Origin: Micromonospora luteifusca
GTDB taxonomy: Bacteria > Actinomycetota > Actinomycetes > Mycobacteriales > Micromonosporaceae
DNA length: 64,000 bases
NCBI RefSeq assembly: GCF_016907275.1
Contig: NZ_JAFBBP010000001.1
Location: 6,562,001-6,626,000, forward strand
Reading direction: 5' to 3'
In this document: positions 1 to 64,000 of the stretch, one piece after another
How positions within the stretch are numbered: the stretch's first letter is position 1
Layout: each line of letters begins with the position of its first letter
Made by a program: the position numbers and the translations under genes
Notes under the pieces: model-generated
What the model was told of the DNA's origin: nothing
Database searches by the model: none
The model's input: only the letters and a program-made list of their open reading frames with translations

Positions 1-216
1 GACCTCCGCGCGTACGCCGATGGTGGGGATCTGCACCCGGACCGGCGCGGCGCGTGACAGCGGTGCCAGGTCCGGTGCGGGGTGGGTGCGCCTCGGCGCG
101 TCGGCCGGCGGTCGTGGAGGCTGTGCCGGGTCGGCGGTGAGGCCGACGGTGATCAGGCCCAGCCCGGTCACGCCGAGCAGGGCGACCACGGCCGGTAGGG
201 TCCGCCGCCACCACAC
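1..216 (-). CDS. Class F sortase, N-terminal part (cut by window edge)
   Basis: The first 72 codons of a membrane-anchored protein are present; the catalytic domain lies outside the window. The frame opens with GTG at 216 behind a GGAGG box. It starts with a short basic segment and one hydrophobic helix (about residues 6-26), then a proline-rich linker. At residues 60-72 comes the RVQIPTIGV stretch that begins the catalytic domain of class F sortases. Those enzymes are extracytoplasmic transpeptidases or processing enzymes; the catalytic Cys and Arg cannot be checked here. The surface protein just upstream in the same orientation is a natural candidate partner. Family call is from the linker and IP-x-IGV motif only. 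Confidence 0.75.
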   Translation of the reverse strand, partial: MWWRRTLPAVVALLGVTGLGLITVGLTADPAQPPRPPADAPRRTHPAPDLAPLSRAAPVRVQIPTIGVRAEV

Positions 217-303
217 GTGGGCACCTCCGTACGGGATCGTCGGGGTGCCCGCGCCGGTGTCACCGGTGCGGGCACCCGTCCTCAGGGATGGAGCAGTCGC
301 CGA

Positions 304-789
304 TCAGGCGACAGTGGACACCGGACGTCGCCGGCGGATCAGGATCACCGCGCCGGCCAGGGCGGTGCCGAGCAGCGTGCCGCCGGCGGCCAGGGTGCCG
401 GTGTCGCGGCTGTCGCCGCCGGAACCGGCGGGTGCGCCGCCGATCGGGGTGACGGTGAATGATTCGGTGCCGGCCGAGCTGCCGTCGCCGCAGGTCGCCG
501 CCACCGTGTACGTACCCAGGGTGAACCCGGCGGTGAAGAGTTCGGCGCTCAGTCCGCCGCCGGCGGCGGCCGTGGTGGATCGGACGTTCTGGTCGCGGTT
601 GGGCCCGGTGACCCGGAAGATGGCGTCACCCGACTTCGGGTTGCAGGTCGTCGCGGTGAGCACGACGGTCCCACCGACCGGGGTGGTGGCTGGTGACACC
701 GTGGTGTCGGCCAGTGCGGCGCCTGGCAGCAGGAGCGTGCCGAGGCCCACGCCGAGCGCCGCCGAACAGAGTGCTGTTGAGACCTTCAT
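304..789 (-). CDS. Secreted cell-surface protein with C-terminal anchor helix
   Basis: 161 residues. A clear signal peptide occupies residues 1-27 (MKVS start, hydrophobic core, cleavage after ALA). An Ig-like beta-rich region with two cysteine pairs follows, then a Gly/Ser linker, a transmembrane helix (about 130-150) and a tail of four arginines. This is the layout of sortase substrates, but no LPXTG motif is seen; the segment before the helix reads SRDTGTL. The gene lies 87 nt upstream of the sortase gene in the same orientation, so the two probably form a unit. ATG at 789 has a GAGGGAAG box. Function unknown; a sortase-linked wall or membrane protein is inferred. Confidence 0.75.
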   Translation of the reverse strand: MKVSTALCSAALGVGLGTLLLPGAALADTTVSPATTPVGGTVVLTATTCNPKSGDAIFRVTGPNRDQNVRSTTAAAGGGLSAELFTAGFTLGTYTVAATCGDGSSAGTESFTVTPIGGAPAGSGGDSRDTGTLAAGGTLLGTALAGAVILIRRRRPVSTVA

Positions 790-1168
790 ACGCGTCTTCC
801 CTCACTTTTCGTCCGCTGACTGCGTGGGACGTCGTTCGGGTGGCCAACTCCGTGACTAGCACCGGTGTGCCCAACACTAGGTGGGTTGGGTCCTCGATCA
901 GGTGAAAATGAGAATTCCTCGTTGCCGTCACGTGTCCACCCGAAGGCGGGGAGAGCTGCGGAAAGGCCCGGACGACCCGACCGGCACCGGTGCTCCGATC
1001 GATGTCTCTGGGGTCGGGCTGTCGCCGCTGGGTCGATGGCGAGGTATTGCCGGCAACGGCGCAAATGCACCTCCCGCCCACGACCGGCTTCTGCCGCTTG
1101 GTCCTGTCCCCGACGTTGTGCGGATCTTGAGCGACGTGCGTCGACCGCCGCTGGTAGGTTCGCAGGCC
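790..1168. other. Divergent intergenic region
   Basis: No convincing gene. The stretch separates the leftward surface-protein gene from the rightward MFS gene and must hold both promoters. It includes an unusually AT-rich spot around 903-920. No strong terminator or operator was recognised. The MFS frame is open through much of this region (from about 881), but that part is basic, lacks membrane character and is treated as non-coding. Confidence 0.4.
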
Positions 1169-2440
1169 GTGAGACGGGAACGGGACGCGGAGACTGGCCT
1201 GGGAACGGGATTCGCCCGGCTGTGGGCGGCCAGCACCCTCTCGGCCCTGGGCAGCGGCCTTGCCACCGTCGCCGCGCCCCTCTTCGTCGCCTCGCGTACC
1301 TCCGATCCGCTCGTGGTGGCCGCGGCGTCCGCCGTGGCCTGGCTGCCGTGGTTGTTGTTCGCCCTGCCCGGCGGGGTGCTCGTGGACCGAATGGACCGGC
1401 GCCGCCTCATGATCGTCATCGACCTGGTCCGGGTGGTCGCGCTCGCCGTCCTGGCGACGGCGATCATGACGGATCGAGCGGGCGTGGCGCTGCTGTACGC
1501 GGTGCTGTTCATGGTCAACACCGGGGAGATCGTGTTCCGCGCGGCCAGCCAGGCCATGCTGCCGACCGTGGTGCCCCGGCACCGCCTGGAACGTGCCAAC
1601 GGTTGGCTCGGGGGCGGCACGACTCTCATGCACGGCATGCTCGCCGGCCCGCTCGGTGGCTTCCTGTTCACGCTCTCGGCGGGCAGCCCGTTCCTCGTCA
1701 ACGCCGTCACGTACGCCCTCAGCGCGCTGCTGGTAGCGCTGATCGGCGGCGACTTCCGGGCCGCCGCAATCGACACCGGCGTACGCCGCTCGATGCGCGG
1801 CGAGATCGCCGAAGGGCTGCGCTGGCTGGCCCAGCAACGGTTGTTGCGCACGATGGCCGTGCTGATCGGCCTTCTCAACGTGACCCTCACCGCCGCGCTC
1901 GCCGTGCTCGTGTTGCTCGCCGGCGAGCGGCTACGACTCGGGTCCGTCGGCTACGGGTTGCTGTTCACCTGCATGGCCTGCGGTGGGGTGCTCGGCGCGC
2001 TCCTCGGCGACCGGATCATCGCCTGGATCAAGCCCACCTGGACGATCCGGATCGGTCTGCTGATCGAGGCGGGGTTGCACCTGGCGTTGGCCGCTTCCCG
2101 TAGCACCATCATCGTCGGAATCGCGCTCTTCGCCTTCGGCCTGCACAGCGCACTGTGGAACATCGTGGCGAACACCCTGCGCCAACGACTCACCCCGGCG
2201 GCCCTGCAGGGGCGGGTGGCCAGCACGACCCTCTTCGTGGCGGCGGGTGGCAACTGCGTGGGTGCCCTGCTCGGCGGGTTGCTCGCCGCCCGGTTCGGCA
2301 TCACCGCGCCGTACTGGGTCGGGTTGGTGGTGGCGATCGGCGTCTCCGCCGCCACCTGGCGGGTCTTCGACCGCGCGTCGGTGGCGCGCGCCTACGCCGA
2401 CCCGAGCCCGGACGAGCAGCGGCCAGCTCCGGTGGCCTGA
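1169..2440 (+). CDS. MFS transporter (EntS-like, MFS_3)
   Basis: About 423 residues with roughly twelve hydrophobic segments, the normal size for major facilitator exporters. After helix 2 is the LVDRMDRRRLM stretch, matching the conserved motif A loop of MFS proteins. The overall pattern resembles the MFS_3 group that contains enterobactin exporter EntS and many actinobacterial drug exporters. The start is placed at GTG 1169 because the protein from there begins with a short charged head right before helix 1; the frame extends to 881 but that extension is low-complexity. Substrate unknown. The lycopene cyclase gene follows 63 nt later on the same strand. Confidence 0.85.
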   Translation: MRRERDAETGLGTGFARLWAASTLSALGSGLATVAAPLFVASRTSDPLVVAAASAVAWLPWLLFALPGGVLVDRMDRRRLMIVIDLVRVVALAVLATAIMTDRAGVALLYAVLFMVNTGEIVFRAASQAMLPTVVPRHRLERANGWLGGGTTLMHGMLAGPLGGFLFTLSAGSPFLVNAVTYALSALLVALIGGDFRAAAIDTGVRRSMRGEIAEGLRWLAQQRLLRTMAVLIGLLNVTLTAALAVLVLLAGERLRLGSVGYGLLFTCMACGGVLGALLGDRIIAWIKPTWTIRIGLLIEAGLHLALAASRSTIIVGIALFAFGLHSALWNIVANTLRQRLTPAALQGRVASTTLFVAAGGNCVGALLGGLLAARFGITAPYWVGLVVAIGVSAATWRVFDRASVARAYADPSPDEQRPAPVA

Positions 2441-2503
2441 GCGTTGGGCGGTGACTCGGGTGGCGGCGCGCAGCCGGGCGCGACCGTGTGGCAGCGTGGT
2501 GCG

Positions 2504-3739
2504 ATGACCGTTGCCGCGCCGCTCGACGTCGACCTCGCGCTGCTCGGCGGCGGCGGCGCGGCGTCGTTGCTGCTCGCCGCACTGGACCGGCACGGCGTCC
2601 GCGACCTGCGGATCGCCGTCGTCGACCCGGTGCGCCGGCGCGGTCAGGACCGCACCTGGGCGTTCTGGGGCCACCCGGACGCCGACCTGGACCCGCTGCT
2701 CAGCGCGAGCTGGCAGCAGGTCGAGGTGGCCACGGCGGCGCGGCGCCGCCTCCTGGACCTGACCCCGCTGCGGTACGCCATGCTCCGCTCCGGCCCGGTC
2801 TACGACCGGGCGGCCGTTGCCGCGCGCCGGTTGGACGTCACCCGGATCGTCGCTCCCGCCGGCACGCTGACCGACGACGGCACGCGGGTGGTGGTGCGCG
2901 TCGGCGACGGGCAGACCGTACGGGCCGGCTGGGTGCTCGACTCCCGCCCCCGTCCACCGGCGCGGGCAGGGCGGACGACCTGGTTGCAACACTTCCGCGG
3001 CTGGTGGCTGGAGGCCGACCGGCCCACGTTCGATGCGGCGCGTGCCGTGCTGATGGACTTCCGCACGCCGCAGCCGCCCCGGGGCGTCTCCTTCGGGTAC
3101 GTGCTGCCGGTGAGCGACCGGTACGCGTTGGTCGAGTACACCGAGTTCTCGCCGGTGCTGCTCAGCGACGCCGGGTACGACGCCGCCCTGGCCGGCTACC
3201 GGGACCTGCTCGGGCTCGATCCGGCCCGGCTACGGGTGCGCGAGGTGGAGAACGGCGTGATTCCGATGACCGACGCGCCGTTCCCGCCCCGGCCCTCGCC
3301 CCGCGTGGTCCGGCTCGGCACGGCTGGTGGTGCGACCCGACCGTCCACCGGCTTCACCTTCTCCGCCATGTACCGCCAGGCCGACCAGGTGGCCCGCGCC
3401 CTCGCGGCGGGCCGAGCGCCGGTGCCCGCGGCCGCGTACCCGCGCCGGCACCGTTGGATGGACGCGGTGGCGCTGCGGGCGCTGGACCGGGGCGGGGTGG
3501 GCGGTCCCGAGTTCTTCGACCGGCTCTTCGACCGCAACCCGGCCGAGCGGGTGCTGCGCTTCCTCGACGGCGTCACCACCCCGGCCGAGGAGGTCGCGAT
3601 CATGAACTCGACCCGGTTGCTGCCGATGATCGCCGCCACCGCTGGCGACGCGGCGCACCGCGTCCGCGACCGGCTGCGCCCCAGCCGGCCCGCGCCGGCG
3701 ATCCCGGCGGCGGTGACAGACGCCGGCAGGTCCGGGTAG
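2504..3739 (+). CDS. crtY: Lycopene beta-cyclase family protein
   Basis: 411 residues. The N-terminus carries a dinucleotide-binding GGGGAAS signature at 15-21 followed by a VVDP strand and the RTWAFWG segment (50-56) typical of CrtY-type cyclases. A later PSTGFTFSAMY segment matches the family C-terminal FAD region. CrtY cyclises the ends of lycopene to give beta-carotene, using FAD as a non-redox cofactor at the membrane. No other carotenoid genes (crtE, crtB, crtI) are in this window, so the cyclase stands apart from its pathway here. ATG 2504 is chosen because the binding motif follows directly. Confidence 0.85.
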   Translation: MTVAAPLDVDLALLGGGGAASLLLAALDRHGVRDLRIAVVDPVRRRGQDRTWAFWGHPDADLDPLLSASWQQVEVATAARRRLLDLTPLRYAMLRSGPVYDRAAVAARRLDVTRIVAPAGTLTDDGTRVVVRVGDGQTVRAGWVLDSRPRPPARAGRTTWLQHFRGWWLEADRPTFDAARAVLMDFRTPQPPRGVSFGYVLPVSDRYALVEYTEFSPVLLSDAGYDAALAGYRDLLGLDPARLRVREVENGVIPMTDAPFPPRPSPRVVRLGTAGGATRPSTGFTFSAMYRQADQVARALAAGRAPVPAAAYPRRHRWMDAVALRALDRGGVGGPEFFDRLFDRNPAERVLRFLDGVTTPAEEVAIMNSTRLLPMIAATAGDAAHRVRDRLRPSRPAPAIPAAVTDAGRSG

Positions 3740-3803
3740 CCCTACCACGGCTCGGGGGACAGCGGCAGCGACGCGGGCCCCGTCCGTTCCTAGCCTCGAA
3801 GGT

Positions 3804-4550
3804 ATGGAGACATCCACTGTCACGGTGACCGCCACGGCGGTGGCCCTGCGCGGGATCAGCCGGACCTACGGCCGGGGATCAGCCGCCGTGCGAGCAGTCG
3901 ACGACGTGACGATCGACTTCCCGCGCGGCGGCTGGACGGCTGTCATGGGACCGTCCGGGTCCGGCAAGTCGACGCTGCTGCACTGCGCGGCCGGGCTGGA
4001 ACGCGTCGACGCGGGACAGGTCCTGCTCGGCGGGACCGACATCACCGCCGCCGGCGACCGGGAGTTGACGGCGCTGCGTCGTACCCGGGTCGGCTTCGTC
4101 TTCCAGGGCTTCAATCTCATCGGCTCGCTGACTGCCGAACAGAACGTCGCCCTGCCACTGCGCCTGGCCGGCCAACGTCCGTCGCGGTCGGTGGTCCGCG
4201 ACACGCTCGCCGCGGTGGGCCTGGCCGACCGGGCCCGGCACCGGCCGCGTGAACTCTCCGGCGGGCAGCAGCAGCGGGTGGCGATCGCCCGCGCGATGGT
4301 GACCCGGCCCGAGGTGCTGTTCGCCGACGAGCCGACCGGCGCGCTGGACTCGACCGCAGCCCGCTCCGCGCTGAACCTGCTGCGCGCGATGGCCGACGGC
4401 GGTCAGAGCATCGTGATGGTGACCCACGACCCGGGCGCGGCCGCCCGCGCCGACGCGGTGGTGTTCCTCCGTGATGGTCGCGTCGTCGACCGGTTGGTGG
4501 GCGCCGGGCCGCGCGCGGTCGCCGACCGGCTCGCGACGTTGGAGCAGTGA
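3804..4550 (+). CDS. ABC transporter ATP-binding protein (MacB/LolD type)
   Basis: 248 residues. Walker A is GPSGSGKST near residue 49, the ABC signature is LSGGQQQR, and Walker B with its catalytic Glu reads [12 protein letters not shown], followed by the VTHD switch histidine. The QGFNLI and PTGALDS signatures place it with the MacB/LolD/FtsE branch, which energises FtsX-fold permeases that move lipoproteins, peptides or drugs rather than channel-type import. The stop codon is one base before the ATG of the permease gene, so the two are translationally coupled. Confidence 0.93.
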
Positions 4551-4551
4551 C

Positions 4552-6453
4552 ATGCTGGGCATGAGCCGGGCCGGTGTGGCCGAACGTTTCCCCGTCCTCG
4601 TCGGCGCCGTGCTGTCGGTGTCTCTCGGTGTGGCGTTGGTGCAGTCGTCGCTGCTGCTGCTCATCTCGGCGGCGACGCTCGACCCGCCGGAGGGCCTCGA
4701 CCCGGCCGAGCGGATGACGTTCGACGACAACGCGACCGCGGCGGTGGCGGTCCTCGGCGTGGTGATGGGTGCCGCCACGTTCCTCGGCGGGTTCATCGTC
4801 AGCTCGACGTTCGCGTTCACCGTCACGCAGCGCCGCCGTGACCTCGCCCTGCTGCGCCTGGCCGGCGGGAGCCGTGGGCAGGTACGCCGCCTGTTGCTCG
4901 GCGAGGCGTTACTGCTCGGCGGCCTCGGCGCGGCGATCGGGATTTTCGCCGGGCTGGGGGCGATGGCGATTCAGACCCGGCTGCTCGTCTCCGCCGGCTT
5001 CGTGCCCCACGGGTTCACCGGCGAGTGGCGGTCCTGGATCCTGGCCGTCTCCGTGGGGACGGGCGTCGTGCTGGCCCTCGGAGGTGCGCTGGTCGCCTCC
5101 AGGCGGGCCGGTCAGGTCCGCCCGTTGGAGGCGCTGCGGGACACCGGCGCGTCCGCGCGCGTCATGACGGTGAGCCGGTGGATCGCCGGCCTGCTGTTCA
5201 CCGGCGGCGCGGTCGCCATGATCATCGTCGCCCCGCACGCCGGGGCGGCCGGTGGGCAGGCCGTCGTGATGAACATCGCCATGCCGGCCGTGGTGGCCCT
5301 CGCCGCGTTCTCGCCGTTCCTCGTGCCGCTGCTCGGTCGTCTCGTCCCCACCGGGGCCGGGGTGGCGGCCGGACTCGCCCGGGCGAACCTGCGCGACGAC
5401 CGCCGGCGCAGCGCGTCGGTGGCCGCGCCGCTGATCGTGCTCGTGGGGCTGGTCTTCGGCAACGCCGGCGCCGGCACGTCCATCCACACCTCGGGCGTCG
5501 CCGAGTTGCGGGAGAAGACCCGGGCGGACCTGGTGGTCGAGGGGACCGGGCCGATCGGTGCTGCCGTCGCGGCGGTGCCCGGCGTGGCGGCGGCGTCCAC
5601 CGAGGCGTCGATCCCCGCGATCGTCCGTACCGGACACGGCGACGACGCCGAGTCGGAGGGCGTGTCGGCGCTCGTCGTGGACCCGGCGTCCTACCTGACC
5701 GCCCACCCCGGCAGCGACGCGGTCGCCCGGCTGCACGGGCGGGGAGTGGCCGCTGGCCCCGGCGGCGGGGTGCCGGACCGGGGCACGGTACGGGTCAGCC
5801 TCCCCGGCACCGACCTGGGCGCACTGCCGGTGCTCGCGTCGGTTTCGGAGACGCTCAGTGGCGGCGCGGGACTGCTCCTGCCCCCGGACGTCGTACCGCC
5901 AGCCCTGCTGGCCGACGCACCGACGAGGTCGTTCGTGTCCCTGGCACCCGACGCTGACCCGGCGGCCGTGGCCGCGGCACTCGCGGCGCTCGGCACGGTG
6001 TCCGATCGGGACTCCTGGCTCCGCGCCGACGCGAAGGAGCGCGCCTCCACCAACGACAGGGTGATGCTGATCGTGCTCGGCCTGGGTGGGCTGTACGCGC
6101 TCATCGGCGTGGTCAACTCGGTGGTGATCGGGGCGGCCACGCGACGACGGGAGTTCGCCACCGCTCGTGTCACCGGGTTCGGGCGCGGCCAGGTGGTCGG
6201 CGCGGCGCTGCTGGAGGCGGTCGCGGTCGCGGCGGCCGGCATCGTTCTCGGCGGGCTCGCCGCCGGATCCACGTTCGTCGGCGTGCTGGGCATCACCGAT
6301 GCCGTTACCGGGACAGCCACCCTCGACCTGCCGTGGACGCTCGTCGCGGTGGTCGTCGGGGCCGCCCTGACGGCCACGGCGACGGCGAGCCTCGTCACCT
6401 CGTGGGTCGCCACCCGCCCGGCACCGATCACGCTGATGGGCGCCGAAGAGTAG
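4552..6453 (+). CDS. FtsX-like ABC permease
   Basis: 633 residues. It has the duplicated layout of large actinobacterial MacB-like permeases: an N-terminal helix, an FtsX-type block of three helices (about 70-200), further helices in the middle, a soluble extracellular stretch (about 310-500) and a second FtsX block at the C-terminus. ATG 4552 directly follows the ATPase stop, with GGAGCAG inside the ATPase end as ribosome site. It partners the preceding ATPase. No two-component system flanks the pair, so there is no hint of bacitracin- or antimicrobial-peptide sensing. Substrate unknown. Confidence 0.92.
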   Translation: MLGMSRAGVAERFPVLVGAVLSVSLGVALVQSSLLLLISAATLDPPEGLDPAERMTFDDNATAAVAVLGVVMGAATFLGGFIVSSTFAFTVTQRRRDLALLRLAGGSRGQVRRLLLGEALLLGGLGAAIGIFAGLGAMAIQTRLLVSAGFVPHGFTGEWRSWILAVSVGTGVVLALGGALVASRRAGQVRPLEALRDTGASARVMTVSRWIAGLLFTGGAVAMIIVAPHAGAAGGQAVVMNIAMPAVVALAAFSPFLVPLLGRLVPTGAGVAAGLARANLRDDRRRSASVAAPLIVLVGLVFGNAGAGTSIHTSGVAELREKTRADLVVEGTGPIGAAVAAVPGVAAASTEASIPAIVRTGHGDDAESEGVSALVVDPASYLTAHPGSDAVARLHGRGVAAGPGGGVPDRGTVRVSLPGTDLGALPVLASVSETLSGGAGLLLPPDVVPPALLADAPTRSFVSLAPDADPAAVAAALAALGTVSDRDSWLRADAKERASTNDRVMLIVLGLGGLYALIGVVNSVVIGAATRRREFATARVTGFGRGQVVGAALLEAVAVAAAGIVLGGLAAGSTFVGVLGITDAVTGTATLDLPWTLVAVVVGAALTATATASLVTSWVATRPAPITLMGAEE

Positions 6454-6549
6454 CCGTTCGCACCATTTCATCACGGTAGGTCCATGCGGTCCGGCGCGGC
6501 GGCCCCCCGAGCACGGGGTGTGACGTCACCGACCGGTAGGTTGCCGGGC

Positions 6550-7023
6550 ATGGTGGAAGCGGCAGCCGGCAGGGGCGTGCAGATCTGGACCGACGGGGCG
6601 TGCAGTGGCAACCCCGGACCGGGCGGCTGGGGTGCGCTGCTGCGCTACGGCGACCACGAGCGGGAGTTGTGCGGTGGTGAGGCCACGCCGACCACCAACA
6701 ACCGGATGGAACTGATGGCGGCCATCCAGGCGCTGGAGAGCCTGAACCGGCCGGTCACCGTGGAGTTGCACACCGACAGCACGTACGTGCGCAACGGCAT
6801 CACCAGTTGGTTGGCGTCGTGGAAGCGCAACGGCTGGCTGACGGCCGCGAAGCAGCCGGTGAAGAACGCCGACCTGTGGCAGCGGCTGGAGACGGCCTGC
6901 GAACGGCACGAGGTCACCTGGCTGTGGGTCAAGGGGCACAACGGCCACCCGGAGAACGAGCGGGCCGACGGGCTCGCCAACAAGGGCATGACCGAGGCTC
7001 GGGGCGCGCTGACCAGCCGCTGA
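6550..7023 (+). CDS. rnhA: Ribonuclease HI
   Basis: 157 residues, the normal RNase HI length. It cuts the RNA strand of RNA-DNA hybrids in the cytoplasm, acting on Okazaki primers and R-loops. The four metal-binding carboxylates are visible: D15 ([11 protein letters not shown]), E54 (NRMEL), D76 (HTDSTYV) and D140 (ENERAD), with the catalytic-loop H130 in KGHNGH. ATG 6550 is chosen because the catalytic strand starts ten residues later; an upstream ATG at 6484 would add a non-conserved basic extension. Confidence 0.96.
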
Positions 7024-7030
7024 GCCCGGA

Positions 7031-7258
7031 TCAGCGGGTGGCGTCGGGATGCCCCGGCATGCTCGACCCGCCGCCGCTGCTGCCCGACGAGCCACCGGCG
7101 ACGCCCGAGTTGTCGGGCTCGGTCACGATGTCCGGCCGGACGTCGGTGTCCGCCGGTGCGGGGACCTCGGTGTCCGTCTCGACCTGCACCAGTGGCTCCT
7201 GGCCGACCTCACCTTCGCTGTCGCCCGGCTGCTTACCTTGGCGATTTCGGTAGCCCAC
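7031..7258 (-). CDS. Small acidic hypothetical protein
   Basis: 75 residues, GTG start at 7258. It begins with a basic head, continues with an acidic, proline-containing middle (QVETDTEVPAPADTD) and ends in a Gly/Ser-rich tail. No membrane segment, cysteine or known domain. Probably disordered. It converges with rnhA, with seven bases between the stops. No function can be given, and it might be a non-coding frame, although its composition is unlike the usual shadow frames in this DNA. Confidence 0.45.
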   Translation of the reverse strand: MGYRNRQGKQPGDSEGEVGQEPLVQVETDTEVPAPADTDVRPDIVTEPDNSGVAGGSSGSSGGGSSMPGHPDATR

Positions 7259-7330
7259 GCCGTGCCCCCCGTCGATACCGATCCGCGTCGGCGCTGGCTA
7301 CCCGGCGTCGTCCCGGCCGAAACCTCGCGC

Positions 7331-8254
7331 TCAGCGGCGCCGGCTCCGGCGGGCGGGGGCGCTGGTCCGGGACGGTTGGCGTAGCGGGGTGAGCGGCAAC
7401 GCCGTCCAGTGCGTCGGCCGGGTGAGCGTCGCCGGCAGTTCGGTACGCGCGTCACCCCGGGCGGCGTCCAGTTGGGCCTGGTGCAGGAAGAGGGTCGTGC
7501 GCAGATCCGCGGCCCGCAGGTCGGCCCCGCGCAGGTCCGCGCCGGTGACGTCGGCCAGGCTCAGGTCGGCCCCGCGCAGGTCGGCACCGATCAGCAGCGC
7601 CCCGCGCAGGTTGGCCCGGCGCAGGTCGACCCGGCGCAGGTCCGCACCGAACAGGGGGGCACCCCGATGGTCGGCACCCTCGGGGGAGCGGACCGCGTCG
7701 CTGGCCCGGGACAGCAGCGGGTTGACCCGGTCCCGATGCGCGACGACGTCCAGCGTGCGGAGCTGCGTCGGGTCACCCTCGGTGAGCGTCGCGGTCTCGG
7801 CACGGGCACGCTCCAACTCGACGCTCAGGTCGACCGGCAGCCGCAGCGCCACCGCCTCGGTGAGGTACCAGAGCAGCTCGTGCAGCGGCCGCAACACGGC
7901 GAACGCCTCCGCCATCGCCGGCAGTGTCTCCGGCGCGTCGCGCCAGTCCCGTCCGCCGAAGGTGACCTGGGCGACCTGCTGACCGGCACCGAAACAGTCG
8001 AACACCGTACAGCCGGGGAACCCGCGTTGCCGCAGGTCGTCATGGATGCCGCAGCGGTGGTCCGGGCCCAGGTTGGGGCAGGGCCGCCCGGCCGGCTTGT
8101 CGATGGCGAAGTCCGCCGACGCGGCGAAGGCGGGCACCACGCAGCACAGCCCGAAGCAGCGCCCGCAGTCGGCACGAAGCTGCGGCGGCCTGGAGGACGG
8201 TGCGGGGTCGGGCGACACGCGGATGGTCCTCCAGACAGTCAGGGACGAACCCAT
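7331..8254 (-). CDS. Cysteine-cluster plus pentapeptide-repeat protein
   Basis: 307 residues. The N-terminal half has eight cysteines (C30, C33, C37, C38, C59, C68, C82, C87) in an arrangement like the CxxCxxxCC metal-binding modules of the YkgJ/UPF0153 type, so a zinc or iron-sulfur site is likely. A helical middle follows. Residues about 205-255 hold some ten A(D/N)LRxx pentapeptide repeats, which fold as a right-handed quadrilateral beta-helix, and a basic tail ends the protein. ATG 8254 is preceded by GAGAGA. The same frame stays open far upstream, but that part is the shadow of the next gene. Function unknown. Confidence 0.8.
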   Translation of the reverse strand: MGSSLTVWRTIRVSPDPAPSSRPPQLRADCGRCFGLCCVVPAFAASADFAIDKPAGRPCPNLGPDHRCGIHDDLRQRGFPGCTVFDCFGAGQQVAQVTFGGRDWRDAPETLPAMAEAFAVLRPLHELLWYLTEAVALRLPVDLSVELERARAETATLTEGDPTQLRTLDVVAHRDRVNPLLSRASDAVRSPEGADHRGAPLFGADLRRVDLRRANLRGALLIGADLRGADLSLADVTGADLRGADLRAADLRTTLFLHQAQLDAARGDARTELPATLTRPTHWTALPLTPLRQPSRTSAPARRSRRR

Positions 8255-8289
8255 TGTCTCTCGCGTCGCGTTGACCGGCCAGGTCGGGG

Positions 8290-9387
8290 TCACCGTCCGT
8301 GTGCGTCGCCGGCCGCCGCGGCCCGGGGTGCCGGGGTACGCGGGCCGTCCGGAGCCGAAACCAGGCGGTAGATCTCCCGCTCCCCGTCGCCGTGCCCGTA
8401 CTTCTGGTCGAAGTGCCGTTTCACGGCGGCGGCCGGCGTGCGGTCCCCGTCGTTCGGCTCGGCCAGCGTGAACACCGCGGGGGCCGCCCCGGGTGCGCGG
8501 GGTGGCAACGCGGCCCGCATCGTCAGCGGCGCGGTCACCCGAAACCCACGGCAGTCGACGTAATGCTGCCCGTCCACCGTCGCGTACGGCACCCGCACCT
8601 CGACCACGTCCGAGTCGTCGTGACGCAACGTGACCGTGACCGACCAGTACCGCTCCAGAACCAGGGTGGCCTGCTCGTGCTCCCAGAGCTCCTCGAACCG
8701 GGCGTGCACGAACCCGCCCCACGGGCTGTCCATGTCCACCTCGAGCTGAGGCACGTTGAACGACAACTTCCCGATCGGGAAGAACGAGATCAGCGCACGC
8801 CCGTCCCACTGGTAGAGCTGGATCGACGGGGACGCGTCGTAGAGCCGAACCTGCAAGCGGTGCCGCAGCCGGGAGTCGAGGGCGTCGGCGAAGGCGGCCA
8901 GGTGGCGCAGGTTGGTGCGGATCTGGCGCGGGACGTCCACCCGTTGCCGTTCCAGCTCCTCGGAGCGCTGCTGGGCGGCGGTGCAGTCCGGGTCGAGCAG
9001 GAGCAACTGCACCTGGGCACCGTTGGCGAGCGCTGCCCGTATCGCGGTCAGGGTCTCCTCGCGGTACCGCTGCTCCAGCAGGATCGTCCAGGTGTCGAGG
9101 ATGCGCACCCGGCGACCGGAGCGGTGCAGCCGCGTCACGAACGTCTGCTGGTCGAAGCTCAGGTGCTCCTGCACCCGCGCCTTGCGGGCCTCCTCGAACA
9201 GCGGGTCGAAGATGACGTACGAGATGGCCGCGAGCACCACGCTGGACCCGAGGTTGAGCAGCAGGTCGCTGAGGAAGCCGGTGCTGAGCCAGGCGGCCAC
9301 CAGCATGAGGGTGGCGATCGCGAGCAGCGGCCCTCCGACGACGAAGGTGCGTCGTTGCCGCCCGCCCCGACCAGCCCACCCGGGCAT
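8290..9387 (-). CDS. Membrane-anchored DUF5919-like protein
   Basis: 365 residues. Two hydrophobic helices lie near the N-terminus (about 17-34 and 37-60), followed by a large soluble domain on the inner face. The soluble part has a phospholipase-D-like feel (LYDASPSIQLYQWDG and the strand patterns before it) and resembles the DUF5919 family; this assignment is from memory of the family pattern. ATG 9387 has an excellent GGAGGGAGAG box; a GTG at 9435 is possible but poorly supported. The pentapeptide-repeat gene follows 35 nt downstream in the same direction. Function unknown. Confidence 0.75.
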   Translation of the reverse strand: MPGWAGRGGRQRRTFVVGGPLLAIATLMLVAAWLSTGFLSDLLLNLGSSVVLAAISYVIFDPLFEEARKARVQEHLSFDQQTFVTRLHRSGRRVRILDTWTILLEQRYREETLTAIRAALANGAQVQLLLLDPDCTAAQQRSEELERQRVDVPRQIRTNLRHLAAFADALDSRLRHRLQVRLYDASPSIQLYQWDGRALISFFPIGKLSFNVPQLEVDMDSPWGGFVHARFEELWEHEQATLVLERYWSVTVTLRHDDSDVVEVRVPYATVDGQHYVDCRGFRVTAPLTMRAALPPRAPGAAPAVFTLAEPNDGDRTPAAAVKRHFDQKYGHGDGEREIYRLVSAPDGPRTPAPRAAAAGDAHGR

Positions 9388-9568
9388 CCGCTCTCCCTCC
9401 GTCGTCGGCTGGTCTCGCCGCCGCCCACTGATCACCGGAATGCGGAGGATACGTGCCCGCTTTGCCGCTCGCTGTCCCGTTCGGGACCTGCGGGTTCACC
9501 GACTGGACCATCTCTGCCGCTCTTAGGGTGACGGTAACGGAGTCGGGCGACTGCGGAGGGTGGGCGCG

Positions 9569-10177
9569 ATGGACGACGGTGAACGTGAAAAGGCGCTCCT
9601 CACTGCCCTGACCACCGAGCACTACGCGTTGCAGACGTCCCGGGCCGGCACCATCGCCGAGGCCACCGGCCGCGCCACCATCTTCCTGTCCGTCCTGTCA
9701 GCGGCACTGATCGGCCTCGGCTTCGTCGCCAGCAACGACAAGGTGGTCCGGCCCTACCTCGCCGCGGTCCTGCCGACGTTGGTGATCATCGGGGTGCTGA
9801 CGTTCCTGCGGTTGGTGGAGACCACCGTCGAGAACTCGTTGGACCTGCGGCGGATCCAGCGCATTCGGGCCTACTACCAGCACCGGTTCGCCGGCGAGCA
9901 GGACTTCTTCGCCGACGCGGTGATGGCCGACGACAGCATGACCAGGGCGTGGAAGCTGGTCGGTACGACGCCGGGGCGGTGGGAGTTCCTGCTCACCACG
10001 GCCGCACTCGTAGGTGCGGTCAACGCGGTACTGAGCGGGCTCGGCATCGCCCTGGTGGCCGCGGCGGCGGGGGTCGGCGGCGCGCTGACGATCCTCGTCG
10101 GGGTGCTCGTCGCGTTGGTGGCGTTCGGCGTGCAGTACGTGTACATCGTCCGGGCGTCGGCCGCGCCGATGCGCTGA
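9569..10177 (+). CDS. Four-helix membrane protein, unknown function
   Basis: 202 residues. Two hydrophobic pairs are seen: about 33-52 with 62-80, and about 148-165 with 170-195. Between them is a cytoplasmic arginine-rich segment (DLRRIQRIRAYY). It is divergent from the DUF5919-like gene. ATG 9569 sits ten bases after GCGGAGGG; a GTG at 9560 overlaps that box and is less likely. No enzyme motif. The size and layout match uncharacterised actinobacterial membrane proteins. Confidence 0.75.
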   Translation: MDDGEREKALLTALTTEHYALQTSRAGTIAEATGRATIFLSVLSAALIGLGFVASNDKVVRPYLAAVLPTLVIIGVLTFLRLVETTVENSLDLRRIQRIRAYYQHRFAGEQDFFADAVMADDSMTRAWKLVGTTPGRWEFLLTTAALVGAVNAVLSGLGIALVAAAAGVGGALTILVGVLVALVAFGVQYVYIVRASAAPMR

Positions 10178-10196
10178 CGGCGCCGGCTGACGGTGC

Positions 10197-11003
10197 TCAG
10201 ACCGCCCGCCAGTCATCGTTGGTCAACGCTGCGGCCTGGGGACCCATCAGCAACATGCCCCCGTCGACCGGCCAGGACGCGCCGGTGACGTAGCTGGCGG
10301 CGGGGGAGGCGAGCAACGCGACCACGGCGGCCACCTCCCGGGCGTCGCCGGGCCGCCCCAGCGGCACGCCGGGTCGTTCCTGGGTGAACGGGTCGACATC
10401 CTCCTGACCGGTCATCGGCGTGGCTATCTCGCCCGGGGCGACGGCGTTGACGGTGATCCCGTCGGCGGCCAGCTCCTGCGCCATCACCCGGGTCAGGAGC
10501 CCGAGCCCGCCCTTGGCGGCGCAGTACGCGGCGGAGCCCACCCGGGGCGCGTGCTCGTGCACGCTGGTGATGTTGATGATCCGTCCGCCGGCACCGGTGG
10601 CCCGCATCCGTCGCGCGGCCCGCTGGGCGCACAGGAAGGGCGCGTCCAGGTCGAGGGTGAGCACCTCGCGCCACTGCTCCCACCCGGTGTCGACGAACGG
10701 CGTCGAGGCACCGGTGCCAGCGTTGTTGACCAGCACCCCGATGCCACCCAGCCGGTCGGCCAGCTCGTCCACCACCGCCGCCGCGTCCGGCAGTCGGGTC
10801 AGGTCCACCTCGGCGACCTCGCAGCGCCGCCCCGTCGCGCGGACCTCGGTGGCCGTTCGCTCGGCACCGTCGGGGTCGCCGTACCAGGTGACGCCGATCT
10901 CGAAGCCGGCCTCGGCCAGGGCGATCGCGCAGGCCTTGCCGATGCCGGAATCCGCGCCGGTGACGATGGCGATCCTCGGGTAGTTCTCGTATCGCTGCGG
11001 CAT
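10197..11003 (-). CDS. SDR family oxidoreductase
   Basis: 268 residues of classical short-chain dehydrogenase. The cofactor motif is [11 protein letters not shown] near residue 14, the NNAG motif follows strand 4, the catalytic Ser is in INITSVHEH, and the YCAAKGG segment supplies Tyr and Lys. The C-terminus has the [11 protein letters not shown] ending common in glucose 1-dehydrogenase or 3-oxoacyl-ACP reductase relatives. Substrate cannot be told. It converges with the upstream membrane-protein gene and is divergent from rtcB with a 69-nt gap. Confidence 0.9.
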
Positions 11004-11072
11004 GCTCCCGCACTACCCGGACCGCACCGGCTCAACCGGGTGTACCGGCGGACGCGGTGGGTAGCCGAAGGC

Positions 11073-12491
11073 ATGGAGCTGGTTCAGGAGTCGCCGTACC
11101 GGTTCCGAATCGACCGGGAGGCACCGATGCGGGTGCCCGGGGTGGTCTTCGCCGCGCCGGAGCTGCTGCCCGACGTCGGCGCGGACCGCTCGCTGGACCA
11201 GGTGGCGAACGTGGCCACGCTGCCCGGCATCGTCGAGGCGTCGTACGCCATGCCCGACGTGCACTGGGGTTACGGCTTCCCGATCGGTGGCGTCGCCGCC
11301 ACCGACATCGCCGCCGGTGGCGTGGTCTCGCCCGGCGGCGTGGGCTTCGACATCTCCTGCGGGGTACGACTGCTCACCGCCGAGCTGGACCGGGCGGAGC
11401 TTGCCCGGGTGCTCGACGCGCTGATGGACGGCCTGGACCCGGCGGTCCCGCGCGGCATGGGCCGGGGCGCGGTCTGGCAGCTCGCCGACCGGGCCGAGCT
11501 GGACGCGGTGCTGCGCGGCGGCTCCCGGTACGCGGTCGAGCGCGGGCACGGAGTGCCCCGGGACCTGGCTCGCTGCGAGGACGGCGGCGTGGTGGCCGAC
11601 GTCGACCCGGCGCAGGTCAGCGACCGGGCTGTGCAACGCGGACAGGGTCAGGTCGGCAGCCTCGGCTCCGGCAACCACTTCCTGGAGGTGCAGGTCGTCG
11701 AGGAGGTGTACGACGAGCCGGTCGCGGCGGCGTTCGGGCTGCGGCTCGGGCAGGTCTGCGTGATGATCCACTCTGGGTCCCGGGGGCTGGGTCACCAGAT
11801 CTGCACCGACCACGTGCGGATCATGGAACGGGTGATGCCCCGGTACGACATCGAGGTGCCGGACCGGCAGTTGGCCTGCGCACCGGTGGAGTCGCCGGAG
11901 GGGCGGGCCTACCTGGGCGCGATGGCCGCTGCGGCAAACTACGCCCGTGCCAACCGGCAGCTCCTCGCCGAGTCGGCCCGCCGGGTCTTCGCCGGGGTCG
12001 CCGGTACCGGCCTCGATCTGGTCTACGACGTGTCGCACAACCTCGCGAAGATCGAGGAACACGAGCAGGACGGCGGCGCCCGGCAGCTCTGCGTGCACCG
12101 CAAGGGCGCGACCCGGGCGCTGCCGCCGGGGCACCCGGATCTGCCGGACGACCTGCGCGACGTCGGCCAGCCGGTGCTCATCCCTGGCTCGATGGGCACC
12201 TCGTCGTACGTGCTCACCGGCGTCGCCGGCAACCCGGCCTTCGCGTCCACCTGTCACGGCGCCGGCCGGGTCCGCAGCCGGGGCGAGGCCACCCGGGCCT
12301 CCCGTGGGCAGGACGTGCGGCGTGTCCTGGAGGGACGGGGTGTCGCCGTACGCGGCGCGTCCTGGAAGGGGTTGGCCGAGGAGATGCCGGACGCGTACAA
12401 GGACGTCACGGCGGTGGTGGAGGCTTCCCGGGGTGCCGGGCTGTGCCGGCTGGTCGCCCAGCTCACGCCGCTCGGCGTGGTCAAGGGCTGA
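11073..12491 (+). CDS. rtcB: RNA-splicing ligase RtcB
   Basis: 472 residues, full length for RtcB, which joins RNA 2',3'-cyclic phosphate ends to 5'-OH ends using GTP and Mn2+ in tRNA repair or splicing. Motifs seen are [48 protein letters not shown] and [13 protein letters not shown]; these carry the metal ligands and the His that takes GMP. ATG 11073 gives the usual family start. It converges with an archease gene, its known activator. No RtcR-type regulator is nearby. Confidence 0.95.
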
Positions 12492-12543
12492 CCGCACGCC
12501 ACCCGTCCCGACGGAACGAGTAGGGCCGTGGTGACCCGGGCGC

Positions 12544-12969
12544 TCAGACGTCCAGGGTCACCGCGCACGACCAACCAGAGCCGTCCGGGCCGACCCGCAG
12601 CGCGTGCAGGGACACCGCCTTCGGCACCGCGCCGACCAGCTCCACCGCGTCCGTGCTGGTCGACGGCCAGCGCGCCCGCAGGCCGCCGTCCTCGGTCCGC
12701 ACATCGCAGTCCAGCGGCAGGGTGCCCTCGGTGTCCAGTCGGAAGATCACCTCGTCCAGCAGGCCGACCAGCATCTCCCCGTCGTCGCCGGGCGGCAGCT
12801 GGAACTCGGTCTCCCCCTGCGGCCGGGCGCCGCTGGTGTCGGCGAACGTCTCGACCAGCGCGGCGACCGCCTCGGCCAGGCACCCGTCCCGGTCCGGCGC
12901 CCACGCCTCGATCCGTACGTCGGCGGTGTGCGGCACGCTGCGGTGCCCCCGTTGCGTCGAGCGCTGCAT
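12544..12969 (-). CDS. Archease, RtcB activating protein
   Basis: 141 residues, the usual archease size. The family hallmarks are the HTADVRIEAWA start, the acidic FADTSG segment and the GLLDEVIFRLDTEG helix, which hold the Ca2+/metal-binding carboxylates. Archease speeds RtcB guanylation and turnover and helps it use other nucleotides. The gene faces rtcB tail to tail with about 50 nt between stops, so the pair is linked in place but not in one transcript. ATG 12969 is chosen because the conserved strand starts twelve residues later. Confidence 0.9.
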   Translation of the reverse strand: MQRSTQRGHRSVPHTADVRIEAWAPDRDGCLAEAVAALVETFADTSGARPQGETEFQLPPGDDGEMLVGLLDEVIFRLDTEGTLPLDCDVRTEDGGLRARWPSTSTDAVELVGAVPKAVSLHALRVGPDGSGWSCAVTLDV

Positions 12970-13066
12970 GCCTCGATCATGCCGGCCCACGGCCCCGCCC
13001 ACTGCCGGATGCGCCCCCGGTCCGCACGGGACCGCGACCTGCCGGCCGACGACGTACCGTCGCCGG

Positions 13067-13669
13067 ATGCGGATCACCCGATTCACCCACTCCTGCGTCC
13101 GCGTCGAGCACGACGGCGGGGTGCTGGTCGTCGACCCGGGCACGTGGAGCGAGCCGAACGCCCTGGTCGGCGCGGACGCCGTGCTGATCACCCACGAGCA
13201 CACCGACCACGTGGACGTGCTGCGGTTGGCCGGCCTCGGCGTCCCGGTGTACGCCCCCGAGGGTGCCCGGCTGCCCGACCTCGCCCCGCTGGACGTGACC
13301 CGGGTCCGGGCCGGGCAGCGCTTCACGGCGGCCGGTGTCCCGGTCACCGCGTACGGCGGCCGGCACGCCACCATCTTCGAGGGTCAGCCCGACTGTCCCA
13401 ACCTCGGCTACGTGATCGGCGACGGGGTCTACCACCCGGGCGACGCCCTGCACGTGCCGGACGAGCCGGTGCACACCCTGCTCGTTCCCGCTCAGGGGTC
13501 CTGGCTGCGCCTCGACGAGGCGATCCGGTTCGCCCGGGAGGTGGGCGCCGCCCGCGCGTACCCGATCCACGACGCACAGATCAACGAGCGTGGGCTGGCC
13601 AGCGTCGCCGGCTGGTTCGGCGAGACGATCCCCGGCTACCGCCACCTCGTCCCCGGTGACACCGCCTGA
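13067..13669 (+). CDS. MBL-fold metallo-hydrolase (UlaG-like)
   Basis: 200 residues. It carries the metallo-beta-lactamase metal motif THEHTDH near residue 42 and a second histidine in YGGRHATIF, with the closing PIHDAQINERG near the end. The short fold resembles the UlaG/L-ascorbate-6-phosphate lactonase-like hydrolases, which use two metals; the substrate is unknown. ATG 13067 directly begins the MRITRFTHSC strand typical of the group. It converges with the truncated B3/4 gene and its 3' end overlaps that gene's altered tail. Confidence 0.88.
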   Translation: MRITRFTHSCVRVEHDGGVLVVDPGTWSEPNALVGADAVLITHEHTDHVDVLRLAGLGVPVYAPEGARLPDLAPLDVTRVRAGQRFTAAGVPVTAYGGRHATIFEGQPDCPNLGYVIGDGVYHPGDALHVPDEPVHTLLVPAQGSWLRLDEAIRFAREVGAARAYPIHDAQINERGLASVAGWFGETIPGYRHLVPGDTA

Positions 13670-14138
13670 CCGTCCGCGCCACCGGCGGCCGTGGCGTCAA
13701 AGCGGGGCGTGGCGTCGAAGGGGGGCTCAGGTACTCCTCCTCGCCGTGGGCCGGCCGGACCACCAGGTCGCCGTCGACCCGGTCCAGGTCGGGCGCCGCC
13801 ACCGGGATCGCGTACGCGGCCGAGGCGGCGTTGCAGAGGTCCACCAGTGGGTGCAGCCGGGGCAACTCGTCGTCCAACCGCAACCGGCGCAGCAGCGCCT
13901 CCGCGGCGCATCGGTACCGGGTGGGTCGCAGCCCCATCGCGGCGTACGCCCGCCGCCACGCCTGGATCTCCGGGAACCCGCTCTCGGAGCCGTTGGCCAG
14001 CCGGTCGCGGGCGACGGCGGTGTGCGCGGCGATCCGCTGCGCCACGTCGGCCGTGGAGGTGATGCCGGTGGCCAGGACCACGCCGGCCACCAGGTCCGGG
14101 TACGCCGCGCGGAGCTGCGCGGAATGCTGGAACCGCAC
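13581..14138 (-). pseudogene. B3/4-domain (tRNA-editing-like) gene with lost C-terminus
   Basis: The first about 140 residues match the B3/4 family, a domain of phenylalanyl-tRNA synthetase beta also found alone: QAWRRAYAAMGLRPTRYRCAAEALLRR and HPLVDLCNAASAAYAIP are good family signatures (shown in parts). After GEEEYL the protein departs: family members go on for about 85 residues, with a WTNRQS-type segment, whereas this frame runs into Pro/Arg-rich sequence antisense to the MBL gene. This suggests a deletion of the 3' part. GTG 14138 follows TAGGAG and lies eight bases after the LysE-gene stop, so the two are one transcript. Confidence 0.65.
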
Positions 14139-14145
14139 GGGACTC

Positions 14146-14757
14146 CTATCGTTCGGTGAGGGCGAGCGTCACGCCGAGCGCGACGAACGTGCCGGCGACG
14201 GACCGGCGCAGCCAGTCGGTGACCCGCGGCCGGGTCAGCACCCGGTCGCGTACCCGGGCCGCGAAGACGCCGTACCCGCTGAAGATCACGAAGGTGAGCA
14301 GCATGAACACCGCCCCGCAGGCGAGCATCGACCGGGTCGAGCCCGGCGCGGAGGTGTCCACGAACTGCGGCAGGAACGCGACGAAGAACAGCGTCGGCTT
14401 CGGGTTGAGCAGGTTGACCAGCACCCCGGAGAGGATCACCCGGGCCGCCGAGCGGGGCGGCGTGGTGGTCGTCGCCGCGAAGGCGCCGCGGTCCCGCACG
14501 GTCGACCAGGCCAGGTAGAGCAGGTAGCCGACGCCGAGGTACCGGAGCACCTCGAACGCCGCCGCGCTCGTCTGCAACAGCGCGGCCAGACCGGTCATCG
14601 CCGCTAGCAGGTGCGGCACCACTCCCAGCGTGCAGGCGAACGCGGCCAGCACGCCGGCCCGGGCGCCCCGGGACAGGCCGGCGGAGAGAGTGAAGAACAC
14701 CCCGGTGCCCGGGGTGACCACCACGACAAGCGTGGTGATCAGGAACGGGATTGTCAC
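14146..14757 (-). CDS. LysE family translocator
   Basis: 203 residues with six hydrophobic helices. The LVVVVTPGTGVFFTLSAG segment after helix 1 and the NLLNPKPTLFF segment in the middle are the RhtB/LysE signatures. These inner-membrane proteins export amino acids or related small molecules. GTG 14757 has a GGAGG box seven bases upstream. The gene is divergent from a MocR regulator, 62 nt apart, a common layout in which the regulator controls the exporter. The B3/4 remnant follows in the same transcript. Confidence 0.9.
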   Translation of the reverse strand: MTIPFLITTLVVVVTPGTGVFFTLSAGLSRGARAGVLAAFACTLGVVPHLLAAMTGLAALLQTSAAAFEVLRYLGVGYLLYLAWSTVRDRGAFAATTTTPPRSAARVILSGVLVNLLNPKPTLFFVAFLPQFVDTSAPGSTRSMLACGAVFMLLTFVIFSGYGVFAARVRDRVLTRPRVTDWLRRSVAGTFVALGVTLALTER

Positions 14758-14819
14758 GGTCGACCTCCGGTGGGCTCGGCGGGGATGCCTGATCTCCACT
14801 CTGGTGCCAAGATGGTCCG

Positions 14820-16301
14820 GTGAGCAGGGCCAAACCGAGGGCGCCCGAGAGGTCCATAACGGCCGGGTCGGATTTTCTGCACCTGACCATCGCCGACGCC
14901 CCGCCCGGCGGGCGCGCCGACTGGCTCGCCGCCCGCCTGCGCCAGGCCATCGCCGAGGGGCGGGTGCCGGTCGGGGGTCGCCTGCCCGCCACCCGGTTGC
15001 TCGCCGCCGACCTCGGCGTCTCCCGGGGCGTGGTTACCGAGGCGTACCAGCGGCTGACCGAGGAGGGGCAGGTGACCGGTCGGGGCCGGGCCGGGACGGT
15101 GGTTGTCGCCGCACCGCCCGCGCCGGCCACGCCGGCACCCGCCCCGGCCACCGCGCTGGCGCCGGCCGCGCTCTTCCCGCCGGCTCCGGGCACCGACATC
15201 TTCGACGCCGTACGCGCGGCGAGCGCGACCATCGACCTGACGCCCGGCGTACCCGATCTGGCTGCCTTTCCGCGCGCGGACTGGCTGCGCGCCGAACGGA
15301 CCGTGCTGCGCCACCTCGCCGCGGCCGACTTCGGCTACGGCGACCCGTGTGGCGCCCCCGCGCTGCGCCGGGCCGTCGCCGCCTGGCTGGCCCGCAGCCG
15401 GGGCATCGCCGTCGACCCGGTCGACGTGATCGTCGTGGCAGGCGTGTCCCAGGCGCTCGGGTTGCTCGCCCAGGCGCTCGGCCCTGCCGGCATCGACCGG
15501 ATCGCTGTCGAGGACCCGGGCTCACTCGGCGTCCGGCAGCACCTGAACAACTGGGGGGTGGACACCCCACCGATCGCGGTGGACGACGCCGGGTTGCGTG
15601 TCGACGAGCTGGCCGCCAGCGGCGTGCCGGCGGCGATGCTCACCCCCGCGCACCAGTTCCCGACCGGCGTGGTGCTCGACGGCGACCGTCGCCGCCAGCT
15701 CCTCGACTGGGCACGGTCCGGCGGTCTGATCATCGAGGACGACTACGACGCCGAGCACCGCTACGACCGGCCGCCGGTGCCCGCGCTGCGTGGGCTCCTG
15801 CCCGAGCAGGTCTGCTACGCCGGCAGCGTGTCCAAACTGCTCGCCCCGGCGCTGCGGGTCGGCTGGCTGCTCGTGCCGACCCGCCACCGGGAGGCGGTGG
15901 TGGCCGCCAAACGCAACGCCGACCTGGGCAACGCGGTGCTGCCGCAACTGGTGCTGGCGCAGCTGATGACCTCCGGCGGGCTGGAGCGGCACCTGCGGCT
16001 GCTGCGCCGCCGGCACATCCACCGCCGCGACGCGATGATCGCCGCGCTGGCCCGGCACCTGCCGACCGCCACGGTGCACGGCGCGGCGGCCGGGCTGCAT
16101 CTGACGATCAGCCTGGACGACGCCGTGGTGGACACGGAGTTGGCGGCCGCCGTGCTGGCGCGCGCGGTGAAGGTGCAGCCGCTGTCCTGGCACTGCCAGC
16201 GGCCGTACCGGCCCGGTCTGGTGCTCGGCTACGCGGCCCGTACGGCGACCGAGATCGAGAACGGCGTCGCCGCGATCGCGGCAGCCGTGCGCTCCGGCTA
16301 G
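14820..16301 (+). CDS. MocR/PdxR-type regulator (GntR HTH plus aminotransferase domain)
   Basis: 493 residues. Residues about 20-88 form a GntR winged helix-turn-helix (LPATRLLAADLGVSRGVV). An alanine/proline linker (about 95-115) leads to a fold-type I aminotransferase domain with the VAGVSQALGLLAQ helix, the EDDYDAEHRYDR segment and the GSVSK motif holding the PLP-binding lysine. Such proteins use PLP or an aldimine as effector rather than as a catalyst. GTG 14820 is 62 nt from the divergent LysE exporter gene, its likely target. Confidence 0.92.
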   Translation: MSRAKPRAPERSITAGSDFLHLTIADAPPGGRADWLAARLRQAIAEGRVPVGGRLPATRLLAADLGVSRGVVTEAYQRLTEEGQVTGRGRAGTVVVAAPPAPATPAPAPATALAPAALFPPAPGTDIFDAVRAASATIDLTPGVPDLAAFPRADWLRAERTVLRHLAAADFGYGDPCGAPALRRAVAAWLARSRGIAVDPVDVIVVAGVSQALGLLAQALGPAGIDRIAVEDPGSLGVRQHLNNWGVDTPPIAVDDAGLRVDELAASGVPAAMLTPAHQFPTGVVLDGDRRRQLLDWARSGGLIIEDDYDAEHRYDRPPVPALRGLLPEQVCYAGSVSKLLAPALRVGWLLVPTRHREAVVAAKRNADLGNAVLPQLVLAQLMTSGGLERHLRLLRRRHIHRRDAMIAALARHLPTATVHGAAAGLHLTISLDDAVVDTELAAAVLARAVKVQPLSWHCQRPYRPGLVLGYAARTATEIENGVAAIAAAVRSG

Positions 16302-16449
16302 GCCGGGGTGGACATTGGTGGCGCCGAATGGGCGGGACGTACACACCGGCGTCGGCCGACGTGTTGGTTCCGCTCATACCCCGTGTGGTCCACGTCACGG
16401 TAGCTTCTGCGCACGCCGACGCCCGCCGGCGCTCCCGAGGAGAGCGTCC

Positions 16450-17481
16450 ATGCCCACACCGCTGAAAGCCGCCACCACCCTCGCCGCCATCCTCCTGCTG
16501 ATCCTGACCACCGCGGCGCCCGCCCACGCCGCCAATCCGTCCACCAAGCCCCCGGTCTCCGGGTCGTTGGGCACCTACAACGTCTCCGGCGTCTACGTCA
16601 CCGGGGTCTCCTCCGGTGGCTACATGGCCACGCAACTGCACGTCGCCTACTCGTCCCGGATCCGTGGAGCGGCCGTCTTCGCCGCCGGGCCCTACTACTG
16701 CTCCCAGAACACCGTCGCCCAGGCGCTCTACGGCTGCGGCGACAACCTGTACCCGACCAACGTGGCCGCCCTGCAGACCTACACCCGGACGTGGGCGTCG
16801 TACGGCTGGGTCGACCCGGTCGGCAACCTGTCCGGCGACCCGGTGTACGTGTTCCACGGCAACAACGACACCACCGTCAAGAAGTCCGTCACCGACGACC
16901 TGGTCCGGTACTACCAGCACTTCGGGGCCAGCGTGCAGTACGACAGCGGCTCAGCCGCCGGCCACTCCTGGGTCACCCCGTACGGCACGCTCGGCTGTAC
17001 GGCGACCGCCTCGCCGTACCTGAACAACTGCGGCACCGACCCGCAGAACGCCCTGCTGCGCAAGTTGCTCGGCGGGGTGAGCGCACCGAACACCGGTGCG
17101 CTCGGCGGCACGCTCATCCGGTTCAGCCAGAACACGTTCGCGGTCAACGGCTGGGCCAACGGGTTGAGCATGGACGCGAACGGCTTCGCGTACGTCCCGT
17201 CGTCCTGCGCGGCCGGCCAGTCGTGCCGGCTGCTGGTCGCCCTGCACGGCTGCGCGCAGTCCTCCGGCGCGGTGGGCACGGCCTTCGTCGACCGGGCCAA
17301 CCTCAACCAGTACGCCGACACCAACAACCTGATCGTGCTCTACCCGCAGGCGGGCACCGCCCTCAGCAACCCGAACGGCTGCTGGGACTGGTGGGGTTAC
17401 CTCGGCGCGACCAACTTCCCGATCAAGGGCGGCGCGCAGGTCGAGACCATCATGAACATGGTCCGCCGGTTGGACGGCTGA
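16450..17481 (+). CDS. Secreted PHB-depolymerase-like esterase
   Basis: 343 residues. A signal peptide spans 1-27 (cleavage at AHA-A). The alpha/beta-hydrolase nucleophile is S54 in the lipase box GVSSG (52-56); an acid is likely in HGNNDTT and the histidine in AAGHSW. A second conserved block near the C-terminus (LVALHGCAQS, NPNGCWDWWGY) is typical of type 2 short-chain-length polyhydroxyalkanoate depolymerases, where it belongs to the fold. Several cysteine pairs fit an exported enzyme. It would hydrolyse extracellular polyester or related esters; no separate substrate-binding domain is present. Confidence 0.9.
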   Translation: MPTPLKAATTLAAILLLILTTAAPAHAANPSTKPPVSGSLGTYNVSGVYVTGVSSGGYMATQLHVAYSSRIRGAAVFAAGPYYCSQNTVAQALYGCGDNLYPTNVAALQTYTRTWASYGWVDPVGNLSGDPVYVFHGNNDTTVKKSVTDDLVRYYQHFGASVQYDSGSAAGHSWVTPYGTLGCTATASPYLNNCGTDPQNALLRKLLGGVSAPNTGALGGTLIRFSQNTFAVNGWANGLSMDANGFAYVPSSCAAGQSCRLLVALHGCAQSSGAVGTAFVDRANLNQYADTNNLIVLYPQAGTALSNPNGCWDWWGYLGATNFPIKGGAQVETIMNMVRRLDG

Positions 17482-17496
17482 ACGGCGCCGAGGTGC

Positions 17497-17532
17497 CCTG
17501 GGCTGGCCGGTCGGTCGACCGGTCAGCCCAGG
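17497..17532. terminator. Bidirectional terminator hairpin
   Basis: A 17-bp stem with one mismatch and a 2-nt loop, between convergent genes. The arms are 17497-17513 and 17516-17532. It lies just after the esterase stop and overlaps the last codons of the leftward permease gene, so it can stop transcripts from both sides. No T-run. Confidence 0.7.
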
Positions 17533-18944
17533 AACAGCTGAACGAGGACCAGGACGGCGAGCAGCGCCGGCCCGCGTGAGCCCTGACGCAGCAGGTCGAT
17601 CGGGATCATCCCGAACGGTGTGTTGACCGTCGCGCCGCCGTAGTTGATCGGCGGGCGGGTGCCGGACCGGAACGCGGCGAGCACCACTCCGAGCGCCAAT
17701 GTCGGTGCCAGCCAGGCCGGCCCCGGGTCGACGGTCGGCAGGGTCAGCAACCACCACAGGCCCGCGCCGATCGCCGGCACGACCACGTGGATCCCGCGCA
17801 GCAGATTGTCGCTGCCGCCGAGCGCCCGACGCAGCCCGGCGGAGCGGCTGATCGACCGCAGGCCGCCGGTCAGCCGGTTGGCGGCGAGGTAGGCGAACAC
17901 CACCTGCGCGGCGCCGGCCAACCCGGGCAGGGCGAGCGCGGCGGCGTACTGCACTCCGATCAGGGTCGCCCAGATCAGCACGGCGCTCGGGTGGCGGCGC
18001 AGCCGGCGTACGTCGGCCTGCAGCAGCGCCCACCAGCCGGGGCCGGGCAGGAACCGGCGGCTGCGAACCCGGCCGATCCGGCGCCAACGCCGGCTCTCCA
18101 CCAGGCTGGCGAGCATGCTCGGGTCCAGCAGGATCGTGGCCGTGGCGGCAGCGTTGGCGAACTGGGCGCCGGTGGTCAGCGTGGCCCGGTCGACGCGGGG
18201 CAGCGCGCGTACCGCGAGGATCGTGCCCAGGCCCGCGAGGGGCACCGCGAGGGCGAACAGCGCGATTGTCGGCGTCGTCGTCGGCCGGGGCAGCCCGTCA
18301 CCGAGGTGACCGGTGAGCACGACCACGGTGGTGAGGACGGCGGCTGCCACCATCGGCACCGCACCGGCCAGAGTCGGCCACCGTCGGCTCGCCCGGCTGC
18401 TCTGGGCGACGACGCTGAGCGCCAGCGCGGCGGCACCCCACCCCGCGCCGGCCGCGGCCGCCCAGCCCAGTGCGGCCGGGTCGCTGACACCGCCGAGCGC
18501 CGCCACGGCCACGCCGAGCGCCGCGGTGCCCGCCGCGGCGCCGAGCAGCAGGAGGACGAATCGCGGCGCCAGCCAGGCCCGCCGGTCCACCGGCGCGCTG
18601 GTCGCCCAACTCTGCATGGCCGGTGTGACCAGCAGCGGGCCGAGGGCGCGCAGGCCCCGCCAGGCCAGGCCGGCGCCGGCCAGCAACGCGGCGACCGCCA
18701 GCCACCACCGCACGCCCGGCTCGGCCTGCCCCACCGTCGGGGAATCCAGCATGTCGCGGCTGGCGCTGATCGCGAACCAGCCGTACATGCCCACGAACAG
18801 GACGATGACGTACGCGTCACCCAGCACATCGCTGAGGGAGTGATCATGGTGTCGGCTGCGGGCCCGGCGCAGGTGCGTACGCAGTTGTCGGGCGGTGGGC
18901 ACCCCGGTCATCGGGTCGGCGATCGTGGCCGGTGGGGCGGTCAC
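17523..18944 (-). CDS. ABC transporter permease-like membrane protein
   Basis: 473 residues with about ten to twelve hydrophobic helices and a basic N-terminal head. No extracellular domain. It starts with GTG at 18944, overlapping the stop of the ATPase gene by four bases (GTGA), so the two are co-translated and it is most likely the membrane half of that exporter. The sequence resembles poorly characterised actinobacterial ABC-2-like permeases rather than FtsX. Cargo unknown. Confidence 0.8.
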   Translation of the reverse strand: MTAPPATIADPMTGVPTARQLRTHLRRARSRHHDHSLSDVLGDAYVIVLFVGMYGWFAISASRDMLDSPTVGQAEPGVRWWLAVAALLAGAGLAWRGLRALGPLLVTPAMQSWATSAPVDRRAWLAPRFVLLLLGAAAGTAALGVAVAALGGVSDPAALGWAAAAGAGWGAAALALSVVAQSSRASRRWPTLAGAVPMVAAAVLTTVVVLTGHLGDGLPRPTTTPTIALFALAVPLAGLGTILAVRALPRVDRATLTTGAQFANAAATATILLDPSMLASLVESRRWRRIGRVRSRRFLPGPGWWALLQADVRRLRRHPSAVLIWATLIGVQYAAALALPGLAGAAQVVFAYLAANRLTGGLRSISRSAGLRRALGGSDNLLRGIHVVVPAIGAGLWWLLTLPTVDPGPAWLAPTLALGVVLAAFRSGTRPPINYGGATVNTPFGMIPIDLLRQGSRGPALLAVLVLVQLFLG

Positions 18945-19564
18945 CGGCCGATCTCGATGCGCTCGTCGACCACCGCGTCGATCAACTCCGGGTCATGCGA
19001 GGCCAGCAGCACGGCGGTGCCAGCGTCCCGTTCCCGGCGCAGCCGGTCGGCGAGCCACTGCCGTCCGCGTACGTCCAGCCGCTGCTCCGGCTCGTCCAGG
19101 ATCAGCACCCGGCGTGGCCGGACGAAACACGACGCCAGCGCCAGCCGGCGGCGCTGCCCGCTGGACAGGGTGACCGGCAGTTGATCGCGGGCCGGTTCCA
19201 GGCCCAGCTCGGCGAGGACCTCCCCGACCGGCTCGGCGTTACCCCCGTGGGCGTACGCGACCAGCTCCAGGTGCTCGACCACGGACAGGTCGGGGAAGAA
19301 GTCGATGTCGTCCAGGGCGGCCGCCACCAGCGCCCGCACCTGAGGGTCGGTCTCGTCGGCCCGTCGGCCCTGCACCAGCACCTCGCCGGCGTCCGGCCGG
19401 TCGGCGCCGACCACACAGCGCAGCAGGGTGGTCTTGCCGCTGCCGTTGGGGCCCAGCACCACCGCGATCTTGCCCGCCGCGAGCGTGAAACTCACATCGT
19501 CGAGCACGACCAGGTTGCCGAAGTTACGGCTCAGTCCCCGTACCGCAAGCGCGTCCACGATCAC
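18941..19564 (-). CDS. ABC transporter ATP-binding protein
   Basis: 207 residues. Walker A is GPNGSGKTT, the signature is the variant LSSGQRRR (second Gly replaced by Ser), and Walker B is VLILDEPEQRLD, followed by SHD. The variant signature and the compact size fit ABC-2 type exporter ATPases such as the CcmA/NatA branch. GTG 19564 is chosen because GGGAG lies a few bases upstream; a TTG at 19594 is the only earlier option. It is the first gene of a two-gene operon with the permease. Confidence 0.88.
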   Translation of the reverse strand: MIVDALAVRGLSRNFGNLVVLDDVSFTLAAGKIAVVLGPNGSGKTTLLRCVVGADRPDAGEVLVQGRRADETDPQVRALVAAALDDIDFFPDLSVVEHLELVAYAHGGNAEPVGEVLAELGLEPARDQLPVTLSSGQRRRLALASCFVRPRRVLILDEPEQRLDVRGRQWLADRLRRERDAGTAVLLASHDPELIDAVVDERIEIGR

Positions 19565-19661
19565 AGAGTCTCCCAGACCCGTGCCAGGGGCCAACGCGAG
19601 CGACCCACGTCACGCCCGATCATGGTGTGGCTGGTGGCTTGTCGACGTGGCCGTCCAGATA

Positions 19662-20633
19662 TCAACCGTAGAGCGCGGCGAGCCCGGTCGCCGTGGCGGC
19701 CAGGCGCTCGCGCAGCGCGACCGGGGTCAGCACCTCGATGTCGGCGCCGAGGCGCAGCAGGTCGCCGTGGGCATGGGTGAGCGACTCGATCGGCAGCACC
19801 GCGCTCACCCAGCCCCGCGCGTCCGGAGGGCCGGCGCTGGCATCCATCGCGGTGACCACGGGGTCGCTGCCGATCTCGCGCAGTCGCGCCCGCCCGGCGG
19901 GGGAGAGCCGGACGGTGGCCTCGTCGCGGTGCAGTCGGGCCCGGAACTGCGCCACGTGCGCCCGCCACCACGCCGACAGGTCGAAGTCGGCGGGTCGGTC
20001 GAACTCCTGCGTCAGCGGAGTCAGCGCGAGGATCTGGTTGACCCGGTAGGTCGCCGGCGCACCACGGCCGGGTTGGTCGGCCACCACGTACCAGCGGCCA
20101 CCCTTGAGCACCAGGCCGTAGGGCTCCAGCACCCGGGTGACCTCCCCACTCCAGCCGCGGTAGCGCACCTCGATGCGGTGCTGGCGCCAGACCGCTTCGG
20201 CCGTGCGGGCCAGCTCGGGTGAGGCGTCGCCGTCGGCGTACCAGCCGGGGGTGTCCAGGTGGAAGCGTTGCTGGAGTTGGGTCGCCCGGTCGCGCATCGG
20301 CGCGGGGAGCGCGGCGTGCAGCTTGAGTTGCAACGCGGCCACCACGTCGCCGTAGCCCAGCTCGTCGGCGGGGCCGGGCAGACCGGCCAGGAACAGCCGA
20401 TCGGCCTCCTCGGCGGTCAGCCCGGTCAGTCGGGTCCGCCAGCCGTCGACCAGTTGGTAGCCGCCGGCGTGGCCGGCCTCTCCATAGAGGGGGATGCCGG
20501 CGGCGTGCAGTGCCTCGACATCCCGGTAGATCGTGCGGGGGGAGACGGTCAACCGCTCGGCGAGTTGTGTGGCGGTCAGCCGGCCGTGTTGTTGGAGCAG
20601 CAGGAGGAGGGAAAGAAGCCGAGAAGCCCGCAC
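19662..20633 (-). CDS. WYL-domain transcriptional regulator (YafY type)
   Basis: 323 residues. Residues 1-60 form a DeoR-like winged helix (LTATQLAERLTVSPRTIYRDV); the middle holds the WYL domain (EVRYRGWSGEVTRVLEPYGL and GGRWYVVAD, shown in parts), then a WCX-type C-terminus. WYL domains bind nucleic acid or nucleotide ligands. GTG 20633 lies five bases from a 17-nt palindrome that covers its promoter side, so autorepression and control of the divergent gene are likely. Confidence 0.9.
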   Translation of the reverse strand: MRASRLLSLLLLLQQHGRLTATQLAERLTVSPRTIYRDVEALHAAGIPLYGEAGHAGGYQLVDGWRTRLTGLTAEEADRLFLAGLPGPADELGYGDVVAALQLKLHAALPAPMRDRATQLQQRFHLDTPGWYADGDASPELARTAEAVWRQHRIEVRYRGWSGEVTRVLEPYGLVLKGGRWYVVADQPGRGAPATYRVNQILALTPLTQEFDRPADFDLSAWWRAHVAQFRARLHRDEATVRLSPAGRARLREIGSDPVVTAMDASAGPPDARGWVSAVLPIESLTHAHGDLLRLGADIEVLTPVALRERLAATATGLAALYG

Positions 20634-20637
20634 TTCA

Positions 20638-20654
20638 CTGACACTAGTTGTCAG
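20638..20654. promoter_or_regulatory. Palindromic operator (CTGACA-N5-TGTCAG)
   Basis: A perfect 6-bp inverted repeat with a 5-nt spacer, CTGACA ctagt TGTCAG, between the divergent WYL regulator (start 20633) and the hypothetical gene at 20678. Position and symmetry make it the likely binding site of the WYL regulator. It also fits a self-repressed start with a very short leader. Confidence 0.7.
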
Positions 20655-20677
20655 GGGACCGGTTCTACCGTCCCGGC

Positions 20678-21157
20678 ATGGCATTTCGCGACAAGGAACT
20701 ACGAACTCCCGGACCGGTGCTGGTGGACGGTCGGCAGCTCAAGCGCTACCACATAGACCAGTTGGAGCGGCCGCTCGAGGCGGCGGTGGAGAAGGCCGCG
20801 TACGACATGTTGCCCGTGCTGCTGGGCGAGTTCGTCGACGACGGCACCCCGGCCGCCGGGTGGGTGGTGCTGCACCGGGGCGGGGACACCGGCGCCTATC
20901 TGCTGGCGTACACCTGGGTGTGGGACAACGCGTTGGAGGTCCGTGTCGCGGCGGCCGGGCAACCGGCGCTGAACTGCCCGGACGACGACCCGACCCACTT
21001 CGTCGAGGTACGTCGGCCCGCCGTCGGCTGCGTGTGGGAGCTGGCGGTGCTGGAGCACGAGCGGGCCGCCTGGGTCCACCACATGCTTGCGCCGGACAGG
21101 CCGAACCTGGCTGGATATCTATTCGACACACGAGCGGAAGGGCCGGTGGGCCGCTGA
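20678..21157 (+). CDS. Conserved hypothetical protein
   Basis: 159 residues, soluble, beta-rich in the middle, with the start MAFRDKELRTPGP. No catalytic motif recognised. It is divergent from the WYL regulator across the CTGACA palindrome and is probably controlled by it; YafY-type regulators often sit beside such small proteins. Its stop codon overlaps the start of the next gene (TGATG), showing co-translation. ATG 20678 is the first good start after the operator. Confidence 0.78.
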   Translation: MAFRDKELRTPGPVLVDGRQLKRYHIDQLERPLEAAVEKAAYDMLPVLLGEFVDDGTPAAGWVVLHRGGDTGAYLLAYTWVWDNALEVRVAAAGQPALNCPDDDPTHFVEVRRPAVGCVWELAVLEHERAAWVHHMLAPDRPNLAGYLFDTRAEGPVGR

Positions 21158-21618
21158 TGGGCGACTTCGACTTCTTTGTGGGCACTTGGAATGTGGTCAA
21201 CCGTCGGCTGCGTAAGCGGCTGGTGGGCTCCGACGAGTGGGAGGAGTTCCCGGGTGTTTCGGTCGCGCACGGCTTCTTCGGCGGTGGTGGCCACTTCGAC
21301 GAGATCACCTTCCCGACCAAGGGTTCCGCCGGCGCCACGGTCCGGATCTTCGACCCGGCGCGGGAGGAGTGGTCGATCTACTGGATGAGCAGCGTCGACG
21401 GAGTGCTGGGGCAGCCGCCGATGGTGGGCCGCTTCGTCGACGGGGTCGGCCGCTTCTACGCCGACGACCAGCACGAGGGGCAGCCGGTGCGCTGCCGGTT
21501 CATCTGGTCGGACATCAGCGCGACCACCGCGCGCTGGGAGCAGGCGTTCTCCATCGACGGTGAGCAGACCTGGGAAACCAACTGGATCATGATTTTCACC
21601 CGAGCAGCGGAGGACTAG
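21157..21618 (+). CDS. Conserved hypothetical, DUF1579-like lipocalin-type protein
   Basis: 153 residues. The start MGDFDFFVGTWNV and the run of beta strands ending in TWETNWIMIFTR resemble DUF1579-type or lipocalin-like proteins described as having FxxGxW starts. No signal peptide, so cytoplasmic. The ATG overlaps the stop of the previous gene. Role unknown; together with the previous gene it likely forms the WYL-controlled unit. Confidence 0.75.
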   Translation: MGDFDFFVGTWNVVNRRLRKRLVGSDEWEEFPGVSVAHGFFGGGGHFDEITFPTKGSAGATVRIFDPAREEWSIYWMSSVDGVLGQPPMVGRFVDGVGRFYADDQHEGQPVRCRFIWSDISATTARWEQAFSIDGEQTWETNWIMIFTRAAED

Positions 21619-21628
21619 CCTCCGAGCC

Positions 21629-22159
21629 ATGCGGAGATGGTGGCGGATGGACCCGTGGGGCGCTCGGCAGGTGTTCACCGGGTTCATGCTGCTGGTCGGG
21701 TGCGCGATGGCCGCGACGACGGTGGTCTTCGCCGGGCGGGCGCTGATCCGGGGTGAGATCGACGTCCGGGCCGCCCTGGGCGTGATCGGCGCGCTCACCT
21801 TCATGGGCGTGTGGTCGACTTTCGTCCTCCGGCTGCACCTGGCCGGGATCTACGTCAATGACCGGGGCGTCCGGCTCCGGCACGTGTTCTCCACACGGAC
21901 CCTGCCCTGGTCGCAGGTGACCGGGTTCGAGGCGAGTCCAGCGTTGTTCCTCGGCGAGCCCACGTCGCGCCTCGCCTGCTGGGTGCGGACGACCGACGGG
22001 GCGTTCGAGTCGGCGGTGCAGCGGCGCTCCCGGCGCGTGGGCTGGCGGAAGGACAACGGGCCGGTGCTCGACGCGGCGGACTTCGACAGGTTGCTCGTCC
22101 GGCTCGCCGACGAACGTGCCCGAGCCCGACTCGACGGCGGGGGAGTGGTCTCGCGCTAA
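21629..22159 (+). CDS. PH-like domain membrane protein
   Basis: 176 residues with two N-terminal helices (about 13-35 and 47-68), then a cytoplasmic beta domain beginning GIYVNDRGVRLRHVF and LPWSQVTGFEA. That pattern is the bacterial pleckstrin-homology fold (bPH_6 type) found in many small actinobacterial membrane proteins. It starts ten bases after the preceding stop. No enzyme function is expected; the role is unknown. Confidence 0.78.
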   Translation: MRRWWRMDPWGARQVFTGFMLLVGCAMAATTVVFAGRALIRGEIDVRAALGVIGALTFMGVWSTFVLRLHLAGIYVNDRGVRLRHVFSTRTLPWSQVTGFEASPALFLGEPTSRLACWVRTTDGAFESAVQRRSRRVGWRKDNGPVLDAADFDRLLVRLADERARARLDGGGVVSR

Positions 22160-22219
22160 CTTTCGGCCGTCCGGGGGCGGTGTTAATGTCCGTCCACCGC
22201 CCCCGGATGGAGGAACTCG

Positions 22220-23746
22220 ATGGCCTCCGATTACGTCGACGTGCTGATCATCGGCGCCGGCCTGTCCGGCATCGGCGCCGCCTGCCACCTGAGCCGTGAC
22301 TGCCCCGACAAGACGTACGCGGTGCTGGAGGCGCGCGACGCCGTCGGCGGCACCTGGGACCTGTTCCGCTACCCGGGCATCCGCTCCGACTCGGACATGT
22401 TCACCCTCGGTTACTCGTTCAAGCCGTGGACCGCCCCGAAGGCCATCGCCGACGGCACGACCATCCGCGAGTACGTCCGGGAAACCGCCCGGGAGTACGA
22501 CGTGCAGCGGCACATCCGTTTCGGCCACCGGGCGCTGCGCGCCGAATGGGACAGCGGCACCGCCCGGTGGACGGTGCACATCCAACGCACCAACACCACC
22601 GACACTGCCGAAATCGTGGTGCTGACCTGCTCGTTCCTCTTCGCCTGCACTGGCTACTACCGCTACGACGAGGGTTACACCCCACCCCTGCCCGGTGTCG
22701 ACACGTACACCGGGAGGCTGGTGCACCCGCAGCACTGGCCCGACGACCTCGACCACACCGGCAGGCGGGTGGTGGTGATCGGCAGCGGCGCGACCGCGGT
22801 CACCCTGGTGCCGGCGCTGGCCCAGCGGGCCGCCCACGTGACGATGGTGCAGCGCTCACCGACGTACGTCATGGCGTTGCCCTCGCGCGACCGGCTGGCC
22901 GACGCTCTGCGGCGCTGGCTGCCCGCGAAGGCCGCGTATCCGGTAGTGCGCTGGAAGAACGTGCTGCTGTCCACCGTCACCTTCCAGCTCAGCCGGCGTG
23001 CGCCCGGCCTGGTCAAGCGGACGCTGCGCCGGGCCGCGCGGGACCGGCTCCCGGTGGGGTACGACCTCGACCGGCACTTCTCGCCGCGTTACGACCCGTG
23101 GGACCAGCGGCTCTGCGTGGCACCCGACGGTGACCTGTTCACGGCCGTGCGGCAGGGCGACGCGTCGGTGGTCACCGACACCGTCGACACCTTCACCGCG
23201 CACGGTGTCCGGTTGACCTCCGGCGCGGAGTTGCCCGCCGACATCGTGGTCACCGCGACCGGGCTCAACCTGCTCGCCCTCGGTGGCCTGACGCTGCGGG
23301 TGGACGGCACCGACGTCGACCTCGCGAGCACCGTCGCCTACAAGGGGATGATGGTGTCCGGCGTGCCGAACTTCGCCCTGACCCTCGGCTACACCAACGC
23401 GTCGTGGACGCTCAAGGCCGACCTGGTCGCCCGCTACGTCTGCCGGCTGCTGCGCCACCTGGACCGCACCGGCCAGCAGATCGTCACCCCGCTCCCACCG
23501 CCCGACGCCGAGCGGGTGCCGCTCATCGACCTGCGCTCCGGCTACGTGCTGCGCGCCGTCGACGCGCTGCCCAAGCAGGGTGCGACCACGCCGTGGCGGC
23601 TGCACCAGAACTACCCCCGCGACGTGCTGCTGATGCGGCACGGCCGGCTCACCGACAAGGGTGTGCAGTTCTCCCGAGTCGGAGAGGTGGCCGCGCCCGC
23701 TGGCTTGCACCGTCCCGTTCGGACCCGACCGGCCGCTCGTCGGTAA
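22220..23746 (+). CDS. Flavin-containing monooxygenase (Baeyer-Villiger-like)
   Basis: 508 residues. The FAD site is IIGAGLSGIGA at 10-20, followed by GGTWDLFRYPGIRSD, a strong class B flavoprotein monooxygenase signature. The motif YTGRLVHPQHW matches FxGxxxHxxxW except for Tyr in place of Phe. A second nucleotide motif VVIGSGATAV binds NADPH. Such enzymes insert oxygen into ketones or oxidise N and S atoms. It is followed 44 nt later by an SDR gene, a pairing fitting alcohol-to-ketone-to-ester or lipid-derived ketone breakdown. ATG 22220 follows a GGAGGAA box. Confidence 0.92.
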   Translation: MASDYVDVLIIGAGLSGIGAACHLSRDCPDKTYAVLEARDAVGGTWDLFRYPGIRSDSDMFTLGYSFKPWTAPKAIADGTTIREYVRETAREYDVQRHIRFGHRALRAEWDSGTARWTVHIQRTNTTDTAEIVVLTCSFLFACTGYYRYDEGYTPPLPGVDTYTGRLVHPQHWPDDLDHTGRRVVVIGSGATAVTLVPALAQRAAHVTMVQRSPTYVMALPSRDRLADALRRWLPAKAAYPVVRWKNVLLSTVTFQLSRRAPGLVKRTLRRAARDRLPVGYDLDRHFSPRYDPWDQRLCVAPDGDLFTAVRQGDASVVTDTVDTFTAHGVRLTSGAELPADIVVTATGLNLLALGGLTLRVDGTDVDLASTVAYKGMMVSGVPNFALTLGYTNASWTLKADLVARYVCRLLRHLDRTGQQIVTPLPPPDAERVPLIDLRSGYVLRAVDALPKQGATTPWRLHQNYPRDVLLMRHGRLTDKGVQFSRVGEVAAPAGLHRPVRTRPAARR

Positions 23747-23778
23747 CCGCCAGGAGATCGTCGGCAACCGCCAGGAGA
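23737..23778 (+). repeat. 21-bp tandem duplication over stop codon and ribosome site
   Basis: Two copies, 23737-23757 and 23758-23778, differ at one base. Each contains AACCGCCAGGAGA. Copy one holds the stop codon of the monooxygenase; copy two supplies the AGGAGA near the SDR start. See findings. Confidence 0.85.
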
Positions 23779-23790
23779 GGAGCACCGATC

Positions 23791-24702
23791 GTGCAGAGGT
23801 TCGACTTCACCGGCGCGACGGCCGTGGTCACCGGGGCGGCCAGCGGCATCGGTGCGGCGCTGGCGCACGCGCTGGCCCGCCGGGGCAGCGACCTGGTCCT
23901 GCTGGACCGCGACGCCGAGCGGCTGCACACGGTCACCACCGCGATCCGCGCCGACCACCCGGGTCGCCAGGTGTACACGTACCTGGTGGATCTCGCCGAC
24001 GTGACGGCCACCGCCCAGGTGGCCGCGGAGATCGGCCAGCGGCACCCGCGCGTACGACTGCTGGTGAACAACGCCGGCGTGGGCCTCGGCGGTCGGTTCG
24101 ACCAGGTGACGTTCGACGAGTTCAGCTGGGTGATCGACGTCAACTTCCGGGCCGTGGTGCAGCTGACCCACGCGCTGCTGCCGATCCTGCGGGCCGAGCC
24201 GGGCGCGCACCTGGTCAACATCTCCAGCCTGTTCGGGCTGATCGCGCCGGCCGGGCAGACGGCCTACTCGGCGAGCAAGTTCGCGGTGCGCGGCTTCACC
24301 GAGGCGTTGCGCCACGAGTTGGTCGACGACGGCATCGGGGTGACCTCGGTGCACCCCGGCGGGATCCGCACCCGGATCACCGAGAACGCGAGGATCGGCA
24401 GCGGCGTCTCACCCGAGGAGTACGAGGCCGGCCGGGCGCAGTTCGAGAAGCTGCTCACCATCGCGCCGGAGCGGGCCGCCGAGGTGATTCTGCGCGGTGT
24501 CGAACGGCGTCGGGGCCGGGTGCTGATCGGCTGGTCGGCGAAGCTGCCGGACCTGCTGGCCCGGGTCCTGCCGGCCTCGTACAACCGGCTCCTGGTCGCC
24601 GGCCTGAACCGGGGCGTCGTCCGCCCGGCGCCGCCCACCCCCGGCATGCCCGCGCAACGCCCCGCCGACGACGCCGCCGACCCTGCCCGGGAGGTGGCGT
24701 GA
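23791..24702 (+). CDS. SDR family oxidoreductase
   Basis: 303 residues. VTGAASGIGAAL near residue 13 binds the cofactor, followed by LVNNAGVG, the catalytic Ser in NISSLFG and the YSASKFA pair. The extended C-terminus (PERAAEVILRGVERRRGRVLIG) is typical of the long-chain SDR group that neighbours Baeyer-Villiger monooxygenases in actinobacteria. GTG 23791 is chosen because it follows AGGAGAGGAG and the cofactor strand comes straight after. It forms an operon with the monooxygenase. Confidence 0.9.
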   Translation: MQRFDFTGATAVVTGAASGIGAALAHALARRGSDLVLLDRDAERLHTVTTAIRADHPGRQVYTYLVDLADVTATAQVAAEIGQRHPRVRLLVNNAGVGLGGRFDQVTFDEFSWVIDVNFRAVVQLTHALLPILRAEPGAHLVNISSLFGLIAPAGQTAYSASKFAVRGFTEALRHELVDDGIGVTSVHPGGIRTRITENARIGSGVSPEEYEAGRAQFEKLLTIAPERAAEVILRGVERRRGRVLIGWSAKLPDLLARVLPASYNRLLVAGLNRGVVRPAPPTPGMPAQRPADDAADPAREVA

Positions 24703-24714
24703 GCGGCGGCGCGG

Positions 24715-26175
24715 TCACGGTGGTGTGCTGCCCCGCTTCTCCTCCTGTGCCAGCACCGCCTCGCGGTGCTCCGGGTCGTCGCGGCGGGCCAGTTCGGCGG
24801 CGAGCCGCGGATCGGTCACCAGCCGGTCCCGGTTGCGGTGCAGGAAACTCTCGAAACCCCCGGTGTACGGGCAGGCCAGGTCGCCGAGGGCCCGCTCGGG
24901 TGTGTAACGGCACCCGGCGCAGTAGTCGCTGATCTCGTCGATGTCGGTGCCGTCGACCGCGTACGGGCGGGTGTCCACCTGGGCCAGGTCGGCGTACTGA
25001 CTCATGCCGATCACCGTCGCGTTCATCACCCAGTCGGTGCCATCCACGAAGCAGCGCTGGAACCAGTCCACCAGCTCGGTCGGCCGCCAGCCGCGCTGCA
25101 ACGCGTAGTTGCCCAGCACCAGCAGCCGGGGTGTGTGGTGCGTCCACGCCCGGTCCCGGACGGCGCCGAGGACGTCGGCCAGGCAGCGGGCCTCGACGGC
25201 GTCCGCGTCCAACTCGGCGAACCAGCGCGGCAGCGGCTCTGTCGCGGTCAACCAGTTCGCCCCGCCGAACCGCGGCTCGACGTACCAGTACAGCTGCCAG
25301 AGGAACTCCCGCCAACCGAGCAGCCCGCGGATGAAAGGCTCCACCGCCGTACGCGGGGCCGTGTCGGCTCGCCACGCCTGCTCGGCGGCGCGCACGGCCG
25401 GCTCCGGGTCGAGCAACCCGAGGTTGAACGAGGACGAGAGCACCGAGTGCGCGAACAACGGGTCGTCGCCGCTCATCACGTCGGCGTAGCGGCCGTACCC
25501 GGGTAGCCGGTGGGTCAGGAAGTGCGTCAGCCGCGCCTGCGCCTCGGTGTGGGTGGCCGGGTGCTGCCGAGGGCCGTCCCGGCCGACGAACCGCACCCCG
25601 TCGGCGGCCCACCGGTCCAGGTCGCGACGGACCTCCGCGTCGATGTCGTCCTCGACGATCGGTGGGGGTGGCGGTGGGGCCACCGGCACGGCCCGGTTGT
25701 CGGCGCGGGCTCGGCGTCCCGGCCCCGTCCCGCCGGCTAGGGCGGTCAGCACGTCGTGGCGGCGGCGGGCGTGCCGGTAGAAGTCGGTCATCCGCAGCGG
25801 GCCACGCCGCGCGTGGTCCGCCCAGTTGGCGAAGTCGGCCTGACTGGTGATGAAGCCGCGTGGTGGAAGCACCGTCAGCCCGGGCACCGACTGGGCGAAG
25901 CGCAGCGCCTCCCGGGAGTGCGGATGGCACACCTCCACCGGCTCGGCGACCCGCGTCAGCGCCTCCCGGAACGTGTCGGTGCGCAGCAGCAGCGCCTGAT
26001 CGCCCAGCTCAGCGGCCCGGTGGCGCAGCGCGGAGAGGATCAGGTGCGCCTTCTGCCGGTGCATCGGCCGTCGGCGGAACAGGTCCCGGATCTCCACCAG
26101 CAGCACCGGCTGGTCGGGGTCGTCGAGGAAATGTGGCCCGAGTTGGTCGGCCAGCAACCATCGGCGGCGATGCAT
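24715..26175 (-). CDS. Cryptochrome/photolyase family protein, Fe-S type
   Basis: 486 residues. The start RRRWLLADQLGPHF and the absence of the usual antenna-domain signature place it in the deoxyribodipyrimidine photolyase-related (FeS-BCP, PhrB-like) group, which repairs (6-4) photoproducts with FAD and carries a [4Fe-4S] cluster. The C-terminal cysteines in DYCAGCRYTP and LACPYT fit three of the four cluster ligands. The GRYADVMSGDD and TDWVMNATVIGMSQYAD segments (in parts) form the FAD pocket. ATG 26175 is selected; the frame continues upstream only as a shadow. It converges with the SDR gene. Confidence 0.9.
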   Translation of the reverse strand: MHRRRWLLADQLGPHFLDDPDQPVLLVEIRDLFRRRPMHRQKAHLILSALRHRAAELGDQALLLRTDTFREALTRVAEPVEVCHPHSREALRFAQSVPGLTVLPPRGFITSQADFANWADHARRGPLRMTDFYRHARRRHDVLTALAGGTGPGRRARADNRAVPVAPPPPPPIVEDDIDAEVRRDLDRWAADGVRFVGRDGPRQHPATHTEAQARLTHFLTHRLPGYGRYADVMSGDDPLFAHSVLSSSFNLGLLDPEPAVRAAEQAWRADTAPRTAVEPFIRGLLGWREFLWQLYWYVEPRFGGANWLTATEPLPRWFAELDADAVEARCLADVLGAVRDRAWTHHTPRLLVLGNYALQRGWRPTELVDWFQRCFVDGTDWVMNATVIGMSQYADLAQVDTRPYAVDGTDIDEISDYCAGCRYTPERALGDLACPYTGGFESFLHRNRDRLVTDPRLAAELARRDDPEHREAVLAQEEKRGSTPP

Positions 26176-26258
26176 GGCGCAATTCTGCCCACTTCCCGGC
26201 CGACGCGCCCAATGGTGGGCCGCACGTTTCGACGCCGAGTCCCCGCCGGGACGCCGAG

Positions 26259-27446
26259 TCAGGCCGGGTCCGCCCCGGTCACCGCCGTGCTCGCCCCGCC
26301 GTCGTGTCGACGCACCAGCACGGTCAGCGTCACGAGAGCGACCAGCAACGCCGCGAGCACGTACACCGGGACCGGGCCGAGCGGAGCGAGCAGCGCCAGC
26401 AACGCGACGACCGGGAAGGCGACGACCACCGCGCCGTGTTGCTGCCGGCGTACGTGCAGCACCCAGACCGTGAGCAGGAAAACGGCGATCGGGGTGGCCA
26501 CCGCGTACCCGGCGGTGATCCCGGAGAGGTGCGTGAGGTGCCGCTCGACGTCGACCCAGACCGCCAGGCCGGCACCGACCGCGGCGATCGCCGCGAAGAT
26601 CAGGTAGTGGCCGTAGCCCCAGACCAGGGAGTACGGCAGCCGGGTGGGTGCCTCGATCGGCCGGTCGAAGTAGAGCCACCAGAGTGCGAACACGATGACC
26701 GCTCCGGCCGCCGCGAGCGACCAGAGACCAGGCTCCCCGGCGTCGAGCCCGGTCTGGATCGCTATCGAGATGGCCAGGACCGCTTCGCCGAGCACGATCA
26801 GGGTGAACAGTCCGTATCGTTCGGTGATGTGCTGGGGGTGCCACGGGGTCATTCCGGGGCGTTCGGCCACCGCTGGCACCAGCACATCGGCCAACGCCAG
26901 CAGCACGAACGACGCGACACCCCCCTGGTCGGGCAGCATCAGCCGCAGCAGCCAGCCGAGCTGCACCACGGTCACGCCGATCGCGTAGCGGCGCGCCGCC
27001 GTCCGGTGCCTGGGGTCACCGGCGGCCGCTCGGCTCCACTGCACGACGGCGGCCAGCCGCATCACCACGTACCCGTAGGTGATGACGCCGAAGTCGCCGT
27101 CGGCGAAGGCGCGCGGCACCCCGGCCGCCAGGATCAACGCCCCAGAGATCTGCACCAGCGTGGTGATGCGATAGACGTCGTCGTCGGTGTCGTAGGCCGA
27201 GGCGAACCAGGTGAAGTTCACCCACGACCACCAGATCGCGAAGAACACCATGACGTAGCTGGCCGCCGCGTGACCGAGGTGGCCCTCAGCGACGTCGTGG
27301 TGCAGACTGCTCGCCGCCTGCGCCACAGCGACCACGAAACACAGGTCGAAGAAGAGTTCCAACGGGGTGGCCGCGCGGTGCGGCTCGTCGCGGCGACGGG
27401 GCCGCATCGGCCGGTAGAACGGCCGCACCGAACGCGAAGCGGTCAA
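26259..27446 (-). CDS. Low temperature requirement protein A (LtrA) family
   Basis: 395 residues with about ten hydrophobic helices. The ATPLELFFDLCFVVAVAQ segment near the N-terminus and the WWSWVNFTWFASAYDTDD segment (in parts) are the family hallmarks. LtrA proteins are integral membrane proteins of unknown biochemistry, first linked to growth of Listeria in the cold. The DoxX gene lies directly upstream on the same strand, 20 nt away, so the two may be co-transcribed. Confidence 0.9.
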   Translation of the reverse strand: MTASRSVRPFYRPMRPRRRDEPHRAATPLELFFDLCFVVAVAQAASSLHHDVAEGHLGHAAASYVMVFFAIWWSWVNFTWFASAYDTDDDVYRITTLVQISGALILAAGVPRAFADGDFGVITYGYVVMRLAAVVQWSRAAAGDPRHRTAARRYAIGVTVVQLGWLLRLMLPDQGGVASFVLLALADVLVPAVAERPGMTPWHPQHITERYGLFTLIVLGEAVLAISIAIQTGLDAGEPGLWSLAAAGAVIVFALWWLYFDRPIEAPTRLPYSLVWGYGHYLIFAAIAAVGAGLAVWVDVERHLTHLSGITAGYAVATPIAVFLLTVWVLHVRRQQHGAVVVAFPVVALLALLAPLGPVPVYVLAALLVALVTLTVLVRRHDGGASTAVTGADPA

Positions 27447-27466
27447 CGCAGCTCCTCAGGCTGGGC

Positions 27467-27886
27467 TCACTGACGCCGACGGCCGTGGGTCAGCCCCTCC
27501 AACACCAGAGTCAGCCCGGCGCCGACCAGCCAGACGTCCTTGGCGATCGCGGAGCCCTGCTGGGTCGGCCGAATACTGCCGGGCTCCCGCATCCCCGGCG
27601 TCTTCAGGTACAGCTGCACGAGGCCCGCGCCGAACGCCGTCAGGCCCAACCCGACCAGGGGCGCCGGGACGAACGGCGCGAGCAGCGCGGCCCCCAGCGC
27701 GATCTCCGAGTACGACAGCAGCTTGGCGAAGCGCGGTGGGTCCAGCTGGGCGAGTTGCGGCATGGCGGCGACCGCCATTCCGTGCATGCCCTCCGCGGCG
27801 GCGCCCTCCAGGTTGCGCTTGCTCAGACCCGAGTTGAGAAAGTACGCGCCGATGCTGACCCGCAGCGGCAGGTGCGCGAGCTTCAT
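27467..27886 (-). CDS. DoxX family membrane protein
   Basis: 139 residues with four hydrophobic helices and the [10 protein letters not shown] motif after helix 1, matching DoxX/SURF4-like proteins. The family includes oxidoreductase-linked membrane proteins, but most members have no proven role. ATG 27886 follows GGGAGT. It is divergent from the mycothiol dehydrogenase gene and lies just upstream of ltrA in the same direction. Confidence 0.82.
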
Positions 27887-28070
27887 GGTCACTCCCGATG
27901 GCCGTGGTCGAATGGGGCCCGCGTACCCCGGACTGCCCGCGATAACCCGCCGGGCCGGCTGGGCTGGCCGTGGTGGTCGCGGTAGGTTCGCCGGGGGCCC
28001 ACCGCCGAGCCCGTGGCGCACCTGCCCACCCGGCGCCCGGCCCTGCCGCACACCACCAGCAGGAGGCGAA

Positions 28071-29159
28071 GTGAGCCAGGAAGTCCGGGGAGTCATCTCC
28101 CGCAGCAAGGGCGCGCCGGTCGAGGTCACCACCATCGTGGTGCCCGATCCTGGTCCCGGTGAGGCGATCGTCCGGATCCAGTCCTGCGGCGTCTGCCACA
28201 CCGACCTGCACTACCGCGAGGGCGGCATCAACGACGAGTACCCGTTCCTGCTCGGTCACGAGGCGGCGGGCATCGTCGAGCAGGTGGGCGAGGGGGTCAC
28301 CGACGTCGCCCCGGGTGACTTCGTGGTCCTCAACTGGCGTGCCGTCTGCGGCGTCTGCCGCGCCTGCCGCCGGGGTCGCCCGTGGTACTGCTTCAACACG
28401 CACAACGCCAAGCAGCGGATGACCCTGACCGACGGCACCGAGCTCGCCCCGGCGCTGGGCATCGGCGCGTTCGCCGAGAAGACCCTGGTGCACGCCGGGC
28501 AGTGCACCAAGGTTGACCCGGCCGCCCGGCCGGCTGCTGTGGGTCTGCTCGGCTGCGGGGTGATGGCCGGGCTGGGCGCGGCGATGAACACCGGCAACGT
28601 CACCCGCGGCGACTCGGTCGCGGTGATCGGCTGCGGGGGAGTGGGTGACGCGGCGGTCGCCGGTGCGGCCCTCGCCGGCGCCACGACGATCGTCGCGGTG
28701 GACACCGACAGCCGCAAACTGGACTGGGCCCGCAAGTTCGGCGCCACGCACACCGTCAACGCCTCCGAGACCGACCCCGTCGAGGCGATTCGTGCCGCCA
28801 CCGGCGGCTTCGGCGCCGATGTCGTGATCGACGCGGTGGGTCGACCGGAGACCTGGAAGCAGGCGTTCTACGCCCGGGACCTGGCCGGAACGGTGGTGCT
28901 GGTCGGCGTACCGACCCCGCAGATGCAGATCGAGCTTCCGCTGCTCGACGTCTTCGGACGCGGTGGCGCCCTCAAGTCCAGCTGGTACGGCGACTGCCTG
29001 CCCAGCCGGGACTTCCCCATGCTCACCGAGCTGTATCTGCAGGGCCGGCTCGACCTGGACGCGTTCGTCACCGAGGAGATAGCGCTCGACCAGGTCGAGA
29101 ACGCGTTCGACCGGATGCATCACGGCGACGTGCTCCGCTCGGTGGTGGTGTTCCCGTGA
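28071..29159 (+). CDS. mscR: S-(hydroxymethyl)mycothiol dehydrogenase
   Basis: 362 residues of zinc alcohol dehydrogenase. C39 and H63 (GHE) bind the catalytic zinc, and C93, C96, C99 and C107 the structural zinc. [12 protein letters not shown] is the NAD site. The [14 protein letters not shown] ending is typical of the mycothiol-dependent formaldehyde dehydrogenase, which oxidises the adduct of formaldehyde and mycothiol to S-formylmycothiol. GTG 28071 has an AGGAGG box. The MBL hydrolase gene overlaps its end, an arrangement widespread in actinobacteria, and likely finishes the pathway. Confidence 0.95.
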
Positions 29160-29785
29160 CCGCCCGGATCGACCACGCGGTGACCGCGGGCACGTTCTCC
29201 CTGGACGGGCAGACGTTCGACGTGGACAACAACGTCTGGGTGATCGGGGACGACAGCGAATGCGTCGTGCTGGACGCGCCGCACGACGTGGCCGCGATCC
29301 TCGCCCTGGTGGGCGACCGGCAGGTCCGGGCGATCCTCGCCACCCACGCCCACGACGATCACGTCCGGGTCGCACCCGAGCTGGCCGAGGCCACCGGCGC
29401 GCCCGTGCTGCTGCACGCCGCCGACCGGGTCCTCTGGGACATGGTCCACCCGCACCTGCCGCCGCACGGCGAGCTGCACGACGGGCAGAGCATCGAGGTG
29501 GCCGGCACCACGCTGCGGGTGCTGCACACCCCCGGGCACAGCCCCGGTGCGTGCAGCTTCCACGCCCCGGACCTGGGTGTGGTGTTCACCGGCGACACGC
29601 TCTTCGCCGGCGGTCCCGGTGCGACCGGCCGCTCGTACAGCGACTTCGACACCATCGTCCGGTCGATCCAGACCCGCCTGCTCACCCTGCCGGGGGAAAC
29701 GGTCGTGCACACCGGGCACGGCGACGACACGACGATCGGCGCGGAGGCTCCACATCTGCCGGAGTGGCTGGCCCGCGGTCACTGA
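29156..29785 (+). CDS. MBL-fold hydrolase coupled to mycothiol dehydrogenase
   Basis: 209 residues of glyoxalase-II-like metallo-beta-lactamase fold. Metal motifs are THAHDDH (about residue 62), HTPGHSPG and FTGDTLF, with the final histidine in HTGHGDD. Its start overlaps the mscR stop by four bases (GTGA), so the proteins are made together. By position the substrate is probably S-formylmycothiol or another mycothiol thioester; this is inferred from the pairing, not shown by the sequence itself. Confidence 0.92.
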
Positions 29786-29874
29786 CTCCTGCTGGTCGGT
29801 GGGCGTGTCGGCGTTTGCCGTGCGGTGCGTGCCGGCGTGTGTCGTGGCGGTCTGTTGGGGCGTGGTCGGCGGGC

Positions 29875-30303
29875 TCAGCGCTCGTCGGCCGCGCCCAGCA
29901 CCGGTTTGACGTCCAGGATCGGGGTGCCGTCCAGCGCCTCCAGGTCGGCCACCTCGACGCGGAGCCCGTCCACGGCAAGGACCCGCACCCGGTGCAGCCC
30001 GATCGGGTTGGGCCGGTGCGGGGACCGGGTGCTGAACACCCCTGTCTCCGGACGGCTCACGTCGCCGCGGGGGTGCACCGCCAGCACGTCGCGCCGGGCG
30101 CGGTCCAACCAGGTCAGCACCAGCAGCTCGGCGCCGATCCGCAGGTCGCGCAGCGCCTGTTCGACCTGAGGGTCGAAGACCAACCACGCCGCCGGCGCAC
30201 CTTCGTCGCCCTGTCGGGGCGCGCTCCCCGCATCGGTCAGCGGCGAGGTGACCCGCCCCACCGGATGCAGCACGTACGCGCCGTCACTCGCTGTCTCGAC
30301 CAC
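29875..30303 (-). CDS. trmO: tRNA N6-methyltransferase TrmO family (TsaA domain)
   Basis: 142 residues. The SPHRPNPIGLH motif is the hallmark of the TrmO/VirR/TsaA family, which uses S-adenosylmethionine through a beta-barrel fold to methylate t6A37 in tRNA. The protein is a single TsaA domain without the C-terminal extension of E. coli TrmO, usual for actinobacteria. GTG 30303 is placed by the strong GGGAGGGGAG box; the frame extends upstream without conservation. Confidence 0.88.
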   Translation of the reverse strand: MVETASDGAYVLHPVGRVTSPLTDAGSAPRQGDEGAPAAWLVFDPQVEQALRDLRIGAELLVLTWLDRARRDVLAVHPRGDVSRPETGVFSTRSPHRPNPIGLHRVRVLAVDGLRVEVADLEALDGTPILDVKPVLGAADER

Positions 30304-30737
30304 GGGTTGCTCCCCTCCCGGAGGGTCCCAACCTAGCGCCGCCGCGACGCTGGGGCCCGACGACAATCCCACCCCCGGTCGTCCGTCAGTTGTGCCCCGC
30401 TCGTCCAGTTCGGCGGGCTGTCGGCGGATTGTCCGTTTCTGCGACGTTCGGTGGGAGATCGACTTCTCCCCGGCACTGCGGCATCTGGGTACCGGGACAC
30501 CACCAGATCGCCGATATGGAGTGGATCAGTCCCGTCGGCGGCGAGGACACGACCCGGTCGTCCGATTCCCGGGAGTGGCCGGGACCGCACCTTGCCGAGG
30601 CCTCGACATTTCCGGAATGCCCGACAGGTGAACCCGGTTGTGTCCCCCGTACCGTCGGAGCCCAAACCCTTTCCGCGGTCATTCTCCCGAGGAGCGTTCA
30701 CCCCGGAGCGCTCCGCACGATCGAGAGGGCCACCATC
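30304..30737. other. Repeat-containing leader region
   Basis: No gene recognised. It separates trmO from the first secreted cell-wall enzyme and holds a diverged copy of the 80-nt inverted-repeat element (30454-30530). The remainder up to 30737 is presumably the promoter and long untranslated leader of the cell-wall enzyme gene. I looked for the c-di-AMP (ydaO) riboswitch that precedes rpf-like genes and did not find its conserved segments. Confidence 0.4.
30454..30530. repeat. Dispersed inverted-repeat element, copy A (diverged)
   Basis: The right arm (ATCGCCGATATGGAGTGGAT) is close to that of copies B and C; the left arm is worn. It shares the GATCGAC start and the GGAGTGGATC end with the other two. 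Confidence 0.6.
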
Positions 30738-31463
30738 GTGAAGGTCGACTTCACCCGATGGCTCCCCGCCATCGCTAAGGACTCGTACCGCAAGACCGCG
30801 CTGAGCGTGGTTGGTGTGGCCGCCCTCGGCGGTCTGGCGCTCGCGCCCACCGCGGCTGCCGCGCCGGTCACCACCGGACCACACCAGGGGGCTGTCGCCG
30901 CCATCGACCTCGCCACCGGCAAGACTGCCGGCAAGGCCGCCGCTCCGACGCGCCAGGAGGACCAGCCGGTCGAGTCGGGGCTGACCACCGGCTCCGCCAC
31001 CGGCAAGCCGCCGGCCGGTAAGCCCAGCCGCGACCAGCTGATTCCGCACGGCATCGAAGGCGCGCAGTCGCGCGTTCCGCTCGACGACGCGCAGCTGGCC
31101 AACGCCCGGGCGATCGTCGACGCCGCCAAGAAGACCGGCGTCGGTGACCGGGGTGCGGTGATCGGCGTCGCCACCTCGCTGCAGGAGTCGAAGCTGTACA
31201 ACCTCGGCCACCTCGGCGCGTACAACGACCACGACTCGCAGGGCCTGTTCCAGCAGCGTCCGTCGTCCGGTTGGGGCACGCCCGACCAGGTCACCGACCC
31301 GGAGTACGCGGCCACGGCGTTCTTCACGGCACTCAAGAACATCGGCGGCTGGCAGGACCTGCCGCTGACCGCTGCCGCGCAGACCGTTCAGGTGTCCGCC
31401 TTCCCGTACGCGTACGCGCAGTGGGAGGAGCAGGCCGCGGACATCGTCCAGCAGATCTGGTGA
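30738..31463 (+). CDS. Secreted lytic-transglycosylase-like protein (paralog 1)
   Basis: 241 residues. A basic head leads to a signal peptide with cleavage near residue 41 (AAAA). A low-complexity Gly/Lys/Thr linker (50-95) and a C-terminal domain of about 145 residues follow. The domain contains SLQESKL and a DHDSQGLFQQRPSSGWG segment (in parts) that fits lysozyme-fold or transglycosylase-like proteins, with the Glu in QESKL as likely catalytic acid. GTG 30738 is behind a weak GAGAGGG. A close paralog sits at 34669. Inferred role is cell-wall remodelling outside the membrane. Confidence 0.8.
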   Translation: MKVDFTRWLPAIAKDSYRKTALSVVGVAALGGLALAPTAAAAPVTTGPHQGAVAAIDLATGKTAGKAAAPTRQEDQPVESGLTTGSATGKPPAGKPSRDQLIPHGIEGAQSRVPLDDAQLANARAIVDAAKKTGVGDRGAVIGVATSLQESKLYNLGHLGAYNDHDSQGLFQQRPSSGWGTPDQVTDPEYAATAFFTALKNIGGWQDLPLTAAAQTVQVSAFPYAYAQWEEQAADIVQQIW

Positions 31464-31477
31464 CACCCGCGACACCC

Positions 31478-31509
31478 GCCGGCCGGCCCTCGTTCGAGGG
31501 CCGGCCGGC
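31478..31509. terminator. Strong terminator hairpin
   Basis: A perfect 15-bp stem closed by a 2-nt loop (or 13 bp with a TTCG-like loop), rich in GGCC, lying between the convergent cell-wall enzyme and hydrolase genes. Confidence 0.85.
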
Positions 31510-31529
31510 TTCGTCGTACCCCCGGTAGG

Positions 31530-32900
31530 TCAGCAGGCGGGGTAGAGCCGGCGGGTGCCGACGCCAGCGGCGTACGCGTCCCGGTCGCTGAACCGGCAGC
31601 CATAGTCGGGGCGGGCCACCACCGCCGGATCGGTGACGTTGTCGCCGGCCGGGCGCTTGCCCGCGCGTACCCAGGACACCAGGTCGTCCCAGGCGGCGCC
31701 GGCCTCGGCCGGGCTGAACTCGCAGTGCTGCGTGGTCCGGATGGCCCGCTGCACCACCACCTTGGCGCGACCGTTGCGCGCCACGTCGGTGGCGTACGCG
31801 CGCTCCATGCTGAACGGTACGAACAGGTCGCCGAGGCCGTGCAGGCTGAGCACCGGCGCGGTGGGCCGACCGACGATCCGCGGCACCTCGGTCAGCGTCG
31901 GGAGGAGCCGCTGCATGACGTTCTCCGGGGCGACCCGCTGCACGGTGGCGTTGACGTCGACCGGGCTGTTCGGGGTGTAACGGGTGAGCAGGTTGGTGGA
32001 AAGCTGACCGGGCCGCTGGGCGGGGGAGTTGCCGCTGCTGGTGGGCACGCTGATCGAGAAGAGGAAGTCCTTCCAGACCGCGAACGCCGCGTCCGTACCC
32101 GGGCGTGCACCGCCCGAACGGTTCACCGTTATCGCCCGCAACTGCTTTCCCCGGTCGGTGGTGGTGTCCGGCCCCGTGGGGGTCAGCCCGGTCAGACCGA
32201 GCGCCACCTGGATGCGGGGCACCGCATTGGTCAGGTAGTCAGTCGGCGTGGGGTAGGCCGGCACACCGGCGAGCGCCTGCGCGACCAGGTTGTAGTCCAG
32301 GTAGAAGTCGAGCAACGTCTGATCGCCGAGCACCCCGCACATCGGCAGCGCCCCGTCGTAGTAGCCGGGGTACTGCTCCAGCGAGCGACCGATGACGTAC
32401 CCACCCATCGACACCCCGGCGAGGTAGGTGTGGTGCGGCCGGCGGACCGTCCGTCCAAAGTGCTCGGAGAGATCCTTGGTGCCGAGCACCCCGGAGCGGA
32501 TGTCGAAGCCGTTACGGTCGTACGAGGACGACGCCCAGGCGTACCCCTGCTCAAGGAGACGCTGACGCAACCCGAAGGCAGGCGGCTCCGGCGAGAGCAC
32601 CGTGCCCTGGCCGCGGTAACCATGCGCCCACAGCACCAGGTCGCCGTTCCACCGGGCGGGAACCTCGATGATGTACCCGGCGTGGCGGTGCACGCCCTGG
32701 CGTACCGTCGTCGACTTGCCGCCCACGACCAGCGGGGCCAACGGCGGATTCTCGATGGTGTACCCGGGCAGCGGCTGGTCGCCACCCGGGTCGCGACCGG
32801 TGGCGTTGGCTGGCGCGGCACCTGCCAGCCCGACCGCGAGGGTCAGCGTCGCGGTGGCGGCGAGTAGGCGACGGAGGGTACGAACGGGTACGGACAGCAT
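31530..32900 (-). CDS. Secreted alpha/beta hydrolase
   Basis: 456 residues. A signal peptide is clear (basic start, then a hydrophobic core ending ANA near residue 33). The nucleophile elbow is GVSMGG in the first half; HGLGDLFVPF later carries the likely acid and a TQHCEF segment the histidine. Cysteines near the end suggest disulfides outside the cell. The substrate is unknown; relatives are annotated as tannase/esterase-like or DUF6351-type hydrolases. The promoter region holds two palindromes that look like TetR operators. Confidence 0.82.
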   Translation of the reverse strand: MLSVPVRTLRRLLAATATLTLAVGLAGAAPANATGRDPGGDQPLPGYTIENPPLAPLVVGGKSTTVRQGVHRHAGYIIEVPARWNGDLVLWAHGYRGQGTVLSPEPPAFGLRQRLLEQGYAWASSSYDRNGFDIRSGVLGTKDLSEHFGRTVRRPHHTYLAGVSMGGYVIGRSLEQYPGYYDGALPMCGVLGDQTLLDFYLDYNLVAQALAGVPAYPTPTDYLTNAVPRIQVALGLTGLTPTGPDTTTDRGKQLRAITVNRSGGARPGTDAAFAVWKDFLFSISVPTSSGNSPAQRPGQLSTNLLTRYTPNSPVDVNATVQRVAPENVMQRLLPTLTEVPRIVGRPTAPVLSLHGLGDLFVPFSMERAYATDVARNGRAKVVVQRAIRTTQHCEFSPAEAGAAWDDLVSWVRAGKRPAGDNVTDPAVVARPDYGCRFSDRDAYAAGVGTRRLYPAC

Positions 32901-32954
32901 CGATGCTCCCCATCGGACGGACGTCGCCCGGGGGCGACCAGGCGGGACGGTTGC

Positions 32955-32968
32955 CTACCGGCCGGTAG
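32955..32968. promoter_or_regulatory. Palindromic operator, CTACCGGCCGGTAG
   Basis: A perfect 14-nt palindrome of the kind bound by TetR-family repressors, 55 nt before the hydrolase start. A related imperfect site, TGACCGGCCAGTCA, lies at 33013-33026. No regulator gene is adjacent, so control would be in trans. Confidence 0.6.
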
Positions 32969-33118
32969 CGACCTGAACCTAGAACCGCCGTCGACCAGTG
33001 TCAATGGCTGTTCTGACCGGCCAGTCAAGCGCGACTGTCCGGCAGGTCAGCCCAGGCCGTACGCCTCGACCGGTGGTCAGGTCCCCTCACACCCGTCCAC
33101 CGACCAGCCGATCGCGCT

Positions 33119-33249
33119 CCCGTGCTGTCGCTGTCGTGCGCCCGTGCTGTCGTGCCTCTGCGCTGTCGTGCCTCCGCTGCCGTGCGCCCGTGCTGCCGTG
33201 CGCCCGTGCTGACATGGGCTCGGGCTGTCGTGCTTTTGCGCTGTTGCGT
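33119..33249. repeat. Degenerate tandem repeat rich in CGTGC
   Basis: About nine units of roughly 14-16 nt built on CGTGC(G/C)CCCGTGCTGTCGTGC-like sequence, with small substitutions. No sign of coding use on either strand. Confidence 0.7.
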
Positions 33250-33345
33250 GACCGTTCCCGTCGGCACGCACCTGCCGTTGGCTGCCAGTGCCCCAGCCGC
33301 CCCCGGGTGCGCGGGCCGGCAGGCCGGTCGGGTTGACTGGTCGGC

Positions 33346-33657
33346 GTGAACGAGTCGATCTGGGAGGCGGCCCGCGCGTCGCGCAGCTGGTTGGACGCGG
33401 CGAACGGCACTGGGCAGACCGAACTGACCTGCCGCATCCTCAAACTCACCGAGGAGGCGGGCGAGGCGTCAGCCGCCTGGATCGGTCTGCTCGGGCAGAA
33501 TCCGCGCAAGGGCGTCACCCACACGCGCGAGGACGTAGCAGCGGAGCTGGCCGACGTAGCCTTCACTGCGTTGGTGGCCATCGAGAGCCTAGGGCTGGAC
33601 GCGGGGACGGTCTTGGACGCCTGCGCCGCAAAGGTGCGCTCCCGCCTAGCGGGATGA
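33346..33657 (+). CDS. MazG-like nucleotide pyrophosphohydrolase
   Basis: 103 residues. The all-alpha NTP pyrophosphatase signature is seen: KLTEEAGEASAAW gives the ExxE pair, and EDVAAELADVAF the ExxD pair. These enzymes remove unwanted nucleoside triphosphates. It is of MazG-like single-domain size. GTG 33346 gives MNESIWEAARAS, the usual start. The gene stands alone between two repeat arrays, which makes it look like part of an accessory segment. Confidence 0.85.
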   Translation: MNESIWEAARASRSWLDAANGTGQTELTCRILKLTEEAGEASAAWIGLLGQNPRKGVTHTREDVAAELADVAFTALVAIESLGLDAGTVLDACAAKVRSRLAG

Positions 33658-33698
33658 CAGTGGTCCAGTCCTGCCACCTGTGACTCACGGGGGCGATC

Positions 33699-33958
33699 TG
33701 TCTCGCGCGTAGTCCGTGTCGCCCCGTGAGTTGTCTCGCGCCGTCAGGCTTCTCGCACCGTCAGGTGTGTAGCGCGGCCAAGTGCGGTCGCGCGGTCAGG
33801 CGTCTCGCGCGGTCAGGTGTGTAGCGCGGCCAAGTGTGTCGCGCGGTCATCTGTCTCGCGCCGTCAAGTGTGCGGGGGTTGTCCGTCTCGCGCGGTCATC
33901 TGCCTCGTGCGTCAGATTTTCCGCGGTCGGGTGTGTCGCACGGCTATTCGCCTCGCGC
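33699..33958. repeat. Degenerate tandem repeat based on TCTCGCGCGGTCAGGTG
   Basis: About a dozen imperfect units of 16-20 nt with the core CTCGCGCGGTCA. An identical 25-nt copy occurs at 33760-33784 and 33812-33836, showing recent duplication. Confidence 0.8.
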
Positions 33959-34110
33959 AATCAATCAAGCGTCGATTACTTGGCCGCGCCTCGACTGTCT
34001 GGCGGCCTTTGCAGCGCGGCGCACCCGCGTGGTCGCCGACACGAGTTGCTGACTCGGGAGTAAATGGGCGCTTTGTCCGGTTGTATGCGTCGCGGGCTGG
34101 TCGTCATCTG

Positions 34111-34190
34111 CATGATCGACTCAATATCGCCGATGTTGGGGTATCCGCCACGCCGGATACCCCAACATCGGCGATACGGAGTGGATCATG
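34111..34190. repeat. 80-nt inverted-repeat element, copy B (intact)
   Basis: Two 37-nt arms (34111-34147 and 34154-34190) match at all but three positions around a 6-nt loop, beginning CATGATCGACTC and ending GAGTGGATCATG. Shared core TATCGCCGATGTTGGGGTAT. Related copies lie at 30454 and 45269. Confidence 0.9.
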
Positions 34191-34287
34191 CCCGATCGAA
34201 TGCGCGGAGGCCTCGGTCGCTGGCCATTCTGGGAAGTTTGCCCGCTATGGGGAGTGTCTGGCCTGTGACCGGTCGCATCCGTGGCCC

Positions 34288-34492
34288 GGAATCATGGCCA
34301 GGCCGGGGTCGTTACATACCCTGACGATCGCAGCACCACCCGCGGGTTGGGGTGCTGGCCGCGGGGTTGGAATGCCGGCCCCGGCCCGGTCGTTGCAGTC
34401 CCCACGAACGACCGCCCGGCACCACCTCGACGAGGTGCCGATGGGCGGGCCACCCCCCGGAATGACCCCGGCCCCCCGGTCGTTACACCCGG
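34288..34492 (+). repeat. Three 34-nt direct repeats
   Basis: Copies at 34288-34321, 34369-34402 and 34459-34492 share GGAAT, a GGCC-rich middle and GTCGTTRCA. Spacing is 81 and 90 nt. The middle copy runs into an inverted repeat CGGTCGTT/AACGACCG. Confidence 0.75.
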
Positions 34493-34668
34493 ACCCGGCG
34501 CCGCAAGCCCCCCGCTTGTAGGCCGCCGATCCCGGCGCCATCGCTAGGCGCCGACCCCCTTTTAAGACTTTCCCCGCGTTTGTGCAGCGCCGGACGAGGT
34601 GCTCACACCCGGCACACCTTTCCCCTTATGGGTGTGTGGGTGTTCCTACCCCCGAAGGAGCTACCCCC

Positions 34669-35256
34669 ATGAACACGATCATGCGTAAGAGCGTCCTGTC
34701 CGTTGCCGGTCTCGCGTTCGCCGGTGGTGTCTTCGCCGGTCCGATCGCCGCCCACGCCAACCCGGCTGTGGATGCCAAGCCCGTCGCTGTGGCCGTGCAG
34801 GCCGACAAGCCCGACATGAGCAAGTTGATCCCGCACGGCACGCAGGGTGATCAGTCGCGCATCACGTTGAACGACGAGCAGACCGCCAACGCGAAGGCGA
34901 TCATCGCCGCGACGAAGAAGGCTGGTCTGCCGGAGCGGGCCGCGGTCATCTCGATCGCCACCAGCCTGCAGGAGTCGAAGCTGGAGAACCTGGGTCACCT
35001 GGGTGACATGAACGACCACGACTCGCTGGGCCTGTTCCAGCAGCGCCCCAGCTCGGGTTGGGGCACCCCGGAACAGATCACCGACCCCGCCTACTCCACC
35101 ACCGCGTTCCTCAAGGGCCTGCGGCAGATCGACGGGTGGCAGGACATGCCCCTGACCCAGGCCGCGCAGACCGTCCAGGTCTCCGCTTACCCGGACGCCT
35201 ACGCCCAGTGGGAGCAGCAGGCCGCCGACCTCGTCGGCCAGCACTGGAACAGCTGA
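34669..35256 (+). CDS. Secreted lytic-transglycosylase-like protein (paralog 2)
   Basis: 195 residues, a shorter sister of the protein at 30738. A signal peptide ends near residue 27 (AHA-N), a short linker follows, and the domain again has SLQESKL and the DHDSLGLFQQRPSSGWG segment (in parts), with WEQQAADLV at the end. The C-terminal domains of the two proteins are nearly identical over about 140 residues, while the linker of this one is far shorter. ATG 34669 is behind GAAGGAG. Inferred to cut or remodel peptidoglycan; the likely acid is the Glu in QESKL. Confidence 0.82.
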   Translation: MNTIMRKSVLSVAGLAFAGGVFAGPIAAHANPAVDAKPVAVAVQADKPDMSKLIPHGTQGDQSRITLNDEQTANAKAIIAATKKAGLPERAAVISIATSLQESKLENLGHLGDMNDHDSLGLFQQRPSSGWGTPEQITDPAYSTTAFLKGLRQIDGWQDMPLTQAAQTVQVSAYPDAYAQWEQQAADLVGQHWNS

Positions 35257-35280
35257 CCACCGCACCACCCGAACGACACT

Positions 35281-35322
35281 GCCGATGGCCGGCACCCCCA
35301 ACCCGGGGTGCCGGCCATCGGC
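35281..35322 (+). terminator. Terminator hairpin
   Basis: A perfect 18-bp stem (35281-35298 with 35305-35322) around a 6-nt loop, 24 nt after the stop of the second cell-wall enzyme. Confidence 0.88.
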
Positions 35323-35444
35323 ATACCCAGACCCCCGCAACCGCGCCAGCCCCGTCCGCCCTGCTCCAGCACTCGGTGAGCCCTGGTCGATGACCCTGCC
35401 GGAAGCGCTGCGGCGACGGGTGGACGTGAGCGTACAGTCGTGCG

Positions 35445-36419
35445 GTGGAGCGTACTGAATCAATGCTGGCGCAGACCCGACCACCTGGCGTGGCCGACGT
35501 CGATCCCGGCAGTGTGCTGTTGCCCGGCCACGATGTGCCGTTGGGGCGGTACACGACTGTGCGGCGGCTGCTGCCGCAACGCCCCCGCCGGATGGTCGGC
35601 GCCTGGTGTTTCGTGGACCATTTTGGGCCCGACGATGTGGCGGAGCGGCCGGGCATGGAGGTGCCGCCGCACCCGCACACCGGCCTGCAGACGGTGACCT
35701 GGCTGCTGGAGGGTGAGATCCTGCACCGGGACAGCCTCGGCAACGTCCAGCCGATCCGGCCCGGTCAGCTGAACGTGATGACATCGGGGAACGGCATCGC
35801 CCACTCCGAGCGGTCACCGGCCACCCGTCCGCCGGTGATGCACGGCGTGCAGCTCTGGGTGGCACTGCCGGACCCGGCGAGAGCGGGGTCCGCCGATTTC
35901 GCCCACCACGCCGACCTGCCGCGCTGGCGTGACGGTGACCTGGACGTCACCCTGCTGGTCGGCGAGTTCGCCGGGCGGCGGTCGCCGGCGGTCGTGCACA
36001 CGCCGCTCGTCGGTGTGCAGCTGGAGCTGGGTGGCGAGGCGCCGACCACGCTGTCGCTGCGGCCCGATTTCGAGTACGCCGTGCTGGCGATGTCCGGTTC
36101 CGCTGAGGCCGCCGGGGTGGGGTTCGAGCCAGGGGCGCTGCTCTACCTGGGCTCGGGTCGCCGCGAGGTGACCGTGCGTGGCGGGGCCGGGGCGCGGTTG
36201 CTGCTGCTGGGCGGTACGCCGTTCGAGGAGCCGTTGGTGATGTGGTGGAACTTCGTCGGTCGCTCGCACGAGGAGGTCGTTGCCGCCCGGGAGGACTGGA
36301 TGGCTGGTGACCGACGCTTCGGTGTGGTCGCCGACGATCCGGCGCCGCCGCTGCCAGCGCCCGCCCTGCCCACCACCCGCCTCAAGGCCCGCGACCGCAC
36401 TGGCGGCCTGCACGGCTGA
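35445..36419 (+). CDS. Pirin family protein
   Basis: 324 residues, a bicupin. The first cupin has PPHPHTGLQTVTWLLEGE (in parts) and later HSER, supplying the His/His/His/Glu metal site of pirins; the C-terminal cupin is GALLYLGSG-type. Bacterial pirins bind iron and some oxidise quercetin; many respond to stress. GTG 35445 starts the protein. It is a single gene after the preceding terminator. Confidence 0.9.
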   Translation: MERTESMLAQTRPPGVADVDPGSVLLPGHDVPLGRYTTVRRLLPQRPRRMVGAWCFVDHFGPDDVAERPGMEVPPHPHTGLQTVTWLLEGEILHRDSLGNVQPIRPGQLNVMTSGNGIAHSERSPATRPPVMHGVQLWVALPDPARAGSADFAHHADLPRWRDGDLDVTLLVGEFAGRRSPAVVHTPLVGVQLELGGEAPTTLSLRPDFEYAVLAMSGSAEAAGVGFEPGALLYLGSGRREVTVRGGAGARLLLLGGTPFEEPLVMWWNFVGRSHEEVVAAREDWMAGDRRFGVVADDPAPPLPAPALPTTRLKARDRTGGLHG

Positions 36420-36462
36420 AGGGGCACGTGTGTGACCGACAGCCGCGCGGGTAGTCGCCGAC

Positions 36463-37131
36463 ATGCCGACCACTTTGATCACTCCGGTGGAGGACCGGAA
36501 GCGCCTGGCGCGCCGGCTCGCCGGTAGCGGACGGGGCTTCGCCGAGCAGTACGGCTTCCGGGTGACCAACAACCCGGCGAGCCTGTTCCAGGTCCTCTAC
36601 CTGGCAGTGCTGCTGGCCCGCCGTGGCGACTTCCGGCGGGCGTTGGACGGCGCGCGTGCGTTGCGCGACGAGGGATGGGACAGCGCCGCCCGACTGGCTC
36701 GTTCGCTGCATGAGGACCGGGTGCGGGTGCTGCGTGCCAACGGCCAGCGCGGTGACGTGGACGCGTTGGCCGACGTGTTGGGTGACCTGGCCCGGGTGGT
36801 GGTCGAGCGGTACCGGGGCGATCTGCGCCGGCTGCGGGCGGTGGCGCATCACGACCCGGCCCGGGAACGGACACTCCTCGCTCAGCTTCCGGGCGTGGAC
36901 GATCAGGTCGTCGACCTGTTTCTCCGCGAGGCACAGGCGCTGTGGCGGGAGGTGGCCCCGGTCGCGGACCGGCGGGCGTTGGCGGCGGCGCGTCGGCTCG
37001 GGCTGGGCAGGTCGGCGGACGATCTGGCCGGTCTGGCCAGCGGCGAGTCGGAGCAGTTGGCCTGGCTGGTGGGGGCGCTGGCGCGGGTCGACCTGGAACA
37101 CCGGTACGCGGAGGTGACCGGTCGACCATGA
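36463..37131 (+). CDS. Helix-hairpin-helix (endonuclease III-like) hypothetical protein
   Basis: 222 residues, all helical. LLAQLPGVDDQVVDLFLRE has the helix-hairpin-helix layout of DNA glycosylases, and the N-terminal part NNPASLFQVLYLAVLLARR resembles the start of HhH-GPD proteins (each in parts). The catalytic Lys/Asp pair and the Fe-S cysteines of endonuclease III are absent, so DNA repair activity is doubtful. Single gene, 43 nt after pirin, ending before a strong hairpin. Confidence 0.72.
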   Translation: MPTTLITPVEDRKRLARRLAGSGRGFAEQYGFRVTNNPASLFQVLYLAVLLARRGDFRRALDGARALRDEGWDSAARLARSLHEDRVRVLRANGQRGDVDALADVLGDLARVVVERYRGDLRRLRAVAHHDPARERTLLAQLPGVDDQVVDLFLREAQALWREVAPVADRRALAAARRLGLGRSADDLAGLASGESEQLAWLVGALARVDLEHRYAEVTGRP

Positions 37132-37269
37132 CGTGCCCTGGCCCACACTTCGCCGAAATCTAACCAAACGGAGGATGTTCTGTCGTATGGTTGGACCCGG
37201 CAGTGCTGGCCGCTCGGTTCGAGCGGGCATCCACCGCCTGGTGACCGCGACTGGTTCAGACGCGGTTCA

Positions 37270-37345
37270 CCGCCTGGGCAGGTTTGCGTGGCGCCCTAGG
37301 TCGCGGTTCGTGACCAGGGGCGCCCGCCTGTCCCGGCGGTTTTTT
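37270..37345 (+). terminator. Nested long hairpin with T-run (terminator or small structured RNA)
   Basis: Outer arms 37270-37282 and 37327-37339 pair at 11 of 13 positions; inner arms 37290-37302 and 37312-37324 also at 11 of 13. Six T residues (37340-37345) follow directly, rare in such GC-rich DNA. It acts as a rho-independent terminator for the rightward transcript. The rest of 37132-37452 shows no gene. Confidence 0.75.
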
Positions 37346-37452
37346 CGGCCCCGCCCCGTGTCGCTTTCCAGGGCAGACGCCGCACCTCACACCAAGCACC
37401 GCCGCGCAGCGCGTGCCAGCCCGGCCGGTCAGCGCCAGGCCCGCGCCGCCAC

Positions 37453-38124
37453 TCAGCGCGCCAGCCCGGCCAGCAGGTTCACGGTCACGGCGATGATGAA
37501 GGCGCCGAACAGGTACGACACCATCGAGTGCCGCAGCACCGTGCGACGCATCTCGTTGCTGGTCAGGTTGGTGTCGGAGACCTGGAACGTTGCCCCGATG
37601 GTGAACGCGACGTACGCGAAGTCGGAGTAGCGCGGCGGTTCGGGCTGGTTGAAGTTCACCCCGCCGTCCGGGCCGGTGTAGTAGATCCGGGCGTATCGGG
37701 CGGCGAACACGGTGTGCACCACGAACCAGGAGAGCACCACGCTGAGGACACCCAGGCCGCTGTGTACTTCGCGACTGAGGCCGGGTGGCGCGCTCTGCGC
37801 GCTGGCCACGACCAGCCCGACGGCGAGCAGGCTGGCCAGGCAGGCGACGAGCAGCAGCGCGTCCCGGACCGCCCGGTTCGGGTCCTCGTGGACGGCCAGC
37901 CGGGCGGTCCGTTCGGCGTCCATCGGCCAGATCTTGTGCCAGACCAGCACGAGCCAGCTCAGCGCGCCCACGTCCCAGCCGGCCAGCGCGGCGAGGGGCA
38001 GTGGCAGCAGCAGTGCGAAGAGGCAGCCGGCGATGACGCCGACCCCCGCCACCACGGCCAGTTGCATCGCCGCAGCCGGGAATCGCATGCCCGGGGGCCG
38101 GGATGGCTGGCCGGCGCGGGTCAT
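37453..38124 (-). CDS. DUF1345 membrane protein
   Basis: 223 residues with five hydrophobic helices. The middle carries the ARYARIYYTGPDGGVNF and DFAYVAFTIGATFQVSDTN segments (in parts), which are the DUF1345 hallmark, and the order of helices fits. Function unknown; predicted inner-membrane protein. The DUF2795 gene lies 33 nt upstream on the same strand. Confidence 0.88.
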   Translation of the reverse strand: MTRAGQPSRPPGMRFPAAAMQLAVVAGVGVIAGCLFALLLPLPLAALAGWDVGALSWLVLVWHKIWPMDAERTARLAVHEDPNRAVRDALLLVACLASLLAVGLVVASAQSAPPGLSREVHSGLGVLSVVLSWFVVHTVFAARYARIYYTGPDGGVNFNQPEPPRYSDFAYVAFTIGATFQVSDTNLTSNEMRRTVLRHSMVSYLFGAFIIAVTVNLLAGLAR

Positions 38125-38157
38125 CCGCGGGTCCGGGCTGTGGCCGCCACCGCCGGG

Positions 38158-38430
38158 TCAGATGCCGCGCAGGTGTTGCGAGACGCGGTTGTGCTTCTTG
38201 TCCCGGGCCTGCGCGGCACGCTGGGAGGGGCCCACCTCGGGCGCCGCCTCGATGCCGGCGGAGCGGGCCACTTCGTTGCCGTTGGCGTAGTCCACCGGCG
38301 GCAGGGCGCGCAACGCCTTCAGCACGTCCGGCGGGGCGCCTTCCCGCTCGGCCTCGCGGACCACGTCGTTCTTCTCGGCCGGGTAGTCCAGGCTCGACAG
38401 GTACTGCAGGACGTCGGCGTAGCTCGCCAT
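38158..38430 (-). CDS. DUF2795 protein
   Basis: 90 residues. The start SYADVLQYLSSLDYPAEKNDVV matches DUF2795, a small all-helical actinobacterial domain (VLxxLxxxDYPAxKxDLv pattern), followed by a polar basic tail. No signal or membrane segment. Probably in an operon with the DUF1345 gene, and divergent from the DUF2267 gene. Function unknown. Confidence 0.85.
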   Translation of the reverse strand: MASYADVLQYLSSLDYPAEKNDVVREAEREGAPPDVLKALRALPPVDYANGNEVARSAGIEAAPEVGPSQRAAQARDKKHNRVSQHLRGI

Positions 38431-38588
38431 GGCATGGGCTCCCTCGGGGCATCGATGTGGTCACGACCGGCGGCGGTTACCCGCCCGCCGGCCGGTCACG
38501 CCCGCCCCGGCGGAGGAATCCTGGCGCCGTTTCCAGCCGGCCGCCGCGGGTACCCGCAGGCGCCGACGTGAGTCCAAGGGAGTACGCG

Positions 38589-38999
38589 ATGAACTACGAC
38601 ACCTTCATCGACCAGGTTTCCCAGCGCACCGCGACGTCGTCCGAGCGGGCGGTCGAGCTGACCCGGGCCGTGTTGGAGACGTTCGCCGAGCGGCTGACCG
38701 GTGGTGAGGTTTTGGACCTGGCCGCCCAACTGCCCCAGCCGCTGCAACTGGTGCTCAAACCGAGCCCGAGCACCGAACAGGCGGACAGGTTCGGGGCGGC
38801 CGAGTTCGTCGCCCGCGTCGCGTTGCGCGCACACGTGGAGGAGCCCGCCGCTCGTGACGCCGCACGAGCGGTTTTCACCACTTTGCGCGAGGCGATCACC
38901 GGCGGTGAGTTCGATGATGTGGTCACCCAACTGCCGCGTGACTATCGGGGCCTGGTGGAGCAGGCGATGGCCCCGGGCGCGACGTTGCGCCGCGCCTGA
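38589..38999 (+). CDS. DUF2267 protein
   Basis: 136 residues made of two similar helical repeats. The pattern YDTFIDQVSQRT, then AVLETFAERLTGGEVLDLAAQLP and a second FTTLREAITGGEFDDVVTQLP (in parts), is the DUF2267 double repeat. Its role is unknown; it is often found beside stress-related genes. ATG 38589 follows AAGGGAG. A second DUF2267 protein, fused to another domain, is encoded at 61206. Confidence 0.88.
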   Translation: MNYDTFIDQVSQRTATSSERAVELTRAVLETFAERLTGGEVLDLAAQLPQPLQLVLKPSPSTEQADRFGAAEFVARVALRAHVEEPAARDAARAVFTTLREAITGGEFDDVVTQLPRDYRGLVEQAMAPGATLRRA

Positions 39000-39057
39000 C
39001 CGCGCCTCTTCCCGGGGCGCGCACAGCGGTTGATCAGGGCAACCATCGATGTCCCGC

Positions 39058-39087
39058 TTGGCATGGCGATTCGGCCTGGCCTAACCT
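39058..39087 (+). promoter_or_regulatory. Sigma-70-type promoter before the riboswitch
   Basis: TTGGCA (39058-39063) and TAACCT (39082-39087) with an 18-nt spacer. A start near 39094 would place the riboswitch at the very 5' end of the mRNA, as expected. Confidence 0.6.
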
Positions 39088-39094
39088 TGTCGTG

Positions 39095-39190
39095 CGAGGG
39101 GAGTACTTCCCACGAATCATTCCGGTCAGTACGGCGCGCCCGGCGCGCCTCGGGTGGTTGCCCATCAGGTGATGGGTGAAGGAGACCTCG
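39095..39190 (+). ncRNA. Probable yybP-ykoY (Mn2+) riboswitch
   Basis: The RNA starts CGAGGGGAGTA, containing the GGGGAGUA core of the yybP-ykoY family, and ends with CCTCG. CGAGG (39095-39099) pairs with CCTCG (39186-39190) to form P1. Between them lie two further hairpins, GGCGCG/CGCGCC and CCCATC/GATGGG. The ribosome site GAAGGAG (39178-39184) lies inside the closing part. It sits directly before a TerC-family gene, a classic target of this Mn2+ sensor. Confidence 0.75.
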
Positions 39191-39193
39191 AAC

Positions 39194-40243
39194 ATGACGG
39201 TGTTCGAGGAGACCCCAATGAGCGAAGTGTCGTACCTGTCCGCCGCCAGTGACCTGTCGTCGGTGGGCACGCCCACGCTGTGGGCGGTGACCATCGTCGG
39301 CGTCATTCTGCTGCTGGTGCTGGATTTCCTGGTCACGCGCCGCCCGCACGAGGTGTCCATGCGGGAGGCGATCGGCTGGTCGGCGTTCTACATCGCGCTG
39401 CCGCTCGCGTTCGGCGGTTGGCTCTGGTCCCGCTACGGCTCCGAGCAGGGCGTGCAGTACCTGACCGGTTACCTGGTGGAGAAGTCCCTCTCGGTCGACA
39501 ACCTCTTCGTCTTCATGTTGCTGCTGGCCGCGTTCGCGGTGCCGGCCGTGCTCGCCCAGCGGGTGCTGCTCTACGGCATCGCCGGCGCGCTGGTGCTGCG
39601 GGCCGTCTTCATCGCGCTCGGCGCGGCGGCGTTGCAGACCCTCGACTTCGCCTTCCTGCTCTTCGCGATCATTCTCATCGCCACGGCGGTGAAGCTGCTG
39701 CGTGACGCCATGTCCGGGCATCAGCAGGAAGTCGACATCAACAAGATGCGCTCGGTGAAACTGCTGCGCAAATTCATGCCGGTGGTCGACGACTACCACG
39801 GCACCAGGATGACCGTCCGGCAGGGCGCGAAGCGGGCGCTCACGCCGTTCGCCCTGGTGGTGGTCGCGGTGCTGGCCACCGACATCGTCTTCGCGGTCGA
39901 CTCGGTGCCGGCCGTCTACGGCATCACCGAGGACCCGTACCTGGTCTTCGCCACCAACGCGTTCGCCCTGCTCGGCCTGCGGGCGCTCTACTTCGTCCTG
40001 CACGCGGCGCTGAGCCGGCTGGTGCACCTCAGTTACGGCCTGGCCATCATCCTGGCGTTCATCGGCCTCAAGCTTGGTCTGCACTGGGCGCACGGCATCT
40101 GGGACAGCGTGCCGCAGATCCCCACCCTGGCCTCGCTCGGCGTGATCATCGGTGTGTTGGCGGTGGTCACCCTGACCAGCCTGCGCGCCACCCGGGGTGG
40201 CGACGTGCCCGAGGAGCGTGAGGTCGTCGCGGAGCGGCACTGA
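39194..40243 (+). CDS. TerC/Alx family membrane protein (probable Mn2+ exporter)
   Basis: 349 residues with about nine helices. The signatures are VLDFLVTR in the first helix, the EKSLSVDNLFVFMLL segment and ATDIVFAVDSVPAVYGIT (in parts), whose acidic residues in the membrane would bind metal. TerC/Alx proteins export manganese or help load exported enzymes. ATG 39194 fits the GAAGGAG box nine bases before; ATG 39218 is an alternative. Expression is probably controlled by the upstream riboswitch. Confidence 0.93.
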   Translation: MTVFEETPMSEVSYLSAASDLSSVGTPTLWAVTIVGVILLLVLDFLVTRRPHEVSMREAIGWSAFYIALPLAFGGWLWSRYGSEQGVQYLTGYLVEKSLSVDNLFVFMLLLAAFAVPAVLAQRVLLYGIAGALVLRAVFIALGAAALQTLDFAFLLFAIILIATAVKLLRDAMSGHQQEVDINKMRSVKLLRKFMPVVDDYHGTRMTVRQGAKRALTPFALVVVAVLATDIVFAVDSVPAVYGITEDPYLVFATNAFALLGLRALYFVLHAALSRLVHLSYGLAIILAFIGLKLGLHWAHGIWDSVPQIPTLASLGVIIGVLAVVTLTSLRATRGGDVPEEREVVAERH

Positions 40244-40314
40244 CCGCGCCCGGACGGCAAGGAGGTACGCCGGAAAGCTCCCGGACCGGCCGACGCGGGT
40301 GGTACGACTGTGCA

Positions 40315-40914
40315 ATGGGAATCGTGTCACCGGGCTTTCAGGGTCGGCCCCGAACACAGGAGCCGGCCCTGCCACCCGGTCAATACCTGACCGAGGACTT
40401 TCCGGTGCTCTCGGCCGGGCCGACGCCCCGGGTGTCCCTGGACACCTGGGAGTTCGTCATCGCCGCCGAGAACGGCAGCGAGTACCGGTGGTCGTGGCAG
40501 GAGCTGATGGCCCTGCCGCAGGAGACGCCACTGGTGGACATCCACTGCGTCACCCGCTGGTCGAAGCTCGGCACGACCTGGCAGGGCGTCTCACTGGACA
40601 CGCTGCTCGACGGCGTCGACACCGGAGCGCACTTCGCGCTCGCGCACTCCTACGGCGGGTACACCACCAACCTGCCGCTGGACGACCTGCGCGGCGGCCG
40701 GGCCTGGGTGGTGCACACCTTCGACGGCGCTCCGCTGCCCGCCGAGCACGGTGGGCCGGCGCGGCTGCTGGTGCCGCACCTCTACTTCTGGAAATCCGCC
40801 AAGTGGGTGCGCGGCATCCGGCTCAAGACGATGGACGAGCCGGGGTTCTGGGAGACCGCCGGATACCACGACTACGGCGACCCCTGGCGCGAACAGCGGT
40901 ACCAGGGTGACTGA
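40315..40914 (+). CDS. Molybdopterin sulfite-oxidase-like oxidoreductase
   Basis: 199 residues, a single oxidoreductase molybdopterin domain. The IHCVTRWSKLGTTWQGV segment (in parts) contains the cysteine that would bind molybdenum, and AHSYGGYTTNLPL and KSAKWVRGI complete the pattern of the cytosolic YuiH-like group. It lacks the dimerisation domain of full sulfite oxidases. No Tat signal. Its end overlaps the start of the reductase gene, which suggests that this reductase supplies or accepts its electrons. Substrate unknown. Confidence 0.9.
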   Translation: MGIVSPGFQGRPRTQEPALPPGQYLTEDFPVLSAGPTPRVSLDTWEFVIAAENGSEYRWSWQELMALPQETPLVDIHCVTRWSKLGTTWQGVSLDTLLDGVDTGAHFALAHSYGGYTTNLPLDDLRGGRAWVVHTFDGAPLPAEHGGPARLLVPHLYFWKSAKWVRGIRLKTMDEPGFWETAGYHDYGDPWREQRYQGD

Positions 40915-41683
40915 GCGCGCCGTGGCGACGAGCACTCCGCGGACGGCCAATCGGTGGCAGGTCGGCCGCCTGGTGGAGCGCCGGGTGGAGACACCGACCG
41001 CGCAGACCCTGGTGCTGGAGGTGCCGGACTGGCCGGGGCACCTGCCCGGGCAGCACGTCGACCTGCGGCTGACCGCCCCGGACGGTTACCAGGCGGCACG
41101 GTCGTACTCCGTTGCCGGGCCCGTGGTGGACGGCCCGGGTGGCCCGCGCATCGAGGTGACCGTCCAGCGGGTGCACGACGGAGAGGTGTCCCCGTACCTC
41201 ATCGATGTCTTTGGTGACGGCGACCCGGTGGAGGTCCGCGGACCGCTCGGTGGGTGGTTCATCTGGCGGCCGGAGGAGACCGCGCCGGTGCAGTTGGTCG
41301 CCGGTGGCTCCGGCATCGTGCCGCTGATGGCGATGATCCGCGCCCGACGGGCAACCGGCAGCAAGGCGCCGTTCCGGCTGATCTACTCGGTGCGCACCCC
41401 GCGCGACGTCATCTACGCCGACGAGCTGCGCCGCCGGATCCGCGACGACTTCGGCCTGGACATCGCGTACGTCTACACGCGCGAGGCACCCGAGGGTTGG
41501 CGCGGCGAGCCGCACCGGATCGGCCTTGCCGATGTCAACACGCACGGTTGGCCGCCGGACCTGCAACCGCTCACCTACGTCTGCGGCCCGACCGGGTTCG
41601 TGGAGACCGTGGCGGACCTGCTGGTGGGGCTGGGCCACCCGTCGCGGCGGGTCAAGACCGAACGTTTCGGCCCCACCGGCTGA
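40907..41683 (+). CDS. Ferredoxin-reductase-type FAD/NAD(P) oxidoreductase
   Basis: 258 residues. ARSYSVAG gives the RxYS FAD motif, LVAGGSGIVPLMAMIR the NAD(P) motif and TYVCGPTGFVETV the closing CGP motif. There is no [2Fe-2S] domain, so it is the reductase half only. GTG 40907 overlaps the previous stop by eight bases. The pairing with a YuiH-like protein and a DUF6510 protein is a conserved actinobacterial trio. Confidence 0.92.
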   Translation: MTERAVATSTPRTANRWQVGRLVERRVETPTAQTLVLEVPDWPGHLPGQHVDLRLTAPDGYQAARSYSVAGPVVDGPGGPRIEVTVQRVHDGEVSPYLIDVFGDGDPVEVRGPLGGWFIWRPEETAPVQLVAGGSGIVPLMAMIRARRATGSKAPFRLIYSVRTPRDVIYADELRRRIRDDFGLDIAYVYTREAPEGWRGEPHRIGLADVNTHGWPPDLQPLTYVCGPTGFVETVADLLVGLGHPSRRVKTERFGPTG

Positions 41684-41718
41684 CCGCCCGCTCGCTCACG
41701 CAAGGTCGAGGAGATCCA

Positions 41719-42012
41719 ATGACCGAGATGTCGTACCTGGACGGCAATATGCTCGACGGCCCGATGCACGAGTTGTTCACCGTCGACCTGAGCACCGCGG
41801 TGGGTCGCTGCGAAAACTGTGGGATGACCGGCTCGATGGCCAGCCTGCACGTCTACTCGCACGCACCCGGCCTCGTCGCCCGCTGCCCGTCCTGTGAGGC
41901 GGTGATGCTGCGTCTGGTCCGTGGGCCCGACCGGGCCTGGCTGGACATGCGCGGCACGACCTATCTCCAGGTGCCGATGCCGATGGAGCAGACGTTCCCC
42001 GGTCCGCTCTGA
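41719..42012 (+). CDS. DUF6510 zinc-ribbon protein
   Basis: 97 residues. Two CxxC knuckles, CENCG (about 32-36) and CPSCE (about 56-60), form a zinc ribbon. The MSYLDGNMLDGPM start and LRLVRGPDRAWLDMRG segment (in parts) match DUF6510. It lies 35 nt after the reductase in the same direction and probably belongs to the same redox unit. ATG 41719 follows GAGGAGA. Function unknown. Confidence 0.85.
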   Translation: MTEMSYLDGNMLDGPMHELFTVDLSTAVGRCENCGMTGSMASLHVYSHAPGLVARCPSCEAVMLRLVRGPDRAWLDMRGTTYLQVPMPMEQTFPGPL

Positions 42013-42056
42013 CGGATCGCTCAAGCATGACGTGTCGGTAGGCCGTCGACGGCCTT

Positions 42057-42740
42057 GTGGCGCTCGGGTGGCGTCACGATACTGCGGTTGTGTGGGCAAC
42101 CATCTCGACTCTGCTGGCCACCTACCTTGTCCTGCGGCAGTTCGGTGTCGCCGAGGAGCGTGCGGCGGACTGGGCGGGCGCCGCGGCGGTGGTGGTCGCC
42201 GTGTTGGTGCTCTGGCGTGCGGTGCGTCACAACGTGCCGTCGACAATGGAGCCCGTGCCGCGTTCGACGCTGGCACGTCGCGTGCTGGCGCTGGTCGCCC
42301 TGACCTGGTTCGGCAACGCCATGGTGGGCGGGCTCGTTGCTGGTTTCGTGCCGTTGACTCCGCCCGGCGGTTCTCCTGATGACGCAACCGCCCTTGCCGC
42401 TCGCCTGCACACGACCGTGGCGCTGCCCATCATCCTGATCATCATCTTTCAGATCGGACGTCTGTCCGCGATGTGGCTGGCCGTCGGGAAACCCCTCCGG
42501 TGGCTCGCAATGATCTCCGTGGCCCCGGCCCTGGTCGCGATAGCGCTGCACCCTGCGTTGGTCGCCTTTTCCGACAACCGCGGCACGATCCCAGTGGGAA
42601 GCCTCGCCGAGAGACTTCCCAGCCTGGGCGTCGTAACCGTCTTGATCTACTGCGCCCTGACGCTGGGCAACCTGAGCAGGCGAGAAGAGCTGAGCCAGCA
42701 ACCCGCCTCCGCGTTGTCTGCCGACGCCAGCCAGGATTGA
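42057..42740 (+). CDS. Hypothetical membrane protein
   Basis: 227 residues with six hydrophobic helices and a polar C-terminal tail. GTG 42057 is taken as start; another GTG at 42090 is possible. No motif recognised. The codon bias is a little weaker than that of its neighbours, with more A and T, which suggests a less conserved or newer gene. Its stop overlaps the start of the next gene. Confidence 0.65.
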   Translation: MALGWRHDTAVVWATISTLLATYLVLRQFGVAEERAADWAGAAAVVVAVLVLWRAVRHNVPSTMEPVPRSTLARRVLALVALTWFGNAMVGGLVAGFVPLTPPGGSPDDATALAARLHTTVALPIILIIIFQIGRLSAMWLAVGKPLRWLAMISVAPALVAIALHPALVAFSDNRGTIPVGSLAERLPSLGVVTVLIYCALTLGNLSRREELSQQPASALSADASQD

Positions 42741-42741
42741 T

Positions 42742-43203
42742 GTGTTCACCGGTACTGGCCGACGTCCCGTCGCCGAGGAACCACCGTGCACCGGTCGATG
42801 GCGGGATACGCCGCCAGCGGTCCGGCTGGTCGTGTCGATCGCCGTGCTGGTCTTCGCCTACGGCAGCCTGGTGCACGTCGTCCAGTTGCTCATGCCCCAG
42901 TTCGGGCCGCAGCTCGCCCTGCCCGGGTGGCTCACCGTCTATTTCGCGTCGCTGACGCTCTGGGACCCGTTGGCGGCGCTGCTCTTGGCCGCTCGCCGGG
43001 TGGAGGGCCTGGCGCTGGGCTGCGTTGTGTTGACGACGGACGCGGCCGCGAACTGGTACGCCAACTACGTGCTGGACGCGGCGGTCGGCGTCACCCCGGG
43101 CCGGATCGGGCAGGCGGTCATCACCGCGCTCGCCGTCGCTCTCGTCGCACTCACCCCGTGCTTGGCCCCGTGGTTCGCCCGGTCCAAGGTCCAGCGCCGC
43201 TGA
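42742..43203 (+). CDS. Hypothetical four-helix membrane protein
   Basis: 153 residues. After a polar head of about 25 residues come four helices. No motif recognised. GTG 42742 begins one base after the previous stop, so the two membrane proteins are co-translated and may work together. Convergent with the CxxC hypothetical gene at 43205. Confidence 0.65.
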   Translation: MFTGTGRRPVAEEPPCTGRWRDTPPAVRLVVSIAVLVFAYGSLVHVVQLLMPQFGPQLALPGWLTVYFASLTLWDPLAALLLAARRVEGLALGCVVLTTDAAANWYANYVLDAAVGVTPGRIGQAVITALAVALVALTPCLAPWFARSKVQRR

Positions 43204-43204
43204 G

Positions 43205-43513
43205 TCAGCCCGGTGGTGGCGAGACGATGGTGCGGCGGAACGGGGTCCAGCCGACGAACCGCGCGAACATCGCCTGCGGGCCGGGCGCCTCATCGGGGTT
43301 GAGTCGGTAGAGGTCGCGGGTGGCCTCGTGCAGTTGCCCGCACAGGTAGATGGCCAGGCCGATCAGGTCATGCTCGTGTTCGGCCTTGAGCACCAGCCGG
43401 GCGGTTGCGCAGGGCCACGGGCCACCACAGGCCCGGCAGCACCACATCGGCCGCAGCGGGGTGTGCGGCGGCGATCCAGTCGGCCGGGGCGGTCCGCTCA
43501 TCGACGTCACCAT
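43205..43513 (-). CDS. Conserved hypothetical with CxxC knuckle
   Basis: 102 residues. The N-terminal half has CCRACGGPWPC, a small metal-binding knuckle, then a helical region with LCGQLHEATRDLYRLNPDEA and a conserved GWTPF-type tail. Similar short proteins are common in Micromonosporaceae, often annotated wrongly as flavin reductase; nothing here supports that. ATG 43513 follows GGAGG. Its stop is one base past the stop of the opposing gene. Confidence 0.75.
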   Translation of the reverse strand: MVTSMSGPPRPTGSPPHTPLRPMWCCRACGGPWPCATARLVLKAEHEHDLIGLAIYLCGQLHEATRDLYRLNPDEAPGPQAMFARFVGWTPFRRTIVSPPPG

Positions 43514-43615
43514 GAATCAACCTCCGTGAACGTGGGGGAGGGGCCGCCGCGGTACCCAGGTGAAGCGGGCCGGACGCGGCCGGCACGTGCGTGACCGGCC
43601 ATTGTGGCCGGACCG

Positions 43616-43960
43616 TCAGGCGGCAGAGGATCCGTCGATGGGGGTACCGGTACGTGCGGCCCGCGCGGCGCCCCAGTCGTACAGCGCCTGCAAAACCGGG
43701 GCCAGGCTCAGTCCTTCCTCGGTGAGCCGGTACTCGACATGAGGTGGTGTGGTCTCGTGGTCGTGTCGCAGGACGAGCCCGTCGGCCTCCAACTCGCGCA
43801 GACGCTGGGTCAGCATCTTCTCGCTGACGCCTGGCATCCGGCGGCGCAGTTCGCCATAGCGGTGTACGCCCTCCTTGAGATGGGCCATGATCACCGGTCG
43901 CCATTTTCCGCCGACAACGTCGACGGCGAGTTCCACCGGGCAGTGGTATCGCTTGGGCAT
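43616..43960 (-). CDS. HxlR-family transcriptional regulator
   Basis: 114 residues. The winged-helix signature reads GGKWRPVIMAHLKEG, then FGEL-like YGELRRRMPGVSEKMLTQRLRELEADGLV (in parts). HxlR proteins sense aldehydes, reactive oxygen or redox changes, often through cysteines; here a single Cys sits at residue 6 (YHCPVE), the usual sensing place. ATG 43960 follows AGGGAGA. It is divergent from the haemoglobin fusion gene and most likely controls it. Confidence 0.9.
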   Translation of the reverse strand: MPKRYHCPVELAVDVVGGKWRPVIMAHLKEGVHRYGELRRRMPGVSEKMLTQRLRELEADGLVLRHDHETTPPHVEYRLTEEGLSLAPVLQALYDWGAARAARTGTPIDGSSAA

Positions 43961-44031
43961 CGTGGTCTCCCTTGGCACGAACCAGATGGTGCGTACTTGA
44001 TCTGCGCCCCTGCGGGTGTTGGGCTGTAGCC

Positions 44032-44796
44032 ATGGTCATCGAGTACATCAGGTACCGCGTGCCGCAGGACCGGCTGGACGGCTTCGAAGCGGCGTACGAG
44101 CGGGCCGCTGGCGCGCTACGTGCCGCGCCGCAGTGTGTGGACTACGAGTTGAGCCGCTGCCTGGACGACCCCGCCAGCTACCTGCTGCGCATCACCTGGA
44201 CCTCAGTGGACGAGCACCTGTTGGGGTTTCGGGGCAGCCCGGTGTTCGGGCAGTTCTTCGCCGCGATCAAGCCGTACGTCGAGGACATCCAGGAGATGCG
44301 GCACTACGCCCGGACGTCGGTTGCCGGCCCTGGTGGCGCCGCGCCCCCGAACTTGTACGAGTGGGCCGGCGGCACCGACGCGTTCATGAAGCTCTGTGAT
44401 GCCTTCTACCGCCTGGTCCTCTCCGACGACCTGCTCGCGCCGATGTTCGCACACATGCACCCCGACCATGCCCGGCATGTAGCGGTATGGCTTGCCGAGG
44501 TCTTCGGCGGACCGGCAACCTACACGTCGGAGCACGGCGGCTACCGCCACATGCTCAGCCAGCACCTGGGCAAGGCGATCAGCGAGGCGCAGCGTCGGCG
44601 GTGGGTCAACTTGATGATGGACGCTGCCGACGAGATCGGCCTACCCGATGATCCGGAGTTTCGCGCCGCCTTCGCGAGCTACCTCGAGTGGGGCACCCGG
44701 TTGGCGGTAAGCAATTCTCAACCCGACGCAGACCCGATCCGGCAGGCGCCGGTCCCACGCTGGGGCTGGGGGGTGGCCCCGCCCTACCTGGGATGA
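44032..44796 (+). CDS. Antibiotic-biosynthesis-monooxygenase domain fused to group II truncated haemoglobin
   Basis: 254 residues. Residues 1-95 form an ABM ferredoxin-like domain (MVIEYIRYRVPQDR, ITWTSVDEHL). Residues 108-235 form a group II truncated haemoglobin with Tyr B10 at 126, the proximal His near 178 (MLSQHLGK) and the conserved Trp 191 (RRRW). It would bind haem and deal with oxygen, nitric oxide or peroxide, while the ABM domain may bind haem or oxidise a small ligand. ATG 44032 is the first good start. Divergent from an HxlR regulator with a 71-nt gap. Confidence 0.9.
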   Translation: MVIEYIRYRVPQDRLDGFEAAYERAAGALRAAPQCVDYELSRCLDDPASYLLRITWTSVDEHLLGFRGSPVFGQFFAAIKPYVEDIQEMRHYARTSVAGPGGAAPPNLYEWAGGTDAFMKLCDAFYRLVLSDDLLAPMFAHMHPDHARHVAVWLAEVFGGPATYTSEHGGYRHMLSQHLGKAISEAQRRRWVNLMMDAADEIGLPDDPEFRAAFASYLEWGTRLAVSNSQPDADPIRQAPVPRWGWGVAPPYLG

Positions 44797-44817
44797 CCCA
44801 CAGGCAACGGAGATGGC

Positions 44818-45225
44818 CTACTGCGCGGTGCCGGTGAGCAGCCACCGTCGGACGGGGATCTCCAGGAGAACCCGCTCGCTTCCCGGATCGACAGGCGCGC
44901 TGACGTCCCAGCCGCCGTACTTGCTGGCGAACGCCTCGACGACAGTGCTCGGGAACCCGCTCCGGTGCACTCGGGCCGAGCCCTCCGCCACGACGGGTGC
45001 GTCCCCGCCCTCCAGGGCCAGGGACACCCGTGGGTCGGCCATCACGTTGCGGACCTTGACGCTGCGGCCGTCGCAGCCGATCCACCAGATTCCGACGAGG
45101 TGGACGAACCAGACCGGCGTGAGGTGCGGGGAGCCGTCGCGCCGCAACGTACACAGCCAGACGTTCAACTCTCGCGCCAGTCGCACCTCGACGTCGGCCG
45201 GAGGAACCGAGGGGGTTTGGTCCAC
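44818..45225 (-). CDS. Pyridoxamine 5'-phosphate oxidase-like (FMN or F420) protein
   Basis: 135 residues of split-barrel fold. The RLARELNVWLCTLRRDGSPHLTPVWF start (in parts) with the RNVMADPRVSLALEGGDAPVV segment is typical of the PNPOx-like family in actinobacteria, where many members use F420. No His tag for PLP binding is seen. GTG 45225 gives the usual start. It converges with the ABM-haemoglobin gene. Substrate unknown. Confidence 0.87.
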   Translation of the reverse strand: MDQTPSVPPADVEVRLARELNVWLCTLRRDGSPHLTPVWFVHLVGIWWIGCDGRSVKVRNVMADPRVSLALEGGDAPVVAEGSARVHRSGFPSTVVEAFASKYGGWDVSAPVDPGSERVLLEIPVRRWLLTGTAQ

Positions 45226-45268
45226 CCGACCAGTGGATCACACGGGTGATGGTTGGGGCGGTCGGTGG

Positions 45269-45348
45269 CATGATCGACACCACTTCGCCGAGGTTGGTGT
45301 GTCAACCGCCTCGGATACCGCAATGTCGGCGATCTGGAGTGGACCTTG
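45269..45348. repeat. 80-nt inverted-repeat element, copy C
   Basis: Starts CATGATCGACAC and ends GGAGTGGACC, with the core AATGTCGGCGATCTGG. The arms are more worn than in copy B but the length is the same, 80 nt. It lies in the 221-nt gap between two leftward genes. Confidence 0.75.
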
Positions 45349-45446
45349 CCGGAGGGGTGGGTCGGTCTGGGCCCACCGCGACCGCCCCCGGTGCCGGCCG
45401 ACGTCTCATCGCCGGCCGGCACCGCCCTTCCGGTGAACCGGGCGGG

Positions 45447-46196
45447 TCAGAGCTGGTTGCCGCCACCGTCGACGAAGACCTCGGCGCCGGTCATGAAGCT
45501 GCTCTGGTCGGAGGCGAGGAACAGCGCCACGTTGGCGATCTCCTCCGGCTGGCCCATCCGGCCCATCGGCACGCCGGCGGCGAGCATCTCCAGCAGCGCG
45601 GGAGCCTCCTCCGGGGTGGCGGCCAGCCCGGCGACGCCCGGCGTTTCGGTCGAGCCCGGAACGAGGGTGTTGACCCGGATCCCGCGGCCGGTCAGCTCGG
45701 CGGCCCAGGTGCGACCGAACGAGCGGACGGCGGCCTTGGAGGCGGCGTAGACCCCGAACGCGGGGGTGCCCTTGGTCGCCGCGGTCGAGCCGGTCAGGAT
45801 GACCGAAGCGCCGTCGTTCAGCACCGGCAGGGCCTTCTGCACGGTGAACATGGTGCCTCGTACGTTGCGGTCGAAGATGTCCGCGTAGTGCTCGACGCTG
45901 ATCGCACCCAGGGGTGCGAACTCACCTCCGCCGGCGTTGGCGAACAGCACGTCCAGACCAGCGCCGCGGGCGGTGACCGCATCGATGACACGGTCGAGGT
46001 CGTCGAGGTTGCTCACGTCGCTGCGGATCCCCGTGGCGTTCGGGCCGATGGCCCTGACGGCCTCGTCCAGCTGCTGCTGGCGGCGGCCGGTGACGAAGAC
46101 GTGGGCGCCTTCGGCCGCGAAGCGGCGGGCCGCTGCCAAGCCGATACCGGTGGTACCACCGGTGACGAGGGCGGTCTTGCCGTTGAGCTGTGCCAT
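45447..46196 (-). CDS. SDR family oxidoreductase
   Basis: 249 residues. VTGGTTGIGLAA near residue 11 binds the cofactor, FANAGGG replaces the usual NNAG, the catalytic Ser lies in LTGSTAA, and YAASKAA holds Tyr and Lys. The EVFVDGGGNQL end is usual for this group. Located 54 nt after the LLM oxidoreductase gene on the same strand and likely part of the TetR-controlled operon. Substrate unknown. Confidence 0.92.
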   Translation of the reverse strand: MAQLNGKTALVTGGTTGIGLAAARRFAAEGAHVFVTGRRQQQLDEAVRAIGPNATGIRSDVSNLDDLDRVIDAVTARGAGLDVLFANAGGGEFAPLGAISVEHYADIFDRNVRGTMFTVQKALPVLNDGASVILTGSTAATKGTPAFGVYAASKAAVRSFGRTWAAELTGRGIRVNTLVPGSTETPGVAGLAATPEEAPALLEMLAAGVPMGRMGQPEEIANVALFLASDQSSFMTGAEVFVDGGGNQL

Positions 46197-46250
46197 GTGT
46201 CGTACTCCTTGAACTTGATGGTTGGGTTGGGGTTGGGTTCGGCGCCCGGG

Positions 46251-47162
46251 CTAGTCGGTGCCCGGCGTGTGAGGGGTGAAGCGGGGTAGCAGCGTGGCCA
46301 GTTCCCGCCACTGCTGCCGCGGCAGGTCGGCGTTGGCGTCGGGCCGCAGGACGTGCAGGGTGACGTGATCGGCGCCGGCGTCCAGGTGCGCCTGGATGCG
46401 GTCGGCGACGTCGTCGAGGTCTCCCCAGGCGACGAGGGCGTCGATGAGCCGGTCACTGCCGCCCGGGATCAGGTCTTCCTCGCCGTAGCCGAGGCGGGCC
46501 AGGTTGGAGCGGTAGGCGGGGAAGCCGATGAACATCCCGATACCGTCCCGGGCGGCCGCCCGCGCCCGGCTCGGGTCCCGGTCCAGGACGACCGCCAGGT
46601 GCGGGGCGACAAGTGGGGCCTCGCCCACGCGTGCCCGTTGCGCCGCCGAGTACTCGGGGGTCACGAGGAACGGGTGCCAACCGGAGGTACGCGCGGTGGC
46701 CAGATCGACCATCTTCGGACCCAGCGCGCCGAGAAGGCGCCGGTCGGCCGGGATCGGGTGGGATGCGGCGTCGAGGCCGTCGAGGAAGCGACGCATCGAG
46801 GCGGTGGGTTTGCCGTAGTCCTGCCCGGCGTTGGCGGCGGAATGGGCGTTGCTGACACCGAGGCCCAGCACCGCCCTTGGGCCGTACGCCGAATCCAGCG
46901 CGGCCCACCGGCTCCCCAACGTGGTCGGGTCCTGACCCCACATCGACAGCACGCCCAGGGCGACGGTGGCGCGTGGTGCGGCGGCGAGCAGGTGCTCGAC
47001 GTCGTCCAGCGCACCCGGGCCGTCGAGGCCCGGGATCCAGAGGGCGGGAAAGCCGAGCTCATCCAGCTCGGCGGCGGCCTCGCGGACCTCGGGTCGGGCT
47101 GCCCCGCGCAGCTCCATGCTCCAGATTCCGACCGGGCCGAGCGTGCGCTTCACGTTGTTCAC
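46251..47162 (-). CDS. LLM-class F420-dependent oxidoreductase
   Basis: 303 residues. The start TLGPVGIWSMELR, then ALWIPGLDGPGALDDVEHLLAA, LGVSNAHS and TPEYSAAQRA (in parts) match the TIGR03620-type F420 luciferase-like group, which uses F420 to reduce or oxidise small molecules. GTG 47162 is chosen by the AAGGGAG box seven bases upstream. It is divergent from a TetR regulator with two operators between. Confidence 0.9.
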   Translation of the reverse strand: MNNVKRTLGPVGIWSMELRGAARPEVREAAAELDELGFPALWIPGLDGPGALDDVEHLLAAAPRATVALGVLSMWGQDPTTLGSRWAALDSAYGPRAVLGLGVSNAHSAANAGQDYGKPTASMRRFLDGLDAASHPIPADRRLLGALGPKMVDLATARTSGWHPFLVTPEYSAAQRARVGEAPLVAPHLAVVLDRDPSRARAAARDGIGMFIGFPAYRSNLARLGYGEEDLIPGGSDRLIDALVAWGDLDDVADRIQAHLDAGADHVTLHVLRPDANADLPRQQWRELATLLPRFTPHTPGTD

Positions 47163-47184
47163 GGCGACTCCCTTCAGCCTTCTG

Positions 47185-47252
47185 TACCGCTCGGTATGGA
47201 AGTAACCTAGCAGCGTCCACCGCCATTCCCCAAACTTTTGTACCGATCGGTT
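47185..47252. promoter_or_regulatory. Two TetR-type operators
   Basis: TACCGCTCGGTA (47185-47196) and TACCGATCGGTT (47241-47252) are matching 12-nt palindromic sites. The second is flanked by CCCAAAC (47229-47235) and GTTTGGG (47250-47256). One site lies near each divergent start, fitting repression of both the LLM gene and the regulator itself. Confidence 0.8.
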
Positions 47253-47292
47253 TGGGTGGCGGTAGGCTTGGCACCGCGAGGGGGTGGACGAC

Positions 47293-47901
47293 ATGACACA
47301 AACCGGACGACCACGGGGTTTCGACACCCAACAGGCCCTGGACCGGGCAATGGAGGTGTTCTGGCGGCATGGCTACGAGGGCGCGTCACTGACGGAGTTG
47401 ACCGCCGCCATGGGCATCAACAAGCCCAGCCTCTACGCCGCATTCGGTAACAAGGAGGGCCTGTTCCGCAAGGTGGTGGCCCGATACGCGGACGTCGAGA
47501 TGGCGTACGCGCGCGACGCGCTGGACCAGCCCACCGCCCAGGAGGTGGCGGCGGTGCTGCTACGGGAAAACGTGGTAGCGCTGACCCGACCGGACCGTCC
47601 CGCCGGATGCCTCTCCGTCCAGGGCGGCACGGCCTGCGGCACCGAGAACACGGCCATCTCCGAATTTCTGGCGGCCAGCCGGCTGACCGGTGAGCAGGCC
47701 CTGGCGGCCCGCTTCGCCCGCGCCGTCGATGAGGGCGACCTGCCACCGGCGGTCGACCCCACCGCCCTGGCCCGTTTCCTCAGCGTCGTCACCGAAGGCC
47801 ACGCCGTGCACGCGGCAGCCGGTGTCGGGCGCAGCCAACTGGAACAGTCGGCCGAGATAGCCCTGCGCGCCTTCACCGCCGCGGCGTACCTCACCGCGTG
47901 A
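47293..47901 (+). CDS. TetR/AcrR family regulator
   Basis: 202 residues. The N-terminal helix-turn-helix is complete (ALDRAMEVFWRHGYEGASLTELTAAMGINKPSLYAAFGNKEGLF, in parts), a subgroup seen in YxaF/LmrA-like regulators. The C-terminal half is a ligand pocket with Cys at two places (RPAGCLSVQGG and ACGTENTA). ATG 47293 is preferred; a GTG at 47284 is possible. It likely represses the divergent LLM/SDR operon and itself through the two operators. Confidence 0.92.
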   Translation: MTQTGRPRGFDTQQALDRAMEVFWRHGYEGASLTELTAAMGINKPSLYAAFGNKEGLFRKVVARYADVEMAYARDALDQPTAQEVAAVLLRENVVALTRPDRPAGCLSVQGGTACGTENTAISEFLAASRLTGEQALAARFARAVDEGDLPPAVDPTALARFLSVVTEGHAVHAAAGVGRSQLEQSAEIALRAFTAAAYLTA

Positions 47902-47982
47902 CCCGAAACTCGGGTGCGGTCGACCTGGCACACCCCTAGGCTCCCGCTCCAACGGCTGACACGGCCCCCGGTCGGATGGGAG

Positions 47983-48714
47983 ATGAGCGGAGCGATGACG
48001 GCACACCTGTTCGCGATCAGCTTCGACGCGAGCGAGCCTCGGCGGCTCGCGCAGTTCTGGTCCGGGCTCCTGGGGCGGGAGATCGTCGACGATCCACACG
48101 ACGGCGTCCTGCTCCCGCCCACCAAGGACACCGGGTTCCACATCCGCTTCGCCGCGAACCAGCAGCCGAAGGTCGTCCAGAACCGGATGCACTTCGACCT
48201 GACGAGCAGCTCGCTGGAGGACCAGCGGCAGACGGTGGCCAGGGCACTGGAACTCGGCGCGCGGCACACCGACATCGGGCAGGGCCCGGAGATCGATCAT
48301 GTGGTGCTCGCCGACCCCGAGGGCAACGAGTTCGACGTCATCGCGCCGGGCAACAACTTCCTCGCCGGCTGCGGGTTCATCGGTGCGCTGGCCTGCGACG
48401 GATCGCAGCAGGTCGGATACTTCTGGAGCGAGGCGCTGGGGTGGCCGCTGGTCTGGGACCAGGACGAGGAGACCGCGATCCAGTCACCGAACGGCGGCAC
48501 GAAGATCACGTGGGGCGGTCCGCCGTACATGTCGAACGGAGGCAGGGATCGGGTGCGGTTCGACCTCGCGCCAGACCCCGACGTCGACCCGCAGGTAGAG
48601 GTCGACCGTCTGCTCTCGCTCGGAGCGACCCGGGTCGACACCGACGCGGCGGCCGGCCGGTTGGTGCTGGCCGATCCCGACGGCGCCGAGTTCGGCCTGC
48701 TGACATCTCGTTAG
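47983..48714 (+). CDS. VOC/glyoxalase-like two-domain protein
   Basis: 243 residues made of two VOC halves (about 5-118 and 125-243). Each begins with a pattern such as FAISFDASEPRRLAQFWSGLLG and has a late ADPEGNEF or ADPDGAEF strand, the family mark (in parts). Only scattered metal ligands are seen, so enzymatic action is uncertain; binding of a drug or small metabolite is equally possible. ATG 47983 or 47995 could start. Confidence 0.87.
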   Translation: MSGAMTAHLFAISFDASEPRRLAQFWSGLLGREIVDDPHDGVLLPPTKDTGFHIRFAANQQPKVVQNRMHFDLTSSSLEDQRQTVARALELGARHTDIGQGPEIDHVVLADPEGNEFDVIAPGNNFLAGCGFIGALACDGSQQVGYFWSEALGWPLVWDQDEETAIQSPNGGTKITWGGPPYMSNGGRDRVRFDLAPDPDVDPQVEVDRLLSLGATRVDTDAAAGRLVLADPDGAEFGLLTSR

Positions 48715-48872
48715 CCCGCAGCCGCTGCGGATCCTCACGATCGTGCTCGATCAACGATGTAGTGGCCACGGGCGCGGCCGGATGCCACTACAACCTGGTT
48801 CGGGTGTGATCCTGCCCGACTCGCCGGCACCAGTTGGACAACGGCGGCACCGGTCGGTCAGAGTGTTCGGCC

Positions 48873-49400
48873 GTGAGATACCTGCGTACCGGTGGTCCGG
48901 CCGCGATCCGGCGACCCCGGCCCACCGACACCGACGAGTTCGTCGCCGCCGTGCGGCGCAGTCGGGACCTGCACCACCCGTGGTTGGCCGCGCCGGCCAC
49001 CCCCGAGGAGTACGACAGCTACCTGAGGCGGATCCGGCGCCGCGACAGTGCCGGTTACCTGATCTGTGACCGGGCCAGCGGCGAGATCGCCGGCTACGTG
49101 AACATCAGCGGGATCGTGCTGGGTGCGCTGCGCGGTGGTTACCTGGGGTATGCGGCGTTCCAGCCGTACAGCGGCACCGGGCACGCCTCGGCGGGTGTCG
49201 CCCTGGTGATCGACCACGCGTTCCACTCGGTCGGGCTGCACCGCCTGGAGGCGAACATCCAGCCGGGCAACGAGCCGTCCCGGCGAGTGGCCCGCAAGCT
49301 CGGTTTCCGGCTGGAGGGCTTCTCGCCGGACTACCTGTTCATCGACGGCGCCTGGCGTGACCACGAGCGTTGGGCGATCACCGCGCCAGCGGCGACCTGA
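48873..49400 (+). CDS. GNAT N-acetyltransferase (RimJ/RimL type)
   Basis: 175 residues. The GNAT core is seen with AAFQPYSGTGHASAGVALVIDHAF as the acetyl-CoA loop and HRLEANIQPGNEPSRRVARKLGFRLEG as the following helix (in parts), the standard RimJ/RimL pattern. It would acetylate a protein N-terminus or small amine. GTG 48873 begins MRYLRTGGPAAIR. No RBS stands out. Single gene. Confidence 0.92.
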   Translation: MRYLRTGGPAAIRRPRPTDTDEFVAAVRRSRDLHHPWLAAPATPEEYDSYLRRIRRRDSAGYLICDRASGEIAGYVNISGIVLGALRGGYLGYAAFQPYSGTGHASAGVALVIDHAFHSVGLHRLEANIQPGNEPSRRVARKLGFRLEGFSPDYLFIDGAWRDHERWAITAPAAT

Positions 49401-49484
49401 CCGCGACGACGCTCGTCATACCGGCCGACAATTCGGCGCGAAAAGCCGCAATAGCGCATAGACGCAATGACGGCGGTCAACGGA

Positions 49485-49514
49485 TATGATCCGGCTCCAT
49501 TACCCTTAGCTAAG
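49485..49514 (+). promoter_or_regulatory. Candidate -10 box and palindrome before the kinase operon
   Basis: TATGAT (49485-49490) is a consensus-like -10; the -35 is weak. A 10-nt palindrome CTTAGCTAAG (49505-49514) ends at the GTG start of the protease gene. No clear Shine-Dalgarno box is seen, so the transcript may have a very short leader. The surrounding 113 nt are AT-richer than the rest. Confidence 0.5.
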
Positions 49515-51193
49515 TGACGTTCAGCCATGGCAACGAGCGATGGCCGGTCCGTGTCCGTAGTGAGCACGGCGAGGTTCTGGGCGCCGGGATGGCGTTGGAT
49601 GAGCGCCGCGTCCTGACCTGCGCCCACGTCGTCAGCGCCGGCGGCGACACGGAGTCACCCAGCACCGAGCCGACCTGGCCGGTCCATGTCGACCTGGTCG
49701 GCCAGTCGGTCAGCCGGACGGTGCCGGCCCGGGTGGTGCCGGGTTGCTGGTGGCCACCCACCCACGACGGGCGGGGCGACATCGCGTTGCTCGAGCTGGA
49801 GGAACCCGCGCCGCAGGGCCCCTTCGCGCCGCTGCGCCGGATGCGGCGGACCTGGGACCGCCGCGTCATCATGTACGGCTTCCCGGAAACGCTGGAACAC
49901 GGCGTATTTGTCGAGGCCCGGCTCACCGGCCGGTCCGGGGCGGGACGGGAACGGATCCAGATGGTCTCGGCGACCACCGGCCCCCAGGTCAGCCGCGGCT
50001 TCAGCGGCGCGGCGGTCGTCGACGCCGACACCGGGCACGTCGTCGGAATGGTGGTCAGCACGTACCAGGATGGCGACCACGACCGGGACGTGATCGGCGG
50101 CGGCGACCCGGGCAGCGGTCTGTCGTGGATGATCCCGGTCGAGACGATCCTGAGCCGCCTTTCCTGGATCCGCGACCAGGTGCCCGGAGAGTCGTCGGTC
50201 GACCTCAGCTTCCGCTCGGCCGAGGAGACTCCGGCGGACCCGAGGGTCGCCCGCCAACTCGTGGACTTTTTCGGTCGCCAGCTGCCCGGCAACGTGCTGG
50301 TCATCGTCATCAACCACCGCGATTCCGGCGTCGCTGCGGCGGTGCGTCAGGCCGCCGTGCTGTCCAGTCGGGAGCTTCGACCACCGATCGACCCGCACCA
50401 GGACGTCGTCGCCCCGCCGATCGGCAGCATCGACCTTGCGGTGGATGCCGCGGACAAGAGCACGAAGGACGTGTCCCAACGGATCGCCGACTGGGCCGGG
50501 GCGGCCGACGCCGCGACCACGGTGCCGGACATCGACCGGGCCATCGAGACGACGCCGCGCTCGATCATCATCAACAACATCGACGAGGCCGCCGAACCCG
50601 AGACACTCCTCTCCGAGGTGGTGCTTCCTCTGGTCGACCAGGCTCCCACGCGGGACCTGCGGATGCTGCTGACCTTCCGCGGCGAGTCGATCCCGCTGCG
50701 CACCACTCTGCTGGCGAGTCGCGTCGCTGGCCTGCAGACCGCCGAGGAGGCCGCCCGCCGGGCGTACCGGAGGGCAGCCGTCGTGGTCGCCGACGTGCCC
50801 CGGCCGCAGCCCGTGGCGACCGAGCTGCGGATCCAGCTGACCAAGCTGCGGGCCGCGGCCGCCACCACCGACGGCGACACCCTGGCCGCCCTCCTTGCCT
50901 CGACCGAGCGGGCCACCGACCGGGCGCTGCGCAGGGCCGAGTCGATCCGGCGGGAGATCGTGGCACGGGAGGATCTCTGGTCCGAGCTTCGCGGCCGGCT
51001 GGGCGCCTATCTCGCGATGGCCGTGCAACACGGGTTTTCCGAGGATGCCGCGCTCGGCACGTCGTACCGGCACGCGCACGAACTGCTCCTGGCCGCGCCG
51101 TGCGACCTGGCGGTCGCCGAGGTGGCGGTACGCCAGTACGCCGAGGCGGTCGCACAGCGAGTTGGCGGTCCGCGCGGAGGGAGCGGTTCTTGA
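49514..51193 (+). CDS. Trypsin-like protease fused to a STAND-like domain lacking the Walker A lysine
   Basis: 559 residues. Residues 1-215 are a chymotrypsin-fold protease with a full catalytic triad: H38 (TCAHVV), D89 (GRGDIALLEL) and S164 (RGFSGAAVV). No signal peptide, so it acts in the cytoplasm. Residues about 240-425 copy the pattern of STAND NTPases: GSIDLAVDAADKSTKDV, a Walker B-like IIINNIDEA (351-359) and LLTFRGE as sensor. Where Walker A should be (263-275) the protein reads IVINHRDSGVAAA, with no lysine. A helical tail (430-550) follows. First gene of the PknG operon; overlaps the kinase start. Confidence 0.85.
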   Translation: MTFSHGNERWPVRVRSEHGEVLGAGMALDERRVLTCAHVVSAGGDTESPSTEPTWPVHVDLVGQSVSRTVPARVVPGCWWPPTHDGRGDIALLELEEPAPQGPFAPLRRMRRTWDRRVIMYGFPETLEHGVFVEARLTGRSGAGRERIQMVSATTGPQVSRGFSGAAVVDADTGHVVGMVVSTYQDGDHDRDVIGGGDPGSGLSWMIPVETILSRLSWIRDQVPGESSVDLSFRSAEETPADPRVARQLVDFFGRQLPGNVLVIVINHRDSGVAAAVRQAAVLSSRELRPPIDPHQDVVAPPIGSIDLAVDAADKSTKDVSQRIADWAGAADAATTVPDIDRAIETTPRSIIINNIDEAAEPETLLSEVVLPLVDQAPTRDLRMLLTFRGESIPLRTTLLASRVAGLQTAEEAARRAYRRAAVVVADVPRPQPVATELRIQLTKLRAAAATTDGDTLAALLASTERATDRALRRAESIRREIVAREDLWSELRGRLGAYLAMAVQHGFSEDAALGTSYRHAHELLLAAPCDLAVAEVAVRQYAEAVAQRVGGPRGGSGS

Positions 51194-53466
51194 CACCATG
51201 CAACTGGCTAGGCTGCACCGGCACCGTCGACGAGACCGGTTTCTGTGACCTCTGCGGTCTGGCGCCACTCCCCACCGACAGCGCCAAGCCTGCGGCGGCC
51301 ACGTCCAGGTCGGCCACCCGGGACGTCTGGACGGTGGCCAGTCTCGTCTCCCTGCCGGTGCTGACCTTCTCGCCCGCCGACGCGGCCACCGAACCGCTCC
51401 GGGTGCCCGACGAGTTGCGGGTCTGCGCCAGGAATCACCCGGTCGGTCGCAGCCGGGGTGGTCGACCCGGTCGGGACCGGGGTTTCTGCCCCTACTGCCC
51501 GACCCCGACGCCGTTCAACTTCCTTCCCGGCCTGCAACCGGGCGATCTTGTCGCCGGGCGGTACAAGGTGGTCCGCTGTGTGGCCCGCGGCGGTCAGGGC
51601 TGGGTCTATCTCGCCCACGACACCCACAAGGATCAGATCGACGTCGCGTTGAAGGGTGTGTTGCACGCCGAGGACGAGGCATCCCTGAAGGCCGCGGTCG
51701 AGGAGCGGCAGTTCCTCAACACACTGGACCACCCGAACATCGTCCGGAGCACCGACTTCGCCACCCACGACGACCCGGTCGCGGGTCCGACCGGCTACAT
51801 CGTGATGGACTACCTCGACGGCATGTCGTTGCACAAGCTGCAGGCCGCCGCCAAGGACCCTCGGCAGCCGGATGTCGCGCTGCCGATCGACCACATCCTC
51901 GCCTACGGTCACGAGATCCTCGCCGCGCTCGACTATCTGCACCGGCGCGGGCTGCTCTACACCGACATGAAGCCCGACAACGTGATGCGGACCGCCGACC
52001 GGATCAAGGTGATCGACCTGGGCGGGGTCCGCAAGGCCGACAGCGGGTCCGAGCGGATCGTCCACTCCGTCGGCTTCTCGGTGAGCAAGACGGAATACCA
52101 GACCCGGGGGGCGAGCGAGCGCTCCGACCTGTTCGCCCTCGGTCGTATGTTGGAGGAGCTGTACCGGCACCGCACGCCCGGGCCGGACACGCCCGGTGCA
52201 GACCCGGACGCCCTCGGCATCGAGTCGTTCCGCCGGCTCGTCGCCCGGGCGGTCCGCCCGGACTGGGACCGGCGGTTCGCCTCCGCCGTCGAGATGTCCG
52301 AGCAGCTCCTCGGGGTGCTGCGGGAGATCCTGGCGGGCCAGCCGGACCGGCGTCAGCCCGAGCCGATCTCGCTCTTCCAACCCGCCGCCCAACTGCTGGA
52401 CGCGGGCCTCGGGCTGGTCCCACCACTGCACACCTGGATCGGTGCGGTCGACAGCACCATCCTGGACGACGGCCGTCCCACCTCCGTCGACGTGGCCCTC
52501 GGCCTGCCGGTGCCGCGACCCGACCCGGACGACCCGGCCGTCAACGTGCTCCGCACTGTCGACGCGTCGGACGCGCAGGCGCTGCTGGGTGAGCTCGCCA
52601 TGGTCGAACAGACATCGGTGGAGATCGAGTTGAGTCGGTGCCGGGCACACCTCGCGCTGGCCGATCTCGCCGCGGCCGCCGCGGCGTTGTCCGCCGCAGA
52701 GACGTTGCCCAGCACCCAGCCCGACGTCGACTGGCGGATCGCCTGGCACCGTGGGCTGCTCGCGCTCGCCGACGACCGGATCGACGTGGCGGGGCGGCAG
52801 TTCGACGTGGTCTACGGCGACATCCCGGGGGAGGTCGCCCCGAAGCTCGCGCTGGGCTATTGCGCCGAGCGGGGCGGCGACGACGCGCGGGCGGCCCGCT
52901 ACTACGCAGCGGTCTGGTTGCGAGACCCGTTCCAGGCCAGCGCCGCGTTCGGGCTGGCCCGGCTCCGCCTGGCGGCGACCGACCGGGCCGGGGCTGTCGC
53001 CGTACTCGACGAGGTTCCGGCGCTCTCCCGGCACCACGACGCCGCCCGGGTCGCCGCGGTGCGTGTTCTGTCGTCCCGGTTGCCCGGCGGCCCACCCACC
53101 GCCCGCGAGGTCGACCAGGCCGTGCACCGGCTGACCGGGCTGGATCTCGACGGCGAGTCGCGTGACCGGCTGACCACGGCGATCCGGGAGATGGCGCTCG
53201 ACCTGGTTCGTGCCGGAGCCGCCGCCGACCTGACCGGCGGCCCGGCGCTGGGTGAGCCGCCGACCGAGCGTGTCATCCGTGAGTTGCTGGAGAACTCGTA
53301 CCGGGCCCTGGGCCAGCAGGCGCAACACGTCGATGTCCCCGAGCCCGTGGCGGTGCGGTCAGGCCGCTCTCGGCTGGTCGGTCGCACCGGCGACGCCGCC
53401 CGTCGCGCCGCGCACGACGTGCTCATCGACCGGGCGAACGCCGTCCGACCCCGCACCCGATGGTGA
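51190..53466 (+). CDS. pknG: PknG-like Ser/Thr kinase with rubredoxin-like and TPR domains
   Basis: 758 residues, close to mycobacterial PknG (750). Zinc or iron knuckles come first: C4, C9, C19, C22, then C79, C100, C103, where the third knuckle reads CARNH, so H83 may replace a usual cysteine. The kinase domain (about 118-380) has K155 in VALKG, the HRD site as YTDMKPDN with D259, and D276 in IDLGG replacing DFG; both changes are normal for PknG. A TPR-like helical tail (about 420-740) follows. TTG 51190 overlaps the protease stop and has a GGAGG box. Confidence 0.9.
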   Translation: MTPCNWLGCTGTVDETGFCDLCGLAPLPTDSAKPAAATSRSATRDVWTVASLVSLPVLTFSPADAATEPLRVPDELRVCARNHPVGRSRGGRPGRDRGFCPYCPTPTPFNFLPGLQPGDLVAGRYKVVRCVARGGQGWVYLAHDTHKDQIDVALKGVLHAEDEASLKAAVEERQFLNTLDHPNIVRSTDFATHDDPVAGPTGYIVMDYLDGMSLHKLQAAAKDPRQPDVALPIDHILAYGHEILAALDYLHRRGLLYTDMKPDNVMRTADRIKVIDLGGVRKADSGSERIVHSVGFSVSKTEYQTRGASERSDLFALGRMLEELYRHRTPGPDTPGADPDALGIESFRRLVARAVRPDWDRRFASAVEMSEQLLGVLREILAGQPDRRQPEPISLFQPAAQLLDAGLGLVPPLHTWIGAVDSTILDDGRPTSVDVALGLPVPRPDPDDPAVNVLRTVDASDAQALLGELAMVEQTSVEIELSRCRAHLALADLAAAAAALSAAETLPSTQPDVDWRIAWHRGLLALADDRIDVAGRQFDVVYGDIPGEVAPKLALGYCAERGGDDARAARYYAAVWLRDPFQASAAFGLARLRLAATDRAGAVAVLDEVPALSRHHDAARVAAVRVLSSRLPGGPPTAREVDQAVHRLTGLDLDGESRDRLTTAIREMALDLVRAGAAADLTGGPALGEPPTERVIRELLENSYRALGQQAQHVDVPEPVAVRSGRSRLVGRTGDAARRAAHDVLIDRANAVRPRTRW

Positions 53467-53496
53467 CCGAACCGACCCGGAACGGAGCATGAATCG

Positions 53497-54927
53497 GTGG
53501 ACACCGCTATCCAGTTCGGCCTCGAAGTCAACCAGAACAAATACCTGCGTGTGGGTGGCCGGGAGATGCACGCCGTCCTCTCGGTGACCGGGGAGCGGAC
53601 GACGGGCGAGGACGACACGCCAGCCCGGTCGGATCCGTCCCGGCTGGTCGAGGTGCTGGTGATCGACTGTTCCGGGTCGATGGCGGATCCACCGACCAAG
53701 ATGGCGGCGGCGCAGCAGGCCGCCGCCGCGGCGATCAACGTGTTGCCGGACGGCGTCCGGTTCGCGGTGATCGAGGGGACCGGGCAGGCCAGAGTGGTCT
53801 ATCCACCGGCGGAGACGCTCGTGACCGCCTCGCCGGCCACCCGGAAGGAGGCCAAGGCGGCGGTCGCCCGGCTCAGCGCCAGCGGCGGGACGGCGATGGG
53901 CAGTTGGCTCGCGGCGGCACGGGACCTGCTTCCGCAGTCCTCGTCGACGATCAATCACGTGCTGCTGCTCACCGACGGCATCAACCAGCACGAGACCGAG
54001 GAGGAGTTGGAGCGCACCCTGCGGACCTGCGCCGGTCGGTTCGTCTGCGATCCCCGAGGCATCGGAGAGGGGTGGCACCCGCCGGATCTGCTCCGGATCG
54101 CCGCCGCGCTGAACGGCACCGCCGAGGCCGTACGGCGACCGGCCGACCTGGTAGCCAGTTTCCGGGAGTCCATTCGTGTCGCGCTGACCAAGCTCCTGCC
54201 GGACGTGCGGATTCGGCTGCGGACCGTGCCGTACGCGAAGGTGATCTTCTTCAAGCAGGCCCGCCCCACCATTCAGGACCTCACCGAGTACGCCACGAAG
54301 GTCGACGAGCGCACGTGGGAGGTCGCCACCGGCTCGTGGGGTGCGGAACGCCGGGAGTTTCATGTCTGTCTGGGTGTCGAGCCGCCCGACGACATCCTGG
54401 AGCAGGACCGGTTGGCCGCCCGGGTCGACCTGGTGGTCGACGGGGAGCTGCGGGCCGCCACGGCGACCGTCCTCGTGCACTGGACCGTCAACATGGCCAG
54501 GTCGGCCCGGATAGATCTCAGCGTCTCCCAGGTGACGGGGCAGGAGGACGTCCGGCAGGCCATCAATGCCGGCTGCGACGCGTACGACCGTGGCGACCGG
54601 ATCGAGGCACACGCTCAGTGGGCTCGGGCGGTGGCGCTGGCGACGGCGACGCGGGACGAGGTCGCCCTGGACCAGCTGCGGCACCTGGTGGACATCGAGC
54701 CCGGTGGCCTCGTCCGGCTCAAGGAGAACCTGAGCCAGACCGACATCAAGGTCAGCATGATCGAGTCGACGCAGAACCCGGTGCACCCACCGGTGCAGCG
54801 GGGCACGGCGGTCGCGGACCAGATCTGCGGTGCCTGCGGGGAGACGTCACCGCCCGGCGCGGGCCGTTGCGAGAATTGTGGTCGGCGGTTCGCGGGCGAC
54901 GACCCACCAGCGGAAGTGTTGGTATGA
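53497..54927 (+). CDS. VWA-domain protein with C-terminal zinc ribbon
   Basis: 476 residues. The von Willebrand A domain (about 50-225) has a full MIDAS: D57, S59 and S61 (DCSGS), T132 (SGGTAMG) and D160 (LTDG). A beta-rich middle (230-345) and a helical part follow. C445, C448, C459 and C462 (CGACG and CENCG) form a zinc ribbon at the end. No signal or membrane segment. It probably binds the kinase or another operon protein in a metal-dependent way. GTG 53497 starts 30 nt after pknG; its stop overlaps the next ATG. Confidence 0.92.
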   Translation: MDTAIQFGLEVNQNKYLRVGGREMHAVLSVTGERTTGEDDTPARSDPSRLVEVLVIDCSGSMADPPTKMAAAQQAAAAAINVLPDGVRFAVIEGTGQARVVYPPAETLVTASPATRKEAKAAVARLSASGGTAMGSWLAAARDLLPQSSSTINHVLLLTDGINQHETEEELERTLRTCAGRFVCDPRGIGEGWHPPDLLRIAAALNGTAEAVRRPADLVASFRESIRVALTKLLPDVRIRLRTVPYAKVIFFKQARPTIQDLTEYATKVDERTWEVATGSWGAERREFHVCLGVEPPDDILEQDRLAARVDLVVDGELRAATATVLVHWTVNMARSARIDLSVSQVTGQEDVRQAINAGCDAYDRGDRIEAHAQWARAVALATATRDEVALDQLRHLVDIEPGGLVRLKENLSQTDIKVSMIESTQNPVHPPVQRGTAVADQICGACGETSPPGAGRCENCGRRFAGDDPPAEVLV

Positions 54928-56021
54928 CGGCGGTCGTGGGTACCTCGCCGCTGGTCAGCACCACCCGGCAAACCCTCGTGCGTCTGCGCGGGTGGCTGCT
55001 TGGGATCACCGCGGTCACCCTGGGCACCAGTCTGGCGATCTTCCTCGGTGTCGCCGGGAATGCCGACGTCGCCGCGGACCGGTCCGTGCCGGCGATCCTC
55101 GCCAGCTACGACGCGCAGGACGCGCTGCGCAACGCGCACCTCGCCGCGGTGCGCAACCTCGCCGAGGGTGGCGAGGTCCTCGGCGGGCCCGGGGTGGATT
55201 ACCAGCGCCAGATCGCCGGTGCCGGCCAGTACCTCACCCTGTTGGCGGAGAACAACGCGGCCGGCGACAAGGGCACCCAGGCGATCCAGACGATCGAGGC
55301 GTTGCTGGTCACCTACACCGGGCTCATCGGCCAGGCCGATGCGCGCTACCGGGACGCCAGTCTGCGGGCGCTCGGGGTGGCCGCGCTCCGGGACGCGGCG
55401 AGCCTGTTGGACGACATCCTGGTCCGGCTTGAGCGTCTGCGGGGCATGCAGTTGCGTGCCTTGGACAGCCAGGTGCACAACGTCTGGACCAACAAGCTGA
55501 CCGCGGCCGTCTGGTTGCTGCCGTTGGTGGGGCTCGGCGTGCTGTTGATCCGGACGCAGGTGTACCTGACCCGCCGCTTCCGCCGGACGATGAATGTTCC
55601 CCTGCTGGTGGCCACGGCCGCGACGGTGGGGATGGTGGCCCTCACCTCGTTGAGTCTCGGTTCGGCGAGCCAGTTGGACCGGGCCCGCGCGGGAGTCGAA
55701 GCCGTGCACGGCAGCCGGCAGGGGCAGCTCGAGGACGTGCGTTTCCGGGCCGCCGACGGCTTGGCGAGTGCCGTGCGGGAGCAGTGCAGGGCCGCCTGCG
55801 CCGACACCATCGCGGAAATCGGCACGCGGTCGCCGTCCCCGTCCTCGACGCCGGGGCTGGCGGTCATCGCGGCCGACGTCGCCATCACCGCCGATGCCGT
55901 CGGCGCGGCCGACAGTCGCTCCGTCGAGCTCGCCCTGCCCCTGCTCGCGCTCGGCATCGCGGTGCTGGTCCTCGCGGGCTTCCGACCCCGCCTGGCGGAA
56001 TATGGAGAGCGGTCGACATGA
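54924..56021 (+). CDS. GlnX-like membrane protein
   Basis: 365 residues with four helices, about 22-44, 190-210, 225-245 and 335-358. The 45-185 segment would face outside and is all helical, like a sensor of methyl-accepting or GlnX type. Its position between a PknG-like kinase and a solute-binding lipoprotein mirrors mycobacterial GlnX, which relays the ligand state of GlnH to PknG. Both its start (ATGA) and its stop (ATGA) overlap its neighbours. Homology to GlnX is inferred from topology and context. Confidence 0.8.
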   Translation: MTAVVGTSPLVSTTRQTLVRLRGWLLGITAVTLGTSLAIFLGVAGNADVAADRSVPAILASYDAQDALRNAHLAAVRNLAEGGEVLGGPGVDYQRQIAGAGQYLTLLAENNAAGDKGTQAIQTIEALLVTYTGLIGQADARYRDASLRALGVAALRDAASLLDDILVRLERLRGMQLRALDSQVHNVWTNKLTAAVWLLPLVGLGVLLIRTQVYLTRRFRRTMNVPLLVATAATVGMVALTSLSLGSASQLDRARAGVEAVHGSRQGQLEDVRFRAADGLASAVREQCRAACADTIAEIGTRSPSPSSTPGLAVIAADVAITADAVGAADSRSVELALPLLALGIAVLVLAGFRPRLAEYGERST

Positions 56022-57406
56022 AGCGGTGCCCACGGAGGTCGCGAACGGTGTTGGCGATGGCCACGGCGTTGCTGGCTGGTGTCGCGTTGAGCGGATGCGC
56101 TGCCGAGCCGGCCGCGGAGCTGACGGTCCTCGGTTCCTGGACCGACGAGGAAGAGGCGGAGTTCACGAGGGTTCTGCACGACTTCGAGGCCGCGTCGGGC
56201 ATTCGGACCCGTTACCAGGGGCACCGGGACGTCAGCCAGGTGCTCCAGGTGGGGATCGAGCGAGGTCGCCCGCCCGACGTCGCGATCCTGCCCCGCCTCA
56301 ACGACCTGCAACGGTACGTCAACGCCGGCCAACTGGCGCCGCTGAAAGGCGCCTTCACGACCGACCCGGCCGCCGCTCCGCAGCTGATCAAGCTCGCCCG
56401 CAAGGTCGGGCCGGACGGCAACCCGGTCGGTGGCGAACTCGCCTACGCGGTCACGATCGCCACCCACCTGAAGAGCGTGGTCTGGTACGACCCGGCAGAG
56501 CTGGCCAAGTTCGGCGAGCATCCGCCACGGACGTGGGAGGAGATGGTCAGCCAGACCCAGCGCATCGCCGATGGTCAGCAGGTGCCCTGGTGCCTCGGAA
56601 TGAGTGCCCCGCCGGTCTCCGGCTGGCCGGGCACCGACTGGATCGAGGACATCCTGTTGCACGACTCCGGCCTCGTCGCCTACGAGCGCTGGACCCACGG
56701 CGACCTCCCCTGGACCGCACCGGAGATCAGGGCCGCCTGGGAAACCTGGGGTGCCCTGCTGCGGGTCTCGGCGGGGGAGACGGCCCGAGCCAGCCTCTAC
56801 ACCAAGTTCCAGGTGGCGGGGAAGGGGCTGTTCCCGCGCGAGGAGCCGGCAGCGTCGTCCGCCAAGCGGGGTTGCCATCTGGACCACCAGGGTTCCTTCG
56901 TGATCCGCGACTACCGGCGGCACCTGGCAAAACTGGCCAGCTCGACGAGGGCCGCGTCGCCTGCCCCGTCGTTCACCTTCTTCCCGACACCACCGCCGGC
57001 CACAAAGACGGACAACTCGTCGCTGCAGGAGGTCTCCGACGATGTCGCGGCCATGTTCCGCGACACCGAGCCAGCCAGGAAACTGATGAGCTACCTCGCC
57101 TCCGGGCAGGCGCAGGTGGCCCGGCGTGCGCAGACCCAGGACGTGGCCTTCAGCCGGCGGACGACGGCCGCCGACTACCAGGACCCGGTCACGAAGGCGG
57201 TCGCGGCGCGGCTGCACACCGGCACCCTGTGCTGGGACGGGTCGGACCTGCTGCCGGCGGCGATGGCCACGGCCTTCGAGCGGGCGGTCCTGGTCTACCT
57301 GGAGGCACCGGAGCGTCTGGACGTTCTGCTGACCGAACTCGAAGCGGTCCGAGGGAAGTTGTCGAAGACCGAGTGGATGGATCTCCAGTGCGTGCCGACC
57401 GCGTGA
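56018..57406 (+). CDS. Extracellular solute-binding lipoprotein
   Basis: 462 residues. The signal peptide ends in the lipobox LSGC with C27 as lipid anchor. The body is an ABC-type solute-binding fold (LTVLGSWTDEEEAEF, FEAASGIRTRYQG, PPDVAILPR, YAVTIATHLKSVVWYDP), of the sugar/oligosaccharide class and larger than mycobacterial GlnH. There is no ABC permease or ATPase here, so it should serve as a receptor, presenting a ligand to the membrane protein before it. ATG 56018 overlaps that gene's stop. Confidence 0.92.
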   Translation: MKRCPRRSRTVLAMATALLAGVALSGCAAEPAAELTVLGSWTDEEEAEFTRVLHDFEAASGIRTRYQGHRDVSQVLQVGIERGRPPDVAILPRLNDLQRYVNAGQLAPLKGAFTTDPAAAPQLIKLARKVGPDGNPVGGELAYAVTIATHLKSVVWYDPAELAKFGEHPPRTWEEMVSQTQRIADGQQVPWCLGMSAPPVSGWPGTDWIEDILLHDSGLVAYERWTHGDLPWTAPEIRAAWETWGALLRVSAGETARASLYTKFQVAGKGLFPREEPAASSAKRGCHLDHQGSFVIRDYRRHLAKLASSTRAASPAPSFTFFPTPPPATKTDNSSLQEVSDDVAAMFRDTEPARKLMSYLASGQAQVARRAQTQDVAFSRRTTAADYQDPVTKAVAARLHTGTLCWDGSDLLPAAMATAFERAVLVYLEAPERLDVLLTELEAVRGKLSKTEWMDLQCVPTA

Positions 57407-57420
57407 GAGGGCAGTGAACG

Positions 57421-57750
57421 ATGACGGAGTTGCGCAGATTCGACCTCGACGGTGGCGGGTCGGTGGTGGTCGAGGTCGACGGTAGGGCCGGTGTGACGCC
57501 GGCTGGCAACGCCGGCAAGGTGGTCCGCGAGGCGCGGGCGACGTTCGACCGGGCGCTCTCCGAGGTCCGCGACGCCGCATCCGCCGCGCTCGGCCAGTTC
57601 CAGTCGATGGCTCACCGTCCGGACGAGGTCGAGATCACCTTCGGAGTGCAGTTGACCGCGGAGACCGGCGCAGTGATCGCCCGGACCGGCGTGCAGGGTC
57701 AACTGACGGTGACGGTGCGCTGGCACCGGCCGCACGCGGAGACCCCGTAG
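57421..57750 (+). CDS. Trypco1 (trypsin co-occurring domain 1) protein
   Basis: 109 residues. The start with FDLDGGGSVVVEVD, the helix KVVREARATFDRALSEVRDAASAAL and the end VEITFGVQLTAETGAVIARTGVQGQLTVTVRW (in parts) match the CU044_2847/Trypco1 family, known to occur with trypsin-like proteases in predicted conflict or signalling systems. It lies last in the operon whose first gene is such a protease. The role is unknown; it may bind or guide the protease. Confidence 0.85.
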   Translation: MTELRRFDLDGGGSVVVEVDGRAGVTPAGNAGKVVREARATFDRALSEVRDAASAALGQFQSMAHRPDEVEITFGVQLTAETGAVIARTGVQGQLTVTVRWHRPHAETP

Positions 57751-57774
57751 CCGAACCGGACGGCCCGGTTCGGC
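57750..57774 (+). terminator. Terminator-like hairpin ending the kinase operon
   Basis: A perfect 10-bp stem, GCCGAACCGG with CCGGTTCGGC, and a 5-nt loop, starting at the last base of the Trypco1 stop codon. No T-run. Confidence 0.65.
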
Positions 57775-57811
57775 GACGTTTGTCCCGGGCTTCGACGGGA
57801 AACGGCCCGCA

Positions 57812-59113
57812 ATGACGAAACCTCGTGTGGTGATCGTGGGAGCCGGGTTCGCTGGTTACCACGCGGCGAAGACGTTGAGCCGGATCGCCCGGGACCGGGC
57901 CGAGATCGTGGTGCTGAACTCCACCGACTACTTCCTCTATCTGCCGCTGCTGCCCGAGGTGGCGGCCGGCGTGGTCGAACCCAAACGGATCGCGGTGCCG
58001 CTGACCGGGACGCTCAAGGGCGTACGGGTGGTGATCGGCGAGGCGGACCACGTCGACCTGCAGAACCGCTGGGTCGGCTTCACCCAGGCGGAGGGGGACA
58101 AGAACCGGCTGGCGTACGACCGGCTGATTCTCGCCGTGGGCAGCGTCAACAAGCTGCTGCCCATCCCGGGGGTGACCGAGTACGCGCACGGCTTCCGCGG
58201 CCTGCCCGAGGCCGTCTACCTGCACGACCACATCGTCCGTCAGATCGAGCTGGCCGAGCAGGCCGAGGACCCGGCCGAGCAGCAGGCCCGCTCCACGTTC
58301 GTGGTGGTCGGGGCGGGCTACACCGGCACCGAGGTCGCCGCGCACGGGCAGTTGTTCACCGATGCGCTGCACGCCCAGCGGCCCCGACTCCCCGTCCGCC
58401 CCCGCTGGATGCTGCTCGACGTCGCCCCCCGGGTGCTGCCGGAGCTGGACAAACGGATGTCGGACACCTCGCACAAGGTGCTCAACCGTCGTGGTGTGGA
58501 CGTCCGGATGGGCACGTCCGTGGCCGAGGCGACCTGCGACGGGGTGAAGCTCACCGACGGCGAGTACGTGCCGACCTGCACGCTGGTGTGGTGTGTGGGG
58601 GTACGCCCCGACCCGTTCGTCAACGAGCTGGGTCTGCGTACCGACCGGGGTCGGCTGGTGGTCGACGAGTTCCTCAACGTCCCCGGCTACCCGGAGGTGT
58701 ACGCCTGCGGCGACGCCGCCGCAGTGCCCGACCTGGTCAATCCGGGTCAGATCTGCGGGATGACGGCCCAGCACGCGCAGCGGCAGGGCAAGCGTGCGGC
58801 ACAGAACATCGCCGCGTCGTACGGCTTCGGCCGGCGCAAGCCGTACAAGCACCACGACCTGGGCTGGGTCGTCGACCTGGGTGGCAAGGACGCGGCGGCG
58901 AACCCGTTGCAGGTGAACCTGGCCGGGTTGCCCGCCAAGGCGGTCACCCGGGCGTACCACCTGATGGCGATGCCCGGAAATCGCACGCGGGTCAGTGCCG
59001 ACTGGGCGCTGGACGCCGCGCTGACCCGGTCGGCGGTCCAGTTGGGGTTGGTGCCGGCCAACGCGGTGCCGTTGGAGAGCACCACACCCGAGGTCGCGAC
59101 CCGAGCCCGCTGA
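57812..59113 (+). CDS. NAD(P)/FAD-dependent oxidoreductase, type II NADH dehydrogenase
   Basis: 433 residues. The FAD site is VIVGAGFAGYHAAK, the NADH site VVVGAGYTGTEVAA, and ACGDAAAV closes the FAD region; YFLYLPLLPEVAAG and ALTPHAQRQ-like AQHAQRQGKRAA are NDH-2 marks. NDH-2 passes electrons from NADH to quinone without pumping protons and sits on the inner face of the membrane. It follows the kinase operon after a hairpin and is probably a separate unit. ATG 57812. Confidence 0.92.
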   Translation: MTKPRVVIVGAGFAGYHAAKTLSRIARDRAEIVVLNSTDYFLYLPLLPEVAAGVVEPKRIAVPLTGTLKGVRVVIGEADHVDLQNRWVGFTQAEGDKNRLAYDRLILAVGSVNKLLPIPGVTEYAHGFRGLPEAVYLHDHIVRQIELAEQAEDPAEQQARSTFVVVGAGYTGTEVAAHGQLFTDALHAQRPRLPVRPRWMLLDVAPRVLPELDKRMSDTSHKVLNRRGVDVRMGTSVAEATCDGVKLTDGEYVPTCTLVWCVGVRPDPFVNELGLRTDRGRLVVDEFLNVPGYPEVYACGDAAAVPDLVNPGQICGMTAQHAQRQGKRAAQNIAASYGFGRRKPYKHHDLGWVVDLGGKDAAANPLQVNLAGLPAKAVTRAYHLMAMPGNRTRVSADWALDAALTRSAVQLGLVPANAVPLESTTPEVATRAR

Positions 59114-59137
59114 ACTCGCAGTGCGCCCTTCGGCCGG

Positions 59138-60238
59138 TCAGCCCGGGTGGGCGGGACCGGCTGGTCGGCGTGACCGCGCGGTCGGACCGGTCGGCGGGGT
59201 GGGCCGGAGCCGGCGCGGGCCGTACTCGCGCAGCATGGTCTGGACGATGCCGGCGGCGGGGATGGCCAGCAGCGCGCCGAGCAGCCCGGCCAACTCCGCC
59301 GCGAGCAGCACGCTGATCAGGACGGTCAGCGGGTTGAGCCGGACCGCGCGGGACAGGATGAACGGCTGGAGCAGGTGGTTTTCCACCTGCTGGTAGACGA
59401 CGAAGAAGACCAGCACCACCACCCCGGCGGTGGGGGAGTGCAGGAAGCCGGCCCCGGCCGCGATGATCGCGCCGAGGGTCGCACCGACCAGCGGTATCAG
59501 GTCGGCCACCGCCACCAGCAGGGCGATCACGGCGGCGAACGGCACCCCGGTGAGGGCCAGCACCACGAAGGTCAACACCCCGCAGATCACGCTGATCAGC
59601 AGGTTGCCGGTGAGGTAGCCGGTGACGGTGCGGGACACCTCCCGGCCTACCCGGTCCAGCCGCTCACCCCGGCCGTCCCCGGCCGCGTCGAGCACGCCGC
59701 GGGTGATCCGCGGCGCTTCCAACACCATCAGGTACGCCAGCACGATGACCGTCACCAGCCCGGCCACCGTCTCGACGACGCCGCGCAGCACGCCGACGGC
59801 GGGTTGGCGTAGTCGGGAGCCGAGTACGCGCAGCTGGTCGGAGTGCTCGCTGACGTAACGCCGCGCGCCGGTGCGCTCCAGCAACTGGCCCAGGGGGCCT
59901 CGGCCGGCGCGGGCGTCGTGCAACAGAGCGGGCGCCCGGTCGGCGAACCGGCCCAGCTCCCCGAACAACGGCACCAGGATGAGCGCGGCCAGGATCGCCA
60001 GCAGCACGAACGCGGCGAGGAACACCAGCAGGGTCGCCAACGACCGGCGCCGCACGAAACGGCGTTGCACCCGGTCGACGAGGGGCTTGAGCGCGACGGC
60101 GAAGAACGCGGCGACCACGGCCCAGACCAGTACCCGGCGGGTGGCGTAGACGAAGGCGAGCGCGAACGCGGTGGCCAGCACCAGACCGATCACGATCAGG
60201 GTCCGGCGGGCGGTCGCCCGATCGTCGGCGTTGCTCAT
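59138..60238 (-). CDS. AI-2E family transporter
   Basis: 366 residues with about eight helices. The pattern matches the AI-2E/UPF0118 family (LVWAVVAAFFAVALKPLVDRVQRR near the start, VADLIPLVGATLGAIIAA and HLLQPFILSRAVRLNPLTVL toward the end, in parts). Members export small molecules or act as Na+/H+ antiporters; the autoinducer-2 role holds only for a few. Single leftward gene, convergent with NDH-2. Confidence 0.93.
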   Translation of the reverse strand: MSNADDRATARRTLIVIGLVLATAFALAFVYATRRVLVWAVVAAFFAVALKPLVDRVQRRFVRRRSLATLLVFLAAFVLLAILAALILVPLFGELGRFADRAPALLHDARAGRGPLGQLLERTGARRYVSEHSDQLRVLGSRLRQPAVGVLRGVVETVAGLVTVIVLAYLMVLEAPRITRGVLDAAGDGRGERLDRVGREVSRTVTGYLTGNLLISVICGVLTFVVLALTGVPFAAVIALLVAVADLIPLVGATLGAIIAAGAGFLHSPTAGVVVLVFFVVYQQVENHLLQPFILSRAVRLNPLTVLISVLLAAELAGLLGALLAIPAAGIVQTMLREYGPRRLRPTPPTGPTARSRRPAGPAHPG

Positions 60239-60296
60239 CCGCAGCGCCTTCCCCGCACCCGTCGTCGAAAACCCGGCATTGCGGACGGAACGGCGA

Positions 60297-61091
60297 TCAG
60301 TGGCGTCCGGGTTCGTCCGCGTCGGTGACGGGGTGGGCGCCGGCGACGAACGTGTCGAGCGCGGCGGCGTGCAGCAGACCGCCGGGCACCGGGTCGCGCA
60401 GGGCGGCCACCGCCAACCGCCCCACCGGCAGCCCAGCGGGCCGCGACGTCGCGGCCAGCACCAGGTTGCCGTACCGCCGGCCGCGCAGCATCCGCCGGTC
60501 GCCGAGCACGCACACGTCGGCGAAGACCGCCCGCAACGTGGCCACCTGCACCCGGGTGCCCACCAGGGGCGGCAGGTCCGTCACGTTGACCAGGTACGAC
60601 CCGTCCGGGCGCAGGGTGCGGGCCACCTCGGCGGCGAACTCGACGGTGCGTACGTGTCGAGGCATCCGGGCCGCCCGGTAGATGTCGGCGATCACCAGGT
60701 CGTATCGACCGGCCGGGGTGGCGGTGAGCGCGTCCCGGGCGTCGGCGACCTCCACCCGCACCTCCGGCGGCAGCGCCGGCAACTCCCGGGCGACCAGCTC
60801 GACCACCGCCGGGTCCCGCTCGACGACCCGTTGCGGGGAGCCGGGCCGGGTGGCAGCCAGCCAGCGAGGCAACGTCAACGCTCCGCCACCGAGATGCAGA
60901 ACGCTCAGCGGGGCGCCCGCCGGGGCGACCAGATCCACCGCCGAGGCGATCCGCCGGACGTACTCGAAATGCAGGTGCCGGGGGTCCTCGACATCCACGT
61001 ACGACTGCTCGACCCCGGCGGACAGCAGTGTCCGCCCGGTCCGGCGGACCGGGTCGGCGACCAACTCCAACCGGTCGGCGGCGCGGTTCAT
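60297..61091 (-). CDS. Spermidine-synthase-like methyltransferase-fold protein
   Basis: 264 residues. VLHLGGGALTLPR is the nucleotide-binding loop of the spermidine synthase fold, DPAVVELV the next acidic turn, and YDLVIADIY carries the catalytic-site Asp position. Actinobacterial relatives lacking the polyamine site are common and usually called fused or spermidine synthase-like; true polyamine synthesis is uncertain. ATG 61091 starts MNRAADRLEL. Confidence 0.85.
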   Translation of the reverse strand: MNRAADRLELVADPVRRTGRTLLSAGVEQSYVDVEDPRHLHFEYVRRIASAVDLVAPAGAPLSVLHLGGGALTLPRWLAATRPGSPQRVVERDPAVVELVARELPALPPEVRVEVADARDALTATPAGRYDLVIADIYRAARMPRHVRTVEFAAEVARTLRPDGSYLVNVTDLPPLVGTRVQVATLRAVFADVCVLGDRRMLRGRRYGNLVLAATSRPAGLPVGRLAVAALRDPVPGGLLHAAALDTFVAGAHPVTDADEPGRH

Positions 61092-61205
61092 ATCCGGCAC
61101 GCTAGCCGAGCCCACGCCCCACCCGGACCGTGGCCCGGCACGGCGGACGGGCCGGCGGAGCGGGGTCGCCCCCGGCCCGCCGGCCCGCCGATGTCGCGGT
61201 GGCCG

Positions 61206-62183
61206 TCAGCCGCCAGCCATCCCGGCTCCCACCTCGTCGATCGCGTCGTCGATCTGACGGGCGAGGTCCACGTCGAGCGCGGTCACCCCGTTGGCCTGGG
61301 TGGTCCGCACGGTCAACACGGCGGCGGTGTCACCCGGACGTCCGATGCTCGGGCCACGGCCGGTGTCCTGACGCATCCGGTCCAGCCGGTCGAGCACCCG
61401 GTCCAGGTTGTCCGGAGGCAACGCGATCACCCGGTAGAGGCCCTGGCTGTCGCCGGTCCAGTACGGCAGGTCGTCGAGCACCGCACTGATCTCGTCCGGG
61501 TCCAGGGTAGGTGTGGTGGTGGAGGCGCCCACGAGACCGCCACCGGCCTCCGGCGGGTTCAGCAGGTCACGCAACCCGTCGGGTACGTGCAACGACTCGA
61601 CCAGGTCGCCGTCCTGCTCGGCGAGTGCGGCGAACGTCGCCTCGGCCTGGTACCGGGCCTGCTCCGGGGTGTTGCCGCTGATCCGGCCCACCTCAGCCAG
61701 GAAGCCGGCCAGGTCATGGTGCCGCTCGACGCCGTCGACGGGCAGCACGTCGTGCAGTGACGACGGCACCGCCGCGAGCAGTCGTTGCCGCTCGGCCGTC
61801 TCCAGGGCGAAGGCGAGGACCAGCACGGTCGCCTCGGTGCCCACCTTGGCCGTCTTGAAGTCGACCCCGGCCCGCCGACGGACCTCGTCGACCAGGTCGT
61901 GGTAGCCCATGCTGTTCACGCCGGCCGCGCCGCTCGGCGGGGACGGCTGAGGCCGTGGATTGTCGGCACTGCCGATCTGTGGTGGTGCCGGCCCGCCACG
62001 CGTACTGTCCGGTTTGTGAACCCCGGCGGCCGGTGGTCCGGCCCGCTTGCCCCCCTCAAGGCTCTTGAGTTGCTTGGAAGCGCTCAGGCTGGCACCGATC
62101 TCGCTGGGCTGGCGACTCTGTTCGCGGGCCTGCCGGGCCAGAGTCCGACGCCTCTGGTTGTCGCCCTCCATCTGCTTGCGCAT
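61206..62183 (-). CDS. DUF2267 and pterin-4a-carbinolamine dehydratase-like fusion
   Basis: 325 residues in three parts. Residues 1-90 are a basic, disordered head (RRRTLARQAREQSRQPSEIG). Residues about 92-190 form a DUF2267 repeat (HDLVDEVRRRAGVDFKTAK). Residues about 222-325 resemble PCD/DCoH (LDPDEISAVLDDLPYWTGDSQGLYRVI, TQANGVTALDVDLARQID, in parts), though the usual catalytic His pair is not clear. The head resembles small proteins that bind nucleic acid. Divergent from the gene at 62383. Function unknown. Confidence 0.8.
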   Translation of the reverse strand: MRKQMEGDNQRRRTLARQAREQSRQPSEIGASLSASKQLKSLEGGKRAGPPAAGVHKPDSTRGGPAPPQIGSADNPRPQPSPPSGAAGVNSMGYHDLVDEVRRRAGVDFKTAKVGTEATVLVLAFALETAERQRLLAAVPSSLHDVLPVDGVERHHDLAGFLAEVGRISGNTPEQARYQAEATFAALAEQDGDLVESLHVPDGLRDLLNPPEAGGGLVGASTTTPTLDPDEISAVLDDLPYWTGDSQGLYRVIALPPDNLDRVLDRLDRMRQDTGRGPSIGRPGDTAAVLTVRTTQANGVTALDVDLARQIDDAIDEVGAGMAGG

Positions 62184-62382
62184 GGTGGCACCCTTCCGCT
62201 GGGGATCGTGACTGCGCCACTCGCCTTCCCGCCCTCCGGGGAGCCGAAACAGACGCCGCCGGCCGGGTCGGCCCGGTGTCCGCGGCGCTTCATCCGGCGG
62301 GGGTGAGGGGTGCTCACCCGCTCAGCACGCACGATCGGGGCAGGACCGAGGTTCTTCCGAGGTACGCGGAAGGAAGGTCGTC

Positions 62383-62697
62383 ATGAAGCAGATCGTCGAG
62401 ATCGTTCCCGCCCGAGCCGGCTGGTACGCCCGCTGGCAGCTCGCACCCGAGATCACCAGGTGTTACCCGGTGAGTCTGTGGGCGCTGCTGGAGGAGGCCG
62501 ACGGAACTGGCCGTGAGGTCATCGGCATGGACTGCATCGGCCAGTGGCCTGGCGCGGACGACAACGAGGCGGGTGGGCAGTTCGTCCGCTACCTGTACCA
62601 GACGCCCGATTCGGGTGAGCCCGAGGACGTCGACCCGACCCCGACCGGCGAGCTGCGTGAGGACGGGCCTCGGCTCCAGCCGATGACGGCCCCCTAG
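62383..62697 (+). CDS. Hypothetical protein
   Basis: 104 residues with a start MKQIVEIVPARAGWYARW and an acidic, proline-rich tail. Two cysteines. No domain recognised; the beta-rich front half looks folded. ATG 62383 follows GGAAGGAAGG. It ends before a hairpin with a tandemly repeated arm and converges with the STAS gene. Confidence 0.75.
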   Translation: MKQIVEIVPARAGWYARWQLAPEITRCYPVSLWALLEEADGTGREVIGMDCIGQWPGADDNEAGGQFVRYLYQTPDSGEPEDVDPTPTGELREDGPRLQPMTAP

Positions 62698-62707
62698 ACA
62701 TTCCTCC

Positions 62708-62740
62708 GGCCCCCGACCCCAGGTCCCAGGGTCGGGGGCC
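62708..62740 (+). terminator. Terminator hairpin
   Basis: A 12-bp perfect stem, GGCCCCCGACCC (62708-62719) with GGGTCGGGGGCC (62729-62740), around a 9-nt loop. Its right arm belongs to a tandem repeat. Confidence 0.8.
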
Positions 62741-62813
62741 ATCCCCGTCTGTTCGCAGGGTCGGGGGCCATCCCCGTCTGTTCGCAGGGTCGGGGGCCGT
62801 CCCCGTCTGCCGG
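62727..62813 (+). repeat. Three 29-bp tandem repeats
   Basis: Units at 62727-62755, 62756-62784 and 62785-62813; the first two are identical and the third has a few changes near its end. Each begins CAGGGTCGGGGGCC and so carries another copy of the right arm of the terminator. Confidence 0.9.
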
Positions 62814-62823
62814 GGGTGGCCTC

Positions 62824-63156
62824 TCAGCCGATGGCGCGCAGGTCGTCGGCGGCGTGCTCCACGGCCAGCAACTCGGTCAGACCCGTGCGATCCAGCAGCC
62901 GCTGCAGGTGTCGGCCGACCCCGGTCAGCCGGATCGTCCCGGCGGCGCGGTGCACCACCAGCAGCGCGCTGAGCCCGGAGGAGTCGCAGAGGGTCACGCC
63001 GGTCAGGTCGATCAGCACCTGCTGGTCGCCGCGCAGGTCGGCCGCCGCGGCGATCAGTTCGGGCGCGCTGTCGTAGTCGAGCTCGCCAACCAGCCGTAGT
63101 CGGACGTGTCCGGCATCGAGCCGGGTTGCCTCGATGGTCAACAACTGGTCGGACAT
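62824..63156 (-). CDS. STAS anti-sigma factor antagonist
   Basis: 110 residues. The phosphorylation loop is CDSSGLSALL with S59 as the likely phosphorylated serine, and VLIDLTGVTL is the strand before it. Such proteins release sigma factors from their anti-sigma kinase when not phosphorylated. It is divergent from the PAS-containing protein at the right edge, its likely phosphatase partner. ATG 63156. Confidence 0.92.
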   Translation of the reverse strand: MSDQLLTIEATRLDAGHVRLRLVGELDYDSAPELIAAAADLRGDQQVLIDLTGVTLCDSSGLSALLVVHRAAGTIRLTGVGRHLQRLLDRTGLTELLAVEHAADDLRAIG

Positions 63157-63376
63157 CCCACCATGTTCCCAGTCGGGCGATCCGCCGCAACTCGGGGGGC
63201 GACGGCGCGTACCGGGAGTGGCCGCCCGGTGCCGCCCCGGCGGTGGCGGCGGTGCCCGCCAGCGGCGCTGAGATGCCGCTTTCCAGCTACGCGCGTAGGG
63301 TGGGCTGGAGAGTTTTGACCATGGACGCCGGTTCCGGCACGGGTTCGGGTGGATGACAAGGAGTGAGGCTCAGCTG

Positions 63377-64000
63377 GTGACTGCTTCCGACGTCAGGGAC
63401 TGGGACCCGGGCGACGGACGGCTCTCGACGCCGAGCACGACACGGTCTCCGGCGTGGTCCGCCGACCTCCCGCCCCACCCCACCGCGGCCATGCCGCCGC
63501 TGCCCTCCGACCGGGGTTCCGCCGTACCCGACCTGTTCGAGGTCGTCGAGCACTTCCGTGAGGGCCTGGTGGTCTGTGACGCCACCGGTGTCGTCCGGCA
63601 CGTCAGCCCGGTGGCCGAGCGGTTACTGCCCGGTGTGACGCCCGGCGAGCTGCTGAGCGCGGCCGGGGTGCCCGGTCTGAGCGAGGGCAACGCCGGCGGC
63701 TTCAGCTATCGCGGGCGACGGCTCACCGCCCGCCAGGTGCCCCTCTCCGGTGCCCGCTGCTGCTGGTACGTCGAGGACGTCACCGACAGCGTCGGCCGTG
63801 CCGACGCGCTGCTCGCCGAACAGGCACGCTCGGCCTTTCTGGCCGTGGTCGGTGACAAGCTGGGCAACCCGCTGCACCCCGACCGGGCCGCCGCCGCCGT
63901 CGTCCGCCTCGCCGTGCCGACCCTGGCCGAGGTGGCCGTGCTGGTCCTCGCCCCGCGCGCAGGTCGGGCCCGTTGGTGGCGGACCGCGCGCGCCGACGAC
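63377..64000 (+). CDS. PAS-domain regulator, probable SpoIIE-type phosphatase (cut by window edge)
   Basis: 208 codons are seen, open to the edge. After a disordered, Pro/Ser-rich head (1-48) comes a PAS domain (about 49-135): DLFEVVEHFREGLVVCDATGVVRHVSPVAERLL (in parts) and CCWYVEDVTDS. The next part (ARSAFLAVVGDKLGNPLHPDRAAAAVVRLAVPTLAE) leads into a GAF-type domain in the usual order for PAS-GAF-SpoIIE (PP2C) phosphatases. The catalytic part lies outside. Divergent from a STAS protein, which supports a phosphatase in a sigma-factor switch. GTG 63377; AAGGAG is 13 nt upstream. Confidence 0.75.
   Translation, partial: MTASDVRDWDPGDGRLSTPSTTRSPAWSADLPPHPTAAMPPLPSDRGSAVPDLFEVVEHFREGLVVCDATGVVRHVSPVAERLLPGVTPGELLSAAGVPGLSEGNAGGFSYRGRRLTARQVPLSGARCCWYVEDVTDSVGRADALLAEQARSAFLAVVGDKLGNPLHPDRAAAAVVRLAVPTLAEVAVLVLAPRAGRARWWRTARADD

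Follow-up and report, generated by a model that had tools for sequence, protein, structure and literature searches.

The closest described counterpart of the locus analysed here is the GlnH-GlnX-PknG-OdhI/GarA pathway, for which GlnX, a binding lipoprotein, and PknG with its TPR domain are encoded together in Corynebacterium and Mycobacterium (PMC8546545, PMC9769921). PknG has been proposed to be docked to GlnX via this TPR domain (PMC8546545), and the GlnH-GlnX and GlnX-PknG contacts themselves are, as presented in PMC9769921, undemonstrated in the studied pathway. Work on predicted conflict systems has named Trypco1 and Trypco2 as neighbors of trypsins and has described VMAP (vWA-MoxR) ternary systems as well as an actinobacterial kinase-PP2C-vWA theme of GAP1-N2 GTPase systems (PMC7159879); the word PknG is absent from the main text of that paper. 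Among the papers listed in literature searches, judged by titles and the starts of abstracts and with few subscription papers included, none appears to describe PknG together with a trypsin and Trypco1, or a PknG locus with PP2C, VWA, and the helical protein that we call X.

Six genes in the window (the whole stretch of 64,000 nucleotides that was analysed) seem to form a variant of this known nutrient-sensing pathway with an unexpected protease output. Their host is a soil bacterium whose genome is a single contig of 7.16 Mb; the nearest named relative of the protease is from M. arborensis (92%), and the named near relatives of the window genome are Micromonospora. The features of the locus are as follows:

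49514..51193, + strand: trypsin-like protease, 559 aa (Pfam Trypsin_2, 56 bits)
50687..51169, + strand: X domain of the protease, residues 392-552 (hhalign to the stand-alone helical protein X)
51190..53466, + strand: PknG-like Ser/Thr kinase, 758 aa, TTG start (Pfam; 327 bits against 2pzi)
53497..54927, + strand: VWA protein, 476 aa (Pfam VWA_3, 59 bits)
54924..56021, + strand: GlnX-like membrane protein, 365 aa (NF058618 E 2.3e-25, under cut-off; hydropathy)
56018..57406, + strand: solute-binding lipoprotein, SBP family 1 (Pfam SBP_bac_1, 45 bits)
57421..57750, + strand: Trypco1 (CU044_2847 family), 109 aa (Pfam Trypco1; NF041216, 74 bits)
57750..57774, + strand: hairpin with a 10-bp stem and without T-run, 3' of the Trypco1 gene (fold z -2.29)
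49405..57773, no strand: block absent between the same flanks in genomes G323, G312, and G207 and, at lower identity, in G330 (blastn, loci L153, L156, L157, L180)

An earlier sequence-only reading had proposed six genes in one direction with 4-nt or near-zero overlaps at four junctions, and a check of open reading frames and coordinates in the window found all of them tightly packed on the + strand, joined in gene order by a 4-nt overlap (the TTG start of the kinase over the protease stop), a 30-nt gap, two more 4-nt overlaps, and a 14-nt gap. The labels trypsin-like protease, PknG-like kinase, VWA, and Trypco1 were upheld by Pfam, but the zinc ribbon that had been assigned to the VWA protein besides its VWA_3 domain matches weakly (DZR_2, E 0.042). 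A hairpin does close the operon (61-nt fold of -32.5 kcal/mol, z -2.29, with 6 of 200 shuffles folding as well), but it has no T-run downstream and does not appear in the terminator-scan listing; a strong intrinsic terminator at the operon end, considered as a candidate, is thus unsupported by that scan.

The protease is composed of a trypsin domain (residues ~1-210) with the catalytic triad H38, D89, and S164, a middle domain (~215-390), and a C-terminal X domain (~392-552). The H-D-S triad is intact in 45 of 45 complete loci, and a PDB search with the protease gave trypsin-type chains only among the best 60 of 163 matches. Residues 392-552, the final 160, are homologous to protein X (hhalign probability 99.6, E 1.8e-24, 30% identity), and 13 X loci match the protease model with 50 to 84 bits confined to positions 377-545. 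This X end is present on the protease in 44 of the 45 complete loci, the exception being L147, where the protease ends before most of the domain. Other proteins combine X with other heads: 2 of the best 120 of 194 protease relatives begin with a TIR domain (both metagenomic; Pfam run on one), and in locus L063, which also has SBP1, GlnX-like, FHA, VWA, PP2C, and PknG genes (FHA and PP2C read from sequence), X lies downstream of a second kinase domain within the protein. Since trypsin, TIR-trypsin, and second-kinase heads all occur on it, X would seem to act as an adaptor whose heads can be exchanged. The middle domain has no known relatives, with no Pfam family beyond trypsins matching more than 4 of 81 members. 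Two conserved hydrophobic stretches had raised the suspicion of a worn-out P-loop NTPase, which is unproven, and profile alignments of the middle domain with two trypsin-domain Trypco1 neighbors (one of them a trypsin-STAND protein) and with a NACHT protein stayed below 1% probability.

The kinase is built from an N-terminal cysteine motif, a rubredoxin-like part, a kinase domain, and the PknG TPR domain, with Pfam scores over cut-off throughout (PknG_TPR 204, Pkinase 99, PknG_rubred 35 bits). Against M. tuberculosis PknG (2pzi), it scores 327 bits, compared to 342 bits for the second PknG of the window genome and 532 bits for the PknG of L072, a locus of the same genus. Its K-D-N-D residues are retained in 44 of the 45 complete loci; in the exception, L043, the kinase domain was not recovered. 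The VWA protein has a complete MIDAS motif and CxxC pairs at its C-terminal end, and the MIDAS residues are kept in all complete loci except L147, where they read DASAD (44/45). The parts of the cassette and their catalytic residues are established at the level of sequence. In one further locus, L146, protease and PknG are fused: a single 1431-aa open frame encodes the trypsin, kinase, and PknG TPR domains, both active sites are intact, and the VWA gene was not found there. VWA and X are therefore not indispensable, given L146 without VWA and L147 without most of X and with an altered VWA metal site.

Ordinary PknG loci carry several of the same genes. That of L072 comprises genes for GlnX (395 bits, above the cut-off), a binding protein of family 3, X (without clear Pfam match), PknG, PP2C, VWA, and FHA, and loci from other genera of the class (L148 and L150) have the order X-PknG-PP2C-VWA-FHA-GlnX, with PP2C and FHA labeled by Pfam in L072 and by sequence and size in L148 and L150. 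Taking PP2C and FHA out of the latter order leaves the order of the cassette. The VWA protein had been ascribed in the sequence-only reading to a family from conflict systems, but it belongs to ordinary actinobacterial PknG loci and is therefore not a borrowed conflict gene. Because ordinary loci carry VWA and the C-terminus of the protease is homologous to X, the cassette is, as far as gene content tells, a PknG locus that lacks PP2C and FHA and has a trypsin head attached to its X, and these comparisons argue firmly for a common origin of the two kinds of loci. A PknG tree of 54 rows splits 43 cassette rows from 10 ordinary rows with branch support 99/98. This tree is midpoint-rooted with long branches flagged by the program, leaves out kinase regions of up to 500 residues (L043, L104, L139, L140, L141, L143, and the ordinary L069-L071), and includes four decayed or fused cassettes and the second PknG of the window genome as additions; L142 and L004 sit on long branches between the groups, and their placement is unsure.

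These data also bear on plain nutrient sensing, in which the kinase would phosphorylate GarA/OdhI as in mycobacteria with the other genes as auxiliaries. A GarA/OdhI-type protein is encoded elsewhere in the window genome (205 bits against a cut-off of 200), but its N-terminus is without the ETTS motif that GarA carries, and the cassette coexists with an ordinary PknG locus in three genomes (G032, G104, and G120). Moreover, PknG is not general in the genus, since a PknG_TPR match was found in only 34 of 160 genomes (32 over cut-off) and none at E 0.001 in the other 126, so that general GarA control in the genus (GarA being sought in the window genome) cannot depend on PknG. We consider this explanation very improbable.

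We followed the cassette into relatives via its protease, GlnX-like, or lipoprotein gene, and all counts are among loci found in this way rather than natural frequencies. The GlnX-like protein matched in 97 of 300 family genomes at E 0.001, and 40 of these regions (the best-scoring and a hand-picked weaker set) were opened. They held 18 complete and 2 decayed cores, 8 GlnX-SBP1 pairs and 1 lone GlnX gene outside any cassette (L060, among these nine, has another kinase-like gene nearby), 10 ordinary-type PknG loci (one hybrid, one cut by a contig end before the kinase), and 1 region with a weak GlnX match only. The cassette-type lipoprotein (E 4.9e-95 or better) is present in 19 of 160 genus genomes, 16 of which carry the full set of six (in G275 and G334 some frames are broken) and 3 of which are decayed. 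Named genomes scanned with the protease alignment yielded 23 loci (8 duplicates, 2 contig-end cuts, and 13 complete) in six genera, namely Micromonospora, Plantactinospora, Virgisporangium, Actinoplanes, Streptomyces, and Saccharothrix. In a sample of the class, the protease profile matched 9 of 394 genomes at E <1e-70, the window genome among them; a weaker match in G576 (1.7e-51) spans positions 7-448, and one in G532 (1.2e-60) covers the trypsin domain only and represents another kind of Trypco1 neighbor. Nine class genomes other than that of the window, including G576, were opened and gave 8 complete loci and 1 fusion.

Duplicates (L084-L090, L105) and loci cut by contig ends (L096, L103) are out of the counts and the fusion without VWA (L146) is counted apart, whereas loci with broken frames are kept inside the 45: L043 (protease, kinase, VWA), L079 (GlnX-like), L104 (kinase, lipoprotein), and L145 (protease in two matches). 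The core order protease-PknG-VWA-GlnX-like-lipoprotein and the strand are identical in all 45. Pairwise divergences of the five core proteins are correlated in all 10 pairs (Mantel r 0.948-0.977, 39 loci, a level that none of 500 permutations reached; L043, L058, L079, L104, L145, and L147 left out). Together with the absence of the whole block from some relatives described below, these results support the proposed conserved neighborhood in that the five-gene core behaves as one co-inherited unit. Genes standing apart in related genomes, which would have spoken against such a unit, were found solely for the sensor pair, as the 8 GlnX-SBP1 pairs and the lone GlnX gene among the 40 regions. Since these eight pairs stand without the cassette, the sensor pair can work otherwise.

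The gene downstream of the locus (57812-59113) was searched in 41 genus genomes with 39 matches, and 29 loci other than that of the window were read up to 1.5 kb on each side. In L153, L156, and L157, the downstream protein is 97% to 98% identical to that of the window, and the window flanks, which reach up to 49403-49404 and resume from 57752-57775, are separated by 56 to 160 bases on a single contig, which means that the entire eight-kilobase block is missing. The bases between these flanks look mutually different in the three loci. L180 (downstream protein 84%) shows the same empty site with 61 bases between the flanks. The cassette was thus present in 1 of the 29 loci (L158) and the site empty in 4; the remaining 24, in which the upstream window flank found no match, are uninformative. 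The edges of the missing block agree closely with the extent of 49514..57774 assigned earlier to the operon, and presence or absence as a block can be seen directly in the aligned flanks.

The GlnX-like protein matches the NCBIfam family NF058618 (E 2.3e-25) with 89.6 bits, below the cut-off of 250, and is therefore a distant relative of GlnX; a PDB search with it gave a single chance-level match. Its hydrophobic segments are strong at 25-43, 191-209, and 334-352 and weaker at 222-240 and 311-329, the last two being equally strong. If 311-329 is left out, four membrane helices, a link of 12 residues, and two long outside parts result, which is compatible with, though not decisive for, the topology published for C. 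glutamicum GlnX, in which four membrane helices are combined with a pair of external four-helix bundles and a ~11-residue inner link (PMC9769921). The lipoprotein has the lipobox LSGC (C27) at its N-terminus and matches SBP_bac_1 and SBP_bac_8 over cut-off, and Pfam gave no match to SBP_bac_3, the GlnH-type family 3. Among solved chains, the Thermus glucose-binding protein 2b3b is nearest to it (E 6.3e-8), followed by AcbH (E 2e-4). What had been read as a GlnH-type element is thus a family 1 binding protein, of sugar type rather than GlnH by family and nearest structure. A crude lipobox pattern is found in 27 of the 45 lipoproteins, with start sites uncurated. At least 159 of 160 genus genomes have a match to this protein (E 1e-20 or better), in most cases a relative with ~30% identity; in three examples (L081-L083, 30% to 34% identity), it is followed by two genes of ~300-350 codons that we take, from size and place, for transporter permeases.

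The small protein Trypco1 is securely assigned (Pfam 95.4 bits against a gathering cut-off of 24.6; NF041216 74 bits), and a PDB search with it gave a designed helical bundle and four weaker matches. Trypco1 is an optional part of the unit, present in 23 of the 45 complete loci and missing in 22. It occurs in 70 of 394 genomes of the class sample. Its expected tie to trypsins elsewhere was borne out by 23 of the best-scoring 29 other Trypco1 loci, which have a trypsin neighbor within 1.5 kb; in 22 of these 23 neighbors, the match to the cassette protease model stops at position 178-227, roughly where the trypsin domain ends; in the remaining one (L130) it extends to 348. Protease and Trypco1 genes bracket the operon in the cassette and are close neighbors in the other Trypco1 loci (1.5 kb read on each side). 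Two earlier ideas about Trypco1 were dropped: a restriction to Micromonospora and a few genera of the family is refuted by L139-L142 from another family, which have it at the same place, and a link of its presence to an intact protease is ruled out by triads intact both with and without it. A divergent Trypco2 gene adjoins the L146 fusion (97 bits), and L147 has a Trypco2 of 91 bits, as found with one L146 protein as query across the cassette loci.

Both Trypco families have been described in predicted conflict systems (PMC7159879, PMC10907252), and one may ask whether the cassette is a self-destruct system in which a surface sensor detects threat or damage and the freed protease kills or arrests the cell. 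Trypco1 in the window and Trypco2 in two relatives, the N-terminal TIR of 2 of the best 120 of 194 protease relatives, and the patchy distribution of the cassette (all six genes in 16 of 160 genus genomes, present or absent as a block) would fit this idea. Against it, Pfam found no nuclease, MoxR, or VMAP among the six proteins, a sugar-type binding protein would be an odd phage detector, and PADLOC matches are partial, reaching only the protease and the kinase domain (at best RT-Protease_XI E 7e-7 and PD-T4-6 E 1.4e-30) with no match for the VWA, GlnX-like, lipoprotein, and Trypco1 proteins. Such a conflict function appears unlikely to us, though it is the strongest competitor.

Decayed loci may bear on function. 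No protease was detected in L042, L045, and L080, where the VWA core is deleted or worn and Trypco1 was not found; these loci retain an intact kinase, GlnX-like protein, and lipoprotein, and L080 still has a short segment similar to the X end. The three form one clade nested among Trypco1-bearing loci in the PknG tree, and their shared loss of the protease, the VWA core, and Trypco1 is one evolutionary event, which may have set in by chance. That kinase and sensor persist here without the protease, and that kinase residues are intact in 44 of 45 loci, would also suit a feedback role, in which the protease cuts the kinase, the VWA protein, or the GlnX-like protein to end signalling and the output is phosphorylation of other proteins. 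However, the protease is joined to X in 44 of 45 loci and, in L146, fused with the kinase; an output arm would explain this at least equally well, and we regard feedback as improbable.

Altogether, we narrowly favor reading the six genes as an actinobacterial PknG signalling locus in a variant form with a protease output. Several lines of evidence argue for it: the homology of the protease end to X, the order of L148 and L150, the intact triad, kinase, and MIDAS residues, and the GlnX-compatible hydropathy; the order kept in 45 of 45 loci, the correlated divergences, the split in the tree, and the empty sites in 4 of 29 loci; and the fusion in L146 and the combined loss of protease, VWA core, and Trypco1 in one clade. 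A changed output would also fit a locus that lacks PP2C and FHA, which in ordinary loci are the phosphatase and the phospho-reader. Points against this view are the eight GlnX-SBP1 pairs outside the cassette, the exceptions L146 and L147, the single event behind the combined loss, Trypco1 missing from 22 of 45 loci, a lipobox pattern in only 27 of 45, the fifth hydrophobic segment at 311-329, and the undemonstrated GlnH-GlnX and GlnX-PknG contacts of the studied pathway.

The signalling steps, their direction, and the ligand are inferred, as would be any target of the protease. The lipoprotein would bind a solute outside, probably sugar-like, and the GlnX-like protein would relay the bound state across the membrane. 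With its TPR domain as the docking part, the PknG-like kinase would then alter its activity, and together with the VWA protein may act on the X domain with its trypsin head to turn the cytoplasmic protease on or off; Trypco1, where present, could serve as an adaptor or substrate selector of the protease. This full chain, from a solute sensed by lipoprotein and GlnX-like protein to a PknG kinase that gates a trypsin-like protease, with exchangeable heads on X, had in part been anticipated by the sequence-only reading; we put it forward tentatively, at somewhat less than even confidence. The protease-PknG fusion of L146 and the combined loss of protease, VWA core, and Trypco1 in one clade lend indirect support to a putative control of the protease by the sensor via the kinase.

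If the sensor gates the protease, a nutrient-sensing kinase would here have been turned into a pathway of ligand-controlled proteolysis, and Trypco1 would gain a defined set of partners. X and VWA, recurring beside PknG, are candidate partners in the switching and output of PknG outside mycobacteria and corynebacteria.

Compared to known systems, the cassette shares a trypsin-like peptidase, a Trypco partner, and a VWA protein with the VMAP ternary systems (PMC7159879), but its six proteins include no MoxR AAA+ ATPase or VMAP, and it is built round PknG, GlnX, and a lipoprotein. As in the GAP1-N2 GTPase-system theme, a kinase with a zinc-binding part is linked to a stand-alone vWA gene; however, the six proteins show no GTPase or GAP1 match and no PP2C, and the kinase is of the PknG family. 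An MBL-type pro-nuclease partner as in the protease-nuclease antiviral pairs of PMC12799240 is likewise not among the six. Like the GlnH-GlnX-PknG-OdhI/GarA pathway, the cassette encodes a binding lipoprotein, a GlnX-like protein, and PknG with TPR domain, but its binding protein is of SBP family 1 instead of family 3, its GlnX lies under the family cut-off, and it adds a trypsin head on X, VWA, and Trypco1 with no known GarA output. Ordinary PknG loci (L066-L073 and L148-L151) differ by their PP2C and FHA, their SBP_bac_3 protein (scanned in L072), and their lack of a protease, yet have PknG, VWA, GlnX, and X in common with the cassette, in the same relative order in L148 and L150.

The PknG-like kinase of the cassette (window 51190-53466) reads CARN in its N-terminal rubredoxin-like part, so that the first CxxC pair is without its second cysteine; the two nearest relatives have CVRN at the same place and likewise miss this cysteine. 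The window genome also carries a second PknG locus (L004, contig C1:6126000-6144000), which is a further divergent branch among PknG loci and comprises the following genes:

L004 3548-12198: GlnX-like protein, family 3 binding protein, X-like protein (286 aa; X being the helical protein of ordinary PknG loci, homologous to the C-terminal domain of the cassette protease), PknG-like kinase, VWA protein and NACHT/AAA protein.

Two other genome regions each encode a fusion protein:

L146:10769-15064: natural trypsin and PknG fusion, a single protein of 1431 aa.
L063:7129-9225: second Ser/Thr kinase domain followed by an X domain, fused.

A Trypco2 gene adjoins the trypsin-PknG fusion gene, and no VWA gene was found at this locus. 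The kinase-X fusion sits in a PknG locus with a lipoprotein of the sugar-type SBP1 family. Among relatives of the cassette protease, the metagenomic P0048 and P0079 bear an N-terminal TIR domain, and region L049 has an additional stretch with a cassette-type trypsin domain (16998-17690) downstream of a complete cassette.

The sensor components also occur as pairs of GlnX-like and SBP1 genes in other genera of Micromonosporaceae (L050, L052-L056, L060 and L061), and in the 20 kb read the kinase-protease cassette is absent beside them. Around matches of the window's downstream gene (57812-59113), gene calling covered 8 loci out of 29; on this basis, five loci of cassette-less genomes (L154, L155, L159, L160 and L162) have a gene of ~480 codons upstream of that gene at the same place, alike across all five.

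A GarA/OdhI-type protein is encoded elsewhere in the window genome:

C1:7012298-7012681 (L136): GarA/OdhI-type protein gene.

Its N-terminus is without the ETTS motif, an N-terminal feature of GarA.
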